From Halorarum halophilum (GTDB taxonomy: Archaea; Halobacteriota; Halobacteria; Halobacteriales; Haloferacaceae): a DNA stretch of 64,000 bases. Both the position numbers and the translations under genes were made by a program. Below the pieces are notes generated by a model. It was not told the DNA's origin and made no database searches. It saw nothing but the letters and a program-made list of their open reading frames with translations. Below, in pieces: positions 1-64,000 of this stretch. The DNA lies in contig NZ_CP058529.1 of NCBI RefSeq assembly GCF_013401515.1, positions 806,001 through 870,000 on the forward strand, given 5' to 3'. How positions within the stretch are numbered: position 1 is the first letter of the stretch; every line of letters starts with the position of its first letter.

Positions 1-2
1 TT

Positions 3-647
3 CGCGCGCTCGTCGGGGACGCGGAGCATCTCTACGGACGGTTCCTCGACTCGCTCGACGAACGGCGAGAACTCGGTGACAGGCTGGAACGGGCCGCGAC
101 CGAGTCGACCGAGGAACTTCGGTCGGCCGCCGCCGACCGGTCTATCGCCCGCGACCGCGAGGTATCCGACTACGTCGACCGTGACGTGGAGGACACCCCC
201 GCGAGGTGGGCGCTGGACGACCTCGCCGATGACCTCTCGTTCCACCTCTGGGAGCAGGAGGCCGTCGCCGATCGCCCTGCCCGTGCGCTCGTGGCCGCCG
301 TGGACGGGTTCGCCGCGCTGGGAGCGTTCGACGCGGTTCGGAACGACGTCTCCGAGGGGGAACTGTACGAGGTCGAGGACGCGGGGGACGTCCGGATACG
401 ACGACGGGACGCCGTCACCGCGCTTCGCTCCGCGGTCGACTCGCCGACCGAACCGGCGCTGGCGGCCGAGGTGCTCCCCGCCCTGGGGAACCTGGTCGCA
501 CACGGCGACGAGCAGTTGTCGAGGCTAGACGGGGAGGTCTCCGCCGAGTACGTCTCGCGTCCGGTCGCGCAGTACGTTATCGCGGCCGAGAAGGCGTGGG
601 GCCTGCAGGACGGGACGGTTCGCGTCGCGGATCGGCTCCGGCGGTAA
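3..647 (+). CDS. Unrecognised haloarchaeal protein, 5'-truncated
   Basis: The reading frame is open from the first complete codon of the window to a TAA, giving the last 214 residues of a longer protein; an internal ATG at 186 would otherwise give 153 residues, but the upstream codons have the same acidic, GC3-rich usage and continue without a stop. The visible part is predicted helical and very rich in Glu, Asp, Arg and Ala, with no cysteines, membrane segment or motif that I recognise. Helix-forming stretches around the start (residues 1-60 of the visible part) could be coiled coil. I cannot assign a function. Confidence 0.7.
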   Translation, partial: RALVGDAEHLYGRFLDSLDERRELGDRLERAATESTEELRSAAADRSIARDREVSDYVDRDVEDTPARWALDDLADDLSFHLWEQEAVADRPARALVAAVDGFAALGAFDAVRNDVSEGELYEVEDAGDVRIRRRDAVTALRSAVDSPTEPALAAEVLPALGNLVAHGDEQLSRLDGEVSAEYVSRPVAQYVIAAEKAWGLQDGTVRVADRLRR

Positions 648-683
648 CCCGGAACGGGGGATTTCTCGACCGGCGCGCCAAAG

Positions 684-692
684 GTTATATTA
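684..692 (+). promoter_or_regulatory. TATA box upstream of the sensor kinase
   Basis: An AT-rich block reading GTTATATTA sits in GC-rich DNA. Archaeal initiation about 26 bases downstream would place the transcript start near 715, where a GTG codon opens a short frame that overlaps the kinase start. Confidence 0.5.
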
Positions 693-760
693 ACTCCTCT
701 CGCCACTCTCCCCCGTGTCGCGAGGAGCGTTGACAACCCCGGAATCAGTCCCCGGCGCCG

Positions 761-3124
761 ATGACGGATGACGGACAGGCGCTGGACGTGACGGCCGCCG
801 CGGACGCGAGCAGCCCCTTCGACGAAGGAACGCTCGCCGTGAGCGGCGGCACCATCGTCGATGCGGACGACGTCGCCGCGTCGCTGCTCGAGGTCCCCCG
901 GTCCGAACTCGTCGGTCGACCGCTGTCGCGCATCTGCCCTCGGAGCCCGACCGTGTACGATGCGGACCGGCTGCTGGACGCGATCGACCGGAGCGTCGAG
1001 ACGGGCGACAGTTTCGTGTGGGTGTTCGATCGCGGGCCGACCGGCGAGGTGACGACGGAGGTCGCCGCCCGACGGGCCGAGGGGGAGGACTGCGACGTGG
1101 TGCTGTTCGTGCGCGGGACGCCGTCGTGGTCCCACCGGGACTGGTCCGTCCGCCCCGTCGAGCGCCTCCACGACGTCGCCACGCAGCTCGAATCATGTGT
1201 GGAGGCCGAGGCGGTGTACGATCTGACCGTGTCCGCCGCGACCGACATCCTCGATTTCGACACCAGCACCGTCTCGGTCGTCGAGGGGGCGAACCTCGTC
1301 ACGAAGGCGAGCACCTCCGACGTCGCCGCGGACCTTCCGGAGGCCGTTCCGAACGACTACGGCCTGGCGGGGAGGACCTACCAGACGGGGCGGAGTTTCC
1401 GGGTGGACGACGTCCACACGTTCGACGAGGACGAGCACGGACACCGCCGCCACCGGTCGGTCATCAGCGTCCCCATCGACGAGGTCGGCGTGTTCCAGGC
1501 GAGCGCCACGGCGGTCGGGGCGTTCTCCGAGCGCGACCTCGAACTCGCCGAGCTACTCGCGGGACACGCCGCGGACGCGCTCGAACGCATCCGGAGCGTC
1601 GACGCGCTCCGGGAGAACCGCAAGCGGATCGCGAGACTCCACGACGTCGCCGACGAGATGGTAACCGCCGAGACGGGAGAGGACGTCTTCGAACTCGCCG
1701 TCGACGCTGCCGAGGAGCTCCTCGACTTCGACCAGTGCACGTTCCTCCGGGCGGTCGACGGGCAGTTCGTCGTCGCGGCGTCGTCCTCCGAACTCGACCT
1801 GCCCGAGCGGTTGCTCGACACGGATCAGGGCGTCGCGGGGCGGGTGTACCGGACCGGCCAGAGCGAACTCGTGGCCGACGTCGCCGTCGAGGAGGAGGCA
1901 CAGCCGATGGTCGGGGGGATCGTCTCGGGGATCACCGTCCCGGTCGGCAGCATCGGCGTGTTCCAGGCGTTCTCCCGGAAGCCCGACGCCTTCTCGCACG
2001 ACGACCTGGAACTCGCCGAGTTGCTCACCGCCCACGTCGCGACGTCCGCCGAACGGGCCGAGTCGGCCCGCGCGCTGGAGCGACAGAAGACCCAGTTCTC
2101 GTCGCTCGTCGCCAGCCTTCCCGGGATGGTGTTCCGCACGTCGACGGACGACGTGGATCGGCTGGCGTTCGTGAACGACTACGCGGCCGAACTGACGGGG
2201 TACGATCCCGCGACGCTCACGAGCCAGAACGGCGTTGCCTTCGGCGACCTCGTCCACCCGGACGACCGTGCGAGCATCGTCGGAAAGCGCCGAGCCGCGC
2301 TCCTGGAGGGTAGGTCCTACGAGGCGACCTACCGGCTCGTGACCGCGGACTCCGGCGAGCGATGGGTGCGCGAACGAGCGACGGGGCTGTTCACCGACGA
2401 GGCGGACTCCGCGACCCTCGAGGGGTTCCTCACCGACGTGACGGGCAACCGCCGTCGGGCCCAGCTCGAGGTGCTGAACCGCTTCCTGCGGCACAACCTC
2501 CGCAACGACGTACAGGTCATCTCGGGCCACGCGGACATCCTCGAACGGGAGGTCCGGGACGAGCGAATGCTCGACAGCGTGCGGCGCATCCAGTCGGCGG
2601 CGGCGAAACTCATCGGGCACAGCGAGAAGGCGGCGACGCTCGAGGGGTTGCTCGGAAGCGACGACGAGTCCAACCGGGTGTCGGTGGACCTCGCGGCCGT
2701 CGTCCGGAGGCGCGTGGAGGCGTTCGAACGGCGGCCGGGCGTCGAACTCGACGTCTCGCTGCCGGCGTCGTGCCAAGTCTCCGCGGTACCGGTGCTCGAC
2801 GCGGCGATTCGGGAGGCGCTGGAGAACGCGCTCCGCCACGGCGGGGAGCCGCCGGTCGCCATCTCGATCTCGCTCGACGCGGTCGAAGAGCACGGTCGCG
2901 AAATCGTCCAGCTGCGGATCCGCGACGACGGACCGGGCATCCCGGAACAGGACCGGGTGGCGATCGAACGGCAGACGGAGACGGCGCTCACCCACAGCAG
3001 CGGCCTGGGCCTGTGGCTGGTCAAGTGGATCGTCACTGCCTCCGGGGGGAGCCTGGACATCCTCGACTCGCCCGAAGAAGGAACGGAACTCCGCATGACG
3101 CTCCGCCGTGCCGACGAGGGGTGA
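761..3124 (+). CDS. GAF-GAF-PAS sensor histidine kinase (soluble)
   Basis: A 787-residue cytoplasmic sensor kinase without membrane segments. In order I see an N-terminal PAS-like region (about 25-140), a GAF domain (about 150-275), a second GAF domain (about 290-420) that repeats phrases of the first, a PAS domain (about 440-555), a dimerisation/phosphoacceptor helix with RHNLRND and its histidine near residue 578, and an HATPase domain with N-box (EALENALRHGG), G1 (DDGPGIP) and G2 (SGLGLW). The HxRN phosphoacceptor motif is typical of haloarchaeal kinases. No receiver or output gene is adjacent, so the ligand and partner are unknown. An in-frame TGA at 731-733 rules out an upstream start, so ATG 761 is the earliest start. 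It has no Shine-Dalgarno sequence. Confidence 0.9.
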   Translation: MTDDGQALDVTAAADASSPFDEGTLAVSGGTIVDADDVAASLLEVPRSELVGRPLSRICPRSPTVYDADRLLDAIDRSVETGDSFVWVFDRGPTGEVTTEVAARRAEGEDCDVVLFVRGTPSWSHRDWSVRPVERLHDVATQLESCVEAEAVYDLTVSAATDILDFDTSTVSVVEGANLVTKASTSDVAADLPEAVPNDYGLAGRTYQTGRSFRVDDVHTFDEDEHGHRRHRSVISVPIDEVGVFQASATAVGAFSERDLELAELLAGHAADALERIRSVDALRENRKRIARLHDVADEMVTAETGEDVFELAVDAAEELLDFDQCTFLRAVDGQFVVAASSSELDLPERLLDTDQGVAGRVYRTGQSELVADVAVEEEAQPMVGGIVSGITVPVGSIGVFQAFSRKPDAFSHDDLELAELLTAHVATSAERAESARALERQKTQFSSLVASLPGMVFRTSTDDVDRLAFVNDYAAELTGYDPATLTSQNGVAFGDLVHPDDRASIVGKRRAALLEGRSYEATYRLVTADSGERWVRERATGLFTDEADSATLEGFLTDVTGNRRRAQLEVLNRFLRHNLRNDVQVISGHADILEREVRDERMLDSVRRIQSAAAKLIGHSEKAATLEGLLGSDDESNRVSVDLAAVVRRRVEAFERRPGVELDVSLPASCQVSAVPVLDAAIREALENALRHGGEPPVAISISLDAVEEHGREIVQLRIRDDGPGIPEQDRVAIERQTETALTHSSGLGLWLVKWIVTASGGSLDILDSPEEGTELRMTLRRADEG

Positions 3125-3226
3125 CCGGCGGTCACCGGAGTCGAACCGGCTGGGTTCGACCGGGACTGATCAGACGGGGGGCGTTCCGGGAGAATGGTCC
3201 GGGTGCGCGGCGTTCGTGTGGAGACG

Positions 3227-4039
3227 TCACTCCGTCGCGTCGACGACCTCGTAGCTGATGTTCTCCGCGACCAGCTTGTTCGTGTGGGTCGCCACCTCGC
3301 TCGTCGCCGCCAGCAGGAGCACGTCGAGCCCCTTCATCGACGCCTCCTGGACCGCGAGCGGGGTGCCGAAACGGATGTCAGGCGTGCGGTCGGCCCGCCG
3401 CGCGAGCGCCAGCGCCTCGGTCCCGGCGACCCCGAGGAGGTCGTGGTCGGCCGCGGCGTCGCGGACCGCGTCGACGTCGACGGCGCGGCTCCCGCCGTCC
3501 TGAACAAGGGGGACGGCGAGCACGGTCACCTTGCCCAGGTCGTACTCCAGGACGCCCTCGAAGTTCGTGACGCCCACGTCCTGGCCGGCGTTCGCGTCGG
3601 TGACGGCGACGGCGGTGACGGTTCCGCCCGGGCCGGCGGCCGCCCGGAGGACGCCCTCGTGCATCGAGATGGACACCTCCTGACCCTCGGCGATGTCGGT
3701 CGTGGCGAGGGCGGTGTCGATCTCGACCTGTCCGATGACGTCCTCGGAGACGTGGTCGGTGAACTCCCGCAGTTCGTCCGTGCGGGTGATGAGCCAGTCC
3801 ACCCCCTCCTTCGTCACCTCGTATCGCCCGCGGCCGTGCTTGCGGACGTACCCCTCGTCCACGAGCCCCTGGAGGTAGTCGCTCACCGCCTGCGAGGTGA
3901 CGCCGATGGCGTCGGCGACCTCCTGCTGGCTGACCGCCGGCTGGCGCTCCGCGATCTGGACGAGGATCTGGTACCGGGTCGCGTCCCGCTTGTTCCGGAG
4001 GACGCCGGCGGGCCCCCCGTCGCTCCCGTACCCGTTCAT
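3227..4039 (-). CDS. COG1497-type MarR/HTH transcriptional regulator
   Basis: A predicted DNA-binding protein of 270 residues. The N-terminal third is a winged helix-turn-helix (phrases DATRYQILVQIAERQPAVS, QQEVADAIGVTSQAVSDYL, then a wing ending YEVTKEGVDWL). The remaining 190 residues form a beta-rich domain with repeated hydrophobic strands, resembling the C-terminal part of the archaeal COG1497 regulators. Its ligand is unknown. An upstream ATG at 4078 would add 13 residues, but an AAAAGCTACTT-like promoter element lies just where a leaderless transcript starting at 4039 would need it, so I prefer 4039. It is convergent with the sensor kinase and divergent from the DUF5789-like gene. Confidence 0.8.
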   Translation of the reverse strand: MNGYGSDGGPAGVLRNKRDATRYQILVQIAERQPAVSQQEVADAIGVTSQAVSDYLQGLVDEGYVRKHGRGRYEVTKEGVDWLITRTDELREFTDHVSEDVIGQVEIDTALATTDIAEGQEVSISMHEGVLRAAAGPGGTVTAVAVTDANAGQDVGVTNFEGVLEYDLGKVTVLAVPLVQDGGSRAVDVDAVRDAAADHDLLGVAGTEALALARRADRTPDIRFGTPLAVQEASMKGLDVLLLAATSEVATHTNKLVAENISYEVVDATE

Positions 4040-4301
4040 GCCGAAGAGTCGGGAACCGGAGCGCAAGTAGCTTTTCATCGTCGGAACCGGGAGGTGGGAA
4101 TCCCGGCGATCCCGACGAACCGTCGAAAGTGGGTTTGCCGTAGCACAATCGCGTCTGAGCGGACATCCACTTCGGTTGTATTCGGGACCGAACCGACCGC
4201 TACTCGTGGGAGTCCGGACGCCGTTCGGTCGTCGCCTGAAAAGGACCGAGCCACGGCCGGGGGAAGGGACTTACCTGTGGCGACCCGCCGACCGAACGTT
4301 C

Positions 4302-4625
4302 ATGGCCGACGAGAATGACGACAACCGCGAGCAGGGCGTCGACTTCGGCTCCCTCGCGGACGAACTCGAGAACCTGGAGTACCCCGTCGAGAACGAGGAG
4401 CTCCTCGAGGAGTACGGCGATCACGAACTCGACCTCGAATCGGGCTCCCAGACGCTCGTGACGGTACTCGGTCCGCAGGAGGGAACCACGTACGAGTCGG
4501 CGGACGCGGTCCGCCAGGCCATCTTCACGATGGTCGGCGACGGCGCGGTCGGTCGGGAGGGCTACTCCGACCGCGGCGGGAGCGGGAGCGACGAGCCCGA
4601 CGACGAGGAGGACCAGAGCGTCTAG
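4302..4625 (+). CDS. DUF5789-like small acidic protein
   Basis: A 107-residue soluble protein, strongly acidic at both ends. The core (YPVENEELLEEYGDHE, a TLVTVLG segment, then a helix ESADAVRQAIFTMVGDGAVG ending in YSDRGG) matches my memory of the haloarchaeal DUF5789 family, whose function is unknown. The long frame extends upstream to 4176, but the codons before 4302 are Arg/Pro-rich and unlike the rest; a GACTTACC element about 30 bases before ATG 4302 suits a leaderless start there. The C-terminal tail is a Gly/Ser/Asp/Glu-rich stretch that is probably disordered. Confidence 0.8.
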   Translation: MADENDDNREQGVDFGSLADELENLEYPVENEELLEEYGDHELDLESGSQTLVTVLGPQEGTTYESADAVRQAIFTMVGDGAVGREGYSDRGGSGSDEPDDEEDQSV

Positions 4626-5123
4626 AACGACCGACGGGGGAATCCCGGGCGGTGAAACATCGGTTTGCGGTACGGCCCCATTCCCCTGAGTCCGTCCGGT
4701 ACGCAGGTGATTGTGGGAAACGGGGACGCGTCGCGTCGGATTCCACCGGGACGGAAATCTGGAAACAGTAGGGCGACGTTGTCGAGCGGAAGGGTTCGCC
4801 CTCGCCGATCGCGGTCCCGTCCCGAGCTACGCGTTCGCCGGAGACGGTCGACTCACGACCCCAAATCCGTCGTCGGTCTCCGGGTGCGAGGGTCGGCGAA
4901 TCGAGTCGGAGCAGGCGACGCGAGCGAGTAACGCGGCCGTACCTTCTCCGACATCTGGCGGCCCGATTCCCGGCGACCGGCTACGACACCTATAACAAAT
5001 GCGGCTGGCCGGGGAGCGTTCACTTGCCACCCGAAACCGGCGGACGGCGGTCCGACACGGCTGGCCGTCCGTCTCCGATTCGGTGGTGGATCGATACACC
5101 AGATCGGCACGGAGGAACACACG
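4626..5123. other. Non-coding stretch with promoter for the PRC-barrel operon
   Basis: Roughly 500 bases without a credible gene. Short open frames on both strands have Arg/Ser-rich translations and no haloarchaeal codon pattern. The only element I can point to is CTATAAC at about 4990-4996, a TATA-like box that would start transcription near 5020 and leave a leader of about 100 bases before the PRC-barrel gene. Confidence 0.5.
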
Positions 5124-5369
5124 ATGTCAGAGAGAGCACTCACGGAAGACGACGAGGGGAAGCGCGTGGTCAACGCGAACGGCGACGAGATCGGCATGGT
5201 CTCCGACGTCCGTGGCGGCACGGCGTACGTCGACCCGGACCCCGGAATCACGGACACCATCACGTCGAAGCTCGGATGGAGCGACAGGGACGAGGACGAC
5301 TACCCGCTCGACCGATCCTCTATCGGGATGATCTCCGACGACGAGATCAGACTGAAGGAGGACCTGTAA
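5124..5369 (+). CDS. PRC-barrel domain protein
   Basis: An 81-residue single-domain protein that looks like a PRC-barrel: GKRVVNANGDEIGMVSDV is the typical first beta-hairpin, followed by acidic loops and a strand before EIRLKEDL. PRC-barrels serve as protein- or RNA-binding modules; the partner here is unknown. A GGAGGA sequence about ten bases before the ATG shows Shine-Dalgarno-led initiation on a leadered transcript, unlike most neighbours. Only one base separates its stop from the GTG of the next frame, and a second GGAGG lies inside its last codons, so the two are almost certainly translated together. Confidence 0.8.
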   Translation: MSERALTEDDEGKRVVNANGDEIGMVSDVRGGTAYVDPDPGITDTITSKLGWSDRDEDDYPLDRSSIGMISDDEIRLKEDL

Positions 5370-5370
5370 C

Positions 5371-5595
5371 GTGTCCCAGCGGACACCTCGAACGGGGACC
5401 GGAATCGGCGGATCGGGCGGGGAGACGGTGGAGTACGGCACCGGAGTCCAGCAGGGTTCCGGAAGCGGTCCACCTACTGGTCAGCAGTATCCCCAGCAAG
5501 GCGGTCAGCAGCAGTATCAACCAAGCAGTCAGCAGGCTGCCGGGAGTAGTGGGCAGCAGCAGTACCAGTCTCCGGGCCAGCAGTCGAGCCTCTAG
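5371..5595 (+). CDS. Gln-rich repeat N-terminus, cut off by an in-frame TAG
   Basis: Starts with GTG preceded by GGAGG nine bases upstream, inside the end of the PRC-barrel gene. It encodes 74 residues: a Thr/Gly-rich leader followed by octapeptides of the type GGQQQYQP. Translation stops at TAG 5593-5595, but the same frame continues without another stop through seven more octapeptides into the cysteine-rich protein whose ATG is at 5755. I read this as the N-terminal part of one interrupted gene spanning 5371-6162, not as an independent gene. The TAG sits between Leu and Phe codons where the repeat favours CAG, so a single C-to-T change would explain it. Confidence 0.65.
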   Translation: MSQRTPRTGTGIGGSGGETVEYGTGVQQGSGSGPPTGQQYPQQGGQQQYQPSSQQAAGSSGQQQYQSPGQQSSL

Positions 5596-5766
5596 TTCGG
5601 CGGCCAGCAGGGCCTCGAGTCCGGTAGCCAGCAAGGTGTCCAGCCCGGCGGTCAGCAGGGAATCCAGGCCGGCGGCCAACAGCAGGTCCAGCCGGGGAGT
5701 CAACAGCAGTTCCAGCCAAGCGGCCAACAGCAGACCCAGATCGGTGGTCAGGGCATGACCCAGCCC
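5500..5766 (+). repeat. Tandem 24-bp repeats encoding Gln-rich octapeptides
   Basis: About eleven degenerate 24-base units, each encoding a variant of (G/S)GQQ-x-x-Q-(P/A/S), run through the end of the 5371 frame, across the TAG at 5593 and up to the second ATG. One unit, the one holding the TAG, is nine codons long. Such low-complexity tracts are prone to slippage and are probably a disordered, extended linker in the protein. Confidence 0.85.
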
Positions 5767-6162
5767 CCAGCGAGCGAGTTCGAGGCGTCGCTGACGAGCG
5801 ACATGCGACTCGCGCTGCACGACTTCGTCCAGGCGGCGACGGTCTGCGAGTGGTGTGCGGACCGCTGCCTCATGGAATGGCCGGAGATGGCGGAGTGCAT
5901 CCGACTCTGCCGGGACGTCGCCGACCTCGCCGTCGAGAACGTACAGTTCATGGCGCGCGACTCGCCGTTCGGTCCGGAACTCGCGGAGACGTTCGCGATC
6001 GCGGCCGAGGAGTGTGCGAACGAGTGCGCCCGCCACGCCCACTCGCACTGCCAGGAGTGCGCGAGCGTGCTCGATCGAGCGGTGGAGTCGACCTGGCGGA
6101 TGCTGGAGTCCATCGAGCAGCAGGGGGTCGTCGGGGCCCAGCAGCAGACCCAGCAGTACTGA
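5755..6162 (+). CDS. Four-helix cysteine-rich protein (DUF326/copper-storage-like)
   Basis: A 135-residue frame with four amphipathic helices carrying regularly spaced cysteines: CEWCADRC, then CIRLC, then ECANEC and the pair CQEC. This pattern matches the DUF326/Csp four-helix bundle family, members of which bind Cu(I) inside the bundle; metal binding here is inferred. The frame is continuous with the upstream Gln-rich repeat apart from one TAG, and the first residues after ATG 5755 are the last repeat unit, so the annotated start is probably internal to the ancestral gene. Only a weak GGTGG precedes this ATG. The C-terminus is again Gln-rich (QQQTQQY). Expression from the internal start or by readthrough is open. 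Confidence 0.75.
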   Translation: MTQPPASEFEASLTSDMRLALHDFVQAATVCEWCADRCLMEWPEMAECIRLCRDVADLAVENVQFMARDSPFGPELAETFAIAAEECANECARHAHSHCQECASVLDRAVESTWRMLESIEQQGVVGAQQQTQQY

Positions 6163-6351
6163 GCCGCCCTCCAACCGACGCCATTCTTTCGCCGGCGGGC
6201 CCGGACCGCCGTCCTCGAGGAGTGTTCCGTTCGGAGTCGTGCCGCCGGTGACGTCGCCACCACGCCTGCTCCGCGCGCCCCTGGACGGTTCTCGGAGCCC
6301 GGGAATCGCTGTTCCGTTATATGCCGTTCCCCGGCCACAGTCTACCTGTAG

Positions 6352-6365
6352 GAGGAACGACGATG
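6352..6365 (+). promoter_or_regulatory. Shine-Dalgarno and start of the DoxX gene
   Basis: GGAGGA lies six bases before ATG 6363 and decides the start against the in-frame ATG at 6321. A TTATAT box at about 6316-6321 would start the transcript near 6345. Confidence 0.55.
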
Positions 6366-6929
6366 GAATCTACCAACACCGGAAGCGCGAACGTGTTCGA
6401 GAGCAGACTCGGCGGGATCGAGGTCAGGGCGCGTGCCCACAGCCTCAGCGCGTGGTTCGTCCTCGCGCTGCGACTGATGATGGGCTACGCGTTCCTCTAC
6501 TCGGGGTGGACGAAGATCGCCGGGGGTTCGTTCGGCGCGCAGTGGTACCTGCTGAACTCGCCCGCCGCGAACGGGAGCCCGCTGGTCGGCCTGTTCACCT
6601 GGATGGGTCAGACCGCCTGGTTCGTCGAGTTCGCCAACGTCGCGGTGCCGTGGGGGGAGCTCCTCATCGGGCTCGGGCTCCTCGTGGGCGCGTTCACCCG
6701 CCTCGCCGCGTTCTTCGGCGCGCTCATGATGCTCCTGTTCTACTTCGGGAACTGGGACGTCGCCCACGGCGTGATCAACGGGGACTTCGCGTACATGCTC
6801 GTGTTCCTCGCGGTCGCCGCGTTCGGCGCCGGGCGGATCCTCGGGCTCGACGCGTACATCGAGAACTACGAGGTCGACGGCCAGCCCCTCGTCGAGCGCT
6901 ACCCCGTCCTCGAGTACGTCCTCGGCTGA
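6363..6929 (+). CDS. DoxX/DoxD-like membrane protein
   Basis: A 188-residue integral membrane protein with four predicted helices. The first carries LRLMMGYAFLYSGWTKI, a signature of the DoxX family (small subunits associated with terminal oxidases or thiosulfate:quinone oxidoreductase in some archaea). The following helices show WGELLIGLGLLVGAFTRLAAFFG and FAYMLVFLAVAAFGAGR. The start is fixed by GGAGGA just upstream. The electron donor and partner subunit are not visible nearby. It follows the cysteine-rich protein on the same strand but has its own TATA-like box, so it is probably a separate transcript. Confidence 0.85.
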   Translation: MESTNTGSANVFESRLGGIEVRARAHSLSAWFVLALRLMMGYAFLYSGWTKIAGGSFGAQWYLLNSPAANGSPLVGLFTWMGQTAWFVEFANVAVPWGELLIGLGLLVGAFTRLAAFFGALMMLLFYFGNWDVAHGVINGDFAYMLVFLAVAAFGAGRILGLDAYIENYEVDGQPLVERYPVLEYVLG

Positions 6930-6995
6930 ACCGTCGGCACGAACACCCTTTTTTGGCTTCCCGACCGGCCGTCGCTCGCAGTCCGACGCCGTTCG

Positions 6996-7283
6996 TCACT
7001 CGCTGTACAACGAGTACACGATGATACCGAAGCCGACGGCCGTGAGCGCGCTCTCGATGAGGATCACCGACTCGGTGGCGAAGCCGAACGCCTGGTGGGC
7101 CATCCCCGCCAGCATCGCTCCGACGGTGACGAACCCGAAGCCGAGCGCCAGCGCCCCCAGGGCGGTCGCGTGCGTCCGGCGGTACGCCTTGAACGCGAGG
7201 AACGTGACGATGCCGCCGAGGACGAGCGTGATGCTCTTGAACGCGATGACCCCCGTCGAGATGTAGTCGGCGAGGTGGCTCAC
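6996..7283 (-). CDS. Small three-helix membrane protein coupled to HTH gene (DUF7521-like)
   Basis: A 95-residue membrane protein starting with GTG. It has three hydrophobic segments, the first around TGVIAFKSITLVLGGIVTFL, the second around ATALGALALGFGFVTVGAML and the third near the C-terminus (VILIESALTAVGFGIIVYSL). The GTG overlaps the TGA of the upstream regulator in a GTGA quartet, so the two are translationally coupled. Pairs of a winged-helix regulator and a small protein of this kind recur in haloarchaea, and I recall them as DUF7521. The biochemical role is unknown; sensing a membrane state for the regulator is only an inference. Confidence 0.75.
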   Translation of the reverse strand: MSHLADYISTGVIAFKSITLVLGGIVTFLAFKAYRRTHATALGALALGFGFVTVGAMLAGMAHQAFGFATESVILIESALTAVGFGIIVYSLYSE

Positions 7284-7657
7284 GTCTCCCGTCGCACCTC
7301 CGACCACATGTTCGCGAGGCGCCCCTCCGGCGTGTCCCGCGGTCGTTCGAGGTCCAGATCGAACTCGCGCCCCTCGTCGAGTTCGACGACGATTCGTTCG
7401 AAGTCGACCACGTACCGCGACCGGTGGTGGCCGTCGGGGCGGACCTCGGTCTCCTCGTTCACCAGCGACGCGTCGGTCAGCTTGTCGAGCTTCCGGTAGG
7501 TGGTCGAGAGCGGCACGTCCGCCGAGTCGGCGACCTCCTGTGCGCTCATCGGCTCGTCGAGGGCCGAGACGATCTCCCGGCACGCGTCGTCGTCGAGCGC
7601 GCCGACAACTCGCTCCAGCCCGGGACCGTCCCGCCCCGAGCGGACGTCCACCGTCAT
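7280..7657 (-). CDS. Winged helix-turn-helix (ArsR-type) regulator
   Basis: A 125-residue DNA-binding protein. The helix-turn-helix spans about residues 25-75 (ACREIVSALDEPMSAQEVADS, then VPLSTTYRKLDKLTDASLV), followed by a wing with HHRSRYVVDFERIVVEL and an acidic tail. It is typical of haloarchaeal ArsR-like regulators with no metal-binding cysteines. A CATTAAG box about 30 bases upstream of the ATG indicates a leaderless transcript. It shares four bases with the following small membrane protein gene, which is the likely functional partner or target. Confidence 0.85.
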   Translation of the reverse strand: MTVDVRSGRDGPGLERVVGALDDDACREIVSALDEPMSAQEVADSADVPLSTTYRKLDKLTDASLVNEETEVRPDGHHRSRYVVDFERIVVELDEGREFDLDLERPRDTPEGRLANMWSEVRRET

Positions 7658-7966
7658 CGAGTCGACGTAGACGACATTCCCCCTTAATGGTTACAGTACG
7701 CCGCCGGTTCGGGGCCTGATTCCGTCCGTGACACGTCGATTCCGGTCGAGTGTCTCCCGAACACGTGACCCCCGGTGAGGCTCCCGGAGAACGTCCACGA
7801 CGGTAGTTGCGCGCACGCGCTTCGCTCGCTCGGCTACGTCGACACCGGTGCCCCCGGCGTGCTGCTTTTCGAGCCGACCGCGGAATTCGCGCGATAGTCC
7901 CGTCGAGACCCCATCCTTGCGAATGTCGGCACGTCGTTCTTCGGAACGGGGACCCCCACGTCGGAC
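7658..7966. other. Intergenic region, no gene seen
   Basis: About 300 bases between divergent genes. It holds the CATTAAG promoter of the minus-strand regulator near 7680-7690 and a GC-rich low-complexity run around 7807-7840. No frame on either strand gives a recognisable protein. Confidence 0.4.
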
Positions 7967-8248
7967 ATGGCGCAGACCCCATCGATCGAGGAGGTCGACG
8001 AGGGAGACGACTACTACCACGTCCGCTACCGCGACCCGGACGACTTCGACGCCATCCGCACGCCCGATTGGGCGGAGAAACCGGCCGGGTCGGTCGTCGA
8101 GGACGCCGAGGTCCGCACCGGCCACCAGGAAGGGGGGGACGACGACGACTGGGAGATCCAGAGCGTCCTCGTCCCAGTGGGGAAGGTGGACGACGAGGAC
8201 GAGGCCCGGGAGAAGGCCGACCAGATCGTCGAGAAGATCGAGTCCTGA
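7967..8248 (+). CDS. Conserved-looking small acidic haloarchaeal protein
   Basis: A 93-residue, extremely acidic soluble protein (DEGDDYYHVRYRDPDDF near the start, then HQEGGDDDDWEIQSVLVP, then a C-terminal amphipathic helix). The alternating strand pattern in the middle (VLVPVGKV) followed by the helix suggests a small alpha/beta domain. I do not recognise a named family. Its stop codon is followed, in the same frame, by a fragment of a short-chain dehydrogenase, which appears to be a relic and not part of this gene. Confidence 0.65.
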   Translation: MAQTPSIEEVDEGDDYYHVRYRDPDDFDAIRTPDWAEKPAGSVVEDAEVRTGHQEGGDDDDWEIQSVLVPVGKVDDEDEAREKADQIVEKIES

Positions 8249-8425
8249 GTCGCGCGCGACCTCGAAGTCGCCGAGATCGCCGAGCAGACGGGACCGGACA
8301 ACCTCTTCACCGTCATCCTCCATCCGGAGGACGTGAGCGCCGCGTTCATGTGTCTCTCCAGCGACGACGCGCGGTTCGTGACCGGCGGCGCGCTCCCGGT
8401 GGCGGCCGGCGCGACGGCGCTCTGA
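8249..8425 (+). pseudogene. C-terminal remnant of a short-chain dehydrogenase
   Basis: Immediately after the preceding stop, in the same frame, 58 codons encode a sequence ending HPEDVSAAFMCLSSDDARF then VTGGALPVAAGATAL and TGA. This is the unmistakable C-terminal end of classical SDR oxidoreductases (usual form DVA-x-A-V-x-FLASDDARYVTG-x-x-LPVDGG). There is no start codon context, no Rossmann glycine motif and no YxxxK, so it is a decayed fragment. The Asp-Gly usual near the end is replaced by Ala-Ala. Confidence 0.75.
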
Positions 8426-8530
8426 GACCGGGACCCCGAATCGGCTCGGACGACCCGGGACGGCCGAGATGGCGGACCGCCGGAGCCGCGGGGCCGAAGC
8501 TTCTTGTCGTCACCCTGAAAACCCGAGGCC

Positions 8531-9784
8531 ATGGCTACCGCGGCGTCGCTCTCCGAACCGCAGGTCCTCGCCCACGCGAAGCGCCGTCTGTTCCCGGAGA
8601 CCGACGAGCCGAACACGTACGCCGTCTGCGACACGCAGTTCGGGACGGACGAGTGGCTCCACGGCGAGCCCATCCCGGCCGAGGTCCGCGAGCGACTCGC
8701 GCCGTTCAACCACGTCCGGGTCGGCTCGGGCTATCCCGACCTGGTCGGCGTCCGCGTGCTCGAGGACGACCTCCTCGCCGTCGAGCGGTTCGGCGAGCAC
8801 CCGCCCCTGATCGCGATCGAGGCGAAGGGGTACACCGGCACCGGGACGGCGGACGTCGAGCGAGGCGTCGTCCAGGCGTACGATCGGCTCCACGAGGCGA
8901 ACGCCGCGTACCTTGCCGCGCCGGACGACTCGATCACGCAGTCGGTTCGGACGCTCGCCCGCGAGTTGAACGTCGGCGTCCTCGGCGTCGACGCGGACGG
9001 TCGCGTCGATCCGCTGGAGGTTCCGCGCGTCGTCGGCAACCGCACCTCCGACGAGGCGACGGCGATCCGGTTCCAGGCCACGGCCCAGGGGGTCGCCGAC
9101 AGGTCGTTCGGCCTGAACCACCCGAAGAACTACCTCGGGGTCCCCCTCGCGCTGTACCATCCGGGCGAGACGTGGGACGTCCTGGCGGAGCGCGTCGTCG
9201 GAGCCGTCGACGGCGCCCGTTCCGGTGCCGCGTTCCTCGGACTCGTGGAGGAGGGACCACGTGGCGTGGAACTCACCCCGATGGGTCGGGAGGTCGTCCG
9301 GTTCGCCCTCGGTCGGTACGGGTCGGTCGACGCCGCGCTGGACGAGTTCGACGACTGGCGTGGCTCGCGGGGCCGGTTCTGCGACGTCGCCCCCGACTGG
9401 GGGCTGCTCACGCGTCGCGTCGTCTGGACGTACCCCGCGACGCGACTGCTGGTCGAGGAACTCCAGACGATGCACGGGGACGGGATCGCCGACCCGTCGC
9501 TCGTCGACCTCGTCGAGTGGCTCCACGTCCACCACCCGACGTTCACCGTCGAACTGTTCGTCCGGGGAACCGACGAAGTCCGCAGTCGAGTTCTCGACGG
9601 TGACGGCGACCTGCGGGTCGGCGAACTCCGCGACGGGGACGTCTACCACTCGCCCACGGTCTTCCAGCTGAAGGCGATGCTGTACCACGCCGGGATCGTG
9701 ACGGACCGCGGCGCCGAACCCTCCCGGCTCGACCCGACGAGCGACTCCTGGGCGCTGCGGGAGCCGCTCTCGAGCAGTTCCTGA
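8531..9784 (+). CDS. Orphan protein with PD-(D/E)XK nuclease-like N-terminal domain
   Basis: A 417-residue soluble protein. The first ~140 residues have the layout of a PD-(D/E)XK nuclease: GYPDLVGV (Asp70), then a hydrophobic strand ending IEAKGY (Glu97, Lys99), then a helix with VVQAYDRL (Gln115) and a strand AYLAAP. The later part has no motif I know, although residues about 195-300 (VEEGPRGVELTPMGREVVRFALG) look like a winged-helix module. There is no helicase, methyltransferase or Cas gene nearby, so it is not an obvious restriction or CRISPR component. Possible roles include a DNA-repair or defence nuclease; this is inference from the motif alone. The 5' side starts at ATG after an unrelated gap. 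Confidence 0.7.
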   Translation: MATAASLSEPQVLAHAKRRLFPETDEPNTYAVCDTQFGTDEWLHGEPIPAEVRERLAPFNHVRVGSGYPDLVGVRVLEDDLLAVERFGEHPPLIAIEAKGYTGTGTADVERGVVQAYDRLHEANAAYLAAPDDSITQSVRTLARELNVGVLGVDADGRVDPLEVPRVVGNRTSDEATAIRFQATAQGVADRSFGLNHPKNYLGVPLALYHPGETWDVLAERVVGAVDGARSGAAFLGLVEEGPRGVELTPMGREVVRFALGRYGSVDAALDEFDDWRGSRGRFCDVAPDWGLLTRRVVWTYPATRLLVEELQTMHGDGIADPSLVDLVEWLHVHHPTFTVELFVRGTDEVRSRVLDGDGDLRVGELRDGDVYHSPTVFQLKAMLYHAGIVTDRGAEPSRLDPTSDSWALREPLSSSS

Positions 9785-9979
9785 GTTTTCCGGCAGCGGG
9801 TACGACCTCGGCCTGAACTCCGACGAGCCGACGCGGCGTCGGGAGCTGTCGAGCCGGCCAAACCGGACCCGATCGAATCCCGTCACCAACCGGTCGTTAT
9901 CAGATCGGAAACCGGCAGAGGAACGTTTATCACACTCTGCCAGTTGGGAGCGGTAAGGCCCCGTTACCGGGGGAGTACG

Positions 9980-10720
9980 ATGACTGTACGCGACGACGAC
10001 CCGCGATTCGGTGATAGCTACGTTCGACAGGAGTTGGACTCGCCTACCGGCGGCCGCGTGACCCTGGTCGGCGTGGTCCACGACCATCCGGCGAGCACCT
10101 ACCGCGTTCGGACGGTGGTCGACGCCGTCGACCCCGACGTGCTCGCCCTGGAACTCCCGCCTCTCGCCGTCGGACTCTTCGAACAGTACGCGGAGGGGGA
10201 GCGGACGCCGCCGACGTTCGGTGGCGAGATGAGCGCGGCGATCCAGGCCGCACGGACCGACGCGGTCGCCGGGATCGACGGTCCCGACCGCGCGTTCTAC
10301 CGGCGGCTGGTCCGAACCCTCTCGAGGGAACGGCCGTCCCGGCCCGAGGCGAAGCGGATCCTGTCGGGCCTCGCCTCGGCATCGAAGCGCGCGGTGGTCT
10401 GCCGGGTGGCCGGCGCTCTGGCCGCCCGGACCGGCGTTCGCCTGGAGGTCGACGTGCCCGTCGCGCACGACTGCACCTGGGCGGACGACCCCGAGGACCA
10501 GGCCGCGGACGAGCGGAGACAGATCCGGCAGTCCCAGGCGCTTACGAGCGCGCTCGGACCGTGTACCGCGTCACGAGCCACGGCGTTCCGCGACGCGACG
10601 CGGGAGGCACACATGGCGGATCGGCTGGCCGACCTCCGGGAGACCGGGAGCGTCGTAGCCGTCGTGGGGATCGATCACCTCGACCCGCTGTCGGAGTTGC
10701 TGGACGGAACGGGGAACTGA
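9980..10720 (+). CDS. TraB/TIKI-family protein, soluble
   Basis: A 246-residue protein with the conserved blocks of the TraB/PrgY/GumN (TIKI) superfamily: VTLVGVVHDHPAS near the N-terminus, VLALELPP with the conserved Glu, REAHMADRLADLR, and VVAVVGIDHLDPL near the C-terminus. TIKI proteins in animals are metalloproteases and PrgY blocks peptide pheromones; archaeal versions are uncharacterised. Most archaeal TraB proteins carry C-terminal membrane helices; this one ends right after the last motif. ATG 9980 is chosen over 9944 because GGGGGAG precedes it and a GTTTATC box lies at about 9925. Confidence 0.8.
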   Translation: MTVRDDDPRFGDSYVRQELDSPTGGRVTLVGVVHDHPASTYRVRTVVDAVDPDVLALELPPLAVGLFEQYAEGERTPPTFGGEMSAAIQAARTDAVAGIDGPDRAFYRRLVRTLSRERPSRPEAKRILSGLASASKRAVVCRVAGALAARTGVRLEVDVPVAHDCTWADDPEDQAADERRQIRQSQALTSALGPCTASRATAFRDATREAHMADRLADLRETGSVVAVVGIDHLDPLSELLDGTGN

Positions 10721-10826
10721 CGCCGACCGCTACTCCACCTTCGATTTCGACCGTGGCCTGACGAGAACCGACTACTCTTCGAGACCAAGACGTCACTCGT
10801 CACGGTCGGCACGTACCACAGAAGGA

Positions 10827-10901
10827 TGCTCCGGCGGGGATTTGAACCCCGGTCATTGCCTCGAGAGGGCAATATGATTGGCCGGACTACACTACCAGAG
10901 C
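10827..10901 (-). tRNA. tRNA-Glu (CTC)
   Basis: On the minus strand a 75-base cloverleaf reads acceptor GCTCTGG paired with CCGGAGC, a T-arm with GGTTCAAATCC, and anticodon stem TTGCC/GGCAA enclosing loop CTCTCGA, so the anticodon is CTC (Glu). The discriminator is A and CCA is not encoded. A TTTTAA box at about 10945-10950 is the likely promoter. Confidence 0.95.
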
Positions 10902-11162
10902 GTGCATCGCACAGCGTCAGTGCGCACCAGCAGATAGCGCGGACCACATTAAAACGGTGTCGCTTCGACGCCGCCGTGTGGCGGATTGGCGCGGTTGCTT
11001 CCCCGCTTCCGACCCCCTCCCGGTGATCCGGTATCGTCAGACTCTCGAACTGCAGGTCCCGTCGGAACGGAACTCGGGAACGTGGACGAACGGTCGAGCG
11101 TATGAAGGGACGAACGGCCGGCCGGCGAAACCGCCTAATGCCCTCCGCCGGCACATTCCACC

Positions 11163-11885
11163 ATGACGACGGTCACCGTCTGGAACGAGTACCGACAGGA
11201 GCGGGAGCAGGAGGAGGTCGCGGAGGTCTACCCCGACGGCATCCACGTCGCCGTCGCCGACGCGCTCGACGGGTACGGGTTCGACACTCGAACGGCCACC
11301 CTCGACGAACCGGAGCACGGCCTCACCGAGGAGGTCCTCGACGGGACGGACGTGTTGCTCTGGTGGGGCCACGAGGCGCACGACGAGGTGACCGACGAGG
11401 TCGTCGACCGGGTTCAGGAACGGGTCCTGGAGGGGATGGGATTCGTCGTGCTCCACTCGGCCCACTTCTCGAAGCCCTTCCGGCGACTGATGGGTACGAG
11501 CGGGTCGCTGGAGTGGCGCGAGACCGGCGAGCGCGAGCGCGTCTGGACGATCGAACCGGGCCATCCCATCGCCGCGGGCGTCGACGGCCCGATCGAACTC
11601 CCGCGCTCCGAGATGTACGGCGAACCGTTCGACGTTCCGCGGCCGGAGGCCACCGTCTTCACCTCGTGGTTCGAGGGTGGGGAGGTGTTCCGGTCGGGCT
11701 GTTGCTGGACTCGGGGGAACGGTCGGGTGTTCTACTTCCGGCCGGGCCACGAGACGTACCCGATCTACCACGACGGGACGATCCAGCGGGTGCTCGCGAA
11801 CGCCTGCGAGTGGGTTGCGGGGACCGCTGACGCGCCGGCCCCGGAGGCCCGAAACGTGGAACCTCGGGAGCCGCTGGAGGACTGA
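11163..11885 (+). CDS. ThuA-like (trehalose utilisation/glutamine amidotransferase fold) protein
   Basis: A 240-residue soluble protein of the ThuA family, which adopts a class I glutamine-amidotransferase-like fold and is often linked to sugar metabolism. Visible landmarks are the N-terminal strand [36 protein letters not shown], the strand [15 protein letters not shown], and [17 protein letters not shown] near the end. No sugar-uptake or glycosidase genes are adjacent, so the substrate is open. The gene is convergent with the amidohydrolase, 38 bases apart. Confidence 0.85.
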
Positions 11886-11923
11886 TTCGAGGGGAACGCG
11901 GACCGACCGCCGACTCCGACCGC

Positions 11924-13072
11924 TCAGACGACGTGAACGCCGTCGGCGAACACGTGCTCCGGATCGGTCCACGCGTCCGCGTCCTCGGCGGGGTTCGAGT
12001 CGAGGACGACGAGGTCAGCGCGGTAACCCTCCGCGACCCTGCCGACGTCGTCGAGGCCGCAGAGCTCCGCCCCGTTCACGGTCGCCGCCTCGAGCGCCTC
12101 CGCGGGCGTCATCCCGTGCTCGACCATGTAGCCCATCTCCTGGGGGATGTCGCCGAAGTAGTTGAACGGCGTGCCGGCGTCGGTCCCCATCGCGACCGTG
12201 ACGCCCTCGGCGGCCGTGTGGTCGAAGGAGGTGACGAACGACTCCGCGGAGGCCTCCGCCTTCGCCATCGCCGACGCGGGGATGCCGGCGTCGGGGTTGT
12301 CGACGATGTTGAACAGCGCGCTCGCCGTCGGCACCCAGTAGGTGCCCGCGTCGGCCATCGCCGCCGCCGCCTCCCGGTCCATGAACGTCCCGTGCTCGAT
12401 GCTCGTGATGCCGGCGTCGACGGCGTTGAGCAGGCCCTCCCTCCCGTGGGCGTGGGCCGCGGTCGGCACGCCCTTCGCGGACGCGGCGTCGACGAGCGCC
12501 TCGATCTCCTCGTAGGTGAGTTCGGGGGCGCCGGTCTGTGCGCCCTCGGTGAGGACGCCGCCGGTCGCCATGCACTTCACGACGTCCGCGCCGCGCTTGA
12601 GCTGTTCGCGGGCCGCCCGGCGGACCTCGTCGGGGCCGTCGGCCTCCCGGCCGAACCAGTGGCCGTGTCCGCCGGTCATGGTGACGTTCTCCCCGCAGGC
12701 GAGCACGCGTGGGCCGACGAGCTTCCCCGCGGCGACCGCCGTCCCGGCGTCGAGCGCGAGCGTGCTCGGCGCTCCGAGATCGCGGATGGTCGTCACGCCC
12801 GCCTCGACCGCCGCACGGAGGTTCGCGGCGGCGACGTACGCGTGTTCGAAGTCGCTCTCCGCGATCGCGCTGGCGACGTCCGGTCGCCCGTCCATCATCA
12901 GGTGGACGTGGCTGTCGACGAGCCCCGGCGCGACGAACCGACCCGAGACGTCCGTCTCCGCGTCGCCGTAACCCACGTCGCCGACGGCGATGATCTCGCC
13001 GGCCTCGACCGCGACGTCGGCCTCCCGGGTCCCGTCAGCGTCGACGACCGTCCCGTTCCGTAGCACGTGCAT
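11924..13072 (-). CDS. Amidohydrolase-superfamily metal-dependent hydrolase
   Basis: A 382-residue cytoplasmic hydrolase of the imidazolonepropionase/prolidase-like branch of the amidohydrolase superfamily. Metal ligands are visible: HVH (His55, His57), the probable carboxylated Lys166 in VVKCMATGG, HAHG, IEHGTF and the Asp of MGTDAGTPF. An N-terminal beta-sandwich strand set (VLRNGTVVDADG) and a C-terminal one (GYRADLVVLDSNP) frame the barrel. The substrate is unknown; di- or cyclic peptides are common for this branch. ATG 13072 is preferred to an in-frame start at 13147, whose extra codons are Thr/Pro/Arg-rich. Confidence 0.85.
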   Translation of the reverse strand: MHVLRNGTVVDADGTREADVAVEAGEIIAVGDVGYGDAETDVSGRFVAPGLVDSHVHLMMDGRPDVASAIAESDFEHAYVAAANLRAAVEAGVTTIRDLGAPSTLALDAGTAVAAGKLVGPRVLACGENVTMTGGHGHWFGREADGPDEVRRAAREQLKRGADVVKCMATGGVLTEGAQTGAPELTYEEIEALVDAASAKGVPTAAHAHGREGLLNAVDAGITSIEHGTFMDREAAAAMADAGTYWVPTASALFNIVDNPDAGIPASAMAKAEASAESFVTSFDHTAAEGVTVAMGTDAGTPFNYFGDIPQEMGYMVEHGMTPAEALEAATVNGAELCGLDDVGRVAEGYRADLVVLDSNPAEDADAWTDPEHVFADGVHVV

Positions 13073-13253
13073 GGGGAGTGCCTTCGAGCACCGCGGCGTA
13101 AAGGCCGCGGTAGGGCGTGCGGTTGCCGGTATAGTTGGGTCGGCCACCGTGAATGGGACGGGCCGGGTACTCGCTACGTCGAGTCAGCCGAGGCTCGTCG
13201 GATGGTCGGGCGTCGCACGCCGCTCGAAAAAACAGGGGTCGCGGACCGGGGGT

Positions 13254-14588
13254 CTACGCTTCGAAGTCGATGGCGTCGAGCTGCTCGAGGTTGCCCTCGA
13301 CGCTCGTGTTGAACTGGAAGTACTCGTAGGTCACGGCCTGCATGTCGCCGTTCTCGTCGAAGTCGACGTTCGAGGAGGCGCCCTGGTAGTACACCGCCTC
13401 GCCGTTCGCGGCCATGCGGACACCCTCCGCGAGGTTCGCGGGCGTGATCTCGGTGCCGTCGTTCGGGTTCGCCACGTTCCGCATCTGCTCCTTGATGGCG
13501 TCGCCGCTGTTCTCGCCAGCGGCCGCGTTGGCGAGCAGGCACACCGCGGTGGCGTCGTACGCCTGGGCGTTGAACACGCCGGGTGCGCGGCCGTACTCGT
13601 CCTGGTACTGCTGGTTGAACGCGTCCGTGCCGGGACCCTGTGCGAGCGGGGAGGTCCCGTAGACGTTGGCCATGTCGTTACCGACCTCGTCCGGGAGCGT
13701 GCCGTCGCGCAGGCCGTCGGTCACCATGATGTCGGTGTCCGCGCTGTACTCCGCGTAGAAGTCGCGGAAGATCTGGATCCCCGAGGCGGGGTAGCCGATA
13801 ACGACCAGCAGGTCCGGGTCGCCGCCCATCGCGTTCGAGAGCGGCGAGGAGTAGGACGACTGCTCCTTCTCGAAGGCGACTTCGGACTGCACCGTCCCGC
13901 CCTGCTCGCCGCTGAAGGCGTCCACGAACGCGCCGTTGAGTGCCTGGCCGTAGTCGTTGTTCACGTACATGACCGACGCCGTCGAGCTTCCGAGCTTCTC
14001 GGCGGCGGCCTGGGCCATCACCGGCCCCTGCAGGGCGTCCGACGGGCACGTACGGTAGATGAGGTTGTCGTCCTCGAGGTTTGAGATGCTCGGGTTCGTC
14101 GACGCGGGCGAGCAGCCGACGATGCCGTTCGGGATGAACGTCTGCTGGTACACCTGGAGGCTCACCGCGGAGGACGCCGCGCCGGTGACGGACGGGACGC
14201 CCGAGCTCGCGAACGAGTTGGCGGCCTGGACGCCGGCCTGCGGGTCGGTCTGCGTGTCCTCCTCCTGGATGTTGACCGTGACCGGGAGGTCCTCGCCGTC
14301 GAGGACTGCCGCGGGGAGGATGGCGCCGTCCCGGATGGTGCCGCCGAGGGACGCGAGGTCGCCGGTGACCGGCATGAGCACGCCGTGGTTGATGGTCCGG
14401 CTCTCGCCGCCGGAGTCGTCCGGCGTGTCCGTCCCGGTGTCCCCGGGCTCGGGGGTGTCCCCGCCGCCGTTTCCATCGCCGTTCCCGTCACCGTTTCCGC
14501 CGTTCTGCGTAATGCAGCCGGCGAGTCCGATGACGCCGGCACCTCCGACGCTCTTCAGCATGTCGCGACGGTCGATATCACGTACCAT
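13254..14588 (-). CDS. Branched-chain amino acid ABC-type substrate-binding lipoprotein
   Basis: A 444-residue periplasmic-binding-type protein of the LivK family. The N-terminus carries a Tat lipoprotein signal, RR at 7-8 and lipobox LAGC with Cys25, followed by an acidic Gly/Asn/Asp/Thr-rich tether. The mature part begins INHGVLMPVTGDLASLGG, the standard first strand of LivK proteins, and keeps VYVNND-type and DLLVVIGYPASG segments. It acts outside the membrane. A TTTATAT box about 28 bases upstream points to leaderless initiation at ATG 14588, not the ATG at 14600. No LivHMGF permease or ATPase genes are next to it, so its transporter must be elsewhere. Confidence 0.9.
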   Translation of the reverse strand: MVRDIDRRDMLKSVGGAGVIGLAGCITQNGGNGDGNGDGNGGGDTPEPGDTGTDTPDDSGGESRTINHGVLMPVTGDLASLGGTIRDGAILPAAVLDGEDLPVTVNIQEEDTQTDPQAGVQAANSFASSGVPSVTGAASSAVSLQVYQQTFIPNGIVGCSPASTNPSISNLEDDNLIYRTCPSDALQGPVMAQAAAEKLGSSTASVMYVNNDYGQALNGAFVDAFSGEQGGTVQSEVAFEKEQSSYSSPLSNAMGGDPDLLVVIGYPASGIQIFRDFYAEYSADTDIMVTDGLRDGTLPDEVGNDMANVYGTSPLAQGPGTDAFNQQYQDEYGRAPGVFNAQAYDATAVCLLANAAAGENSGDAIKEQMRNVANPNDGTEITPANLAEGVRMAANGEAVYYQGASSNVDFDENGDMQAVTYEYFQFNTSVEGNLEQLDAIDFEA

Positions 14589-14879
14589 ATCGGCGACCAT
14601 GTTCCACCCGGATATAAACTTGTCCGATGAGCGAAGAGGTCCGCACCCGGAGGTTGCGCCCCGTGAACGGGCCGTTCGTGGGCGAATCGGTCGGCGGCCC
14701 GCGATGAGCTCGCCCATTTCCACGGCTGTGCTTGTCAGATCTGATTCCCTCGTCCGGTAGTGATCTGCCGGCAGGCAGTGATTCCGGCGTCCGGTTACGA
14801 TTCACACGCCTGGTGGTGGCTGTCACGCGCGGAGCGCGAGCGATGCGTTCAAACCGCCGGCCGCCGGGGTAACTGGTGA

Positions 14880-15566
14880 ATGACGTACCCCTCGTTCGTC
14901 GTCGGCATCGCCGGGGGTACCGGTGCCGGCAAGACCACCGTCGCGCGGCTCATCACCGAGAACGTGGAGGACTCGGTGACGCGCATCCCGCTCGACAACT
15001 ACTACAGGGACCTCTCGCACCTCGACCTCGAGGAGCGCGAGGAGGTCAACTACGACCACCCGGACGCGTTCGAGTGGGGGCTCCTGCGCGAGCACCTCGA
15101 ACTGCTCCTGTCGGGTCAGCCGGTCGAGATGCCCCAGTACGACTTCGAGATCCACAACCGCGCCGACGAGACCGTCACCGTCGAGCCGACCGACGTCATC
15201 GTCGTCGAGGGCATCCTCGGGCTGTACGACGACGCCATCAACGACATGCTCGACCTCCGTCTCTACGTGGAGACGGACGCCGACGTGCGCATCCTCCGGC
15301 GCATCGAACGCGACGTGGTCCAGCGTGGCCGGGACCTCGAGGGCGTCATCGGCCAGTACCTCTCGACGGTGAAACCGATGCACGAGCAGTTCATCGAGCC
15401 GACGAAGAAGCACGCCGACCTCATCATCCCCGAGGGGGCGAACTCGATGGCGGTCAACCTCCTGCAGGAGCGGCTCCAGAACGAGGTCGACGGCGACGCA
15501 ACGCGCACCTGGGAGCGCGGCGCGCTCGAGAAGCACGTGACCGGCTCCCGCATCGACGGCGAGTAG
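14880..15566 (+). CDS. udk: Uridine kinase
   Basis: A 228-residue P-loop kinase catalysing ATP-dependent phosphorylation of uridine/cytidine to the monophosphate in pyrimidine salvage. The P-loop is GIAGGTGAGKTT at residues 9-20; the RIPLDNYYRDL and NYDHPDAFEW segments are the nucleoside-binding signatures, YDFEIHNR and DVIVVEGILGLY follow, and RRIERDVVQRGR is the lid region. Length matches bacterial and archaeal Udk. The gene stands alone, with a TTCAAACC box about 30 bases before the ATG suggesting a leaderless mRNA. Confidence 0.93.
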   Translation: MTYPSFVVGIAGGTGAGKTTVARLITENVEDSVTRIPLDNYYRDLSHLDLEEREEVNYDHPDAFEWGLLREHLELLLSGQPVEMPQYDFEIHNRADETVTVEPTDVIVVEGILGLYDDAINDMLDLRLYVETDADVRILRRIERDVVQRGRDLEGVIGQYLSTVKPMHEQFIEPTKKHADLIIPEGANSMAVNLLQERLQNEVDGDATRTWERGALEKHVTGSRIDGE

Positions 15567-15712
15567 ACCGCGACTGTAGAGAAACCCCGGCCGTCCGTAC
15601 AGTCCGTACTGCCATCCGCGAGGTCCGTACCACCATGGAGTGCGCAGTCGCGGCACCCGGCGTCGCTCGGCACGGACTGTGACGGCGTGAGAAGCGGAGT
15701 CGGACGACCCGG

Positions 15713-16033
15713 CTACCGGACGAAGGCGTCGGCGCCCTCGTACGTCCAGTACCCCTGTTCGCGCATCGCGGCGCCGACCGCCTTGTGGAAGGCGACGATG
15801 TCGTCGTACTCGGCGTCGTCGTCGATGCCCGCGAAGATGTCGGCGACGGAGACGACGGTGTCGGCGTCGAGTCGGACCGGGTGGTCGCCGAACTCGTCGG
15901 CGTAGTCGCCGGCGCGGAGCGGGAAGTCGTCCTCCTCGTCGATCTTCTTCACGAGTACCGCGTGTCCGTACTTCCGGCGTCCCTCGCTCCCCTCCTCGCC
16001 GTCGGGGTCGTGCGGCCAGTCGTGCGTGCTCAT
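15713..16033 (-). CDS. DUF5785-like haloarchaeal protein
   Basis: A 106-residue acidic soluble protein beginning with DWPHDPDGEEGSEGRRKYGH and continuing with DDFPLRAGDYADEFGDHPVR, then VVSVADIFAGI and a C-terminal GYWTYEGADAFVR. These phrases match what I recall of the DUF5785 family found across haloarchaea; its function is unknown. The much longer open frame upstream of ATG 16033 is antisense to the MFS gene and is not coding. It is divergent from the MFS transporter. Confidence 0.8.
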   Translation of the reverse strand: MSTHDWPHDPDGEEGSEGRRKYGHAVLVKKIDEEDDFPLRAGDYADEFGDHPVRLDADTVVSVADIFAGIDDDAEYDDIVAFHKAVGAAMREQGYWTYEGADAFVR

Positions 16034-16150
16034 GGGTCCCGGTTTGTGAGGGGGGTCGGTTAGCCGTTTCGCTCTGCCGGGACCCGGGGGACTCGGAGAG
16101 GGCTGCCGAGACCGACGCTTACAGGTGGGACAGTCCCGGATATCGGACCA

Positions 16151-17452
16151 GTGAATCGAAACGACCGATCGATCGTCGCGCTCGTGATGCTGGCCCACGG
16201 GATGGTCCACACGTACGAGCTCTCCATCCCGATCTTCATCCCGGTCTGGCTCGACGCCTTCGACGTCATCAGCCTCGGACCGGTGGAGCTCGCCGTCACG
16301 TCCGCGACGCTCGGCGTCCTCGTCACGATCGGCTACGGACTGTTCGGCCTCGGGGCGCTGCCCGGCGGCGTTCTCGTCGACCGCATCGGCTCCCGACGGC
16401 TGATCACGGCCTGCCTCGCCGGAATGGCCGCCTCGTTCGTCCTGCTCGGCGTCTCGCCCGGGCTCGTCGCCGTCACCCTTGCGATGGTCGTCTGGGGCGT
16501 CTCCGCGTCGGTGTACCACCCCGCGGGGCTGGCGCTCATCTCGAAGGGCGTCGAGGAGCGCGGCTCCGGCTTCGCCTACCACGGGATCGCCGGCAACCTC
16601 GGCATCGGACTCGGACCGCTCCTCACCGCGGTCCTCCTGCTGTTCTTCGAGTGGCGGACGGTCGCCATCGTGCTCGCGGTTCCCGCCCTCCTCGCGGCCG
16701 CGTACGCGACGACCGCGAGCTTCGACGAGACAGCGGCCGTCGAGGCCGCAACGGACGGCGGCGACTCGAAGGCCTCCTCGGGGGTCGACTCGCTCGCGGA
16801 GTTCCGTCGCGAGAGCGCCCGGCTGTTCACCGGCTCCTTCGCGCTCGTGTTCCTCGTCGTGATGTGTTCCGGGCTGTACTACCGCGGCATCCTGACGTTC
16901 ATGCCCGACCTGCTCCAGGGGATCCCGACGTTCTCCCCCGTCACCGTCTCGTCGGTCGTTCCGCCGGGACTCCTGGAGACGCTGGGTATCGAGCAAGTCG
17001 GCTCGCGGCGGGTCCGTCCGGGCGACTACTTCTACTCCGGGCTGTTGATGGTCGGCGTCCTCGGGCAGTTCGTCGGCGGAAAGTTGACCGACCGCATCCC
17101 CGTGGAACGCGGCATCGCCGGCGGCTTCGGCCTGCTCGCGGTGCTCGCGGTGCTGTTCCTCCCCGCGGCGAACGCCGGCGTCGTCCCCCTGCTCGTGGTC
17201 GGGTTCGTGCTCGGCGCGTCGCTGTTCGTCGTCCAGCCGTTCTACCAGGCCACCGTCGCGGAGTACACCCCCGCCGGCACGCGCGGACTCTCGTACGGCT
17301 ACACCTATCTCGGGGTGTTCGGCGTCGGCGCGCTCGGCGGCACCGTCGCCGGCGTCGTCCTCCAGTACGCGAACCCGCCGACGCTGTTCGCGATCCTCGC
17401 CTGCTTCGCCGTCGTCGCCTCCGCGGTCGGGGTGTACCTCTGGCGGCGCTGA
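16151..17452 (+). CDS. MFS transporter
   Basis: A 433-residue integral membrane protein of the major facilitator superfamily with about twelve helices. The loop after helix 2 has GVLVDRIGSRRL, the MFS signature, and a central hydrophilic loop (about 195-225, Ser/Asp/Ala-rich) divides two six-helix halves; the second half repeats the pattern at GGKLTDRIPVERG. The substrate cannot be told from the sequence. Translation starts with GTG at 16151, since no ATG lies closer and the first helix begins directly after. Confidence 0.85.
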   Translation: MNRNDRSIVALVMLAHGMVHTYELSIPIFIPVWLDAFDVISLGPVELAVTSATLGVLVTIGYGLFGLGALPGGVLVDRIGSRRLITACLAGMAASFVLLGVSPGLVAVTLAMVVWGVSASVYHPAGLALISKGVEERGSGFAYHGIAGNLGIGLGPLLTAVLLLFFEWRTVAIVLAVPALLAAAYATTASFDETAAVEAATDGGDSKASSGVDSLAEFRRESARLFTGSFALVFLVVMCSGLYYRGILTFMPDLLQGIPTFSPVTVSSVVPPGLLETLGIEQVGSRRVRPGDYFYSGLLMVGVLGQFVGGKLTDRIPVERGIAGGFGLLAVLAVLFLPAANAGVVPLLVVGFVLGASLFVVQPFYQATVAEYTPAGTRGLSYGYTYLGVFGVGALGGTVAGVVLQYANPPTLFAILACFAVVASAVGVYLWRR

Positions 17453-17464
17453 ACCGTCGTCCGG

Positions 17465-17974
17465 TCACTCCGGCAGGAAGAAGTCGGAACGGGAGTTGCG
17501 ACGGTCGGTCTCCTCGTGGAGCCTCGCGATCCGCGCGGGCGTCGGGTTCCGGACGATGACCACGTCGTAGTCGCCGGCGGACGCGAGGGTCCCGCCGACG
17601 CTGCCGAGCGAGGTGACGAGGCGCCCGGCGTTCTCGCTGCCGACGAACACCATCGACGCCCCCTCGTCGACCGCGACGCGCCGGATTCGCCGCGAGATCG
17701 TCCCGGCGGGCGCGTACCGATCGACGACCTCGTGTCGGAAGTCGGCGCTCGGGCAGAGTTCCGTCACGCGCTCGTGTAGTCCGGACACGACGGCCGTCAC
17801 GTCGAACGGTTCGTCGGGCCCGATCCAGCCGCGCTCCCGGGCGTAGTCGGCGTTCCCCCTCGGAACGACGCTCACGGCGGGCACGCGTTCCTCGAGCACG
17901 GCCCCGAACCGTGTCGCGCGGACGAGCGCCGCCTCGGCGAGTTCGGAGCCGTCGAACGGGACCAGGAACGTCAC
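17465..17974 (-). CDS. Universal stress protein (UspA) family
   Basis: A 169-residue single UspA domain. It begins with the strand TFLVPFDGSELAEAALVRA, typical of the family, and ends with a strand YDVVIVRNP after a stretch MVFVGSENAGRLVTSLGS that stands in for the usual GxxGxxxxxxxGS nucleotide-binding loop. A conserved-looking FDGS Asp is present. A CTATTTG box 30 bases upstream favours GTG 17974 over an upstream TTG at 18001. It is tail-to-tail with the MFS gene. ATP binding is likely but not certain because the loop is degenerate. Confidence 0.85.
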   Translation of the reverse strand: MTFLVPFDGSELAEAALVRATRFGAVLEERVPAVSVVPRGNADYARERGWIGPDEPFDVTAVVSGLHERVTELCPSADFRHEVVDRYAPAGTISRRIRRVAVDEGASMVFVGSENAGRLVTSLGSVGGTLASAGDYDVVIVRNPTPARIARLHEETDRRNSRSDFFLPE

Positions 17975-18127
17975 GGTGGAGCGAAATCGGGGTGTGAGCA
18001 AATAGGTGTCGTTGCCTCGATACGGGGAGGGGAACGGGCTGAACCGTCGGAACGGCGGGACCCTTCGGGAAAACTGAATCGTTCGACTGCTCCCGATTCC
18101 CGATCCGGGGATCCGGGTCCGGTCGGA

Positions 18128-18550
18128 CTACACGAACCGCGCGGCGACGACCCGCCACAGACCCAGGCAGACTGTGCCGACGAGGAGCATCACCACGGCG
18201 AAGACGACCTGGACGCCCCCTTCGACCCACGGCGTCGCCCGGATGACGAGCCCGAGGATCGCGGCCGGGATCCACGAGCGGATGGTGAGCGGAACCGACG
18301 CCTTCGCGGATTCGAGCGCCCCCGCCGAGTACGCCCCGACCAGCGGCGCGACGATCACCCAGCCGATCAGGAACGGCGCGGCGATCGCGAGCAACGTGGT
18401 CAGGTCCCCGACGCCGGCGGGCGGGAACGCGACGCTTTCGTGACGGAGCGATCCGGCGTAGATGAACGCCAGGATGACCAGGACGTCGCCGAGTGCCAGC
18501 GGGAGCGCCCCCGCGTCCACCCGGCGGTCGAGGAAGTCGGCGACTGCCAT
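18128..18550 (-). CDS. DUF3054-like membrane protein
   Basis: A 140-residue protein with four predicted membrane helices, starting ADFLDRRV just before helix 1 (LPLALGDVLVILAFIYAG) and ending with a helix VVMLLVGTVCLGLWRVV. The RHE after helix 1 and the WIVAPL-type helix 2 resemble the DUF3054 family, whose function is unknown. It lies between the stress protein and the methyltransferase on the same strand with gaps over 100 bases, so it is probably a single transcript. Confidence 0.75.
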   Translation of the reverse strand: MAVADFLDRRVDAGALPLALGDVLVILAFIYAGSLRHESVAFPPAGVGDLTTLLAIAAPFLIGWVIVAPLVGAYSAGALESAKASVPLTIRSWIPAAILGLVIRATPWVEGGVQVVFAVVMLLVGTVCLGLWRVVAARFV

Positions 18551-18729
18551 GTCCGGGGGTTCGCGCGACCCCGCTTAACGTTCCGGGTTCCAGTTCGACC
18601 GGTGAGAGCGAGTAGCAGGGGGAGGTCGCCCGGCCCGCTGCCGTAAACGCCCTCGCTTCCCGTTACGAACCCCGTGGTGGATTCGCCAATGGGTTTCCCC
18701 TCGTCCCGCTCACGGTTCGGCCGTCCCGG

Positions 18730-19326
18730 CTACGAACCGTCCTCATCGGTGGGCTTCACGCCGACGACCGTGTAGCCGAAACCCGGCTGGACGACGTAAC
18801 TCCGCAGTCCCTCGGCCGCGAGCGAGTCGGCCAGGTCGTCGGGAGCGAAGAACTGGGAGTCCATCCCGGTAAGGTGTTCGAGCGAGGCCAGGGCACGGCC
18901 GCGGCGGGTCGTCGGATCGAACTCCCGGACGACGAGCACCCCGCCCGGCGCGAGGACGCGGGCGCACTCGGCGAGCGCCGTCCCGGGCGACGGGAAGTGG
19001 TGTAGCGCGTCAGCGACGACGACCGCGTCGGCGACCCCGTCGCGGACGGGGAGCGCCCCGACGTCGGCCCTGATCGCGGGGTGGCCGACGGCCCGGGCGC
19101 GAGCGAGCATCCCGGCCGAGAGGTCGACGACGGTCGGCTCGATCCCCCGCGGCCGGAGCGCCCGGGCGGCGCGTCCGGTCCCGCCGCCCACGTCGAGGAC
19201 TCGTTCGAGCGGGCGATGGGCGAACGCGAGGCCCGCCTGGAGGTCCGCAGTGCCGGCCGCAGGCATCGTGCGGTCGTACAGTCCCGCGATCGTGTCGAAG
19301 AAGCGAACGTCGCCCGGGCCGAACAT
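18730..19326 (-). CDS. Class I SAM-dependent methyltransferase (UbiE-like)
   Basis: A 198-residue cytosolic methyltransferase. Motif I is VLDVGGGTGRAARAL (about residues 43-57), motif II contains IEPTVVDLSAGML, and the acidic loop and post-motif DGVADAVVVADALHHFPSP plus LAPGGVLVVREFD complete the Rossmann-type SAM fold. The arrangement is that of UbiE/COQ5-like enzymes, though here the acceptor substrate is unknown. It is divergent from the GNAT gene with only 65 bases between the starts. Confidence 0.85.
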   Translation of the reverse strand: MFGPGDVRFFDTIAGLYDRTMPAAGTADLQAGLAFAHRPLERVLDVGGGTGRAARALRPRGIEPTVVDLSAGMLARARAVGHPAIRADVGALPVRDGVADAVVVADALHHFPSPGTALAECARVLAPGGVLVVREFDPTTRRGRALASLEHLTGMDSQFFAPDDLADSLAAEGLRSYVVQPGFGYTVVGVKPTDEDGS

Positions 19327-19391
19327 GCCCCGGGTTCGTGGCCGCGACTCAAAGCCGTGGCGCTCATGCCGTTCGGGCCGCGACTGGGGGT

Positions 19392-20003
19392 ATGGAACCC
19401 CGCCTGCTCGGCTGGCCGACGGACGGTCCGACGCTCAGGCTCGACTACCGGCGGTACGCCTACGCGGGGAAGTTCGTCATGTCCGGAACCGGGAAGGCCG
19501 TCCTCGCGCCGGACGGCTGGGAACACGAGGAGGCCGACAGGACCGAGACCGACCCTGGAGACGGGGAGAGTACCGACTCGATGGAGTCGTCGGTGCTGGC
19601 CGCCGTCGCGTTCGACGTGGACCGGACTGATTCCGACGCGCTCCGACTCCGATACGTCACCGTCCGGGACGACCGAAGGGGGGAGGGGCTCGGCCCGCGG
19701 CTCTGCACGTTCGTCTGCGAGCGCGCGGCCGGCCGCGAGTTCGAGCGCGTCCGCATCGCGGTCAACAACCCCTACTCCTACGAGGCGCTCTACAGGGCCG
19801 GGTTCGGCTTCACCGGCGAGACGACCGGGATCGCCGAGGTGGTGCTCGAACGGCCGGCCGTGGAACCGGCCGCCCGGAACCCGGAGCAGTACCGCGCCGG
19901 ACTCGACGCGGTCGCGGACCGGGAGGACCTGACGGACGGGGAGGTCGCGTTCGCCCGGGAGAAGCGCGAACGCGGGCCGCCGGGGACGACCGCGACTCGT
20001 TGA
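19392..20003 (+). CDS. GNAT-family N-acetyltransferase
   Basis: A 203-residue protein with a GNAT core in its middle third: the strand [21 protein letters not shown] contains the acetyl-CoA-binding R/Q-x-x-G-x-G/A loop (RRGEGLG), followed by a helix, the strand [15 protein letters not shown] and a [10 protein letters not shown] segment. The N-terminal part ([24 protein letters not shown] in two pieces) is less typical. The acceptor substrate is unknown. ATG 19392 is used, since the earlier ATG at 19338 lies inside the divergent promoter region. Confidence 0.8.
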
Positions 20004-20073
20004 CGACAGCCGCGACGGGAACGCCCGGGCCCGACTCGGGGGTTTCAACACCCGGAGCGCCGTACGGCCGGCA

Positions 20074-21051
20074 ATGGGAAACGCAGACCTCCGCGACATC
20101 GCGGCCATCGAGGACGTCGCCTTCGACGACGTGAACGGCGTCGTCGCGGTCGACGCGCACAACTGGCTCTACCGGTACCTCACGACGACGGTGAAGTTCA
20201 CGTCCGACGGGAAGTACACCACGGCCGGCGGGACCGAGGTGGCGAACCTCATCGGCATCGTCCAGGGGCTCCCGAAGTTCTTCGAGCACGGCCTCACGCC
20301 CGTCTTCGTCTTCGACGGCGGCGTCACCGACCTGAAGGACCACGAGGTGGCGAAGCGCCGCGAGGCCCGCGAACAGGCCGAGGAACTCCGCCAGGCAGCC
20401 GAGGACCGCGGCGACGCCATCGAGGCGGCCCGGCTCGAGGCGCGAACCCAGCGGCTCACCGAGACCATCCACGAGACCTCCCGCGAACTGCTCCGCCGGC
20501 TGGACGTGCCGGTCGTCGAGGCCCCGGCCGAGGGGGAGGCCCAGTGCGCGTACATGAACCGCGTCGGCGACGTGGACTACACGGGCAGCGAGGACTACGA
20601 CGTCCTGCTGTTCGGCGGGCCGCGCACGCTCCGGAAGCTCACCTCCTCGGGCGACCCGGAGCTGATGGACCTCGAAGCGACGCTGGAGGAGCACGACATC
20701 ACCTACGAGCAGCTCGTCGACGTCGGGATGCTCTGCGGGACCGACTTCAACGAGGGCGTCTCGGGCATCGGCCCGAAGACGGCGCTGAAGGAGGTGAAGG
20801 AGCGCGGCGACCTGTTCGCGGTGCTGGAGGCCCGGGGCGCGGAGATCGAGTACGCCGAGCGCATCCGCGAGTTCTTCTTCGAACCCCCGACGACCGACGA
20901 GTACGATCTGGAGACGACCGTGAACCCGAACATCGGGGACGCCCGCGAGTACGTGATCGACGAGTGGGAGGTGTCGGCCGACGAGGTGAGCCGCGGCTTC
21001 GAGCGGATCGAGGAGGCGCTCACCCAGACGGGTCTGGACGACTGGACCTGA
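20074..21051 (+). CDS. fen: Flap endonuclease 1
   Basis: A 325-residue structure-specific 5' nuclease of the archaeal/eukaryotic FEN1 family, which removes RNA-DNA flaps during Okazaki maturation and base-excision repair. The N-terminal block has [14 protein letters not shown] (Asp27) and [12 protein letters not shown]; the internal block has [22 protein letters not shown] and [11 protein letters not shown]; the helix-hairpin-helix is [10 protein letters not shown]. The C-terminus ends QTGLDDWT, a PCNA-interacting box. Length and order match the family. It sits alone upstream of tRNA-Glu(TTC). Confidence 0.95.
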
Positions 21052-21111
21052 CCGAGCGCGGGCGCCACGATTCGACACGATTAACACACCCCGAGCGGAA
21101 GGTGGAAGTAC

Positions 21112-21186
21112 GCTCGGTTGGTGTAGTCCGGCCAATCATGTTGGCCTTTCGAGCCGACGACCAGGGTTCAAATCCCTGACCGAGCA
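21112..21186 (+). tRNA. tRNA-Glu (TTC)
   Basis: A 75-base cloverleaf with acceptor GCTCGGT/ACCGAGC, discriminator A and T-arm GGTTCAAATCC. Anticodon stem TTGGC/GCCGA encloses loop CTTTCGA, giving anticodon TTC (Glu). The D-arm is nearly identical to that of the tRNA-Glu(CTC) at 10827. A TTTT run follows directly, probably terminating transcription. Confidence 0.95.
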
Positions 21187-21358
21187 TTTTCGAGCGAAAC
21201 GGGAACCGCGAGGGACGGGATTCCGATCCGGAGCGTCGACCGATCGCCAGCACGTGGTTCTGGTCGCCGGGAAGAAACGATCCAGCTAGACGACCGGTCC
21301 ATTCCAGATGGGATAGGGGGCCCATGAGGATTTGTGCGTCGCGACCGAACGGTCCGGT

Positions 21359-22396
21359 GTGACACAGCCCGACACCACCGCACGATCGGAGTCGGAATCA
21401 GGCGTCGGAACGGCGCGGGGCGTAGCGAAGAGCGGCCGCGAGTACGTCTCGAAGCTCGCACCGTCCCTTCGGCACGGCGTCGAATCGGGCGCGGTGCCGA
21501 CGGTTATCGGCGGAGTAGGCCTCCTCGGCGGCCTCCGAGCGTTCGTGAGCGGCGAGCGCAAGCGCGGGCTCGCGGGGCTCGCCGTCGGAGCCGCGTTCCT
21601 GGCGGCCGCGCTCGCCCAGCGGCGGTTCCGCATCCTGGGCAGGGAGTCGACCGTCGAGGAAACCGACGTGGTCGACACCGGCCCCGACGTCGAGGCGGTC
21701 GCCGACGAGGCCGGCGGCGTCGGCGAGGAGGACCACGCCGCCGGCGAGGCGGCCGCTGAGGTCACGGACACGTCCCCCGACGTCGAGGACGTGGGATCCG
21801 GGCTCGAGTCCGAATCTGACACCGACGCCGAGTCGGCATCGGTGGACCAACGCGAGGTCGCCGACACCGGCGTCGATAGCGATGACCTCGCGGAGGCGAC
21901 CACGCGTGAAACAGGAGACGCCGGTGGTACGGAGACCACGAGCGACGAGACGACGACGGGCGCGGTGGACACTGGAACCGGCTCCGGCGCCGGCGTCGAG
22001 ACCGAGGACGTCGACCGACTGGGTGAGGCGGCGATCGACAGGCAGAGCCGGGAGGTCCCGGCTCCACAGCGGGCGTTCAACCAGGGCTTCCTGGCGCACT
22101 CGGCCGAGGCGTTCTGGGGGATTCGAACGGGCGACGACGAGGTGTTGGTCTCCCAGGACTACGATGCGATCGAGGGGCGCGACGGGGTGCGGTACGTCGC
22201 CAGCAGCGAGATCGGCGAGGACGTCCGCGAACTGCCGATCCCCGACGTAGTCCTCGATCACTGGGACAGCGTGATCGACGGCGGCACCGCCGTCACCGGC
22301 GGCGACAGCATCCTGTTCGTCACCACCGACGATCTCGCGGCCGACGGCCTGTTGCGCGTTCTCCCTGCGGAGCGGGCCGACGACGTGTCCGGGTAA
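21359..22396 (+). CDS. Membrane-anchored protein with long acidic linker, unknown
   Basis: A 345-residue protein I do not recognise. Residues about 40-90 hold two hydrophobic segments (VPTVIGGVGLLGGLRAFV and LAGLAVGAAFLAAALAQ) separated by a basic SGERKRG loop. Then comes an Asp/Glu/Thr/Gly-rich stretch of roughly 130 residues, almost certainly disordered, and finally a compact alpha/beta domain (FNQGFLAHSAEAFWGIRTG, then YDAIEGRDGVRYVAS, then ELPIPDVVLDHWDS and SILFVTTDDLAADGLL). The GTG at 21359 is used; a TTG at 21332 in frame would add nine residues. It stands alone behind the tRNA. Confidence 0.7.
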   Translation: MTQPDTTARSESESGVGTARGVAKSGREYVSKLAPSLRHGVESGAVPTVIGGVGLLGGLRAFVSGERKRGLAGLAVGAAFLAAALAQRRFRILGRESTVEETDVVDTGPDVEAVADEAGGVGEEDHAAGEAAAEVTDTSPDVEDVGSGLESESDTDAESASVDQREVADTGVDSDDLAEATTRETGDAGGTETTSDETTTGAVDTGTGSGAGVETEDVDRLGEAAIDRQSREVPAPQRAFNQGFLAHSAEAFWGIRTGDDEVLVSQDYDAIEGRDGVRYVASSEIGEDVRELPIPDVVLDHWDSVIDGGTAVTGGDSILFVTTDDLAADGLLRVLPAERADDVSG

Positions 22397-22578
22397 GCCA
22401 GGTGCGACATTTCGATCCGAGAACCGAACGTCCCGCGAGGAACGAACTGACGAGCGGAGGCGCACGAGAGGAAGACCGAAGTCGGCGATGAGGGCGCCAC
22501 CGACTGACCGACGCCGAACGGGAGTTCCCGACCAACCCCGTCCGTCCGCCGGACGACTGGTGGTGTTCGACCCGGTCG

Positions 22579-23097
22579 TCAGTCGTCGCCGATGCGCGGG
22601 TGCGTCCCGCCGACCGCCTTCTTGAACGAGGCGAGGACGGCCCAGTGGACCTCCGCGAGGATCACGACGCTCACGACGATGATGGCGACCTGGCGCGGCG
22701 TCGAGAGCAGTCCGAGCGAGACGATGAGCGTCGTCGCGCACGCCGGGGCGTGGTTCGTGTCGGTCGCGATCATCCCCCAGCTCGTCAGGACGATCGAGAT
22801 GAACCCGCTCGCTGCCAGACGAAGCCCGCCTGGGGAGAATCCGGCGGGAGTGGCCGTGAGTGATACGCCACTCGCGATGAGGTAGTACGCGAGGAGTCCG
22901 GCGATGCCGCCGATCACGTGACTTCCGACGATGCGGTACACGCGCGTTCGTTCGCCCCGGCGTTCGAACGCGAGGATGAACGCGGACGGCCCCAGGCTGG
23001 GGAAGATGAACGGCTGGCCGCTGACCCACGCGATGAGGCCGAGAACCAGGAAGAGGAACCCGGCGTACACGCTCGTGCCCACTCGCCGGCGGTTCAT
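22579..23097 (-). CDS. HPP-family membrane protein
   Basis: A 172-residue integral membrane protein with four or five helices. The first helices read YAGFLFLVLGLIAWVSGQPF then FPSLGPSAFIL, and a TDTNHAPACATTLIVSLG segment corresponds to the HPP motif that names the family, here HAP. The N-terminal RRRVGTS and the C-terminal FKKAVGGTHPRI are cytoplasmic-looking. HPP proteins are transmembrane proteins; some plant and cyanobacterial members are reported to act in nitrite transport, but I do not assign that here. It runs in the same direction as the next membrane protein. Confidence 0.8.
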   Translation of the reverse strand: MNRRRVGTSVYAGFLFLVLGLIAWVSGQPFIFPSLGPSAFILAFERRGERTRVYRIVGSHVIGGIAGLLAYYLIASGVSLTATPAGFSPGGLRLAASGFISIVLTSWGMIATDTNHAPACATTLIVSLGLLSTPRQVAIIVVSVVILAEVHWAVLASFKKAVGGTHPRIGDD

Positions 23098-23168
23098 ACG
23101 TCTCCAACCGCACGCGCCCTCTCAAAGCCCTATCGTGTTCGGTACGCCGTTGGGATTCGGGTCGGGCC

Positions 23169-24179
23169 TCACCCGTCGATGTCGACCCGGGGGACGAACG
23201 GACCGAAGTCGGCAGTACGGCTCGCGATCGTCGCGATGCGGAACGTGTAGACGAGGAGCACGACGAACGGGAGGAAGACGAGCGTGACCGCGGTGCTCAC
23301 GATGAAGACGAGCGGTATCGGCTCGGCTACCGCCTCGATGATCGACCCGTAGGTCATCATGAAGATTCCCCCGCCCAGCAGCGTCGGAAACCCGACGTAC
23401 AGCAACAGTTTGGAGAGGTACGCGAGTTCGTACTGCATGTACAACGTCTTGAACGTCTGGCGGGCCACCGCGAGATGGCTAAGCAGTTCGACGAGACCGT
23501 CGAGGGTTTCGAGCGCGTCGGCGGGGATGTCCTCACCGTACACCGCTCGGATGGTGCGTGCCGCGTGTAGGTGGGCGCCGTTGTAGTGACCGAGAACCGC
23601 CGACAGAGCGTCGAAGGTGCCGAAGTCCGCGTCCTCGAGGGCGTCCGAGACGATCTCCCCCTCGCTCTCGATCGCCTCGACGAAGTCCTCGATCAGCGCG
23701 TCGAGTTCCGGATCGTCGACGTGGTCGGTTTCCGAGCGGAACGTCCCGCCGTGCTCGACGACAGTCTCGACGATGAGTTGGAGGAAGTCCGCCGGCGAGG
23801 CCGGACTGATCTGGGACGCGGTCAGCTCCTCGACCTGCCGACGGAACGCGAGCATCTGCTCGAACCGATCCTGCAGATCGCCGGTCCAGCCCAGCTCCTG
23901 TGAGAGCACTAGCTGGTTGATCGCGAGGACGATCGTGATGAACGGGAGCGTTCCGCCGACGATCGAGCCGATGAGCGTCGTCGCCGTGTCGGAGTCGGTG
24001 ACCGGGATGTACCCCGCCAGCCCGATCACGGTACACGAGACGAAGACTACCAGGGAGAGCAGTATCGCCAGCACGTATCGGTTCCCGTCCAGGAGGACCC
24101 AGCGCCTGATCGGCGACTCCCGGAGTCGCTCGTGGACCAGGTCGCTCTGGCGAACGTCCTCGTCGACTGCCTCGTCCAT
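23169..24179 (-). CDS. Four-helix membrane protein, unknown haloarchaeal family
   Basis: A 336-residue protein with two N-terminal helices (VLAILLSLVVFVSCTVIGLAG and LIGSIVGGTLPFITIVLAIN), a soluble helical domain of about 150 residues (ADFLQLIVETVVEHGG, then ELDALIEDFVEAIESE, then YNGAHLHAARTIRAVYG) and two C-terminal helices around FPTLLGGGIFMMTYG and VSTAVTLVFLPFVVLLVYTF. I do not recognise the family; the layout vaguely recalls small channel-like proteins, but I see no diagnostic motif. A TTCTTTTTGC element about 30 bases upstream supports ATG 24179 with a short or absent leader. Confidence 0.7.
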   Translation of the reverse strand: MDEAVDEDVRQSDLVHERLRESPIRRWVLLDGNRYVLAILLSLVVFVSCTVIGLAGYIPVTDSDTATTLIGSIVGGTLPFITIVLAINQLVLSQELGWTGDLQDRFEQMLAFRRQVEELTASQISPASPADFLQLIVETVVEHGGTFRSETDHVDDPELDALIEDFVEAIESEGEIVSDALEDADFGTFDALSAVLGHYNGAHLHAARTIRAVYGEDIPADALETLDGLVELLSHLAVARQTFKTLYMQYELAYLSKLLLYVGFPTLLGGGIFMMTYGSIIEAVAEPIPLVFIVSTAVTLVFLPFVVLLVYTFRIATIASRTADFGPFVPRVDIDG

Positions 24180-24345
24180 GCTACGTTCTGCACACACCGG
24201 CAAAAAGAACCCACGAACGGGGCGCGACGCTCGTATCCTCACTCGTATCGGCGCGTATCGACCGTCCGTCGGTGAACGGGCCCGCCGCGGTGCTCGGACG
24301 AGTTCGTCTGAACTGAACGCGAAACGAGGAGGGAATCGGGACAGA

Positions 24346-26331
24346 TTACGCCAGCCACTCCTCGGGCTTGGTGTCGTAGTCGACGCCCTCGGCGCCGATC
24401 CGCTCCTCGAGGTCCGCGTCGAGGTCGTGGCGCTCGACCGTCTCGCCGTCGTACCTGAGGAGCACGCCGACCTCCTCACCGGTCGGTTCGTAGCCGCGAC
24501 GGCTCGCCACCTCGAGTTCGTGCTCGTCGTACTCGGTGACGATGGTGGCGAGGTTCACCGGGCGCCCCCAGAGCTCGAAGGTGCGTTCGAGCGTCCGCTC
24601 GGCCTTCTCCAGGTCGAGCGCGACGCCGTTGTACCGGTGGCCGAGCAGCAGTTCGCCGCGGTTCGCGTAGTTGCCGTCGAAGACGGCGATGCTGGGCTTC
24701 CCGAAGTTGGTGAACCGGAGCAGGAGCTTCTTCTTCACGTCCTCCGGGTCCGTGCTGGCGACGCGGTACCCCCCGGCCGCCTGGGAGTACTCGTAGGTGA
24801 AGTAGTTCCCCTCGGTCACGAACTCGCTCGTGAGGAACTCGTCGAGGAACGTCACGTCGTTGTGGCTCTCGCGCACCTCGCGCATCCGGTCCCAGCCGAC
24901 GCCGTAGTCGACGTCTGCGAGCGCCTCCTCGACGCTCGCGTACTTTCCGTCGTCGAACATGTACCGGGCGAGCCGTTCGAGCTCCGAGCGCCCGACGCGC
25001 TCGAGGAAGCCGCGGTGCGCGGGCTTGGAGAGCGAGAAGTGCCGCTCCGCGAGCCCCTCGTTGGTGAGCACCGCCCACGGGTAGCGTTCCACGTCGATCT
25101 CGCCCGCCCTGGCGGCGGCGAGACTGTCGGCGTCGACGCGCGGGTCGTCGGGGTCGAGCCGGTCGAGGGTGTCCGGTCGGATCTCGTCGATCACGGGGTC
25201 CGGCTCGATCAGCTCCCGGACCTCCTCGAAGTCGACCACGTCGTGGAAGCTCCGCCAGGTGATGCCGTCGACGCGGAGCAGCTTGTCGACGACCTCCCGA
25301 CGGTTGGTCGTGTTCTCGATGTACTCCCAGATCTCCTTGCCGAGCTTGTACGGGTTCAGCCCCTGCGAGCCGAGCACGCGCGACTGGTGGTCGGCGTAGG
25401 TGAGGAACTCGTCGGGCGCGGCGAACCCCTCCTCGGCCATCATCAGCGACTCCCAGTAGGCGGCCCACCCCTCGTTCATCACCTTCGTCAGCTTCTGCGG
25501 GGCGAAGTAGTACGCCTCCCGCCGGAGCAGTTCCAGCGTCTCGTCCATCCACGGCTCCCGCTCGACCGCCTTGCCCTCCCCCTCGTCGTACCGCTCGCCG
25601 TGCTCGCGGAGGAACGCCAGGACGTCCGGGCGCGGCTCCTCGGGGCTCTCCTCGCCCTCCCGGTCGGCGATCCACTCGTCGTCGAACACCTGGTCGCGAA
25701 CCTCCGGGGAGAGCCCGAGCCGGTCGAGCCGCTCCTCGATGTCGGCGACCTCCTGCTCGAACGTGCCGCCCCGTTCGTCCGCGAGCGCGCGGTGCTGGTC
25801 GATGGTGTCCTCGAGGCAGAGCACGGCGTCGATGAACCGCTCGACCTCGCCCCGATCGATCTCGGGGTCGTCCATGTACCCCGCGAGGGTGTGCGCGTGG
25901 CGCTCGAGCATCGCCGCCGCCGCGGGCTCCTCGCGGTCGCCCGCGAACCGGGCGAACCACTCGTTGTTGCGGAAGAAGTCCGCGTGGGCCTCGACGTGCG
26001 TGATGACGGCCTTCTGGTCGGCCAGCGCGTTCGACTCCTGGAGGAACGCGTGGCAGGGGTTGTCGTTGTTGACGATCTCGAACGCCTTGCCCATCCCGAA
26101 CGCGTCCTGCTTGCGCTGGCGGTCGTACTTCATCCCCCAGCGCCAGTGCGGGTAGCGCGTCTGGAAGCCGTCGTAGGCGATGAGCTCGTTCATCTCGTCG
26201 TAGTCGACGACCCAGTAGTTCACCGGGTACGGTCGCAGGCCGAGCCGTTCGGCCAGGTCCCGGGCTCGTTCGGTCGCCTCGGTGAGCCGCGCCGCCTCCC
26301 GGCGGGCGCGGCGGTTCCCGTTCGTCGTCAT
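24346..26331 (-). CDS. SpoVR-family protein
   Basis: A 661-residue soluble SpoVR/YcgB-family protein, the last gene of the four-gene PrkA operon. Conserved landmarks are [18 protein letters not shown] near the N-terminus, [65 protein letters not shown], and [14 protein letters not shown] further on. SpoVR affects spore cortex in Bacillus; in non-sporeformers it accompanies PrkA and YeaH in general stress responses. Its ATG overlaps the stop of the YeaH gene by four bases (ATGA). It is the probable terminal cistron, as the next gene is 167 bases away. Confidence 0.92.
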
Positions 26332-27644
26332 GAGTCGTCCTCCGTGCTGAGTATCTCGTAGATCGCGCCGGTCACGTCCGCGGGCCCGCCGACGCGGGCG
26401 ACGGCGACGTTGTCGCGGTCGGCGAGTTCTCGCTCGACCTCCTCGGCGTGGGTCGCGTTCACAGCGCCGCCGCCCGGCTGTGTCTCCACGTAGGCGTGGA
26501 GGTTCGCGTCGAGTTCGCGCATCAGCGGCACGACGCTCTCGACGGTGTCGTTGCTGGAGTTCTCGGAGTCGCCCGCCGCGAACACGTAGCGGTTCCACTC
26601 GCTCCAGGGGTACTCCTCCAGGATCTCCGCGGCCAGTTCGTAGGCGCTGGAGATGCGCGTCCCGCCGCCCGAGCGGATGCCGAAGAACTCGCCGCGTTCG
26701 ACCTCCCACGCCTCGGCGTCGTGGGCGATGTACCGGAACTCGGCCTCGTCGTACTTGCCGGTCAGGTACCAGTCGAGCGGCGTGAACACCCGCTCGACAA
26801 GCTCGCGCTTGCGCTGGCGCATCGACCCCGACACGTCGCGGATGTTGACGACGACGACGTTCTTCTGCTTCCTCTCGACGATCTCGGGGTGGCGGTACCG
26901 CTCGTCCTCCTGTCGGAACGGCACCTGGCGGAGGCCGTCGCGGCGGATGCGGTCGGTGATCGGCTCGCGCTCGACCTCCTCGCGGACCTCGTCGAAGGAG
27001 GCCCAGGCGCCGCGCTCGTCGGCGACCTCGTCCATCGCCTCCTCGACCCACGCGAGCGAGACGAGGACGTTCTCCTCGCGGCAGAACCGGAACACGTCGC
27101 GGGCGTCGACGCCCTCGACCTTGCACGCCTCGCGGACGAACGACTCGTCGAAGTCGGTTGCGAGCTTCCGCTTCAGGCCGCGCTTGAACAGCTGTTCGAA
27201 GTCCAGCGTGGAGTTCGGGCCGGCGCGGGTCAGCTCCGTGAAGTCGCCCTCGAGCTCCTCGACGACGCGCTTGCCCTTCGGTTCGAGGTCCAGCCCGAGC
27301 GTCTCGTCGAGCTCCTCGGCGAACTCCTCGGGGTCCATCTCGTAGTAGCCGTGCTCGCCCCCTCCCTCGCCGGCCTCGTCGCCGTCGCCATCCTGGTCGC
27401 CGTCCCCGGGATCGCCGGGGACGTCGACCGGCTGGCCGGGTTCGGGCGTGCCGCCCTGCCCCTGGCCGACGCCGCCCATGTCGCGCTGGTCGTAGGCGAA
27501 CTCCGGCAGGTCGACCATCTTCACCGGGATGCGGATCCGGTCGCTCCCCCCGGCGAGGTCGCCCTCGCGGATGAACTCCTCGAGGTCGGGACGGCGCTCG
27601 TCGCCGATCTCCCGGAACCGTTCGAGGTCCTCCCTCAGTCCCAT
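26328..27644 (-). CDS. YeaH/YhbH-type DUF444 von Willebrand-like protein
   Basis: A 438-residue protein of the DUF444 (UPF0229) family. The first 60 residues contain the conserved [15 protein letters not shown]; a long Gly/Asp/Gln-rich region follows (about 58-100); the C-terminal half carries a von Willebrand A-like fold with the metal-site motif RDVSGSM and downstream [13 protein letters not shown]. It is the usual partner of PrkA and SpoVR. The start overlaps the upstream PrkA stop by ten bases, indicating tight coupling. The low-complexity insert is characteristic of haloarchaeal copies. Confidence 0.92.
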
Positions 27645-29992
27645 CGCGCGCTCACCTCCCGCATGACGGTCCGGCCGGTCAACTCGGCCGAGGCGGGGCT
27701 GTACCCGCGGTCGCGGAGGTGTGCGACCGTGCGTTCCTTCACCCGTTCGGTCTCCGTGTTCGCCGGCGGGTCGTCCCACCGGGTCGGGTCGAAGTCGGGG
27801 AAGATGCGCCGCACGTCCTCCCAGGAGTGCGTGTCGAGCACCTCCCGGATGACGGGGATCTCCCCGAGGTCGACGTCGGAGACGGCGAAGTCCTCGTCGC
27901 GGTGCTCCCACGCGTAGCGGTTCAGCGCCGTGATGACCTTCTCCGTCCGGAAGCGGGCGACCGGGGAGGTCGGCTTCGTCCCGTCGTAGTCGTCCTCCTC
28001 GAATCGCCCGAGGTGCTCGGTCTCGAACACCTGCATGAGGAGCGGGTCGGGATCGACAGTGCCGTGGTCGGTCTCCACCTGCTCGCCCGCGTCCCACGCG
28101 AAGACGTGCTCGACGTACTCGGCGACGGTCTCCTCCGGGACGCCCTTCTCGGCGAGCACCGCGTCGAGCACGTCGCGCTCCTGGCGGTCGAACACGTACT
28201 CCTTCACCTCGGCGAGACGGTTCTCGTACTCGGCGGCCTCCGCCCGGGAGAACACCGGCGCCTCGTCGAGCCCCTCTGCCATCTCATCGAGGATATCGTC
28301 GGGCATCAACACCGAGCCGACGTCCAGGTCCGGGTGCGCCCGGTCGGTCTCCTCGTGGAGCAGGTCGGCGATGACGTCGCGGGTGTAGGTCACCGGGATG
28401 CCGTGGACGCCGTCCTCGCCCTCGAACTCGAACTCGTCCGCGTCGACGCGGTCGTCGCCCTCGCGGAGGAACCCCTTCTCGTATAGCAGCGCCTTGTCGA
28501 CGAGCGACAGGTCCTTCGGGAGGTCCTCCCCGTCGAGCCTCGTGACGACGCTGTAGGCCGCAGCGCCCTCCAGCGCGTGCGGGGCGAGTTCGCGCGAACT
28601 GGTCCGGCCGCGCTCGTCGCGAACGGTCAGGCGCATGGGCGCGCGGACGCGCTCGTCGACGGCCCGTCGGACGGCCTCCCGGTCCGTCCCGCCGAGGCGG
28701 GTCGCGCGGGAGTCGAGCCGGCCCGACGCGGTCGGGTCGGCGCCGTCCCCGTCCGTCGCCTCCGCGGCGGCGACCGTCTCCCACACCTGGGTCTCGTTGG
28801 TGAGTTCGCGGTGGATCAGCTCCGTCTCCAGCGAGATGCTCGTGAGGTAGCGGAACTCGTGGCGGTCGAGCCGGCGCTTGAGCGCCTTCAGCGGGTCGCG
28901 GCCGTTCCGGTCGGAGAACTGGTCGAGTTCGGCGTCGAGGTCGGGGTTCGAGATGACGACGAGCTGCGTGTCGAGGTCCATCCCGATGCCCTTGTCGAGC
29001 TTCACCCGACGCTCGTCGGGGACGTTCAGCAGTTTCCGGAGCAGGTCCGCGTGCTGGCTCGCGTCCTCGACGACCGTGAGGAGGCCGTTCCCCTGCGAGA
29101 GCACGCCGTCGTAGCTGAACGCCCGCGGGTCCTTCCGGCCGCGGCTGTCGAGTTCACGGAGCATCCCGGGCATCCACGAGCCGACCAGCCGCTCTTTGGG
29201 GCTGCCGTCGTCCTCGGCGTGGAGCACGCCGATGCCGTCACCGACGTCGACGACGTAGTTCTTCACCCGGAGGTGTCGGTCGTCGATCACCGCCGAGAAC
29301 AGGTCGCTGCGACCCTCCCGGCGGTACTCCTCCTCGAGGTAGTCGTACGCCTCGCGGCTGAACGGGTCGAGGTCGGCGTCGACGCGGATGGGGAACTCCG
29401 GGTCGGAACTGTCGTTCAACTCCGCGAGCAGCTCGCGGCGAACGTCCGAGGGGAACACCGAGAGCGGGTGGGTCCGGACCGGGCTCTCGTACCAGTCGTC
29501 CTCGTGATCCTGTGTCGTGCCGTAGCCGAGGGTCCCGGCGTCGTCGCCGCCCGCGATGTTCCACTCGACTGTGTACCGTCGGCCCTCCTCGGTCTTCGAG
29601 TACTCGCGCAGGCCGTTGACGAGGCAACGCTTCAGCTCGGACTTCCCGGTCGCCGTCGGCCCGTCGAACCAGTGGATCTTCTCGTCCTTGCCGCGACCGG
29701 CCGCGAGCGTGCGCAGGTCGTCGACGAAGGCGTTCAGCACGGCGGTGTTGCCGAGCACCGCGTGTTCGCCGTCGTTGTTCGGGTCGTCGAAGAAGCGGTA
29801 GCGCTCCCGCTCCTCGCCCTCCTCCACCACGGTCCGTGTGCCGAGCGACTCGATGGCCCCGAGCAGGTACGCCGCGGAGCCAGCGGCCGTCGCGGGCCGC
29901 TCGAACACCTGGTCGACGTACTCGCCGAGGCTCATCGGCGGCTCGTAGGCGCCGGCGAGCGCGCGGTCGGCACGGTCGATGTAGTCGGTCAT
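27635..29992 (-). CDS. PrkA-type AAA/serine kinase paralogue, second copy
   Basis: A 785-residue PrkA-family protein, longer and more diverged than the first copy. An AAA domain with P-loop [12 protein letters not shown] lies near residue 115, followed by [12 protein letters not shown] and a [10 protein letters not shown] sensor-like strand. The phrase [19 protein letters not shown] stands where the canonical protein has a CNANRGI segment. The C-terminal kinase-like region is helical, ending in a [18 protein letters not shown] block. The start ATG overlaps the TGA of the first PrkA gene by one base; a GTG three bases earlier is also possible. It probably acts with the first PrkA as a paralogous pair. 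Confidence 0.88.
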
Positions 29993-32064
29993 CACTGCTC
30001 CAGTTCGCTCTTTGCCACCTCCGCGCCGGCGAACTCCAGCACCTCGCGAGCCCCCTCACGCGAGTATCCCTGCTCGTGGAGCGCGTCGACCCAGGCGCTC
30101 CGCTCGTCGTCGTCGAGTTCCCCGGCCGAGACCAGCGCGGAGAAGTTGATGTTGTGTTTCTTGTCCTCCCAGAGCTTCCGCTCGAGCGCGCGGCGCAGTC
30201 GGTCGTTGTCCTGCGGGTCGAAGCTCACGCCCTCGCGCGCGCGCCGCGACACCCAGTTGGCGACCTCCTGGCGGAAGTCGTCCTTGCGGTCGCCCGGGAT
30301 GTCGAGCTTCTCCTCGACCGAGCGCAGGAACGTCTCGTCGGGCTCCTGCTCGCGGCCGGTGAGGTCGTCCTCGACGGTCGCGTCGTCGATGTACGCCATG
30401 ACGTGGTCCATGTACTTCTCGCCCTGCCGCTGGATCTCCTCAACGTCGTAGGCGAGCGCGTGGCGGACGTCCTCGATGGCGCGCTCGCGGTACTCGTTGC
30501 GGACGAGTTCGAGGTAGCGCTCGTAGCGTTCGAGGTTGTCCTCGGGAATGGAGCCGTGGTTCTCGAGGTTCTCCTCGAAATGGGAGAACACCGACAGCGG
30601 CGAGAGGTACGACCGGCCGCGGTGGGTGGCGTCCATGATGGCCTCGGCGATCTCGTCGCCGATGAACCGCGCGGAGACGCCCTCCATCCCCTCGGCGATG
30701 TCGGCGACCGCGTCGCCGTCCTCGCGGAGCTTCCGCTCGTCGATGTCGTCGGTCTCGTCGATCTCGCCGTTGTAGGCCTTCGCCTTCTGGACAAGCGTGA
30801 CGCCGCCGTCGGACGGCTCCTCGATGCGGGTGAGCACGCCGAACAGACCCGCCATCTCCATGGCGTGGGGTTCGATGTGCATGTCGGGCACGTCGGCGTT
30901 CCGGAGCATCTTCCGGTAGATCTCCGCCTCCTCGCCGTACTCGAGGACGTACGGGTAGTCGATCCGCTTGGTGCGGTCGTTGAACGCCTCCATCTTCTCG
31001 TCGCCCTTCTTGTCCCGGTACTCGGGCATGTTCGTCCGGCCGACGATCACCTGGTCGATGTCGATGCGGGGGTTGTTCCGCGGCTTGATCGTCTGCTCTT
31101 GGGAGGCGTGGAGGAAGTCGTAGAGGAACTCGCGCTGGAGCTTCAACAGCTCCTCGCCGCTGAAGATGCCGCGGTTGGCGTTACAGAACGCGCCGGCGTA
31201 GTCGAACGATCGCGGGTCGTTCTCGCCGTACACCGCGAGCTTCGAGTAGTTGACGTCGCCGGTCAGCTCCGTCTCGTCCTGGTTCTTCTTGTCCTTCGGC
31301 TCGAACGTCTCGACGCAGCGCCGGCGGTTCTCGTCCGCGACGAGGCGGACGATCTCCACGTGGTTCTCGAGGACGGCCTGCAGGTCGTCGTCGTACTCCG
31401 CGAGCAGCGCGTTCATGTAGAAGCCCGATGCGGGGTCGAGGCTCTGCTCGTTCCGGATGGTGTAGGGCGCGTCGAGCACCTCGTTCAGCCCCTCGATCAC
31501 CTCCTCGCGCTGTGGCTGGGGGAGGAGCACGAGCGGGTCCTGGTTCATCGGCGACCGGACGGTGTCGTCCGCGGGGTCCTGGTCCGGGATGACGTCGAGG
31601 AGGTTCGTCCACCGGAAGGTGTACAGCCGCCCCTCGTCGGTCCGGGTGTAGTCCTCGAAGTACCGGCGGACGAGCCAGTCGAAGTGGCTCTTGCCCGATC
31701 CGACGGGGCCGAGGAGCAACTTGATCCGTTTCTCCGGCCCGAGCCCGCGAGCCCCCGATTTCACCTTGTTCACGAACTCGTGGATCGACTCGTGGACCTC
31801 GCGGCCGTAGAAGGTGTTCTCGCCGTCGTGGAGGGGATCCTCGCTGGCCATGAGGTACTCCACCACGCCCGCGTCCTCGTCGTAGCGCGTGCCGTAGTGG
31901 TCGAACATGTCGGCGACGCGCTGGTGGGCGTTGCGCGCGATTCGGGGGTGTTCGTGGACCTCGGACAGGTACCAGTCGAAGGACTTCGCCTCGCGCAGGT
32001 CCGAGGGCACCGTCTCCTTGTATCGATCGCTCAGTTCCTCGAGGGTTTTCATGGCTCCGGTCAT
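29992..32064 (-). CDS. prkA: PrkA-type AAA/serine protein kinase, first copy
   Basis: A 690-residue PrkA-family protein. PrkA couples an AAA ATPase domain to a C-terminal kinase-like domain and is induced by starvation and stress in bacteria. The N-terminal region reads SFDWYLSEVHEHPRIARNAH; the P-loop is LGPVGSGKSHF near residue 117; Walker B and sensor segments include FCNANRGIFSGEELL and VIVGRTNMPEY; the C-terminal part has DEIAEAIMDATHRGRSYLSP and LSVFSHFEEN. It is first in the operon with the second PrkA, YeaH and SpoVR. An ATG twelve bases inside (32052) is an alternative start. The upstream region holds several palindromes. Confidence 0.92.
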   Translation of the reverse strand: MTGAMKTLEELSDRYKETVPSDLREAKSFDWYLSEVHEHPRIARNAHQRVADMFDHYGTRYDEDAGVVEYLMASEDPLHDGENTFYGREVHESIHEFVNKVKSGARGLGPEKRIKLLLGPVGSGKSHFDWLVRRYFEDYTRTDEGRLYTFRWTNLLDVIPDQDPADDTVRSPMNQDPLVLLPQPQREEVIEGLNEVLDAPYTIRNEQSLDPASGFYMNALLAEYDDDLQAVLENHVEIVRLVADENRRRCVETFEPKDKKNQDETELTGDVNYSKLAVYGENDPRSFDYAGAFCNANRGIFSGEELLKLQREFLYDFLHASQEQTIKPRNNPRIDIDQVIVGRTNMPEYRDKKGDEKMEAFNDRTKRIDYPYVLEYGEEAEIYRKMLRNADVPDMHIEPHAMEMAGLFGVLTRIEEPSDGGVTLVQKAKAYNGEIDETDDIDERKLREDGDAVADIAEGMEGVSARFIGDEIAEAIMDATHRGRSYLSPLSVFSHFEENLENHGSIPEDNLERYERYLELVRNEYRERAIEDVRHALAYDVEEIQRQGEKYMDHVMAYIDDATVEDDLTGREQEPDETFLRSVEEKLDIPGDRKDDFRQEVANWVSRRAREGVSFDPQDNDRLRRALERKLWEDKKHNINFSALVSAGELDDDERSAWVDALHEQGYSREGAREVLEFAGAEVAKSELEQ

Positions 32065-32183
32065 GGTTGTGTGTGTCCGCGTGGCCGACGACGAACGTCG
32101 GTCCGACGCCGACCGTGTTCGACCCAGCCCACGCGACTGAAACGGCGGGGAAGCGACCAGAGCGGCGGAGCGAGCGGGGTCGA

Positions 32184-32204
32184 CCTCCCCCTTCTTGGGG
32201 GAGG
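32184..32204. promoter_or_regulatory. Perfect 8-bp inverted repeat before the PrkA operon
   Basis: CCTCCCCC and GGGGGAGG flank a five-base loop TTCTT. On the minus strand the repeat lies about 120 bases before the PrkA start. It falls either just downstream of a CATTAAG box at 32206-32212 or at the 5' end of a transcript starting from the CTTTTAGG box at 32231-32238. It could be an operator or a 5'-leader hairpin. Confidence 0.55.
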
Positions 32205-32205
32205 C

Positions 32206-32239
32206 TTAATGCCATGTGGGTTGTTAACACCTAAAAGCC
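32206..32239 (-). promoter_or_regulatory. Candidate TATA boxes of the PrkA operon
   Basis: Two minus-strand AT-rich elements, GCTTTTAGG near 32231-32239 and CATTAAG at 32206-32212, are separated by the palindrome TGTTAACA at 32222-32229. Either could position transcription factor B upstream of the PrkA transcript; initiation would fall near 32207 or 32180 and leave a leader of over 100 bases. Confidence 0.45.
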
Positions 32240-32301
32240 TTGCCCCGGCAGGGAGGCTGAACCGCACGCGTCAGCCCTGCGCATGCCGGGCGTCCGCCCT
32301 C

Positions 32302-32311
32302 CTTTAAGTAC
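32302..32311 (+). promoter_or_regulatory. TATA box of the DUF5820-like gene
   Basis: CTTTAAGTAC on the plus strand is a clear TATA-type element. Initiation about 26-30 bases downstream would give a leader of roughly 30 bases before ATG 32369. Confidence 0.5.
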
Positions 32312-32368
32312 GCCCCCCGTCGGCGGCCGAGCGGACGGCATTTGTGGCCCGCCGCCCTAGCGGTCGAT

Positions 32369-32761
32369 ATGAGCTTCGAGTCGGCGTCGCTCCCGGACGG
32401 CTGGCGGGTGTGGAACGAGGAGGCCGAGGGCCGGACCGTGCTCGTCTACCGCCCAGACGTGTTCGACGGCGATCGCTTCCCCGCGGCGTGTCTCCCGACC
32501 CTCTACGTGACGAACGGGTCGCCTAGGAGGCGTCCCGGCGCCGCCCAGCGCGAGGCCGACGAGTGGCGCGTGACGCTGTTCCTCGAACCCGACGTCGAGG
32601 CCGAGTCGAGTCGTCACGACGAGCGGGAGGAGGCGGTCGCCGCGGCCAGGGACCTGACCGACCGGTTCGCGTCGGGGGAGATCGACTACCGGGGCGCCTA
32701 CCAGGTCCCCCGCGAGGAGTACTTCGCGGAACTCGACGAGTTGACGGGGCGAAAGGCGTAA
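32369..32761 (+). CDS. DUF5820-like haloarchaeal protein
   Basis: A 130-residue soluble protein beginning SFESASLPDGWRVWNEEAEG and containing VLVYRPDVFDGDRFPAACLPTL in adjacent segments, then ADEWRVTLFLEPDVEAES, and ending in YRGAYQVPREEYFAELDEL. These blocks match my memory of DUF5820, a haloarchaeal family without known function. ATG 32369 is used; the frame upstream to 32342 belongs to the leader. It lies 25 bases before the UPF0179 gene on the same strand, so the two probably form an operon. Confidence 0.8.
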   Translation: MSFESASLPDGWRVWNEEAEGRTVLVYRPDVFDGDRFPAACLPTLYVTNGSPRRRPGAAQREADEWRVTLFLEPDVEAESSRHDEREEAVAAARDLTDRFASGEIDYRGAYQVPREEYFAELDELTGRKA

Positions 32762-32786
32762 CCGCCGCCGCCGGGTAGGGCCGGGC

Positions 32787-33239
32787 ATGACCACGGTCAC
32801 GCTCGTCGGCGACCGCCTCGCGGAGGTGGGGACCGAGTTCGTCTACGAGGGGGAGTCGGCCGCCTGCGAGGGCTGTCCGTACCGCGAACAGTGTCTCAAC
32901 CTAAAGGAGGGTCGCCGCTACCGCGTGAGCGACGTGCGCGAGAACACCCAGCTCCTCGACTGCGCGGTCCACGACGGCGGCGTCCGCGCGGTCGAGGTCG
33001 AACCGGCCGGCGTCACGGCCTGCGTCCCCTCGAAGGGGGCCTACGCCGGGAGCAAGGGCTCGCTGGCCGGGCCGTGCCCGCACGTCGAGTGCCCGAGCCA
33101 CGAGTACTGCGTCCCCCAGGGCGCGTCGTTCGACGAGGAACACCGGATCACCGAGGTCCGGGGCGACCCGCCCCACGAGTACTGCGCGCTCGATCGCGAC
33201 CTGACGCTCGTGGAGTTCGCGGCTCCCGACGCGAACTGA
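32787..33239 (+). CDS. UPF0179 cysteine-rich protein
   Basis: A 150-residue archaeal UPF0179 protein. Eleven cysteines are visible, including CEGCPYREQC at 27-36, then HVECPSHEYC and PPHEYCALDRD further on, suggesting a structural metal site or iron-sulfur cluster; this is inference. The VTACVPSKGAYAGSKGSLAG segment is the most conserved stretch of the family. Function is unknown. It is the second gene of a probable two-gene operon with the DUF5820-like protein. Confidence 0.88.
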   Translation: MTTVTLVGDRLAEVGTEFVYEGESAACEGCPYREQCLNLKEGRRYRVSDVRENTQLLDCAVHDGGVRAVEVEPAGVTACVPSKGAYAGSKGSLAGPCPHVECPSHEYCVPQGASFDEEHRITEVRGDPPHEYCALDRDLTLVEFAAPDAN

Positions 33240-33329
33240 GCGTCGAGAGGAGAAAATCGACCGTAAACGGGAGTCCGTTCTGGGGACGGGTCCGGAGGCG
33301 TTCTCACCGAATCCGACTGTAATCGTCGA

Positions 33330-34010
33330 TCAGCGCCGCGGCGTCCGGGTCCCGCTCGCGTTCGCGGCGCCGAGTTCCGTCGTGTTCAGCTCCTGCATCG
33401 GGTCGGGGAGCCCCGCTGCCGCCGCGTCGAGGTGGGCGAGCGCGTCGGCGACGGGGCCGCCCTCGGGCCCCTCGCCGTGGTTCAGGAGCTGGAGGTACCC
33501 CCTGGCGAGCGCGACGTACATCGCCGCCTCGTCGAGGTACGTGCAGCCGAGCATGTTCGCCCAGACGTGTCCGGGGCGGTTCACGGTCCGATGGAACGCG
33601 AACGACTCGCCGAGGTCGTCCTCGACGGCGGCGACCGCGAGGTCCGAGAGCGCCGCCTTCGCCAGGGCCCAGTCGTCGAGGTGGTCGCCCCAGAACCGGC
33701 GGAGGCGCTCGGCCTCGAAGTCGGCGTCGACGTCGTAGGCGTCCGCGGGGACGCCGTGGGCCTCCAGCGCCTCGGCGACCGCGGCGGCCGACTCCGCGGG
33801 GTCGCCCTCCGTCCCGACGATGAGCCGGAGCGTCGGCGCGTCGTACCGGCCGCTGGCGTCCCAGAACGAGTGCATCCAGAACGCCACGTCGCCGTCGGCT
33901 TCGGCAGCGCGCATCGTCGGCGCGACGGACTCCGTAAGCACGCGGTGTTTGCCCGTGAGCCCGTCGTCGGCCAGGCGAAGCCAGCGGACTGCGACAGCGA
34001 AGTACTCCAT
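33330..34010 (-). CDS. Unrecognised haloarchaeal protein
   Basis: A 226-residue soluble protein. The N-terminal half alternates strands and helices (EYFAVAVRWLRLADDG, then VAFWMHSFWDASGRYDAPTL, then LRLIVGTEGDPAESAAAVAE); the C-terminal half is helical (LAKAALSDLAVAAVEDDLG, HVWANMLGCTYLDEAAMYVA). The tail is Thr/Arg-rich. I do not recognise the family. The pattern of paired Arg-Leu-Ile strands and C-terminal helices has a faint likeness to the lantibiotic-dehydratase C-terminal domain, but no conserved motif supports that. It stands alone, divergent from the Dna2-like gene. Confidence 0.7.
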   Translation of the reverse strand: MEYFAVAVRWLRLADDGLTGKHRVLTESVAPTMRAAEADGDVAFWMHSFWDASGRYDAPTLRLIVGTEGDPAESAAAVAEALEAHGVPADAYDVDADFEAERLRRFWGDHLDDWALAKAALSDLAVAAVEDDLGESFAFHRTVNRPGHVWANMLGCTYLDEAAMYVALARGYLQLLNHGEGPEGGPVADALAHLDAAAAGLPDPMQELNTTELGAANASGTRTPRR

Positions 34011-34145
34011 GGCCGGCCCTGAGACGCCGGTGCGGTAAACTCCACCGGAGGAGGTGGGCGGGCCGGGCGACGCCTCGCCCGACGTGGTGCCGGATGCGGT
34101 CCGACTACCGACACCGTTTTTCCCACGCACCGACCCACTCCGATA

Positions 34146-36797
34146 GTGAACGTTCGCGGCCCGGTTCTGGAGGTCGGCGAGGTGCGCTCGGTGGACACGC
34201 AGTACGGCGAGCGCGATCTGGCGGAACTGACCGTCCGCCCCGACGGCGGGGCGGCGGACGCGGTCACGGTGACGCTGTGGGGCAAGTGGACCCACACCGC
34301 CGAGCACGCGGAGCCGGGCATGGAACTGCTGGTCACGGACGCCGAGCGGGACGACTTCGGCGATCGGGAGGGGTACACGACCTCGAAGGAGTCGTACGTC
34401 GTCCTCGAACCAGACTTCCTCGTCGACGTGACGGACGTCCGGTCGTGGGTGCAGTGCCCGCGGATGTACTACCTGAACAAGCTCTCGGGCATCCCGCTGA
34501 ACTACCCAGTGGTCAAGGGGACCATCGTCCACGAGGTGTTCGGCGACCTGCTGCGCGGCGTCGACCTGGAGGAGAGCATCGAGGACCAGGTGGCGAACGC
34601 CGGCCTCGAACTCGGCCTGCTCGGCCGTGAGCGCGACGAGGTGGCCGACGAGGTGCGCCGGAACGCGGCGGCCATCGAGGGCTGGCTGAACCAGGGGACG
34701 CTCACCCCTGAGGAGGACGACTGGCGCTCGGAGTACACGCTCATCTCGCCGACGTTCGGCGTGAAGGGCCGGGCCGACGCGCTGCGCCGCGGGATGCCGG
34801 TCGAACTCAAGACGGGGAAGAACACGAACCGCGACCCGCGCTTCCAGGACAAGATCCAGGCGGCCTGCTACGCGCTGCTCCTCCAGGAGCGCGGCGTCCC
34901 GGCCGACACCGGCACGCTGCTGTACACGAAGAACACGGCGCTCGACCGGTCGGAGGCGAGCGGCGACCTCTCGCCGGCCAAGGAGTTCTCGGTCGGGAAG
35001 GGCCTGCTCGACTTCGTCGTCCGCACGCGCAACGAGATCGCCGCGATGGAGTTCGACACGTCGGTGCCGACCGGCTTCGAGGCGAACGCGAAGTGCGAGT
35101 ACTGCTTCGAGCAGGACACCTGCATGGTCGTCTCCGGGCGCCTGGACCAGGAGTCGAAGGCTGGCCAGATCGGCACGCCCCTCCCCGAGGAGGAGCGCGA
35201 GTACTTCGACCGCTTCTACCGCGCCATCGAGGAGGAGCGCGCTGAGACCCACGCCGAGTACCGGAAGCTCTGGGAGCAGACCCCCGAAGAGCGCGCGGCC
35301 GACGACAGAGCGCTCGTCGACCTCGACCCGGTCGACCGCGAGGAACTCCCCGGTGGCGGCTGGCGCCTGCGGGCTCGGAAGGACCCCGAAGCCGTCTCGA
35401 AGCTCCGCGAGGGCGACGTCGCCCTCGCCTCCGACGGCGACCCGACGGCGGGTCACAGCGAGCTGTGCCGGATCGAGCGGCTCGACGAAGAGGTCGTCGT
35501 CACCGCCGACGAGCCGGTCGACCTCCGACGGCTGGATGTGTACCCCTCGGAGATCTCCGTCGACCGGATGCTGACGGCGCTCCACGACGCGCTGTTGAAG
35601 GGCGACCCCGACAGGAAGGACGTGCTGTTCGGGCGACGGGAGCCGGAGTTCTCGGACGGGGAGCGCACCTTCATCGACAACAACGAGTCGCAGAACCGGG
35701 CGGTGAACCGCGCCGTGAACGCAGAGGACTTCGCGCTCGTCCACGGCCCGCCCGGGACCGGCAAGACGTACACCATCGCCCGCATCGTCCGCGCGCTCGT
35801 CGAACGCGGCGACCGCGTGCTGCTGTCGGCGTTCACGAACCGCGCCGTCGACAACGCCCTCCAGGCCCTCCGCGAGCAGGGGTACGAGGGCGCCGTCCGG
35901 TACGGCACGGAGACCGGCGTCCGCGGCGACATGCAGGACATCAGGCTCGTCAGGCGAGGAGAGCCGAACGATCGTGCGGCTGAGCTCAACGGCGCGCCGG
36001 TCGTCGCCGCCACCACCGCCGCCTGCGGGTCGCGCGCGATGCGCGAGCAGGAGTTCGACGTGGCGCTCGTCGACGAGGCGTCACAGCTCACCGAACCCGG
36101 CACGCTGGCTCCGGTCAACCTCGCCGACCGGTTCGTGCTCGTCGGCGACCACGAGCAGTTACCGCCCGTCGTCCGGGCGGAGAACGGCCTCCAGCGGTCG
36201 CTGTTCCAGCGGCTCATCGAGGAGCACCCCGACGCCGGGGTCATGCTCGACCGGCAGTACCGGATGAGCCAGCGCATCCAGGCGTTCTCCTCGGCGGAGT
36301 TCTACGACGGGGCGCTTCGGCCGGCGACGCCCGAGGTCGCCGGCCAGACGCTCGGCGACCTCGGCGTCGACGTCACGGACCTCCCGCCGGACCTCCGCGA
36401 GGGCGTGTCGTTCGTCGATCCCGACGGCCGGCGCGAGGGGAACGCGAACCCGATCGAGGCCGAGCGCGTCGAGGAGATCGTCGAGGCGTACGTCGACGCC
36501 GGCGTGCCGCGCGAGGGGATCGGCGTCATCGCGCCGTTCCGCGCGCAGGTCGCGGAGATCGGCCGGCGGACCGACGTGACCGTCGACACCGTCGACCGGT
36601 TCCAGGGGTCGAGCGAGGAGGTGATCGTCGTCTCGTTCGTCGCGACCGACTCGCTCGACTCGCCCATCTTCGAGGATCCGCGCCGGGTGAACGTCGCGCT
36701 GACGCGCGCGCGGAAGGCGCTCTGTCTCGTCGGCGACTCAGACGCCCTGGCGTCCGAGCCGTTCTACCGCCGGATGCTCGAGTGGGCACGTCGCTAG
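34146..36797 (+). CDS. Dna2-like nuclease-helicase
   Basis: An 883-residue fusion enzyme. Residues 1-85 form an OB-like beta domain. Residues about 95-330 are a Cas4/RecB-type PD-(D/E)XK nuclease with Cys104, His129, Asp211, Glu220-x-Lys222 and Gln238; Cys104 together with Cys317, Cys320 and Cys326 is the pattern of a 4Fe-4S cluster. The C-terminal half is a superfamily 1B helicase: GPPGTGKT at 534-541, DEAS near 643, GDHEQLPPV, QYRM, TVDRFQGSSEEV and VALTRARKAL. This is the eukaryotic/archaeal Dna2 arrangement, so it should process flaps, ends or stalled forks. Translation starts with GTG. No operon partner is adjacent. Confidence 0.88.
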   Translation: MNVRGPVLEVGEVRSVDTQYGERDLAELTVRPDGGAADAVTVTLWGKWTHTAEHAEPGMELLVTDAERDDFGDREGYTTSKESYVVLEPDFLVDVTDVRSWVQCPRMYYLNKLSGIPLNYPVVKGTIVHEVFGDLLRGVDLEESIEDQVANAGLELGLLGRERDEVADEVRRNAAAIEGWLNQGTLTPEEDDWRSEYTLISPTFGVKGRADALRRGMPVELKTGKNTNRDPRFQDKIQAACYALLLQERGVPADTGTLLYTKNTALDRSEASGDLSPAKEFSVGKGLLDFVVRTRNEIAAMEFDTSVPTGFEANAKCEYCFEQDTCMVVSGRLDQESKAGQIGTPLPEEEREYFDRFYRAIEEERAETHAEYRKLWEQTPEERAADDRALVDLDPVDREELPGGGWRLRARKDPEAVSKLREGDVALASDGDPTAGHSELCRIERLDEEVVVTADEPVDLRRLDVYPSEISVDRMLTALHDALLKGDPDRKDVLFGRREPEFSDGERTFIDNNESQNRAVNRAVNAEDFALVHGPPGTGKTYTIARIVRALVERGDRVLLSAFTNRAVDNALQALREQGYEGAVRYGTETGVRGDMQDIRLVRRGEPNDRAAELNGAPVVAATTAACGSRAMREQEFDVALVDEASQLTEPGTLAPVNLADRFVLVGDHEQLPPVVRAENGLQRSLFQRLIEEHPDAGVMLDRQYRMSQRIQAFSSAEFYDGALRPATPEVAGQTLGDLGVDVTDLPPDLREGVSFVDPDGRREGNANPIEAERVEEIVEAYVDAGVPREGIGVIAPFRAQVAEIGRRTDVTVDTVDRFQGSSEEVIVVSFVATDSLDSPIFEDPRRVNVALTRARKALCLVGDSDALASEPFYRRMLEWARR

Positions 36798-36840
36798 TGC
36801 AGGGCCCGCGTTTATTGAAATCGTGACCATCTGGGGGACC

Positions 36841-37347
36841 ATGTCGAACTCCTCCGAGACGGCCTCAGAAACCGAGTCCGGCGGCAACAGCTCCCGGAAC
36901 ATCACCCCCCGTAAACTGGTGATCGCCGGCGGCGCCGGTTTCGTCGGGATACTCGCGATGCTCCCGTTCTTCGCGGTCGCGTACACATTCGGCGCGCTCA
37001 CGCCGGTGGCGTTCGCGAGCCTCTCCGAGCTGGTCGGCATCTCGACCACCTCGCCGTGGGCGTTCCCGGTCGGCGTGATCCTCTTCGTCGGCGCCGGCAT
37101 GACGATGCTCCCGATCCTGTTCGTCTCGCTGGCCGGCTTCCTCCCGCCGGAGCGGTCACTGGGTCTCCGCGGCGTCGCGTTCGCCACCATCGTCTGGACG
37201 GGGTTCTTCTTCGCGTTCGAGATCGACCAGAGCGGGGTGACGTTCTGGGTGTTCGTCGTCACCACCCTGCTCGCCCACTTCGCGTACGGCTACGTCCTCG
37301 GCTCGCTGTTCGGCCGGTACGCCAGGGTCCCCTCCTACGACGTGTGA
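36841..37347 (+). CDS. Four-helix membrane protein, unknown
   Basis: A 168-residue membrane protein with a Ser/Thr/Glu/Asn-rich N-terminal tail (residues 1-24) and four helices: VIAGGAGFVGILAMLPFF, FPVGVILFVGAGMTMLPILF, LRGVAFATIVWTGFFFAFE and FWVFVVTTLLAHFAYGYVLG. It ends in a short cytoplasmic RYARVPSYDV. The family is not one I can name with certainty. GTTTATTG lies about 28 bases before ATG 36841, fixing a leaderless start and ruling out the in-frame ATG at 36823. It is followed by convergent bPH2-domain genes. Confidence 0.75.
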   Translation: MSNSSETASETESGGNSSRNITPRKLVIAGGAGFVGILAMLPFFAVAYTFGALTPVAFASLSELVGISTTSPWAFPVGVILFVGAGMTMLPILFVSLAGFLPPERSLGLRGVAFATIVWTGFFFAFEIDQSGVTFWVFVVTTLLAHFAYGYVLGSLFGRYARVPSYDV

Positions 37348-37391
37348 CCGGCCCGATCCGACGGACGGTTTCCAGGGGGGTGGGCCGGTGT

Positions 37392-39164
37392 TCAGGGCGC
37401 GTGCCCGTCCCCGCCCCCCGCCCCGTCCCGGTATTCGTCCCCGCCTTCCTCCCCGGCACCGGCAACCGTTCCCGAGCCGTCCCGTTCCCCGGGAGCGTTC
37501 CGCCCGGTATCCGGCGACACACTTCCCTCCGATCCGCCTGCTGAGCGGCCGCGGCGCTCGGCGAGGTCCTCCCGGAGCCGGTCGAGCAGGCGCTCCCGGA
37601 GGTCGTCCGCCTCGTCGCCGTCGATGTCGTGTGCGGTGGCGTCGCCGCCGACGATGCTCGTCGTCGACGCCGTGTCGGCCGTGAGGCTGGCGAGGTCCCA
37701 GCGACGCTGGAAGATCGTCCTTCGCGCGAACACCGTCTGGAGCCGGTAGTACGGGACGACGCGGGTGCTCCGGTACCAGAACCCCGACCGGGTGAGCATC
37801 GCGCGTTCGCGCTCGTCGTACCCGCGGTGACGCCACTTCGATCGCGCGGCGATCGGCGCCAGCGCGAGGCCGACGAGGGGGACCGCTGCCGCGATCGCCG
37901 GAAGCGGCGTCCAGAGCCAGCTCGCCCCGAGAACGACCGCGGCGAGGCCGACGGAGACGAGCGCGTAGCGGATCGCGTACCGCCGTCGCGCGCGGGTCGG
38001 CGGCCGCTCGAACGTCGGCCGGCCGAACGGCTGGAGGTCCCGCGCGAGGTCGAGCACTCGTCCGCGCGCCGCCAGCGGGATCGTCGTCTCCGCGCCGCCC
38101 GCGCGGTTCGACCCGGGCGCGTAGCCGGCCGTCTCGACCGAGAGCGTCGCGTAGCCGAGCCGGCGCATGGCGACGTTCTCGCCGATCGACACGGTCTGAA
38201 CCTTCTCCAGCGGGACGGTGCCGCTGTAGCGGCCGAGCAGACCGCGCTCGTACCGCAGTTCGTCCGCGACGCGTTCGAGCCTGAAGTCGTAGTAGCGGGC
38301 GTACGTCAGCGCGGCGCTCGCGATCCACACGGTGACCGCGAACGCGACGAGGCCGACGAGCGCGGTGAACGCCGCCGCCAGCAGGTCAGTGGCCCCGCCC
38401 TCGCGTCCGCCGCCGAAGAACCGGAACAACAGCACGCCGCCCCGGGTAGCGGCGTCGCCGACGAAGGGCGCGCCAAACACGGGGGCGGCGATGGCGCCGG
38501 GCCGGAAGGAGATCGCGCTGAGGACGAGCAGGTCCCTCGCAGAGATCTCGTACAGCGTCTCGCCCCGGGACCCCGCGAACGAGTCGTCGAACTCCGATCC
38601 GCCGGCCGCCACCTCGCTCCCGGTGACGCCGGTAGTCCCCGCTTCGCCGGGGGAACCGCCGGTATCGACCGCGCCGACCTCGTCGTCTACCGCGGCGCCG
38701 GTCGACCGTTCGCCCTCCCGGAGAGCCCGGACCCGCTCGCCGACCTGGTGGCGGAGGCGCTCCGCGTCCTCGGCCCCGACGGCGTCCAGTTCGGCCTCCG
38801 TGGCGCTCCCACCGGCGGTCTCGAACCTGACCGTCGCGAGGCCGAGCACGCGCTGGACGAGCGAGCGCGAGACGTCGACGTTCTGGATCCTGCGGAGGGG
38901 GATCTCACGCTCCTGCCGGGAGAACACGCCGGAGGTGACGACGAGACGCTCGGGGCCGAGGTCGTACTCGAACCGGAGGTAGCGCGCGACGGCGTAGCCC
39001 GCACCGACCACCGCCGCCAGGGGCGCGAGCAGCAGCGCCGGCAGGACGTCGACGACGCCAAGCGGACCCGAGAGCATGATGCTCGCGAAGAGGGCGAACG
39101 AGCCGAACTGGAGGGCGCGCTGGACAGCGTCGGTGAGCGCCGAGAGCGGGTGGAGCCGGGTCAT
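37392..39164 (-). CDS. Multi-domain bPH2 (DUF304/YdbT-like) membrane protein
   Basis: A 590-residue membrane protein with three bacterial-PH-type domains alternating with pairs of hydrophobic helices. The domains are recognised by repeats of the form LVVTSGVFSRQEREIPLRRIQN (shown in two parts: LVVTSGVFSRQ and REIPLRRIQN), RYERGLLGRYSGTVPLEKVQ and AMLTRSGFWYRSTRVVPYYRL. A long Gly/Ser/Asp-rich loop lies at about 150-205 and a disordered Gly/Glu-rich tail at 545-590. The layout matches Bacillus YdbT, whose function is unclear. It starts one base after the stop of the smaller bPH2 protein, with which it should act. Confidence 0.85.
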   Translation of the reverse strand: MTRLHPLSALTDAVQRALQFGSFALFASIMLSGPLGVVDVLPALLLAPLAAVVGAGYAVARYLRFEYDLGPERLVVTSGVFSRQEREIPLRRIQNVDVSRSLVQRVLGLATVRFETAGGSATEAELDAVGAEDAERLRHQVGERVRALREGERSTGAAVDDEVGAVDTGGSPGEAGTTGVTGSEVAAGGSEFDDSFAGSRGETLYEISARDLLVLSAISFRPGAIAAPVFGAPFVGDAATRGGVLLFRFFGGGREGGATDLLAAAFTALVGLVAFAVTVWIASAALTYARYYDFRLERVADELRYERGLLGRYSGTVPLEKVQTVSIGENVAMRRLGYATLSVETAGYAPGSNRAGGAETTIPLAARGRVLDLARDLQPFGRPTFERPPTRARRRYAIRYALVSVGLAAVVLGASWLWTPLPAIAAAVPLVGLALAPIAARSKWRHRGYDERERAMLTRSGFWYRSTRVVPYYRLQTVFARRTIFQRRWDLASLTADTASTTSIVGGDATAHDIDGDEADDLRERLLDRLREDLAERRGRSAGGSEGSVSPDTGRNAPGERDGSGTVAGAGEEGGDEYRDGAGGGDGHAP

Positions 39165-39165
39165 C

Positions 39166-39624
39166 TCAGACGGCGTCCAGTTCGCTCTCGGTCGCGAGGT
39201 CGCGCAGGCGCTCGCGGAGCGTCCGGGCCCGCTCTGGGGTCAGCCCGGGGATGGTGATGTCGGCGCCGCGGGTGCCGGCCGTGTAGACGACGACGCTGGC
39301 GAGTCCGACGGCCCGCTCGACCGGCCCGCGGCGGGTGTCGACGTGCTGGACGCGGACGAACGGCACCGAGGTGTCCGTCCGGGTGAGGACGCCGCGGACG
39401 AGGTACAGCGAGTCGCCGCGCACCTCGAAGCGCCACACCCGGTAGCGGAGGAGCGCGAGGACGACGCCGACGACCGCGGCGAGCGCGACGACGGCGACGA
39501 TCGCCGCCTCGGGGAACGGGACGCCGAAGCGCCTGACGCCGAACCCGAGGACCGCGAGGACGGCGGCGGTGACGAGCGCGCCCCCGATCCAGACGAGGCG
39601 GACGCGGGGGTCGAGTGTCTCCAT
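39166..39624 (-). CDS. bPH2-domain (YdbS-like) membrane protein
   Basis: A 152-residue protein with two N-terminal helices (LVWIGGALVTAAVLAVLGFG and AAIVAVVALAAVVGVVLALL) and one PH-like domain beginning WRFEVRGDSLYLVRGVL and continuing TSVPFVRVQHVDTRRG. It is the small partner of the three-domain protein downstream, as with YdbS/YdbT. A CCTTTTGA box about 28 bases upstream supports leaderless initiation at ATG 39624 instead of ATG 39648. The one-base gap between the genes implies a bicistronic mRNA. Confidence 0.85.
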   Translation of the reverse strand: METLDPRVRLVWIGGALVTAAVLAVLGFGVRRFGVPFPEAAIVAVVALAAVVGVVLALLRYRVWRFEVRGDSLYLVRGVLTRTDTSVPFVRVQHVDTRRGPVERAVGLASVVVYTAGTRGADITIPGLTPERARTLRERLRDLATESELDAV

Positions 39625-39761
39625 GGGGGTTTGGTTCCGACGCTCCATCAAAAGGGTGAGGGGTTTCGCGGGGGGCGACCCGGTCCCGTCGGGTGGCGGT
39701 CGGCACCCCGGCGTCCGGACACGCTTCGGACCTGGCGTATCGGGGCGTTCCGCCTCGGAGT

Positions 39762-40796
39762 TCACTCGGTCCCTTCGCCCCGGTCTCCCATCGCCCTGAC
39801 GTAGGCGTACACCAGCAGGATCGCCACCCCGAGTCCTGCGACGACCTTGCCCGCGGGCGTCGTTCGCAGCGAGAGCCTGGTGTAGACGCTCGTCTCGGAG
39901 ACGTGGCCGTCGTAGTCGCCCCGCTCCTCGAGTTCCCCTCCCGGCTCGTCGAGGCTGTTGTCCTCCAGCGGGCCGGGCTCGCGGTCGGCCCGCTGGAACC
40001 GGTAGAACACTGTCTCCATGAGCGTGTCCATGAGACTCGACGCGTAGTGGCCGAGCACGGCCATGCTCTTGCCGCCCCAGCCGACGAACACCTCGCGCTC
40101 GGGGTGCTCCGCGGCGTGCAGGATCGTCCGAGCCACCGTCTCCGGCGCGTACTGCGGCGGCGGGAGGCGCGCCCCCCTGTCCATGTAGTTCTTCGCGTGC
40201 TGGGGGTACGGCGTGTCGATGGCGCTCGGCTTGACGAGCGTCACGGACACGGGCGCCCCCTCCTCCTCCAGTTCCATGCGCAGGGAGTCGGTGAAGCCCT
40301 TCACGGCGTGCTTCGAGGCCGAGTAACTGCCTTGCAGGGGCATGGCCTGGTCGGAGACGACGCTGCCGACGTTGATGATCGCACCGCCGCGTTCCTTCAG
40401 GTGGTCGGCCGCCTCCAGCGAGCCGTACAGCAGGCCCCAGACGTTGGTGTCGAACTGTCGCCGCATGTCCTCGATCGGGGTGTCCTCGAGCTTGCCGTAG
40501 ATGAAGGCGCCCGCGACGTTGACCCACGTGTCGAACCCGCCGTACGTCTCCTCGGCCACCTCCGCGATCGTGCGGACGTCGTCCTGGTCGCTCACGTCGG
40601 CGACGACGTACACCGCGTCGCCGCCCGCCTCGGTTATCTCCCCGGTCAACTCCTCCAGCGCGTCCTCGCTGCGGGCCGCGAGCACGAGTTGTGCTCCCCG
40701 CTCCGCGGCCATCCGCGCCGTCGACAGGCCGATGCCCGAGGACGCGCCGGTGACGACGATCACTTGATCCTCGACGTCCTTCAGGTCCACGCTCAT
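39762..40796 (-). CDS. Short-chain dehydrogenase with C-terminal membrane anchor
   Basis: A 344-residue classical SDR. The NAD(P)-binding motif is VVTGASSGIG at residues 14-23, followed by the NVAG-type VNVAGAFIYG, INVGSVVS with the catalytic Ser and SYSASKHAV with the Tyr-x-x-x-Lys pair. After the oxidoreductase domain (to about 250) comes an acidic, Arg-rich linker and one hydrophobic helix near the C-terminus (GKVVAGLGVAILLVYAYVRA), so the enzyme is probably tail-anchored at the cytoplasmic membrane. The substrate is unknown. ATG 40796 is chosen over longer in-frame starts in the upstream non-coding region. Confidence 0.85.
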   Translation of the reverse strand: MSVDLKDVEDQVIVVTGASSGIGLSTARMAAERGAQLVLAARSEDALEELTGEITEAGGDAVYVVADVSDQDDVRTIAEVAEETYGGFDTWVNVAGAFIYGKLEDTPIEDMRRQFDTNVWGLLYGSLEAADHLKERGGAIINVGSVVSDQAMPLQGSYSASKHAVKGFTDSLRMELEEEGAPVSVTLVKPSAIDTPYPQHAKNYMDRGARLPPPQYAPETVARTILHAAEHPEREVFVGWGGKSMAVLGHYASSLMDTLMETVFYRFQRADREPGPLEDNSLDEPGGELEERGDYDGHVSETSVYTRLSLRTTPAGKVVAGLGVAILLVYAYVRAMGDRGEGTE

Positions 40797-40986
40797 GGTT
40801 CGCCGTCCCCCGTTCCGACGTGGCAGTCTATGGTGGGTTCCATCAGATCCATCGTACGTTCGCCTCGGTCCCGACGACCTTGCCCGCGACGCCTGTATTC
40901 GCATGGCCGGACCTGGCCCGCTCGACACCCCGTGTGACTGCTCGGAGCGACACGTACAGCGGGGACAGTTCGAGTGCGGAGAACGG

Positions 40987-43758
40987 TCAGTCGTCGCTCT
41001 CGGCCAGCACACCGCTACTCGCGTCCTCGCCGAGTTCCGAGAGCACGCGCTCGTGGAACTCCTGGAGGACGGCCGACTCGTCCTCGGCGAGCACGACGTC
41101 GCTGGCCATCAGCGTCGCCAGGCCGAACGCCCGCGGCGACGGGCTGTCGACCTCCCGGCTCGTCACCGCGATCTCGCCCGACCCGATCCGTTCGACGACC
41201 TCGCGGACGCCCTGGAGGTTCAGTTTGTCCTCGGTGATCTCCCGGTACGTCTCCTCCATCACCGCGAACGACTCGCGCTCCTGTGCGAACGAGATGAGCA
41301 TCTCCGAGGACACCTGCTGCTGGGCGGCGGACTTCTCGTACCCCTTGTATCGCTTGAGGATCATCAGCGCCCTCGTGGCGTTGATACGGAAGTAGCGCTT
41401 GAGGAGGTCCGTCCCGTCGAGCGCCGCGCGGAGGTCGGCGAGCACGTCGTCGGGGTCCAGTTCCTCGATGACGCCCGGCACGTCCACCTTCCGGTTCAGC
41501 GGCATCGACACCGTGAACCCGTTGTCCGCGACCGCAACCTTGACGTTCGTGTTCGCCCGTCGCGCGCAGTGGGCCGCGACGAGCCGCGAGAGACCGTCGT
41601 TGAACTCCCTGCCGTAGTTCGAGTGGACGTAGTAGTGTCGACGGTACTCCTCGCGGTCGAGTTCCACCTCGATCGCAAGCTGATCGGGCGTCGAGACGGA
41701 GCCCTCGCCCGCGTACCGGAGCTGTTCGTCGAACATCCGAGTGATCGCCCGCACGGAGTTCTCGTCCAGCGGGAACGTCCGGAGCCACTCGCGGGCCGCG
41801 GGCGGGCCGCCGTCGTCCAGCCGGTCCAGGACGTCGCGCTGGAACGCCAGCACCTCGCGACCGAGGTCGTAGCTCAGCGGCAGGCGCTCGGAGAACCACG
41901 ACGGGACGGTCGGGCGGGCGCTCGACCGGTCCACGCGGACCTTCGAGCCGCGCCGATACCGGTACTCGTAGTTGCTCCCGCCCAGCTGGAAGACGTCGCC
42001 GGGTTCCAGCGTGTCGAGGTAGTTCTCGTCCAGCTGGCCCACCCACTCGTCGGTCCCGCGGACGAACACGTCGCAGGTGAACGAGTCGGGGATTGTGCCG
42101 ATGTTCGTCATGTAGATGACCCGCGCCAGCCGGCCGCGCTTGCCGACTAGGTGTTCGCCGACGTCGTACTCGGGGTAGTGGTGCTCGCCGTCGGGCGCGT
42201 CGTTCGTGTCCCGCCAGATCTTGGCGTAGACGTTGCGGTCCTCCATCCCCTCGTAGTCGGCCGTGAGATAGCGCATCAGCACCTCCCAGTCGTCGTCGTC
42301 GAAGCCCCGGTAGGGGTAGGCCGAGCGGAGCGTCTCCCGGACGTCGGCCTCGCGCCACACGTCGTTGATGGCCATGCCGTACACCTGCTGGGCGGCGACG
42401 TCGTGGGCGTTCTCGGGGACGAACACGCGGTCGACGAACCCCTCCTCGGCTTTCTCGAGCATCACCGCGCACTCGACCAGTTCGTCCCGGTCGAGCGCGA
42501 TGACCCGGCCCTCGACTGTCTGGCCGAGCCGGTGGCCCGCTCGGCCGACGCGCTGGAGGAGGGCGGCGACCGACTTCGGCGAGCCGACCTGGACGACGAG
42601 GTCGAGGTGGGGCATGTCGATGCCGAGTTCCAGCGACGTGGAGGAGGTGACCACGTCGACGTCGCCCGACTTCAGCTTCCCCTCGATGGTCTCGCGGGTC
42701 TCCTTCGACATGGAGCCGTGGTGACAGCCGGAGTTCCCCTCGTCGTAGTCGTCGAACCGCTCCCGCAGGGTGCCGAGTACCCGCTCGGCGCCCGACCGGG
42801 TGTTCGTGAACACCAGCGTGTTCTCGTGGTCCTGGATCAGTTCGTGGAGGCGGTCGTAGAAGCGATCGTTGACGACGGTACGCGGCGTGCCGATGAGGTC
42901 GTCGGTCGGACACTCCAGCTTCAGGTCGAACTCGCGGACGAAGCGCGTGTCGACGATCTCGTACTCGCGCGGTTCCCACTCGCCACCGTCGGTCCGCCGT
43001 CCCCCGACGAGGAACTCGGCCATCGTCGAGAGCGGCTCCACCGTCGCGGAACAGCCGATCCGAGTGGGCGAGCCCTCGCACATGCGCTCGAGCCGTTCGA
43101 GCGAGACGGCGAGGTGGGTGCCCCGCTTGTTCTCGGCGAGGCTGTGGATCTCGTCGACGACGACGTACTCGACGCTCCGAAGCTTCTCCTTGAACTTGGG
43201 GGAGTTGAGCAGGATGGCGAGCGTCTCGGGCGTCGTGTTGAGGATGTGCGGGGTCTCCTCCAGCATCCGCTGGCGCTCGCTGTCGCCGGTGTCGCCGTGG
43301 CGGATGGCGTGGCGGATCTCCGTCTCGTACCCCCGGTCGGCGAGCTTCCCGGAGATGCCCGCCAGGGGGAGTTCCAGGTTCCGGTGGATGTCGTTCGCGA
43401 GCGACTTCAGCGGTGAGACGTACAGGCAGTAGACGGCGTTGTCGAGCCCGTCGTCCAGTTCGCGTTCGCGGCGGTAGAGGTCGTTGATGATGGCCGTGAA
43501 CGACGCGAGCGTCTTGCCGGACCCGGTCGGCGAGCAGATGAGGCTGTTCGTCCCCCCGGCGATGAGCGGGATGGCCTCGCGCTGGGGTGGCGTGAAGAAG
43601 CCGCCGTTGCCGGGGACGTACTCGCCGAACTGTTCGACCCACCACTCCCGGACGGACGGTTCGAGTCGTTCCAGGACCCCCTCGTCCTCGATGGGAACCG
43701 CGGCGGGGTCGAACTCGTACTCGACCCCCGTCGCCGCGAGCAGTTCCCGTCCTCGCAT
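40987..43758 (-). CDS. Lhr-type ATP-dependent DNA helicase
   Basis: A 923-residue superfamily 2 helicase of the Lhr group, involved in DNA repair and recombination in archaea. Visible motifs are QREAIPLIAGG, CSPTGSGKT (Walker A, about residues 75-83), SPLKSLAND, TTPETLA, VVDEIHSL (Walker B), GCSATVEP, LVFTNTRSGAERV, SSTSLELGIDM and QRVGRAGHR. The ~400 residues after the motor match the winged-helix and Lhr-specific part (WLRTFPLDENSVRAI, HSNYGREFNDGLSRLVAAH in two segments). An ACTTACCC box lies 30 bases upstream. It stands alone next to the RNase Z-like gene. Confidence 0.9.
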   Translation of the reverse strand: MRGRELLAATGVEYEFDPAAVPIEDEGVLERLEPSVREWWVEQFGEYVPGNGGFFTPPQREAIPLIAGGTNSLICSPTGSGKTLASFTAIINDLYRRERELDDGLDNAVYCLYVSPLKSLANDIHRNLELPLAGISGKLADRGYETEIRHAIRHGDTGDSERQRMLEETPHILNTTPETLAILLNSPKFKEKLRSVEYVVVDEIHSLAENKRGTHLAVSLERLERMCEGSPTRIGCSATVEPLSTMAEFLVGGRRTDGGEWEPREYEIVDTRFVREFDLKLECPTDDLIGTPRTVVNDRFYDRLHELIQDHENTLVFTNTRSGAERVLGTLRERFDDYDEGNSGCHHGSMSKETRETIEGKLKSGDVDVVTSSTSLELGIDMPHLDLVVQVGSPKSVAALLQRVGRAGHRLGQTVEGRVIALDRDELVECAVMLEKAEEGFVDRVFVPENAHDVAAQQVYGMAINDVWREADVRETLRSAYPYRGFDDDDWEVLMRYLTADYEGMEDRNVYAKIWRDTNDAPDGEHHYPEYDVGEHLVGKRGRLARVIYMTNIGTIPDSFTCDVFVRGTDEWVGQLDENYLDTLEPGDVFQLGGSNYEYRYRRGSKVRVDRSSARPTVPSWFSERLPLSYDLGREVLAFQRDVLDRLDDGGPPAAREWLRTFPLDENSVRAITRMFDEQLRYAGEGSVSTPDQLAIEVELDREEYRRHYYVHSNYGREFNDGLSRLVAAHCARRANTNVKVAVADNGFTVSMPLNRKVDVPGVIEELDPDDVLADLRAALDGTDLLKRYFRINATRALMILKRYKGYEKSAAQQQVSSEMLISFAQERESFAVMEETYREITEDKLNLQGVREVVERIGSGEIAVTSREVDSPSPRAFGLATLMASDVVLAEDESAVLQEFHERVLSELGEDASSGVLAESDD

Positions 43759-43986
43759 TGGGAGTGTGGAGGCGGCGAGCGGGTAAGTGGGTTGTGCGGG
43801 CGGCGGAAGTGAAATTCGGACGGACGACGTGATCAGACCCGACCAGGGGGCGACCTTCCACCGACCAGTTCGGCGCGGGGTTTCGACGTCTCGACCACCG
43901 GTCGACCGTCGCGCCGGGTTACCTCCCGTCGACCACTGCTGACGCTAATCGCCACCGCTATCCGACACGACGTCCGAATCCACCTC

Positions 43987-44745
43987 ATGCGCGTCACGTT
44001 CCTCGGCACCGGCGCGGCGATGCCCGTCCCGGACCGGGTCCAGACCGGCCTCCTGCTGGAGGCCGCACCCGGCGACCGCGGGCCGCTGCTGGTCGACTGT
44101 GGGGCCGGGATCCTCCACCGACTCGCCCAGACCGACCCCGGCTACGAGGCCGTGTCGACTGTCCTCCTGACCCACCACCACCTCGACCACGTCTCCGACC
44201 TGCTCGCGCTGCTGAAGGCCCGCTGGCTCGCCGGCGAGGAGCAACTCGAGGTGGTCGGCCCGCCGGGTACCAAGGGTATCCTCGACGGCATGCTCGACGT
44301 GCACGACTACCTGGACGGCCGCGTCGACCTCCAGGTGCGGGAGGTCCACCCCGACTCCGAGTTCGAGCTCGCGGGGTTCGAGGTCGCCGCGCGGGAGACG
44401 ATCCACTCGGTGCAGTGTTTCGCCTACCGGTTCTCCGACCCCGGCGGCGACGACGACTTCGTCTTCTCGGGCGACGCCGAGGCGTTCGAGGGGCTGGCGG
44501 CGTTCGCCGACGGCGCCCGGGTGCTCGCGCACGACTGCTCGTTCCCCGACGAGGTCGACGTGGACAACCACCCCACGCCGAGTCGACTCGGCGGGGCGCT
44601 GGCCGGCCACGAGGTCGACCGCGTCTATCTGACGCACCTCTACCCCCACACGGAGGGTAGACACGAGGAGATGCTGGCGAGCGTCCGCGACCAGTTCGAC
44701 GGCGACGTCCGCGTCGCCCGCGATGGACTCCGGTTCGAAGTGTGA
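43987..44745 (+). CDS. Metallo-beta-lactamase-fold hydrolase (RNase Z-like)
   Basis: A 252-residue MBL-fold hydrolase. It begins with the strand MRVTFLGTGAAMPVP, the signature of the ElaC/RNase Z group, and has the Zn-binding LLTHHHLDHVSDL, FVFSGDAE with the bridging Asp, a His after it (VLAHDCSF) and a last LTHLYPHT. It is shorter than canonical RNase Z (about 305 residues) and lacks an obvious exosite arm, so it is probably a related phosphodiesterase and not certainly the tRNA 3' processing enzyme. It overlaps the EamA gene by four bases (GTGA), implying co-translation. Confidence 0.85.
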   Translation: MRVTFLGTGAAMPVPDRVQTGLLLEAAPGDRGPLLVDCGAGILHRLAQTDPGYEAVSTVLLTHHHLDHVSDLLALLKARWLAGEEQLEVVGPPGTKGILDGMLDVHDYLDGRVDLQVREVHPDSEFELAGFEVAARETIHSVQCFAYRFSDPGGDDDFVFSGDAEAFEGLAAFADGARVLAHDCSFPDEVDVDNHPTPSRLGGALAGHEVDRVYLTHLYPHTEGRHEEMLASVRDQFDGDVRVARDGLRFEV

Positions 44746-45644
44746 GGGGCGCGAGAGACGCGGCGGGCTTTCTCACCCTCGCCGCGGTGTGGGGTACCGC
44801 GTTCGTCGCCACGAAGGCGGCGCTGGCCGACTTCCCGCCGGTGCTGCTCGCGGCGCTCCGGTTCGACATCGCCGCGGTCCTGCTGTTCGGTCTCGCGTTC
44901 GCGGGCGGGAGACGAATTCGGCCGGCCGGCGCGGGCGACCTCCGACCCATCGCGACCGGCGGCCTGTTCAGCATCGGTGCCCACCACGCGCTCCTGTTCA
45001 GCGGCCAGGTGTACGTCACGAGCGCCGTCGCCGCGACGCTCATCGGGCTCATCCCGGTGCTCACGCCGATGACGACCCGCCTCCTTCGGTCGGACGAGAG
45101 TCTGGACGCGGTCGGCGTGCTCGGCGTCCTGGTCGGCTTCGGCGGCCTGCTAGTCATCGCGAGGCCTGATCCGCGGAACCTCGCGGCCAACGCCGGCGCG
45201 CTGTTCGTGTTCGGCTCCGCGGTCGCGTGGGTGCTCGGCGCGGTGACGACGCGCGAGGACGACGCCACGCTCCGACCGCTCGCGATGCAGGCGTGGATGG
45301 CGCTTGTCGGCGCCGCCTCGCTCCACGTCGCGGCGCTCGCGCTCGGCCAGGGCGTCGGCGACGCCACAGCCACGGCCGGGAGTCTGGGGTGGCTGGTGTA
45401 CCTCGCGGTGGTTCCGGGCGCCGGCGGCTTCCTGCTGTACTTCCGCCTGCTCGACCGTCTCGGACCGATCCAGGCGGGGTTGCTCGAGTACGCCATTCCG
45501 CCGTTCGCCGCCGCGTTCGGGTGGCTGGTGCTGAAGGAGACGCTGGCACCGGGCACCGTGCGCGGCTTCCTGCTCGTCCTCGTCGCGTTCCTGCTGGTCA
45601 AGCGACGAGCGCTACGGGCGGGGCTTCGACGCGCCTTCGGGTGA
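44742..45644 (+). CDS. EamA/DMT-family transporter
   Basis: A 300-residue drug/metabolite transporter with about ten membrane helices in two EamA repeats. The first repeat opens with AGFLTLAAVWGTAFVATKAAL and contains LLAALRFDIAAVLLFGL and SAVAATLIGLIPVLTPMTT; the second contains GSAVAWVLGAVTTRED and ends with YAIPPFAAAFGWLVLKETLAPG, the typical last EamA segment. The substrate is unknown. Start is a GTG that overlaps the upstream MBL stop in a GTGA quartet, so it is the second gene of a two-gene unit; it is convergent with the isopentenyl phosphate kinase. Confidence 0.88.
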   Translation: MRGARDAAGFLTLAAVWGTAFVATKAALADFPPVLLAALRFDIAAVLLFGLAFAGGRRIRPAGAGDLRPIATGGLFSIGAHHALLFSGQVYVTSAVAATLIGLIPVLTPMTTRLLRSDESLDAVGVLGVLVGFGGLLVIARPDPRNLAANAGALFVFGSAVAWVLGAVTTREDDATLRPLAMQAWMALVGAASLHVAALALGQGVGDATATAGSLGWLVYLAVVPGAGGFLLYFRLLDRLGPIQAGLLEYAIPPFAAAFGWLVLKETLAPGTVRGFLLVLVAFLLVKRRALRAGLRRAFG

Positions 45645-45673
45645 CACCGAACGGCGCCGGGTAGGTGCGGCGG

Positions 45674-46459
45674 TCAGCCGATCCTGGTGCCGGGTTCGCC
45701 GCCGTCCAGGAACTCGGCGAGCGCGTCCGGGCCGAAGACATGGGCCGGCGCGCCGAGGTCGAGGAGCTCCCGCACCTTGCCGGCCATGCCGCCGCTCACG
45801 TCCGTCGCGTCGCTCGCGCCGAGCAGGTCCGCGACCTCGTCGAACGAGTCGATTCCGGGGATCACCTCGTCGTCCCCGTCGAGCACGCCCGGGACCGTCG
45901 AGCAGACGCCGACGCGGTCGGCATCGAGTTCACGCGCGAGGTGCGCGACGAGTTCGTCGCCCGAGAGCACCGTCACGCCCTCGCCGGCGTGGACGACCCC
46001 GTCGCCGTGGAGCACCGGCACGAACCCCTCGGCGAGCATCGTCGCCACCTGGTCGGTCGGCATCGAGAGGGTCGCGTTCGTATCCCGCGCGGCCGCCGAG
46101 AGCGGGTGGACCGGCACCGCCGGCACGTCGCGCTCGTGGAGGCGCGAGAGGACGAACCGGTTGAGCGTCGTCATCGCGCCGTGGATGTCGGTAATCGCAC
46201 CGACGTCGTGGGTCCCGTCGATCGTGGAGACGCCGTGGGTAGCGGCGTGGTGGTGGCCGAACGAGCCGCCGCCGTGGACGACGACGAGTTCCGCCAGGTC
46301 GGCCCCGGCGACTTCGTCGGACCGGTTCGCGGCCCGACGTGCCCCCGAGTGCGACTCGGCGATGGCGTCGGCGAGGGCGGCGAGCGCCGGCCCGTCGAGC
46401 GTCTCGGGGCTGTCCTTCTCGGTGATCACCGAGCCGCCGAGCTTGAGAACCGTGGTCAC
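45674..46459 (-). CDS. ipk: Isopentenyl phosphate kinase
   Basis: A 261-residue kinase of the amino acid kinase fold that converts isopentenyl phosphate to isopentenyl diphosphate in the archaeal mevalonate route. It opens TTVLKLGGSVITEKDSP and has VVVHGGGSFGHHHAATHG with the catalytic His, FVPVLHGDGV and VCSTVPGVL, then DVSGGMAGKV near the C-terminus; these match known IPKs. Translation starts with GTG, overlapping the mevalonate kinase stop by four bases (GTGA). The idi/fni and prenyl synthase genes that often follow are not here; the next gene is convergent. Confidence 0.93.
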   Translation of the reverse strand: MTTVLKLGGSVITEKDSPETLDGPALAALADAIAESHSGARRAANRSDEVAGADLAELVVVHGGGSFGHHHAATHGVSTIDGTHDVGAITDIHGAMTTLNRFVLSRLHERDVPAVPVHPLSAAARDTNATLSMPTDQVATMLAEGFVPVLHGDGVVHAGEGVTVLSGDELVAHLARELDADRVGVCSTVPGVLDGDDEVIPGIDSFDEVADLLGASDATDVSGGMAGKVRELLDLGAPAHVFGPDALAEFLDGGEPGTRIG

Positions 46460-47472
46460 GCTCCCTCCACCCGGACGCCCTCGGTCGCCAGTTCCGCCCG
46501 GAACGCAGTCTCGCAGCCGGGGGTGTAGTCCAGCGCCGTCTCGGTCGCCTCCGTGTCGTCGAGGGCGACGATACAGCCGCCGCCGCCTGCGCCGGTGAGC
46601 TTCGCGCCGTACGCGTCGGCGTCTCGTGCGGCCCACACCATCGCGTCGAGCGACCGGGAGGAGACGCCGAGCGCGGCGAGCAGCCCGTGATCGAAGTCCA
46701 TCAGGCGGCCGAGTTCGGCGAGGAGCTCCTCGTCCGCCCCGCCGTTCGGCTCGCTCCCCCGAAGCACCTCCGTTCCGCGCCGGACCACGTCGCCGATGGC
46801 GCCAATGGTGTCGGCTGCGAAGCCGTACTCCTCCCGCAGCGCGCGGACCCCGGCCACCAGTTCGCCCGTGTCCCCCGCACCGCCATCGTAACCGATGACG
46901 AACGGCAGCGGAGGCGCGTCGATGGTCCGGCGGTCCTCCCCCTCGACGCGGACCGCGCCGCCCATCGCGGAGCAGAACGTGTCCGCCCGTGACGCCTGGC
47001 CGTCCTGCACCTCGTACTCCGCGCGGTAGGCGCGGTCGGCGATCTCCTCGGTCGAGAGTTCGACGCCGAGCGAGCGGGTTCCCGCGTCGATGCCCGCGAC
47101 GGTCACGGCCGCGGAGGAGCCCAGCCCCGCGCCGAGCGGGATGGTCGACTCCACCGTGATGTCGAAGCCGACTTCGGGGGCGTCGGCCGCGTCGCGCGCC
47201 TGGGCGACGGCCTCGTTGACGTAGCCCATCCCGGCCTCGACGAGCGGCGTCGGCACGTCGAGGTCCGGGCGCTCGTCGGCGGAATCGTCCCAGGTGACGG
47301 TGAACCCGTCCAGCGAGAGGTCGGGCGCCTCGACCCTGACGCGCCCGTCCTCCCGGGGTTCGGCGGTGACGCGCGCACGGCGCTCGATGGCGCACGGCAC
47401 CGCCGGCTCGCCGTACACGACCGCGTGCTCGCCGAAGAGGTACACCTTCCCCGGCGCGCTGCAGGTGGTCAT
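46456..47472 (-). CDS. mvk: Mevalonate kinase
   Basis: A 338-residue GHMP kinase that phosphorylates mevalonate, the first committed phosphorylation toward archaeal lipids. Landmarks are CSAPGKVYLFGEHAVVYGEPA at the N-terminus (in segments), the ATP-binding PLGAGLGSSAAVTVAG, and KLTGAGGGGCIVALDD near the C-terminus. ATG 47472 is used; the frame runs 18 codons further upstream with no family resemblance. It is coupled to ipk. In many haloarchaea it directly follows the uS2 gene; here a 1-kb gap with a small opposite gene lies between. Confidence 0.93.
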   Translation of the reverse strand: MTTCSAPGKVYLFGEHAVVYGEPAVPCAIERRARVTAEPREDGRVRVEAPDLSLDGFTVTWDDSADERPDLDVPTPLVEAGMGYVNEAVAQARDAADAPEVGFDITVESTIPLGAGLGSSAAVTVAGIDAGTRSLGVELSTEEIADRAYRAEYEVQDGQASRADTFCSAMGGAVRVEGEDRRTIDAPPLPFVIGYDGGAGDTGELVAGVRALREEYGFAADTIGAIGDVVRRGTEVLRGSEPNGGADEELLAELGRLMDFDHGLLAALGVSSRSLDAMVWAARDADAYGAKLTGAGGGGCIVALDDTEATETALDYTPGCETAFRAELATEGVRVEGA

Positions 47473-47976
47473 ACCCCCTACTCCGCGGGAGGGGTAACAG
47501 AAGTTGCGACTCTCCCCCGCCGGCAATCGCCGACAAACGTCCGCCCGTCCTGATACCGCACCGATAGGTTTAAGCTAACTACAGTACCCTGTGACACCGT
47601 GGCGCGGGGACGCCACCACGCGTGTGACGACGATCCCGGGGACCCGTCCGCGGGCGTCGATTCGGGGAGAGGTGCAACGGCGTTCGCGCGTCGTCCGAAG
47701 GCGCGCGGCGATGCGTACCATCGCCGATTCTGCGGCACGATTCGGTAGCAGCGACCCGTATGGCGATCCTACACGCTCGACGATCGTTCGAACCCCCTGG
47801 TTCCGGAGCCAGTAGGGAACACGAACCGGTCTCCAGTGAGGGGTAAACTTTCGATAGCAGACGCTTACTGGGGGGCTCCGAGACAGCGTTCGAACGCCTA
47901 GTGGTTATATGTTCCAATTATCTTATCGGATAATGAGGCGGTGGGATTATGGTTCGTTGGTGCCGTGTCCTTTTCC
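47473..47976. promoter_or_regulatory. Gap between mevalonate kinase and the STAS-like gene
   Basis: A 500-base region with promoter-like elements but no strong gene. GGTTTAAG at 47567-47574 (plus strand) sits about 28 bases before a GTG at 47599 that opens a 49-codon Arg/Asp-rich frame of doubtful reality. GGTTATATG at 47903-47909 is the likely promoter of the next gene, followed by the inverted repeat ATTATC-six bases-GATAAT at 47917-47934. A weak GTTACC lies about 29 bases before the mevalonate kinase ATG on the minus strand. Confidence 0.5.
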
Positions 47977-48327
47977 ATGAGTTCCACGACTCCCACCGGG
48001 TCCGGTCCGGAAGTGAACAGGGACCCCGACGGAAACCGGCTGTATCTCACGTTCTCCGGGACGTTCTCCACGTCGGGAGTCGTCGCCGCGATGGCGCGCG
48101 CCCGCCACGCGGCCGAGCAGTGCGATCCCGGCTTCACCGTCGTCGTCGACGCCCGCGAGTTCTCGGCCGGCGACGACGGCGCGCTCGGAACGCTCGCCGA
48201 GTGGGAGCGCGTGCTCGGCTTCGCCGGCGCGCGCGCCGTCGTCCGCCTCGGCGAGGGGGAGACCGTCTCGAACGCCGAACTGGCCGCGCCGGACCGGCCG
48301 GCCGCCGAGCGGCAACTCGAGCGGTGA
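47977..48327 (+). CDS. Small STAS-like protein, unknown
   Basis: A 116-residue soluble protein. After a Ser/Thr/Pro-rich start it shows strand-helix-strand-helix blocks LYLTFSGTFSTSGVVAAMAR, GFTVVVDAREFSA, TLAEWERVLGFAGARAVVR, a pattern like SpoIIAA/STAS-type folds; this is an inference from secondary structure, not a motif match. No phosphorylatable DSxG loop is visible. ATG 47977 is preferred, but a GTG at 47941, ten bases downstream of the predicted transcript start, would add twelve residues. It is inserted, in the opposite direction, between the uS2 and mevalonate kinase genes. Confidence 0.6.
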   Translation: MSSTTPTGSGPEVNRDPDGNRLYLTFSGTFSTSGVVAAMARARHAAEQCDPGFTVVVDAREFSAGDDGALGTLAEWERVLGFAGARAVVRLGEGETVSNAELAAPDRPAAERQLER

Positions 48328-48486
48328 TCAGGGACCGCGAACACGCTGGATAGGTACAGTCGGAACTCACCGTTCGTCGACGTTGACTTCGTAGCGGAAC
48401 CGCACAGCCAGGTCAGGTAGCGGCGCGGCCGTGCGATTGCTGGTGACGGTGAAAGCCCGGAGAAAGCAACGAATGTCGAGTCCCGA

Positions 48487-49275
48487 CTACAGGTCGGCCT
48501 CGAAGTCCTCGAGGGAGTAGGTCGGCTCCGCGCCGCGGCGGTCGAGCGTCTCGTTGGCGAGCAGCCAGTAGACGACCGACAGCGCGCGTCGACCCTTGTT
48601 GTTCGTCGGGATGACGAGGTCGACGTTGCTCACCTGGTTGTTTGAGTCGCACATGGCGATGACGGGGATGCCGACCGTGATGGCCTCCTTGACCGCCTGC
48701 GCGTCGCCGATGGGGTCGGTGACGACCACGACGTCCGGCTCGATGTAGCCGGCGTACTCGGGGTTCGTCAGCGTCCCCGGGATGAACCGCCCGGTGCGGG
48801 CGCGCGCCCCGATGGCGTCGGCGAACTTCTCGGCCGGGAACCGACCGTACTGGCGCGAGGAGGTGACGAGCACCTGCTCGGGGTCGTAGTTGGCGAGGAA
48901 GTCCGCCGCGGTCCGGATGCGGCCGTCCGTCTGGCTCACGTCGAGCACGTAGAGGCCGTCGTCGCGGACGCGGTGGATGAACCGCTCCATGTCCTTCGTC
49001 TTCTGCTGGGTACCGATGTGGACGCCGGCCGAGAGGTAGTCCTCGACCGGGATGAGGAGGTCGGCCTCCTCGTCCGGCATGACGTCCTCGTCGAAGCGCG
49101 GGCCGGCCTCCTCGGCCGCCTCGTCCTCGGCTCCGTCGGTCCCCTCCTCGGACTCGGCGTCGGCCGCCTCGTCCGGCTGTTCTTGCGTTTCGGGCGCCTC
49201 CTCGGCCGGGGCCTCGGTCTCGTCGACCTCCTCCTCGGCCGGCGCCTCTTCGGTGTCGTTTTCGCTTTCGCTCAT
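48487..49275 (-). CDS. rpsB: 30S ribosomal protein uS2
   Basis: A 262-residue ribosomal protein of the small subunit. The first 65 residues are an acidic Glu/Ala/Pro-rich extension characteristic of haloarchaeal S2; the conserved fold starts [18 protein letters not shown] and contains [45 protein letters not shown] and [20 protein letters not shown] 49275 overlaps the enolase stop by four bases, and the gene closes the ribosomal/polymerase supercluster on the minus strand. Confidence 0.95.
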
Positions 49276-50483
49276 ACGGCTTCCTCCGCGATGCGGATGA
49301 GTTCGTTCAGTTTGGCGGTTCGCTCGCCGCCCACGGTCCCCGTCTTGATGAACGGGGCGTCCGTGGCGACGGCGAGGTGTGCGATCGTCGTGTCCTCGGT
49401 CTCGCCCGAGCGGTGGGAGACGACTGCGTCCAGCCCGTTCCGGTGGGCCAGTTCCACGGCGTCGAACGCGTCCGACAGCGTCCCGATCTGGTTCGGCTTG
49501 ATGAGGATGCTGTTGGCCGCGCCGACGTTGATGCCGCGCTCCAGCCGCTCGACGTTGGTGACGAACAGGTCGTCCCCGCAGACGAGCGTCCGGTCGCCGA
49601 CCCGGTCCGTCAGGTCGGCGAAGCCGTCGTAGGCGTCCTCGTCGAGCGGGTCCTCGACGTACGCGAGGTCGTACTCGTCGACGAGGTCGGCGATGTAGTC
49701 GATCTGCTCGTCGGGCGTCCGCTCGACGTCGCCGTACCGGTAGACGCCGGCGTCGGCGTCCCACAGTTCCGCGGCGGCCACGTCGAGGCCGAACTGCACG
49801 TCGAAGCCGATCTCGTCGGCGACGCGATCGGTCGCCTCCTCGACGACCTCGAACGCCTCGGCGTCGTCGATTGGGGGCGCCCAGGCGCCCTCGTCGCCCT
49901 TCGCGGCCGGGACGCCCCGCTCGTCGAGCAGGTCGCCGACGGTCGCGTGGACGGCGGCGTTCGCGAAGACGGCCTCGGAGACCGACGGCGCGCCGACGGG
50001 CGCGGCGAGGAACTCCTGGATGTGGGTCGCCTCCTTGGCGTGCTCGCCGCCGCCGACGACGTTGCCCAGCGGGACGGGGAACGACCGGTTCGCGTCGCGG
50101 AACGTCCCCCCGAGGTGCTGGAACAGCGGGGCGCCGAGCACGTCGGCGCCGGCCTTCGCGGCCGCCATCGAGATGGCGACGGCGCTGTTGGCGCCGATCT
50201 CGGAGAAGTCGTTCGTGCCGTCCGCACCGCGCAACGCCGCGTCGACGTCGCGCTGGTTGCCGGCGTGGATCTCGTCCACGAGCCGGGGGACGGCGTGCTG
50301 ACGGGCCGCGGCGATGGCCTCCCGCGGCGGGAGTTCGATCGCCTCGTACTCGCCCGTGCTCGCCCCGGAGGGCGCCGCCGCGCGGCCGAAGCCGCCCGAC
50401 TCCGTGAGGACGTCCGCCTCGACGGTCGGGTTCCCCCGGGAGTCGAGGACGCGCCGGAGCGACACCGAGGCGATGCGGGTCAT
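49272..50483 (-). CDS. eno: Enolase
   Basis: A 403-residue 2-phospho-D-glycerate hydro-lyase of glycolysis and gluconeogenesis. Signatures are [16 protein letters not shown] at the N-terminus, [24 protein letters not shown], the Mg2+-binding LDVAAAEL and [13 protein letters not shown] blocks, [22 protein letters not shown] and [14 protein letters not shown]. It overlaps rpoK upstream and rpsB downstream by four bases each. The association with the S9-Rpo10-Rpo6 cluster is conserved in archaea. Confidence 0.96.
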
Positions 50484-50671
50484 GCGCCCTCCCGTCTGAC
50501 CGTGAACGGCAGGACGCCCGCGTCGTACTCCTCGGCGGCGATGAGGATCGGCTCCGACTGGTCGCTCTCGATCAGCACGGGGGCGCCGTACGCGACCTGC
50601 AGCGCTCGCGCCCCGAGGATGCGGGCCTTCTCGTACCGGTTGTACCGGATGGGTTGTTCGTTCTCGCTCAT
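50480..50671 (-). CDS. rpoK: DNA-directed RNA polymerase subunit Rpo6 (K)
   Basis: A 63-residue subunit, homologue of bacterial omega and eukaryotic Rpb6. [20 protein letters not shown] is the family signature helix, followed by APVLI and [15 protein letters not shown]. The ATG overlaps the rpoN stop by four bases and the stop overlaps the enolase start likewise, so translation is coupled through the cluster. It helps assemble the polymerase core. Confidence 0.95.
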
Positions 50672-50862
50672 TGGTACGGTGAGACGACGTCGACGAGGTC
50701 GGTGTGGGAGATCATCATCCGGCGGCAGCAGTGCCGGTGGATGCCGAGTTCGTCGAGCACCTCGGCTGGATCCTCCTCGCCCTCGCGGGCGCGGGCCTTG
50801 AACTCCTCCCAGTGTTCACCGATCACGGTGCCGCACGTGAAACACCGGACGGGAATCATCAT
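50668..50862 (-). CDS. rpoN: DNA-directed RNA polymerase subunit Rpo10 (N)
   Basis: A 64-residue zinc-binding subunit, homologue of Rpb10. The zinc ligands are in CFTCG at the N-terminus and CC in [18 protein letters not shown] is the family start. Two consecutive ATG codons (50862 and 50859) make the exact first residue uncertain. It lies between the uS9 gene and rpoK, twelve bases after uS9. Confidence 0.95.
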
Positions 50863-50874
50863 TGGTGGATCACC

Positions 50875-51273
50875 TCAGCGGTACGACTTCTGGTAGCGGG
50901 CACGAGCGCCGGGCCCGCCCCACTTCTTCGGCTCGGACTGCCGCGAGTCGTTCACGAGCAGCGAGCGATCGAACTCCATGAACGCATCCCGGAGTTCGGC
51001 GTCGTTGAGATGCTGCACCAGCCCCCGCGCGATGGCGGTTCGGGCGGCGTCTGCCTGCCCCGAGTAGCCGCCGCCGTTGACGACGACGTCGATGTCGACC
51101 TTCGACCGGAGGTCCTCGCCGGCGATGCGGAACGGCTCCAGCATCTTCAGGCGGGCCTGCTCGGGCTCTGCGAGCTCGACGGGCTGGGAGTCGATTCGGA
51201 CGCGGCCCTCGCCCTCGCGCACGGTGGCGCGGGCGACGGCCGTCTTCTTCTTCCCTGATGTGTTCGTTACCAT
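50875..51273 (-). CDS. rpsI: 30S ribosomal protein uS9
   Basis: A 132-residue small-subunit protein near the P site. It has [20 protein letters not shown] at the N-terminus, [22 protein letters not shown] and the conserved Arg-rich tail [17 protein letters not shown]. The start overlaps the uL13 gene by seven bases. Confidence 0.95.
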
Positions 51274-51746
51274 GTTACGTTCGCTCCAAGGTTCTCGGAG
51301 ACGTCCCCGAGCGTCGTGAACTTGATAGTCGACAGGCGGTCCAGCGAGGTACCCTCGAGGATCTGGGCTTCGACGGGTTCGCCGTCGCCGCGCGGCGACG
51401 TGGTCGCCGTACCCTCCTCGAAGGGGTTGCCCACGTACACGCGGACGTTCTCGAACGCCTCGCGGCCGCGCGTCTTCTTGTACGGGAGCATCCCGCGGAT
51501 GGCCCGCTTGAAGATCCGGTCGGGCCGCTTCGGGTAGTACGGGCCCCGATCGGAGCCGAGTTCCGCGCGCTTGCGGTACGTCTCCATCGTGGCCTCCTCG
51601 TTGCCGGTGATGACCGCCCGCTCGGCGTTCACCACGGCGACGCGCTCGCCGTCGAGCGCGCGCTGGGCGACCTCGGACGCGACGCGACCCATGATGCAGT
51701 CGCGGGCGTCGACGACGACGTCGGCATCGAACTCTGCGAGGCTCAT
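51267..51746 (-). CDS. rplM: 50S ribosomal protein uL13
   Basis: A 159-residue large-subunit protein. [20 protein letters not shown] and [16 protein letters not shown] are the conserved N-terminal blocks, followed by [20 protein letters not shown] and [22 protein letters not shown] 51746 shares one base with the eL18 stop (TAATG). The longer frame upstream of this ATG is the out-of-frame shadow of eL18. Confidence 0.95.
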
Positions 51747-52102
51747 TATCGGATCACCCGTACGTCGGATCCTTCGGGGTTGTTCGACAGCGCTTCTTCC
51801 AGGGTCACGGCCTGACCCGCCTGGTCGATCTTCGTCTCGGCGGTTCCGGAGAAGTCGACGGCGGCGACGGTGACGTCCTTGCGGAGCACGCCGGAGCCGA
51901 GCACCTTGCCCGGCACGATGACGGTCTCGTCCTCGTTCGCGTACCGCTCGATGCGGCCGAGGTTGACCTCCGCGTGCGTGCGCCGCGGCTTTTCGAGCCG
52001 GTCGGCGACGTCCTGCCACACTGCTGCGTCGGACGAACGCGCGACCGACTTCAGTTCGGCGATGAGGTTCTGAAGTCTCGGATTGGTCTTGCTACTACTC
52101 AT
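51746..52102 (-). CDS. rpl18e: 50S ribosomal protein eL18
   Basis: A 118-residue large-subunit protein of the archaeal/eukaryotic L18e family: [38 protein letters not shown], and [20 protein letters not shown] (read here as [14 protein letters not shown]) identify it. It begins 84 bases after tRNA-Leu and is the first gene of the downstream half of the supercluster. Confidence 0.95.
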
Positions 52103-52185
52103 AGTGAACCTCCGTAGTGGAGTATCGTGGCCCCTCGGGGAGGACGTTGCCCCCCGCGGGACCGATGAGAGAAACGGAGTGGGAG

Positions 52186-52270
52186 TGCAGGGAGCAGGAT
52201 TTGAACCTGCGGACCTCTACAGGACAGCGCCCTGAACGCTGCGCCGTTGGCCAGACTTGGCTATCCCTGC
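52186..52270 (-). tRNA. tRNA-Leu (CAG)
   Basis: An 85-base minus-strand cloverleaf with acceptor GCAGGGA/TCCCTGC, discriminator A and a long variable arm. Anticodon stem CAGCG/CGCTG encloses TTCAGGG, giving anticodon CAG (Leu); the T-arm is GCAGGTTCAAATCCTGC. It sits between rpoD and rpl18e and is probably processed from the same transcript. Confidence 0.95.
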
Positions 52271-52407
52271 AAGCACTCCGTCGTACCGCATCCCCGGTTA
52301 AACGGCTTTCGGTCCCACCTGTCGCGGGCGCCGCGGTTCGCGTCGCGGACGCGCCGCTCGTCGCGGGAGCGAACGCCGTTCGAGTGGGGGATGCGGACAT
52401 GGTCGGT

Positions 52408-53157
52408 TTAGACTGCGACCTTGATCGACAGTTCGTCCGCGCGGTCCTGCAGCGACTCGACCGCGCGGAGGATCAGTTCGTCGACGCCCATGGACCCGTC
52501 CGACTCGATATGGAAGACGAACGCGTCGGGGACGTCGGTCACCTCCAGCTCCTTGCCGGGGTACCTGTTCGTGAGATCGGCGCCGAACTCGTCGGTGTGG
52601 ACGTACTCGCCGTCCTCCGTCTCGATGACGCCGCGGAGGATGTTGGGCTCCTCCTCGTCGAACTCGCCACGCTCGCCGACGACCTCCACCCGCTGGAGGT
52701 GCCGGTAGCCGATGCCGACGCCGGCCTGATGCTTGGCGTGGTCCTTCCCCGTATCGAGGACGGCGTCGGCCTCGAACTCGAGGCGCTGGCCGTCCTTCAG
52801 CTCGATGATGGGGATGTTCTCGTCGGCCGGCTGGACGCGCTCGTCGGACGTCTCGATGTCGCCCGAGTACGCGGTCGCCGGCCCGTCGACGTCGAGCGCG
52901 ACGGTGACGGTGTCACCGATCTCGTAGTCGTCGAGCGGCGTCGTCAGGGGGACGAGTCCCAGCCTGAGCGCCACCATCTCGTCGAACATCACCGACGTGT
53001 TCTCCACGAACCGGACGGTGTCGATGGAGAGCGTCGGCACTTCCGCGAGGACATTCCGTCGGATGCCGTTCGCGATCGCGGGCGTGAGCCCACGCACGAG
53101 TAGGCGCGCCGAGCGGTCGTCCCGGGAAACTACCTCCACGTCGAATTCGTCTGCCAT
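52408..53157 (-). CDS. rpoD: DNA-directed RNA polymerase subunit Rpo3 (D)
   Basis: A 249-residue subunit, homologue of bacterial alpha and eukaryotic Rpb3. The dimerisation domain includes [40 protein letters not shown] and [13 protein letters not shown]; the C-terminal helix is [19 protein letters not shown]. It has no cysteines at all, so the iron-sulfur cluster found in some archaeal Rpo3 proteins is absent, as usual in haloarchaea. It lies six bases after the uS11 stop. Confidence 0.95.
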
Positions 53158-53163
53158 GGTGGG

Positions 53164-53568
53164 TTACAGCCGGTTCTTCTTCGGTGCCCGCGTGCCGTCG
53201 TGCGGGATGGGAGTCACGTCCTCGATGCGGCCGATCTCCAGCCCGGCGCGCGCGAGCGCCCGGATGGTCGCCTGCGCGCCCGGCCCGGGGGACTTCTGCG
53301 CGTTCCCGCCGGGTCCGCGCACACGGACGTGCACGCCCTCGATGCCCTGCGCGAGGAGGTCCTCCGCGACCCCCTCGGCCATCTGCATCGCCGCGTACGG
53401 CGACGCCTCGTCGCGGTTCTGCTTCACGACGGCGCCGCCGGAGGACTTCACGAGCGTCTCTGCGCCCGTGGCGTCCGTGACGGTGATGAGCGTGTTGTTG
53501 AACGATGCGAATACGTTGGCGATGGCCCACTTGCCCTCGCCCTGTGGCGTGTTCTCTGCGTCACTCAT
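53164..53568 (-). CDS. rpsK: 30S ribosomal protein uS11
   Basis: A 134-residue small-subunit protein. [40 protein letters not shown] and [20 protein letters not shown] identify it, with the C-terminal basic [13 protein letters not shown]-type tail (seen here as [12 protein letters not shown]). It follows the uS4 gene without a gap. Confidence 0.95.
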
Positions 53569-54093
53569 TTACTGACCCTCCGCGCGTTCGGGGTGGAGGT
53601 CGTCGGCGAGGGGGCTCGTCTCGTCGAAGGAGACGAGGTCCTCCTCGTCGGTCGGAACCTGGTAGGAGGGGCGCGTGACGCGCGCGTCGCCGACGACCAC
53701 GTGGCCGTGGACGATGAACTGGCGCGCCTGGTTCGGCGTGTTGCCGACGCCCTTCCGGTAGGCGACCGTCTGGAGGCGACGCTCGAGCACGTCGGTGACC
53801 TCCAGCGACAGCACCTCGGTGATCTCGTCGCTCTCGCCGAGGATGCCGTAGCGGCGCAGGCGGGTGACGAAGTCCTCGCCGGCCTCCCCGGCGACCTCGA
53901 TGTCCCCCTGCGCGTCGCCGATGAGGCGTCGCGCCTCGCGGCGGTAGTCGCGCAGTTCCGACTGCGCGCGCCAGAGTTCCTCCTTGTTCTTCAGCCCGTA
54001 GCGTCCGAGCAGATCGGACTCCTGGGCGATGCGCTCACCCTGGTAGGGGTGGTTCGGCGTCTCGTAGCGCTTGGTGGACTTACCTGTCGTCAT
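53569..54093 (-). CDS. rpsD: 30S ribosomal protein uS4
   Basis: A 174-residue primary 16S rRNA-binding protein. YETPNHPYQGERIAQESDLL, GRYGLKNKEELWRAQSEL and the S4 RNA-binding segment LERRLQTVAYRKGVGN with ARQFIVHGHVVVGDARVTR are present. The ATG shares one base with the uS13 stop (TAATG). Confidence 0.95.
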   Translation of the reverse strand: MTTGKSTKRYETPNHPYQGERIAQESDLLGRYGLKNKEELWRAQSELRDYRREARRLIGDAQGDIEVAGEAGEDFVTRLRRYGILGESDEITEVLSLEVTDVLERRLQTVAYRKGVGNTPNQARQFIVHGHVVVGDARVTRPSYQVPTDEEDLVSFDETSPLADDLHPERAEGQ

Positions 54094-54635
54094 TAGAGCT
54101 CGTCACCCTCCTCCTCGGCGGCGGCGGCCTCCTCGGCGGCCTCCTCGCGGATCTCCTCGACGTTGACGCCGATGGTGCCCTCGGTCCGCCCCGTGGACTT
54201 CGTCCGCTGACCGCGGACCTTCTGCCCGCGCTTGTGCCGGGTCCCCTTGTAGGAGTCGATCATCTTCATGCGGTTGATGTCGTGACGTCGCTTCTCCTGG
54301 AGGTCCCCGCCCGTCCGGTGGGTGGTCTCGCCGGTGAAGAAGTCCTTCTGCCGGTTGACCATCCACGACGGGACGTGGTCCTCGAGGTGTTCGACGACGT
54401 CGACGACGGCGTCGATCGACTCGTCGTCGAGACGGCCGAACGTGGCTGTTCGGTCCACGTCCGCCGTCTCGGCGACGAGTCGCGCCGTCCGCTGGCCGAT
54501 ACCCTTCATCTCCGTGAGGCTGCGCTCGACGGTCTTCGTCCCGTCCAGGTCGGTCTGGCCGATCCGGACGAAGTACTGGAGGTCCTCGTCGTCCTCCTCG
54601 CCGTCTGGCGCGTCCTCTGGTTCTTCTGCACTCAT
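54093..54635 (-). CDS. rpsM: 30S ribosomal protein uS13
   Basis: A 180-residue small-subunit head protein with an acidic, haloarchaeal N-terminal extension (residues 1-18). YFVRIGQTDLDGTKTVERSL, MKGIGQRTARLVAE and MIDSYKGTRHKRGQKVRGQR identify it; the C-terminus is a Glu/Ala tail. It is the first protein-coding gene of the supercluster, 20 bases after the tRNA-Ser. Confidence 0.95.
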   Translation of the reverse strand: MSAEEPEDAPDGEEDDEDLQYFVRIGQTDLDGTKTVERSLTEMKGIGQRTARLVAETADVDRTATFGRLDDESIDAVVDVVEHLEDHVPSWMVNRQKDFFTGETTHRTGGDLQEKRRHDINRMKMIDSYKGTRHKRGQKVRGQRTKSTGRTEGTIGVNVEEIREEAAEEAAAAEEEGDEL

Positions 54636-54655
54636 GTCTTTTGGTGGCTGGACAG

Positions 54656-54739
54656 CGTTGCGGCGGGGATTCGAACCCCGGAGGCTTGCGCCACTGAGTT
54701 AGCAACCCAGCGCCTTGGGCCAGGCTTGGCTACCGCAAC
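54656..54739 (-). tRNA. tRNA-Ser (GCT)
   Basis: An 84-base minus-strand cloverleaf with acceptor GTTGCGG/CCGCAAC, discriminator G (as in archaeal tRNA-Ser) and a long variable arm. Anticodon stem CTGGG/CTCAG encloses TTGCTAA, giving anticodon GCT (Ser). The T-arm is CGGGGTTCGAATCCCCG. It leads the ribosomal supercluster. Confidence 0.95.
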
Positions 54740-54837
54740 ACCTGCGTTCAGTATCGTCGCCCTGCGAGCGACCGCGCCCGGGACTCGGGACCCGACTGCC
54801 CCTACAGTGTCTCCGTTCGGAGGAACACGTGAGCCCT

Positions 54838-54846
54838 ACTTAAACA
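54838..54846 (-). promoter_or_regulatory. Promoter of the tRNA-Ser/ribosomal supercluster
   Basis: TTTAAGTAG on the minus strand (TACTTAAA on the plus strand) is a strong TATA-type element about 100 bases before the tRNA-Ser. It is the only such box between the tRNA and the YyaL-like gene. Confidence 0.55.
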
Positions 54847-54951
54847 TCACGAAGTGACCACCGTCCGACGATGTGAGTGGCCCACACGGCGGAACAGATC
54901 CTCGATGGCCGCCGCCCGAACGTCGCCGGGAACCGCCGATCCGAGACGGGG

Positions 54952-57096
54952 TCAGGTCCCTCGCTCGCTCGACCACTCCAGCGCCGCACGCAGGTCGTGG
55001 TTCGGCGGGGAACAGGTGAAGTTCTCGCAGACGTACGCCGTCGGCTCGCCGTCGCGCACATCGCGGTTTGCCCACACCGGCGGCGCCTCCGCTAGCCCCA
55101 GTTCGTCGAGCCAGTCCGAGAGTTCGCCGTCGGCGGCGGGGCGCGGCGCGACGATCGCGCCGGGCAGATAACGGCCCGCGAGCGTCTCGCGCCACTCCTC
55201 CGGCAGGTCGTCCGCTGCGAGGGTGACTTCGATGGGCCCGCGCGCTCGCTTCGCCGCCGCCATCGCGAGCGTAGTGTGTTCGAGCGGGCTTGCACGGATC
55301 CGTGAATCGTACGTCGCGAGCACGTCCGTCGCGACGTCCTCGAACCCCTCGTCGGGCGCGAACTGGTGGAGGTCGAGCAGGAGCGACGTCGCCACGCCGA
55401 GGCTGGACGGGGTCGACTGGTCCTTCGGCTCCTGGGGCCGGGCCACGAGTTCCTCGCCGTCCGCCGGCGTCGCGTAGATGGTGCCCGCGTCGGCGTCGTA
55501 GAACGCCTGGCGGATGACTCGCGCGAGGTCGAGCGCGAACGCGAGGTGCGCCACGTCGCCAGTCACCTGGTAGGTGTCGAACGCGCCGCGGGCGAGGAAG
55601 GCGTAGTCCTCCAGGTAGCCCTCGCCCTTCACGTCCTCCTGGATGAACCGCCGGGAGAGCCGCTCGCCGTCCCAGAGGTGCTCGCGGACGAACGCGAGCG
55701 CGTCGACGGCGCTGTCGGCGAGTTCCTCGCCGAGCGCGCGGCCGCCCGTGGCGAACGCGGAGATCATCAAACCGTTCCAGCCCGCGAGTACCTTCTCGTC
55801 CCTCGGCGGCCGCTCGCGTTCCTCGCGCACGTCGAACAGCGCGAGTCGGCCGTCGGTGAGTCGGCGACGCACCTCCGTCACGTCGAGGTCGTACTCCTCC
55901 GCGAGTTCGTCGATCCCGGCCGAGATCGTCAGGACCGTCCTCCCGCCCTCGAAGTTCCCCGCGTCGGTCACGCCGAAGCGGTCACACAGCAGGTCGGCCG
56001 TCAGGTCGTCCTCGACCGCCTCCCGGACCCTATCGGGCGTCCAGACGTAGAACTCCCCCTCGCCCTCGCCGGAGTCGGCGTCGAGGGTGGCGTAGAAGCC
56101 GCCATCGGGGTGCGAGAGTTCGCGGTCGACGAACCCGAGGGTCTCCTGGGCGACGACGCCGTACCGCGATCGCCCGGTCAGCCGGTACGCGTCGAGGTAC
56201 ACTCGCGTCAGTTCGGCGTTGTCGTACAGCATCTTCTCGAAGTGGGGGACGACCCACTCCCGGTCGGTGCAGTAGCGGTGGAACCCGCCGCCGACGTGGT
56301 CGTACAGGCCGCCGTTCGCCATCGCCTCGAGAGTGCCGATCGCGACGTCGAAGGGTTCGTCCCGCCCGGATTCGGCGTGCGCCCGCATGAGGAGGTCGAC
56401 GCGCTCGGGCTGGGGGAACTTCGGACCGCCGCGGCCAAAGCCTCCGTACTCGGGGTCGGCGCTCCGGATGGCCGCGGTCGTCGCCTCGTCGAGGAACCGC
56501 TCCACTTCCACCTCGTCCCCGGTATCGTCCGGCCGGTCGAGGTCGTCGGACTCGCCGGACGACTCGGGCTCCTCGAGTTCGTCGGTCACGGCCGCGGTCC
56601 ACTGGTCCGCCCGGTTCTCCATCTCGGACCGCTGCTCCGGATCGGCCCACGAGTCGGCGACGTTCCGGCAGACGTCGATGAACCCCGGCATCCCCTGCCG
56701 GCCGTCGCGGGGGAAGTACGTCCCGACGTAGAACGGCTCGCCCTCCGGCGTGAGCCAGACGGAGAGCGGCCAGCCGCCGCGACCGCTCACCAGCTGACAG
56801 ACGGTCTGGTACACCCGATCGAGGTCAGGGCGCTCCTCCCGGTCGACCTTCACGGGCACGAACGACTCGTTCAACACCTCCGCGACGGCCTCGTCCTCGA
56901 ACGACTCCTCCTCCATCACGTGACACCAGTGGCACGCGGAGTAGCCGACCGAGAGGAAGATCGGCACGTCGCGCTCGCGGGCCGCTTCGAGCGCGTCCCC
57001 GTCCCACGGCTGCCAGTTGACCGGGTTGTCCGCGTGCTGGCGCAGGTAGGGGCTGGCCTCCTCGTCCAGCCGGTTTCGCGCCGTCGGATCGCTCAT
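54952..57096 (-). CDS. YyaL/SSP411-type thioredoxin-domain protein (DUF255)
   Basis: A 714-residue protein of the DUF255 (spermatogenesis-associated protein 20) family. The N-terminal thioredoxin-like domain holds SACHWCHVMEEESF with the Cys55-x-x-Cys58 pair, after the family start RLDEEASPYLRQHADNPVNW. A long all-alpha (six-hairpin-glycosidase-like) domain follows: GFHRYCTDREWVVPHFEKML, GGFYATLDADSGEGEGEFY, WNGLMISAFA and YLEDYAFLARGAFDTYQ. The reaction is unknown. ATG 57096 is chosen, as the frame upstream is Arg/Ser-rich. It is divergent from purD. Confidence 0.93.
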   Translation of the reverse strand: MSDPTARNRLDEEASPYLRQHADNPVNWQPWDGDALEAARERDVPIFLSVGYSACHWCHVMEEESFEDEAVAEVLNESFVPVKVDREERPDLDRVYQTVCQLVSGRGGWPLSVWLTPEGEPFYVGTYFPRDGRQGMPGFIDVCRNVADSWADPEQRSEMENRADQWTAAVTDELEEPESSGESDDLDRPDDTGDEVEVERFLDEATTAAIRSADPEYGGFGRGGPKFPQPERVDLLMRAHAESGRDEPFDVAIGTLEAMANGGLYDHVGGGFHRYCTDREWVVPHFEKMLYDNAELTRVYLDAYRLTGRSRYGVVAQETLGFVDRELSHPDGGFYATLDADSGEGEGEFYVWTPDRVREAVEDDLTADLLCDRFGVTDAGNFEGGRTVLTISAGIDELAEEYDLDVTEVRRRLTDGRLALFDVREERERPPRDEKVLAGWNGLMISAFATGGRALGEELADSAVDALAFVREHLWDGERLSRRFIQEDVKGEGYLEDYAFLARGAFDTYQVTGDVAHLAFALDLARVIRQAFYDADAGTIYATPADGEELVARPQEPKDQSTPSSLGVATSLLLDLHQFAPDEGFEDVATDVLATYDSRIRASPLEHTTLAMAAAKRARGPIEVTLAADDLPEEWRETLAGRYLPGAIVAPRPAADGELSDWLDELGLAEAPPVWANRDVRDGEPTAYVCENFTCSPPNHDLRAALEWSSERGT

Positions 57097-57208
57097 ACTC
57101 GGACCGTCGGGCGCGCGCCGGAAAAGGTGGGCGGTCGTCCGACTTGTCCGCCGTTCGTTCGCCCTCCGTATGCACGCTCGTGCCCATCGAGTCCCCCTCG
57201 GAGAGCAA

Positions 57209-57217
57209 GGTTTACAC
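57209..57217 (+). promoter_or_regulatory. TATA box of purD
   Basis: GGTTTACAC lies about 28 bases before ATG 57241, positioning transcription to begin at or within a few bases of the start codon (leaderless). Confidence 0.55.
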
Positions 57218-57240
57218 TTCTGTGCGTACCCGCTGGGACC

Positions 57241-58530
57241 ATGACAGAGACGGTGCTCCTCGTCGGCGGCGGCGGCAGGGAACACGCCATCGCCCGCGCG
57301 CTGGCGGACGACTGCGACCTGTACGCCTGTGCGAGCAACCGCAACCCCGGAATCGCCGCCCTCGCCGACGGCTTCAGGTCGGCGGAGGAGCGCGACGCCG
57401 ACGCCATCCTGACGTACGCGGAGGAGATCGGCGCCGACCTGGCCGTCGTCGGCCCGGAGGCGGCCCTCGAGGCCGGCGTGGCCGACGAACTGGACGACGC
57501 GGGCGTCTACACCTTCGGCCCGCGGGCGGCCGAGGCGCGGCTGGAGACGGACAAAGCCTACCAGCGGCGGTTCATGCGCGAGGAGTCCATCCCGGGCTGT
57601 CCCGACTTCGAGACGTTCGAGGACGCCGACGCCGCCGCGGAGTACGTCGAATCAGTCGACGACGACGTGGCGGTGAAGCCCGCCGGGCTCACGGGGGGGA
57701 AGGGCGTCCGCGTCACCGGCGACCAGGTGACCCACGAGGAGGCGGCCGCCTACGTCCGCGGGGCCGACCACGACGAGTGGGTCGTCGAGGAGCGGCTCGT
57801 CGGCGAGGAGTTCACCGTCCAGGCGTTCGTCGCGAACGGGGAGTTCCGCGTCACGCCGGCGATCCAGGACCACAAACGGGCCTACGAGGGCGACGAGGGT
57901 CCGAACACCGGCGGGATGGGGAGCTACTCCGACACCGGCCGGACGCTCCCGTTCATGATCGACGCGGACTACGACGACGCGGTCGCGGTGCTCGAGGCGG
58001 TCGTCGAGGCCCTCCCGGACTACAAGGGCGTGCTCTACGGCCAGTTCATGCTCGGCGCGGACGGGCCGAGGGTCGTGGAGTTCAACGCGCGCTTCGGCGA
58101 CCCCGAGGCGATGAACACGCTTCCCGTGCTGACGACGCCGTTCCTCGACGTGCTGACGGCCGCCCGCGACGGCGACGCGCTCCCGGAGCTCTCGTTCTCG
58201 GGCGAGGCGACCGTCTGCAAGTACGCCGTCCCGGCGGGCTACCCCACCGACCCGGAGGCGGGCGCTCGAATCTCGGTTGACGTGAACGAGGACGACGAAG
58301 GCGCGCTGCTGTTCTACGCCAGCGTCGACGAGCGGGACGACGGCCTGTACACGACCACCTCCCGCTCGTTTGCGGTCGTCGGCCGGGGCGACTCCATCGC
58401 GGCCGCGGAGGAGCAAGCGGAGGCTGCCCTGGAAGGCGTAGACGAGGGGTTCCACGTGCGCCACGACATCGGAACGGCCGACCTCGTCCAGCGACGCGTG
58501 GACCACATGGCCGAACTGCGCGGCGAGTAA
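57241..58530 (+). CDS. purD: Phosphoribosylamine-glycine ligase
   Basis: A 429-residue ATP-grasp enzyme that joins phosphoribosylamine and glycine in the second step of purine synthesis. LLVGGGGREHAIARAL opens the N-terminal domain; VVGPEAALEAGVADEL, VKPAGLTGGKGVRVTGD (ATP-grasp loop) and DEGPNTGGMGSYSDTG are diagnostic, with RVVEFNARFGDPE near the metal site. The gene has its own promoter and is monocistronic; no other pur gene is in the window. Confidence 0.95.
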   Translation: MTETVLLVGGGGREHAIARALADDCDLYACASNRNPGIAALADGFRSAEERDADAILTYAEEIGADLAVVGPEAALEAGVADELDDAGVYTFGPRAAEARLETDKAYQRRFMREESIPGCPDFETFEDADAAAEYVESVDDDVAVKPAGLTGGKGVRVTGDQVTHEEAAAYVRGADHDEWVVEERLVGEEFTVQAFVANGEFRVTPAIQDHKRAYEGDEGPNTGGMGSYSDTGRTLPFMIDADYDDAVAVLEAVVEALPDYKGVLYGQFMLGADGPRVVEFNARFGDPEAMNTLPVLTTPFLDVLTAARDGDALPELSFSGEATVCKYAVPAGYPTDPEAGARISVDVNEDDEGALLFYASVDERDDGLYTTTSRSFAVVGRGDSIAAAEEQAEAALEGVDEGFHVRHDIGTADLVQRRVDHMAELRGE

Positions 58531-58554
58531 GAGCGGAACGGACTCGAACCGGAC

Positions 58555-59385
58555 TCAGTCCGTCATCGCGTCCAGTTTCACGATCCGCTTCTCGGTCGAC
58601 GGATGCGTCGAGAACAGCGCGGCGAGGAGGCCGCGTCTGCCGCCGAAGATGCACAGGGCGGCGACCGAGTCGTCGACGTTGGCTGCCTGTTCGTGGGTCC
58701 CGACCGCCTCGATGGTGGCGAGCGCCGACGCCATCGCCGCCGGATCGGTCGCGTCCGCGGCCTCCCTGTCGGCGACGAACTCCCGGTAGCGCGAGATGGA
58801 GAAGACGAACACCATCACGAGCAGCTGGGCGAGCATCGAGACGATCCAGGCGATGACGAACCCGCCCGGGATCTCGTCGGCGAGCAGGTCCACGACGAAG
58901 AACACGGCCAGTCCGACGAGCGTCGCGACCGTCTGCCCGAGCAGGAGCATCACGACGTCGCGGTTGTCGATGTGGGCGAGTTCGTGTGCGAGCACCGCTT
59001 CCAGTTCGTCCGGATCGAGCAGTTCGAGCATAAGTTCGCTGACGACGACGACGCCCGCGCCCCGGCGACCGACGGCGAACGCGTTCGGCGTCCCCATCCG
59101 GCCGACGAGCAGGTCCGGCTGCGGGAGGTCCCGCTCGGCACAGAGCCGCTCGAAGCGGTCGTACACCTCGGGGTACTCCTCCCTGGAGAGCTCCTCGGCG
59201 TCGACCCGCCAGAGCGCGAGCTTCGTTCCGAGCACGTACTGGCCGACGACGAGGAGCCCGCTCCCCGCGACCGCGACTCCGATTCCGAACATCGGGACGA
59301 GTACGAACTTAGCGAGCAGGACGTAGAACCCGAACAGGATCGCGCCGGAGACCAGCATCCGGGCCTGGAGTTGTCTGTCTGGCAT
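58555..59385 (-). CDS. htpX: HtpX-family membrane zinc protease (M48)
   Basis: A 276-residue membrane metalloprotease thought to act in membrane protein quality control. Two N-terminal helices (LVSGAILFGFYVLLAKFVLV and VAVAGSGLLVVGQYVLG) are followed by the catalytic LEAVLAHELAHIDNRDVV (HExxH), two more helices, and REFVADREAADATDP with the third zinc ligand Glu. The C-terminal FSTHPSTEKRIVKL is typical of M48B. ATG 59385 is used. It is convergent with purD. Confidence 0.9.
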   Translation of the reverse strand: MPDRQLQARMLVSGAILFGFYVLLAKFVLVPMFGIGVAVAGSGLLVVGQYVLGTKLALWRVDAEELSREEYPEVYDRFERLCAERDLPQPDLLVGRMGTPNAFAVGRRGAGVVVVSELMLELLDPDELEAVLAHELAHIDNRDVVMLLLGQTVATLVGLAVFFVVDLLADEIPGGFVIAWIVSMLAQLLVMVFVFSISRYREFVADREAADATDPAAMASALATIEAVGTHEQAANVDDSVAALCIFGGRRGLLAALFSTHPSTEKRIVKLDAMTD

Positions 59386-59517
59386 CGGCGACACGTCTCG
59401 GACGCCGCTGGTAAGCGTTCGGCCGCGAGTATCATATCTGAAACCTGCCGGACACGACCTGGCCCCGACCGAACTGGTGCCCGATCCCGGCGGACGGAAC
59501 CGACGACGGGTGGTTTC

Positions 59518-60087
59518 ATGTCGAAGCCGCCCGGAGAGGGTGCCGTGACGGACGATGGGGGCGCGACCGACGGCGTCGGAACGGACGACGACCGACCGGC
59601 GCGGTATGATCGGATGGAGCGACACGCCACCCCGGGCGGGCGCAACTCGCTCCAGTTCTGGACCGACGCGAGGTCACCCCTCGTCGTCGCCCGGAACTAC
59701 CTCGTCGTGTGGCTGATCCGCGTCTCCCCCAGCCTCCGGCTGAAGAACTGGCTGCTCCGGCGGCTCGGCGCGGACGTCGGCGCCGGGGTCTCGTGGGGAC
59801 TGGAGGCGACGCCGGACGTCTTCTGGCCCGAGCGCGTGACGGTCGGCGAGGACGCCATCGTCGGCTACGACTCGGTGCTCCTGTGTCACGAGTTCCTGCA
59901 GGACGAGTACCGCGTCGGCGACGTGGTCGTCGGCGACCGGGCGATGCTCGGCGCGAAGGTGACGGTGCTGCCGGGCGTCCACATCGGCGCGGACGCACAG
60001 GTCGCCGCGAACTCGCTCGTCGCCGACGACGTGCCGCCCGGGGAGACGGTCGCTGGCGTCCCCGCCGAACCCGTCGAACGGGAGTGA
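59518..60087 (+). CDS. Left-handed beta-helix (hexapeptide) acyltransferase
   Basis: A 189-residue protein. After an acidic Asp/Gly-rich start (residues 1-30) it has a predicted helix NYLVVWLIRVSPSLRLKNWLL and then hexapeptide-repeat coils: LGADVGAGVSWG, VTVGEDAIVGYDSVL, VVVGDRAMLGAKVTVLPGVH and IGADAQVAANSLVADDVPPG. The ending ETVAGVPAEP is the standard motif of maltose/chloramphenicol O-acetyltransferase-type enzymes. The acceptor is unknown. The ATG at 59518 is used; a GTG at about 59545 is an alternative. Confidence 0.85.
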   Translation: MSKPPGEGAVTDDGGATDGVGTDDDRPARYDRMERHATPGGRNSLQFWTDARSPLVVARNYLVVWLIRVSPSLRLKNWLLRRLGADVGAGVSWGLEATPDVFWPERVTVGEDAIVGYDSVLLCHEFLQDEYRVGDVVVGDRAMLGAKVTVLPGVHIGADAQVAANSLVADDVPPGETVAGVPAEPVERE

Positions 60088-60122
60088 CGCGTCGGTCGCC
60101 GACACGGATCCCGGATCAGATC

Positions 60123-60965
60123 CTACTGCCTGACGCGGACGACGCCCTCGGTGAGCGCCTGCCGGTTCGGGACGACGTACTCCTCGTCGTCGGTCTCGAC
60201 GTGGGTGACGAAGATGTCCACCTCCTGGACGATGCCCTCCGTGTCGCCGATACGCACGCGGTCGCCGATGCCATATGGCTGGTTGAGGAGGAGGAACATG
60301 CCGGCGGCGCCGGAGGCGAGCAGGTCGCGGAAGGCGAGCGCGGCGAACAGCACCACGGCGAGCGTGTAGGCGCCGAGCAGGACGATGAGCGCGTTGGTCG
60401 CGACGTTGACCTGCCCGAGCGCGACGAGCGCCGCGATGTAGAACACGCTGTACTTCGCGCCGAGCGGGAGGACGCTCACCTGTGGGAGCTTCACGCCGCG
60501 GAGTCGCTCCTCCACGAACAGTTCGGCCTTGTCGCCGATTACGATGCCGATGATGAGCACCAGGATCGCGATGAACACCTTCGGGAGGAAGACGGCGACG
60601 CGGTTCCAGAACTCCGAGATGAAGGTCACGTCCGCGACCGTCAGCGCGACGAGCACCGAGAGGATGAAGATGAAGTAGCCGGAGAGGCGGGCGATGATCG
60701 CCACCGTCGAGGTGCCGAACTCGCGCGCGGTGCGCTCGAACGCGGTCCCCTCGATCGTCTCCGGGACGCCGGCGCCCTCGAGGATGCGACGGTTCACCGC
60801 GATGACGACGTAGCTCAGCAACGCCCCGAGCAGGAGGACCCCGATCGCCAGCCACATACGCGGCGGGATCGAGTTGAAGACGCGTCCGAGGCGACCCGGC
60901 GACTCCGGGGGGATCCCGGAGGGTGTCACCTGTGCGAGCGAGATCGTTACGTCAGCGACCGACAT
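60123..60965 (-). CDS. MscS-family mechanosensitive channel
   Basis: A 280-residue small-conductance channel with about four helices, the first MWLAIGVLLLGALLSYVVIAV, then SGYFIFILSVLVALTVADV, FLPKVFIAILVLIIGIVIG and YTLAVVLFAALAF, followed by the MscS beta domain NQPYGIGDRVRIGDTEGIVQEVD and FVTHVETDDEEYVVPNRQAL. It lacks the C-terminal MscS cage. It starts three bases after the c-di-AMP cyclase stop, so the pair is one operon; c-di-AMP and mechanosensitive channels both act in osmotic balance. Confidence 0.9.
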   Translation of the reverse strand: MSVADVTISLAQVTPSGIPPESPGRLGRVFNSIPPRMWLAIGVLLLGALLSYVVIAVNRRILEGAGVPETIEGTAFERTAREFGTSTVAIIARLSGYFIFILSVLVALTVADVTFISEFWNRVAVFLPKVFIAILVLIIGIVIGDKAELFVEERLRGVKLPQVSVLPLGAKYSVFYIAALVALGQVNVATNALIVLLGAYTLAVVLFAALAFRDLLASGAAGMFLLLNQPYGIGDRVRIGDTEGIVQEVDIFVTHVETDDEEYVVPNRQALTEGVVRVRQ

Positions 60966-60968
60966 GGC

Positions 60969-61778
60969 TCAGTACTCCTCCGGGTCGAGTTCGAGGATGA
61001 GCGTCCCACCCTTGAACGCGCGGACGAGGCCGTCGGACTCCGAGAGCACGATGGCGATGCTGTTCGTGTCACGGGTGATCGCGCCGGCGGCCATGTGGCG
61101 CGCGCCGAGCCCCTTCGGGATGTCGACGCCCTCCGCCGCGGGTTCGAGGTAGCGGTACGCCGAGACGATCTTCCCCGCGTCGCTAATGATGAACGCGCCG
61201 TCGAGCCGGGAGAACTCCTTGAGCATCACGTTCACGATCGGGTCGCCGACGTGAACGTGGGACTTCTCGAACGGGTTGTACGACAGCGGCCGGGACTTGT
61301 TCATTACCTTGCCCGCGTCGCCGACGACGAACAGCGCCCCGACCGGCTTCCCCTTTTGGCCCTTCTTCCCGAGTTCGATGGCGACGTCGAACACGTCCCG
61401 GATGACGTTCGGGTCGGCCCGCGAGTTCGCGAACAGGTCGTAGATGCCCGAGTGCATCGACTCGGAGACGGGCGTGCGGATGACACTGTCGATGGAGTCG
61501 TCGAGGACGCCGACCGCGCAGGCCACGACGTCCCCGTCCTCCGCGAACCCCTGATCCATCGAGCCCTCGACCCCGAACCGGATGCGGTCCCGAACGTTGT
61601 CGAACGTGAGTGGCAACTCGACGAACCGCTCGGCGTCGTGGTCGTTCTCGTCCGCGATGACGACGGGTTCCTCGCCGGCGTCGGCGAACTCACCGTACAT
61701 CGACCCGCTTGGCGAGAAGAGGAAGACCCCGTCGACGTCCGCCACCAGGTCGGACAGGAGGTCGGTGGAACGGGACAT
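60969..61778 (-). CDS. dacZ: Diadenylate cyclase DacZ (c-di-AMP synthase)
   Basis: A 269-residue archaeal DacZ protein. The C-terminal DisA_N domain shows the catalytic RLDGAFIISDAGKIV and GLGARHMAAGAITRDTNSIAIVLSES, the DGA and RHR-like motifs that bind and cyclise two ATP to c-di-AMP. The N-terminal region (LLSDLVADVDGVFLFSPSG, VGALFVVGDAGKVMNKSRPL) is the DacZ-specific part. c-di-AMP controls osmotic homeostasis in haloarchaea, and the MscS gene follows in the same operon. Confidence 0.92.
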   Translation of the reverse strand: MSRSTDLLSDLVADVDGVFLFSPSGSMYGEFADAGEEPVVIADENDHDAERFVELPLTFDNVRDRIRFGVEGSMDQGFAEDGDVVACAVGVLDDSIDSVIRTPVSESMHSGIYDLFANSRADPNVIRDVFDVAIELGKKGQKGKPVGALFVVGDAGKVMNKSRPLSYNPFEKSHVHVGDPIVNVMLKEFSRLDGAFIISDAGKIVSAYRYLEPAAEGVDIPKGLGARHMAAGAITRDTNSIAIVLSESDGLVRAFKGGTLILELDPEEY

Positions 61779-61866
61779 TTCCTGTACGGTCCCGCGGCGC
61801 CGTCAAAGTCCTTGCGACCCTGTCATACGCCGGGCAGACGATACTGGACGCCCGCATGGAGGGCCG

Positions 61867-62898
61867 TCAGGGCCGGTCGACGCGGCGGAACCGGAGCTCC
61901 ACCACCGCTCCCCGAGGGTGGTTGTCTCGGATGTCGAGGCGACCGCTGTACTCGTTCATCACGCAGGAGACGAAGAACAGGTCGAGACCCGCGCCGTGTT
62001 CGAGCTGGCTCGCCTCACGGTCGCCGAGCGCCGCCGGCACCTCGTCCGCGTCGATACCCGGTCCGTTGTCGGCGACGGTGACGAGCACCTGATCACTCCC
62101 GAGGTCCGTCTCCACGGACACCTCGACTACGGGCCGATCGACGTCGTTGTGGACGACGGCGTTCTCCAGCACGGCCGACAGGACCTCCGGAATCGCGTCG
62201 TCCGCCGCGACGGCCACGGACGGGATCGGATCGGTTCTGAACGTCGCCTCCGGGAACTGCTCGGCCGTACGTTCGACGGCGTCCGGAATCACCTCGTCGA
62301 GCGCGACCGGCCCGAGGTCCTCCCCGCCCGCGTCGAGGACGGACTCGAGTCGGCGTGCGGTCTCCGCCCGGTCGAGCAGCGTCCGCACGCGGTGCTCGAC
62401 GTACGTGGCCGCCGAGAGCGCCTCGGGGCTGTCAACGTGTTCGCGGAGCAGTTCCAGGTAGCCCAGCACGACGGATGCGTCGTTCCGGAGGTTGTGCCTG
62501 AACACCCGCGAGAAGATGTTCAGCGTCTGCTCGTACCGGCGCAGTCGCGTCGCGTCGACGAAGATGCCGAAGTAGCCTACGATCTCCTCGCCGTCCTGGA
62601 TCGGCGCGCCGATCCCCTGGCCGTACTTGAATCGCCCGTCCCGCGCCTCCAGTTCGAAGGTGCCGCGCCACGTCTCCCCCGCGGCGAACGCCGAGATCGC
62701 CTCCTCGAAGGGCTCCGGGTTCGTGAACAGGACCTCGGGCAGTTTCCCGCGGAGTTCCTCCCGTGAGTAGCCCGTGAACTCGACGCAGGCCTGGTTGGCG
62801 TCGACGATGCGGAAGTCGGGGCCGGCGAGGAGGGCTGGGTTCGGCGAGGCGTCGAACAGTTCGACGTAGGCTCGCATCGGCGCCGGCCGATCGTTCAT
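61867..62898 (-). CDS. PAS-domain sensor histidine kinase
   Basis: A 343-residue soluble kinase. One PAS domain (about 8-125) begins AYVELFDASPNPALLAG and contains FRIVDANQACVEFTGYSREEL; the phosphoacceptor helix is FRHNLRNDASVVLGYLELL; N-box VLENAVVHNDVDRP, G1 VADNGPGIDAD and a G2 segment EHGAGLDLFFV follow. The HxRN phosphoacceptor resembles that of the kinase at 761. The signal and partner are unknown. ATG 62898 is used; an in-frame ATG at 62922 adds eight residues. Confidence 0.9.
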   Translation of the reverse strand: MNDRPAPMRAYVELFDASPNPALLAGPDFRIVDANQACVEFTGYSREELRGKLPEVLFTNPEPFEEAISAFAAGETWRGTFELEARDGRFKYGQGIGAPIQDGEEIVGYFGIFVDATRLRRYEQTLNIFSRVFRHNLRNDASVVLGYLELLREHVDSPEALSAATYVEHRVRTLLDRAETARRLESVLDAGGEDLGPVALDEVIPDAVERTAEQFPEATFRTDPIPSVAVAADDAIPEVLSAVLENAVVHNDVDRPVVEVSVETDLGSDQVLVTVADNGPGIDADEVPAALGDREASQLEHGAGLDLFFVSCVMNEYSGRLDIRDNHPRGAVVELRFRRVDRP

Positions 62899-63129
62899 GG
62901 CTTCGCTTCCGAGGCAGAACACAAATCAGTTCCGCGTCGGACAGGATGGATGAACGTCACTTCGAGTGCGAATTATCTACTCGTCTTCAGCTCCGCCTCG
63001 AACCGATTCGAGGTGGAGATACGGTTTCCCAGAGGTAACGGCGTCGCGTCCGCATGAAGCCGTGGTCTACACAGCACTCACACGGACAGTGAGTCCGAGT
63101 GCTGGTCCGTCTCGACCAGCCGGTCCCGG

Positions 63130-63810
63130 TTAGACGAGCCACTCGAACGCATCCCGAACTCGACGTTTCGCGTCGCGTTCGACGATCCGTCCGTGGCCGA
63201 CGATCACGCGCTCGAAGTCCCAGTCGAGGATTCGTTCTACTGACCGGCGTCCAGCCGCCTCGTTCTTCATCGTGTACCGGAGGTCCAGCGGTACGGAGAC
63301 GTCGCCGTACATGCCGAGGAGTCGAGCGAACAGTTGGGTCTTCAGCGGGACTTCGGGGCCGAGGTTGTAACAGACGTCGCCCAGGATCAACGTCCCACTC
63401 GGAACGTGGAAGAACTCGATCTCCGTGAGCCATCGGTGGCCGAGGAACGCCGTCTGATCGAGGACGTCCGCCCACCGCGGGTCCGGACTACTGCCGAGTA
63501 GGCCGTCGAAGGCGAGGTCGGTCCGCCGACGATCCAGGTCGGGCGCGGCGAACAGTTCGACCTCCGGGAAGGTCCGTGCATAGTCCTCCATGTAGAGGTG
63601 GCCGTGCAGTTTGCTCGACGGCGTCACGTATCTGACCGTCCCGAGGTCGTTCAGCGCCTCGATCCGCTCCGCCGTCAACTCCGCGGGGGAGTTCACGAAG
63701 AGGTCTCCGTTCGGGAGGCGGACGACGATCATCTTCCGGCCGATCTGGAACCCGTAGAACGAGAGCGGCTCCGAGAGGACGAACAGGTTCTGCGCGACCT
63801 CGGTGAACAT
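63130..63810 (-). CDS. DUF4336 (MBL-like) protein
   Basis: A 226-residue protein of the DUF4336 family, which resembles metallo-beta-lactamase-fold hydrolases. VAQNLFVLSEPLSFYGFQIG opens it; KMIVVRLPNGDLFVNSPAEL, VTPSSKLHGHLYMEDYARTF and TLILGDVCYNLG correspond to the core strands, and VIVGHGRIV to the last His-bearing strand. The full HxHxDH motif is not seen, so catalytic activity is uncertain. It is the last complete gene; the ACTTACC box near 63830 is its likely promoter. Confidence 0.8.
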   Translation of the reverse strand: MFTEVAQNLFVLSEPLSFYGFQIGRKMIVVRLPNGDLFVNSPAELTAERIEALNDLGTVRYVTPSSKLHGHLYMEDYARTFPEVELFAAPDLDRRRTDLAFDGLLGSSPDPRWADVLDQTAFLGHRWLTEIEFFHVPSGTLILGDVCYNLGPEVPLKTQLFARLLGMYGDVSVPLDLRYTMKNEAAGRRSVERILDWDFERVIVGHGRIVERDAKRRVRDAFEWLV

Positions 63811-63977
63811 AGTTCAGTATGACTGGGACCGACGGTAAGTCGTTTGGCGCTGGACCGTCGTCGAACACGTCGTACTCGTCTGCATCTCGGTTGGGACGGA
63901 TTTGTATCCAGTCCGGAACGCGTCCACACGACTCACCCGTTCGGTCGGTTTCTCACTTCGCTCGAAAACTCGCTCAC

Positions 63978-64000
63978 TGCGCGGGACCGGATTCGAACCG
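63978..64000 (-). tRNA. 3' end of a tRNA, cut by the window edge
   Basis: The final bases on the minus strand read a T-loop half GGTTCGAATCC closed to CCGGT, then CCCGCGC and A, matching a T-arm, acceptor 3' strand and discriminator. A TTTT run follows. The 5' acceptor should be GCGCGGG, but the anticodon lies outside the window, so the identity is unknown. Confidence 0.7.

Follow-up and report, generated by a model that had tools for sequence, protein, structure and literature searches.

The window, a 64,000-nt stretch of the Halorarum halophilum genome, carries a pair of adjoining genes on its forward strand. The first (5124–5369; ATG 5124, TAA 5367–5369) encodes an 81-aa PRC-barrel-like protein, assigned from its orthologues in congeners and from a weak Pfam PRC match that lies below the cut-off, with none above it. 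The second (5371–6162) starts at GTG 5371, one base past the stop codon of the PRC gene and with a GGAGG motif 9 nt upstream, and its frame runs to TGA 6160–6162 uninterrupted save for a TAG at 5593–5595, the only internal stop in 263 residues if the TAG is itself counted as a residue. Beyond the TAG, 188 codons follow without a further stop or frameshift. The original prediction had recognised the GTG start, the coupling to the PRC gene, the Gln-rich repeat, the four-helix cysteine domain and the single TAG, and each of these was borne out.

The Gln-rich array (5476–5766) comprises 12 units, and tandem repeats of 24 and 48 bp were detected in it. Eleven of the units are octapeptides of the type GGQQxxQx, as had been counted before; the twelfth, overlooked in that count, is a nonapeptide (PGQQSSL*F) and is the unit that bears the TAG. 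The stop occupies a consensus Gln position, filled by Gln in 9 of the 11 other units (eight times as CAG, once as CAA), in agreement with the earlier suggestion that a CAG would fit there. Among the linker codons one step away from TAG, CAG is by far the commonest (34 of 43). The earliest in-frame ATG, GTG or TTG past the TAG is ATG 5755, already inside the last octapeptide of the array, and the segment from there to the end of the gene (5755–6162) corresponds to a predicted four-helix domain with nine cysteines and a short Gln-rich tail.

Homology covers both halves of the frame, and 5371–6162 is therefore not a chance open frame: the profile match extends over all 249 model positions (E=1e-130, with the gene's own sequence included in the model), and the intact genes of two congeners span the same length. 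Open +1 and antisense frames are common in GC-rich repeats, and we rejected the +1 ORF at 5024–5758 and the antisense ORF at 5347–6174 as repeat-driven frames without support. When 60 related genomes were searched, both congeners (G001 and G002) proved to have orthologues of full length, with the same start and no internal stops. Their first codons read ATG-TCC-CAG and ATG-TCA-CAA, compared with GTG-TCC-CAG here, and their identity to the window gene is 54–57% overall and 76–81% in the domain. Both lie directly behind orthologues of the PRC gene (72–79% identical), in a neighbourhood that is partly common to both congeners and includes an upstream regulator and, downstream, a gene of 93 aa and an amidohydrolase. 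Since two congeners hold uninterrupted, same-start orthologues adjoining the PRC gene, we regard the Csp3-like gene as real. A related layout was seen in Haloarcula (L098, L110 and L113), where a PRC-barrel gene 54–55% identical to ours has a stand-alone Csp-like gene nearby in the opposite orientation, so that the PRC–Csp association recurs, in another arrangement.

The TAG was absent from all relatives examined. Among 170 genomes of the family searched by profile, the window locus was the only linker with a stop, and the linker-bearing relatives without interruption include L005–L008, L011, L028, L040–L042 and L070. Apparent internal stops in other relatives were discounted, those checked sitting upstream of the start or at the ends of stand-alone genes. 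The plasmid collection yielded matches to the domain or to the PRC protein only, with no orthologue of the full gene. A comparison of CAG with TAG in relatives, proposed alongside the original prediction, could be made in part: both available congeners are uninterrupted, but neither offers a CAG at the exact position, because their linkers, though similar in composition, do not align with ours residue by residue.

Pfam gave no match above its cut-offs for the domain. A profile built from the three orthologues nonetheless matched BsCsp3 (5fig) with E=1.7e-9 and further cytosolic copper storage proteins with E=1e-4. The domain (5755–6162) is predicted as a helix bundle with a mean pLDDT of 89.6, and the best PDB matches of the model are Csp3 structures (6wkt: E=3.5e-5, TM 0.92 by target length, rmsd 1.3). 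Sequence and predicted structure thus both point to a four-helix bundle homologous to the Csp3s (BsCsp3 5fig/6wkt, SlCcsp 6ei0, MtCsp3 5arn), with which the domain also has in common the Cys and His residues kept around the helix 3–4 region. It differs from them in its Gln-rich N-terminal linker, its short Gln-rich tail, the premature TAG and the number of its cysteines: characterised Csp3s have 16–19 (PMC10155185), whereas nine are present here and in both congeners, and all nine that the congeners have in common are retained in the window gene. The six lost cysteines map close to where helix 1 begins, to the first half of helix 3 and to later helix 4; the order of the helices suggests that all of them lie at the same end of the bundle, where the Gln-rich linker is attached. 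The earlier description as copper-storage-like therefore holds for sequence and fold, but the gene keeps only nine of the usual ~15 cysteines. As judged from sequence and model, the label of copper storage protein fits the fold and the ancestry but is unproven as to function, and we file the gene as Csp3-like by fold, not as a Csp3 member by function.

A tree computed from 109 domains sets the Gln-linker proteins apart, on one side of a branch supported at 100/100; the alignment has few columns and some branches are long, so relations within the clade are unsure. Besides the window gene, the clade includes the ten uninterrupted linker-bearing loci listed above. Gln-linker relatives have 4–9 cysteines, compared with 13–17 in stand-alone haloarchaeal members, which also lack the Gln linker and fall outside the clade. 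Two such stand-alone paralogues, annotated as 'four-helix bundle copper-binding protein' (L002 and L003), are present in the same genome; they are intact, have 15 cysteines, and their domain is homologous and 50–51% identical to that of the window gene. Storage may no longer be the role of the proteins in the Gln-linker clade. The genome also has a fourth Csp-like copy (L004; G000 C1:514694-515125), which looks decayed, the start of its domain missing and several of its cysteines replaced.

Changes private to the window gene give some indication of how the domain has fared. We counted seven private amino-acid changes in it, compared with 8 and 11 on the congener branches, and 15 of its 25 private nucleotide changes fall at third positions. 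The window branch shows no excess of domain changes, so either the stop arose not long ago or the domain remains in use, and by this pattern the domain appears to have been under ordinary constraint for nearly all its history. One change stands out: the loop between helices 1 and 2 has a Trp in place of a near-invariant Gly (found in 66 of the 68 relatives that have a residue at this position), which could reflect some relaxation. Pairwise dN/dS does not fix the date of the TAG, because synonymous distances are large and methods disagree.

Because every intact relative is without the TAG, an ordinary recent mutation or a base-call error is most likely, in preference to a novel reading of the genetic code, and between these two we judge the TAG to be probably a private, recent nonsense mutation in a real gene. 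If the base is right, the gene carries an inactivating change that is absent from its intact orthologues in G001 and G002, as is expected of a pseudogene. A paper on Haloquadratum (PMC3119063) reports broken transposase genes only and carries no weight in this argument. The main rival, which we consider unlikely, is an intact gene in which sequencing or assembly went wrong at the TAG. A single wrong substitution would explain everything, given that both congeners are intact, that the rest of the gene is unbroken and that the domain is well conserved; moreover, the called base creates a CTAG, a tetranucleotide depleted in the window (12 found compared with 42 expected, the one at TAG 5593 being among the 12). 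Against an error speak the apparent quality of the assembly (4 contigs, 99.85% complete) and the unbroken state of the conserved genes nearby; in modern assemblies, isolated wrong substitutions are also less frequent than indels.

For the preferred reading, a recent nonsense mutation, we propose the following course. The second gene after the PRC-barrel gene would be a genuine one encoding a Gln-linker Csp3-like four-helix protein, and it would recently have gained its nonsense codon, most likely when a C-to-T change struck one of its many CAG codons. Translation begun at GTG 5371 would stop after 74 codons, so that the full-length protein would not be made, and the four-helix domain would then be either lost or made alone from ATG 5755 as a 135-aa protein.

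Such an internal restart, one of the options named in the original prediction, has a candidate site (5743–5757). The 16S tail of this genome contains GGATCACCTCCT, and the strong SD-like GGUGGUC before ATG 5755 pairs with it over 7 bp at −11.9 kcal/mol, a strength reached by 1.9% of sampled sites in the window; the register of the pairing is similar to the one at the authentic starts 5124 and 5371. The predicted product begins (M)TQPPASEFEASLT and, at 135 aa, is about as long as the stand-alone proteins, many of them 114–135 aa. Conservation of ATG 5755 does not extend to the congeners, and the site consists of repeat sequence; for these reasons the SD-like match may be a coincidence; still, the four-helix domain may be made from it. 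A stronger version of this idea is that the split is stable, with the TAG tolerated or even favoured, the domain made alone from ATG 5755 and the N-terminal Gln-rich peptide a dispensable leader. The pairing at ATG 5755, the match of its product to stand-alone members and the apparent constraint on the domain would all suit it. We nevertheless think it improbable: the arrangement is seen in no relative, the ATG is not conserved, and the stop lies 160 nt upstream of it, too far for a simple termination-coupled restart. The intact 15-Cys paralogues L002 and L003 weigh in the same direction, since their presence means that the domain may be redundant.

The remaining option of the original prediction, readthrough, found no support, in contrast to fresh nonsense mutation, restart and base-call error, all of which we retain. 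An Rfam search of the whole genome returned 70 tRNA hits, and neither these nor the ARAGORN calls at the same places included a CUA anticodon. Two hits that ARAGORN missed or misread were checked by eye and rejected as CUA tRNAs: C1:2351562 reads as a tRNA-Arg(UCU) with an intron, and the loop at C1:2444212 has no CTA. The latter gene (C1:2444212-2444309; L161:1609-1712, minus strand; tRNA-Val(AAC) by ARAGORN) is odd in its own right, with a long anticodon loop and a long variable region, and is possibly a decayed tRNA. A pattern search for CTA loops found nothing that folds as a suppressor tRNA, the match at C1:2969663 not being a tRNA by ARAGORN. The only match to the PylS model TIGR02367 scored 22 bits against a cut-off of 178, and we rejected it because the model also gives sub-cut-off matches in 12 of 14 control genomes.

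What the locus has in common with pyrrolysine recoding in methanogens is thus an in-frame UAG in an archaeal gene; it differs in that the genome yielded neither a PylS above cut-off nor a CUA tRNA, that the gene does not encode a methylamine methyltransferase, and that the UAG is not conserved among the orthologues, as a codon maintained for readthrough would be. Selenocysteine and pyrrolysine are the only demonstrated cases of stop-codon readthrough listed in a review of archaeal recoding (PMC8211752). With the TAG private and both CUA tRNA and PylS missing from the searches, maintained readthrough is unsupported. Readthrough of the TAG frequent enough to be useful, giving full-length protein, accordingly strikes us as very improbable. 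In its favour, the frame beyond the TAG is open and rich in Gln, tRNA-Gln(CUG) could conceivably read UAG as a near-cognate codon, and extra tRNA-Gln genes are found on contig C4 of the assembly. Low-level natural misreading of UAG is likewise conceivable. The idea that the amber is partly read as Gln by a near-cognate tRNA-Gln, possibly aided by the extra tRNA-Gln genes of this co-assembled, apparently viral contig, so that both stand-alone and Gln-linked forms are made, we hold to be more remote still.

Contig C4 of G000 (148,857 bp), itself a more informative object than the TAG, resembles a large tailed virus of haloarchaea in its gene content. It has genes for a baseplate wedge protein, a family B DNA polymerase, Cdc6 and a primase, and the best known relatives of the polymerase, at 33% identity, belong to Halorubrum tailed viruses. 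Its tRNA array holds 31 tRNA genes in 13 kb (C4:46225-59106), and a megablast of this region against the phage collection gave no match. CTAG does not occur in bases 1–80000 of C4 (L151–L154), compared with about 56 expected.

The TAG itself matters little, whether it is an error or a nonsense change private to this accessory gene, although, if the base is real, the strain would be a natural truncation mutant in which the role of the Gln-rich extension could be studied. More informative is the well-supported haloarchaeal clade to which the gene belongs, a group of Gln-linker, Cys-poor proteins of Csp3 fold, three members of which (the window gene and those of the two congeners) lie directly behind a PRC-barrel gene. 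It is a testable example of how a copper-storage fold may have shifted to another role.
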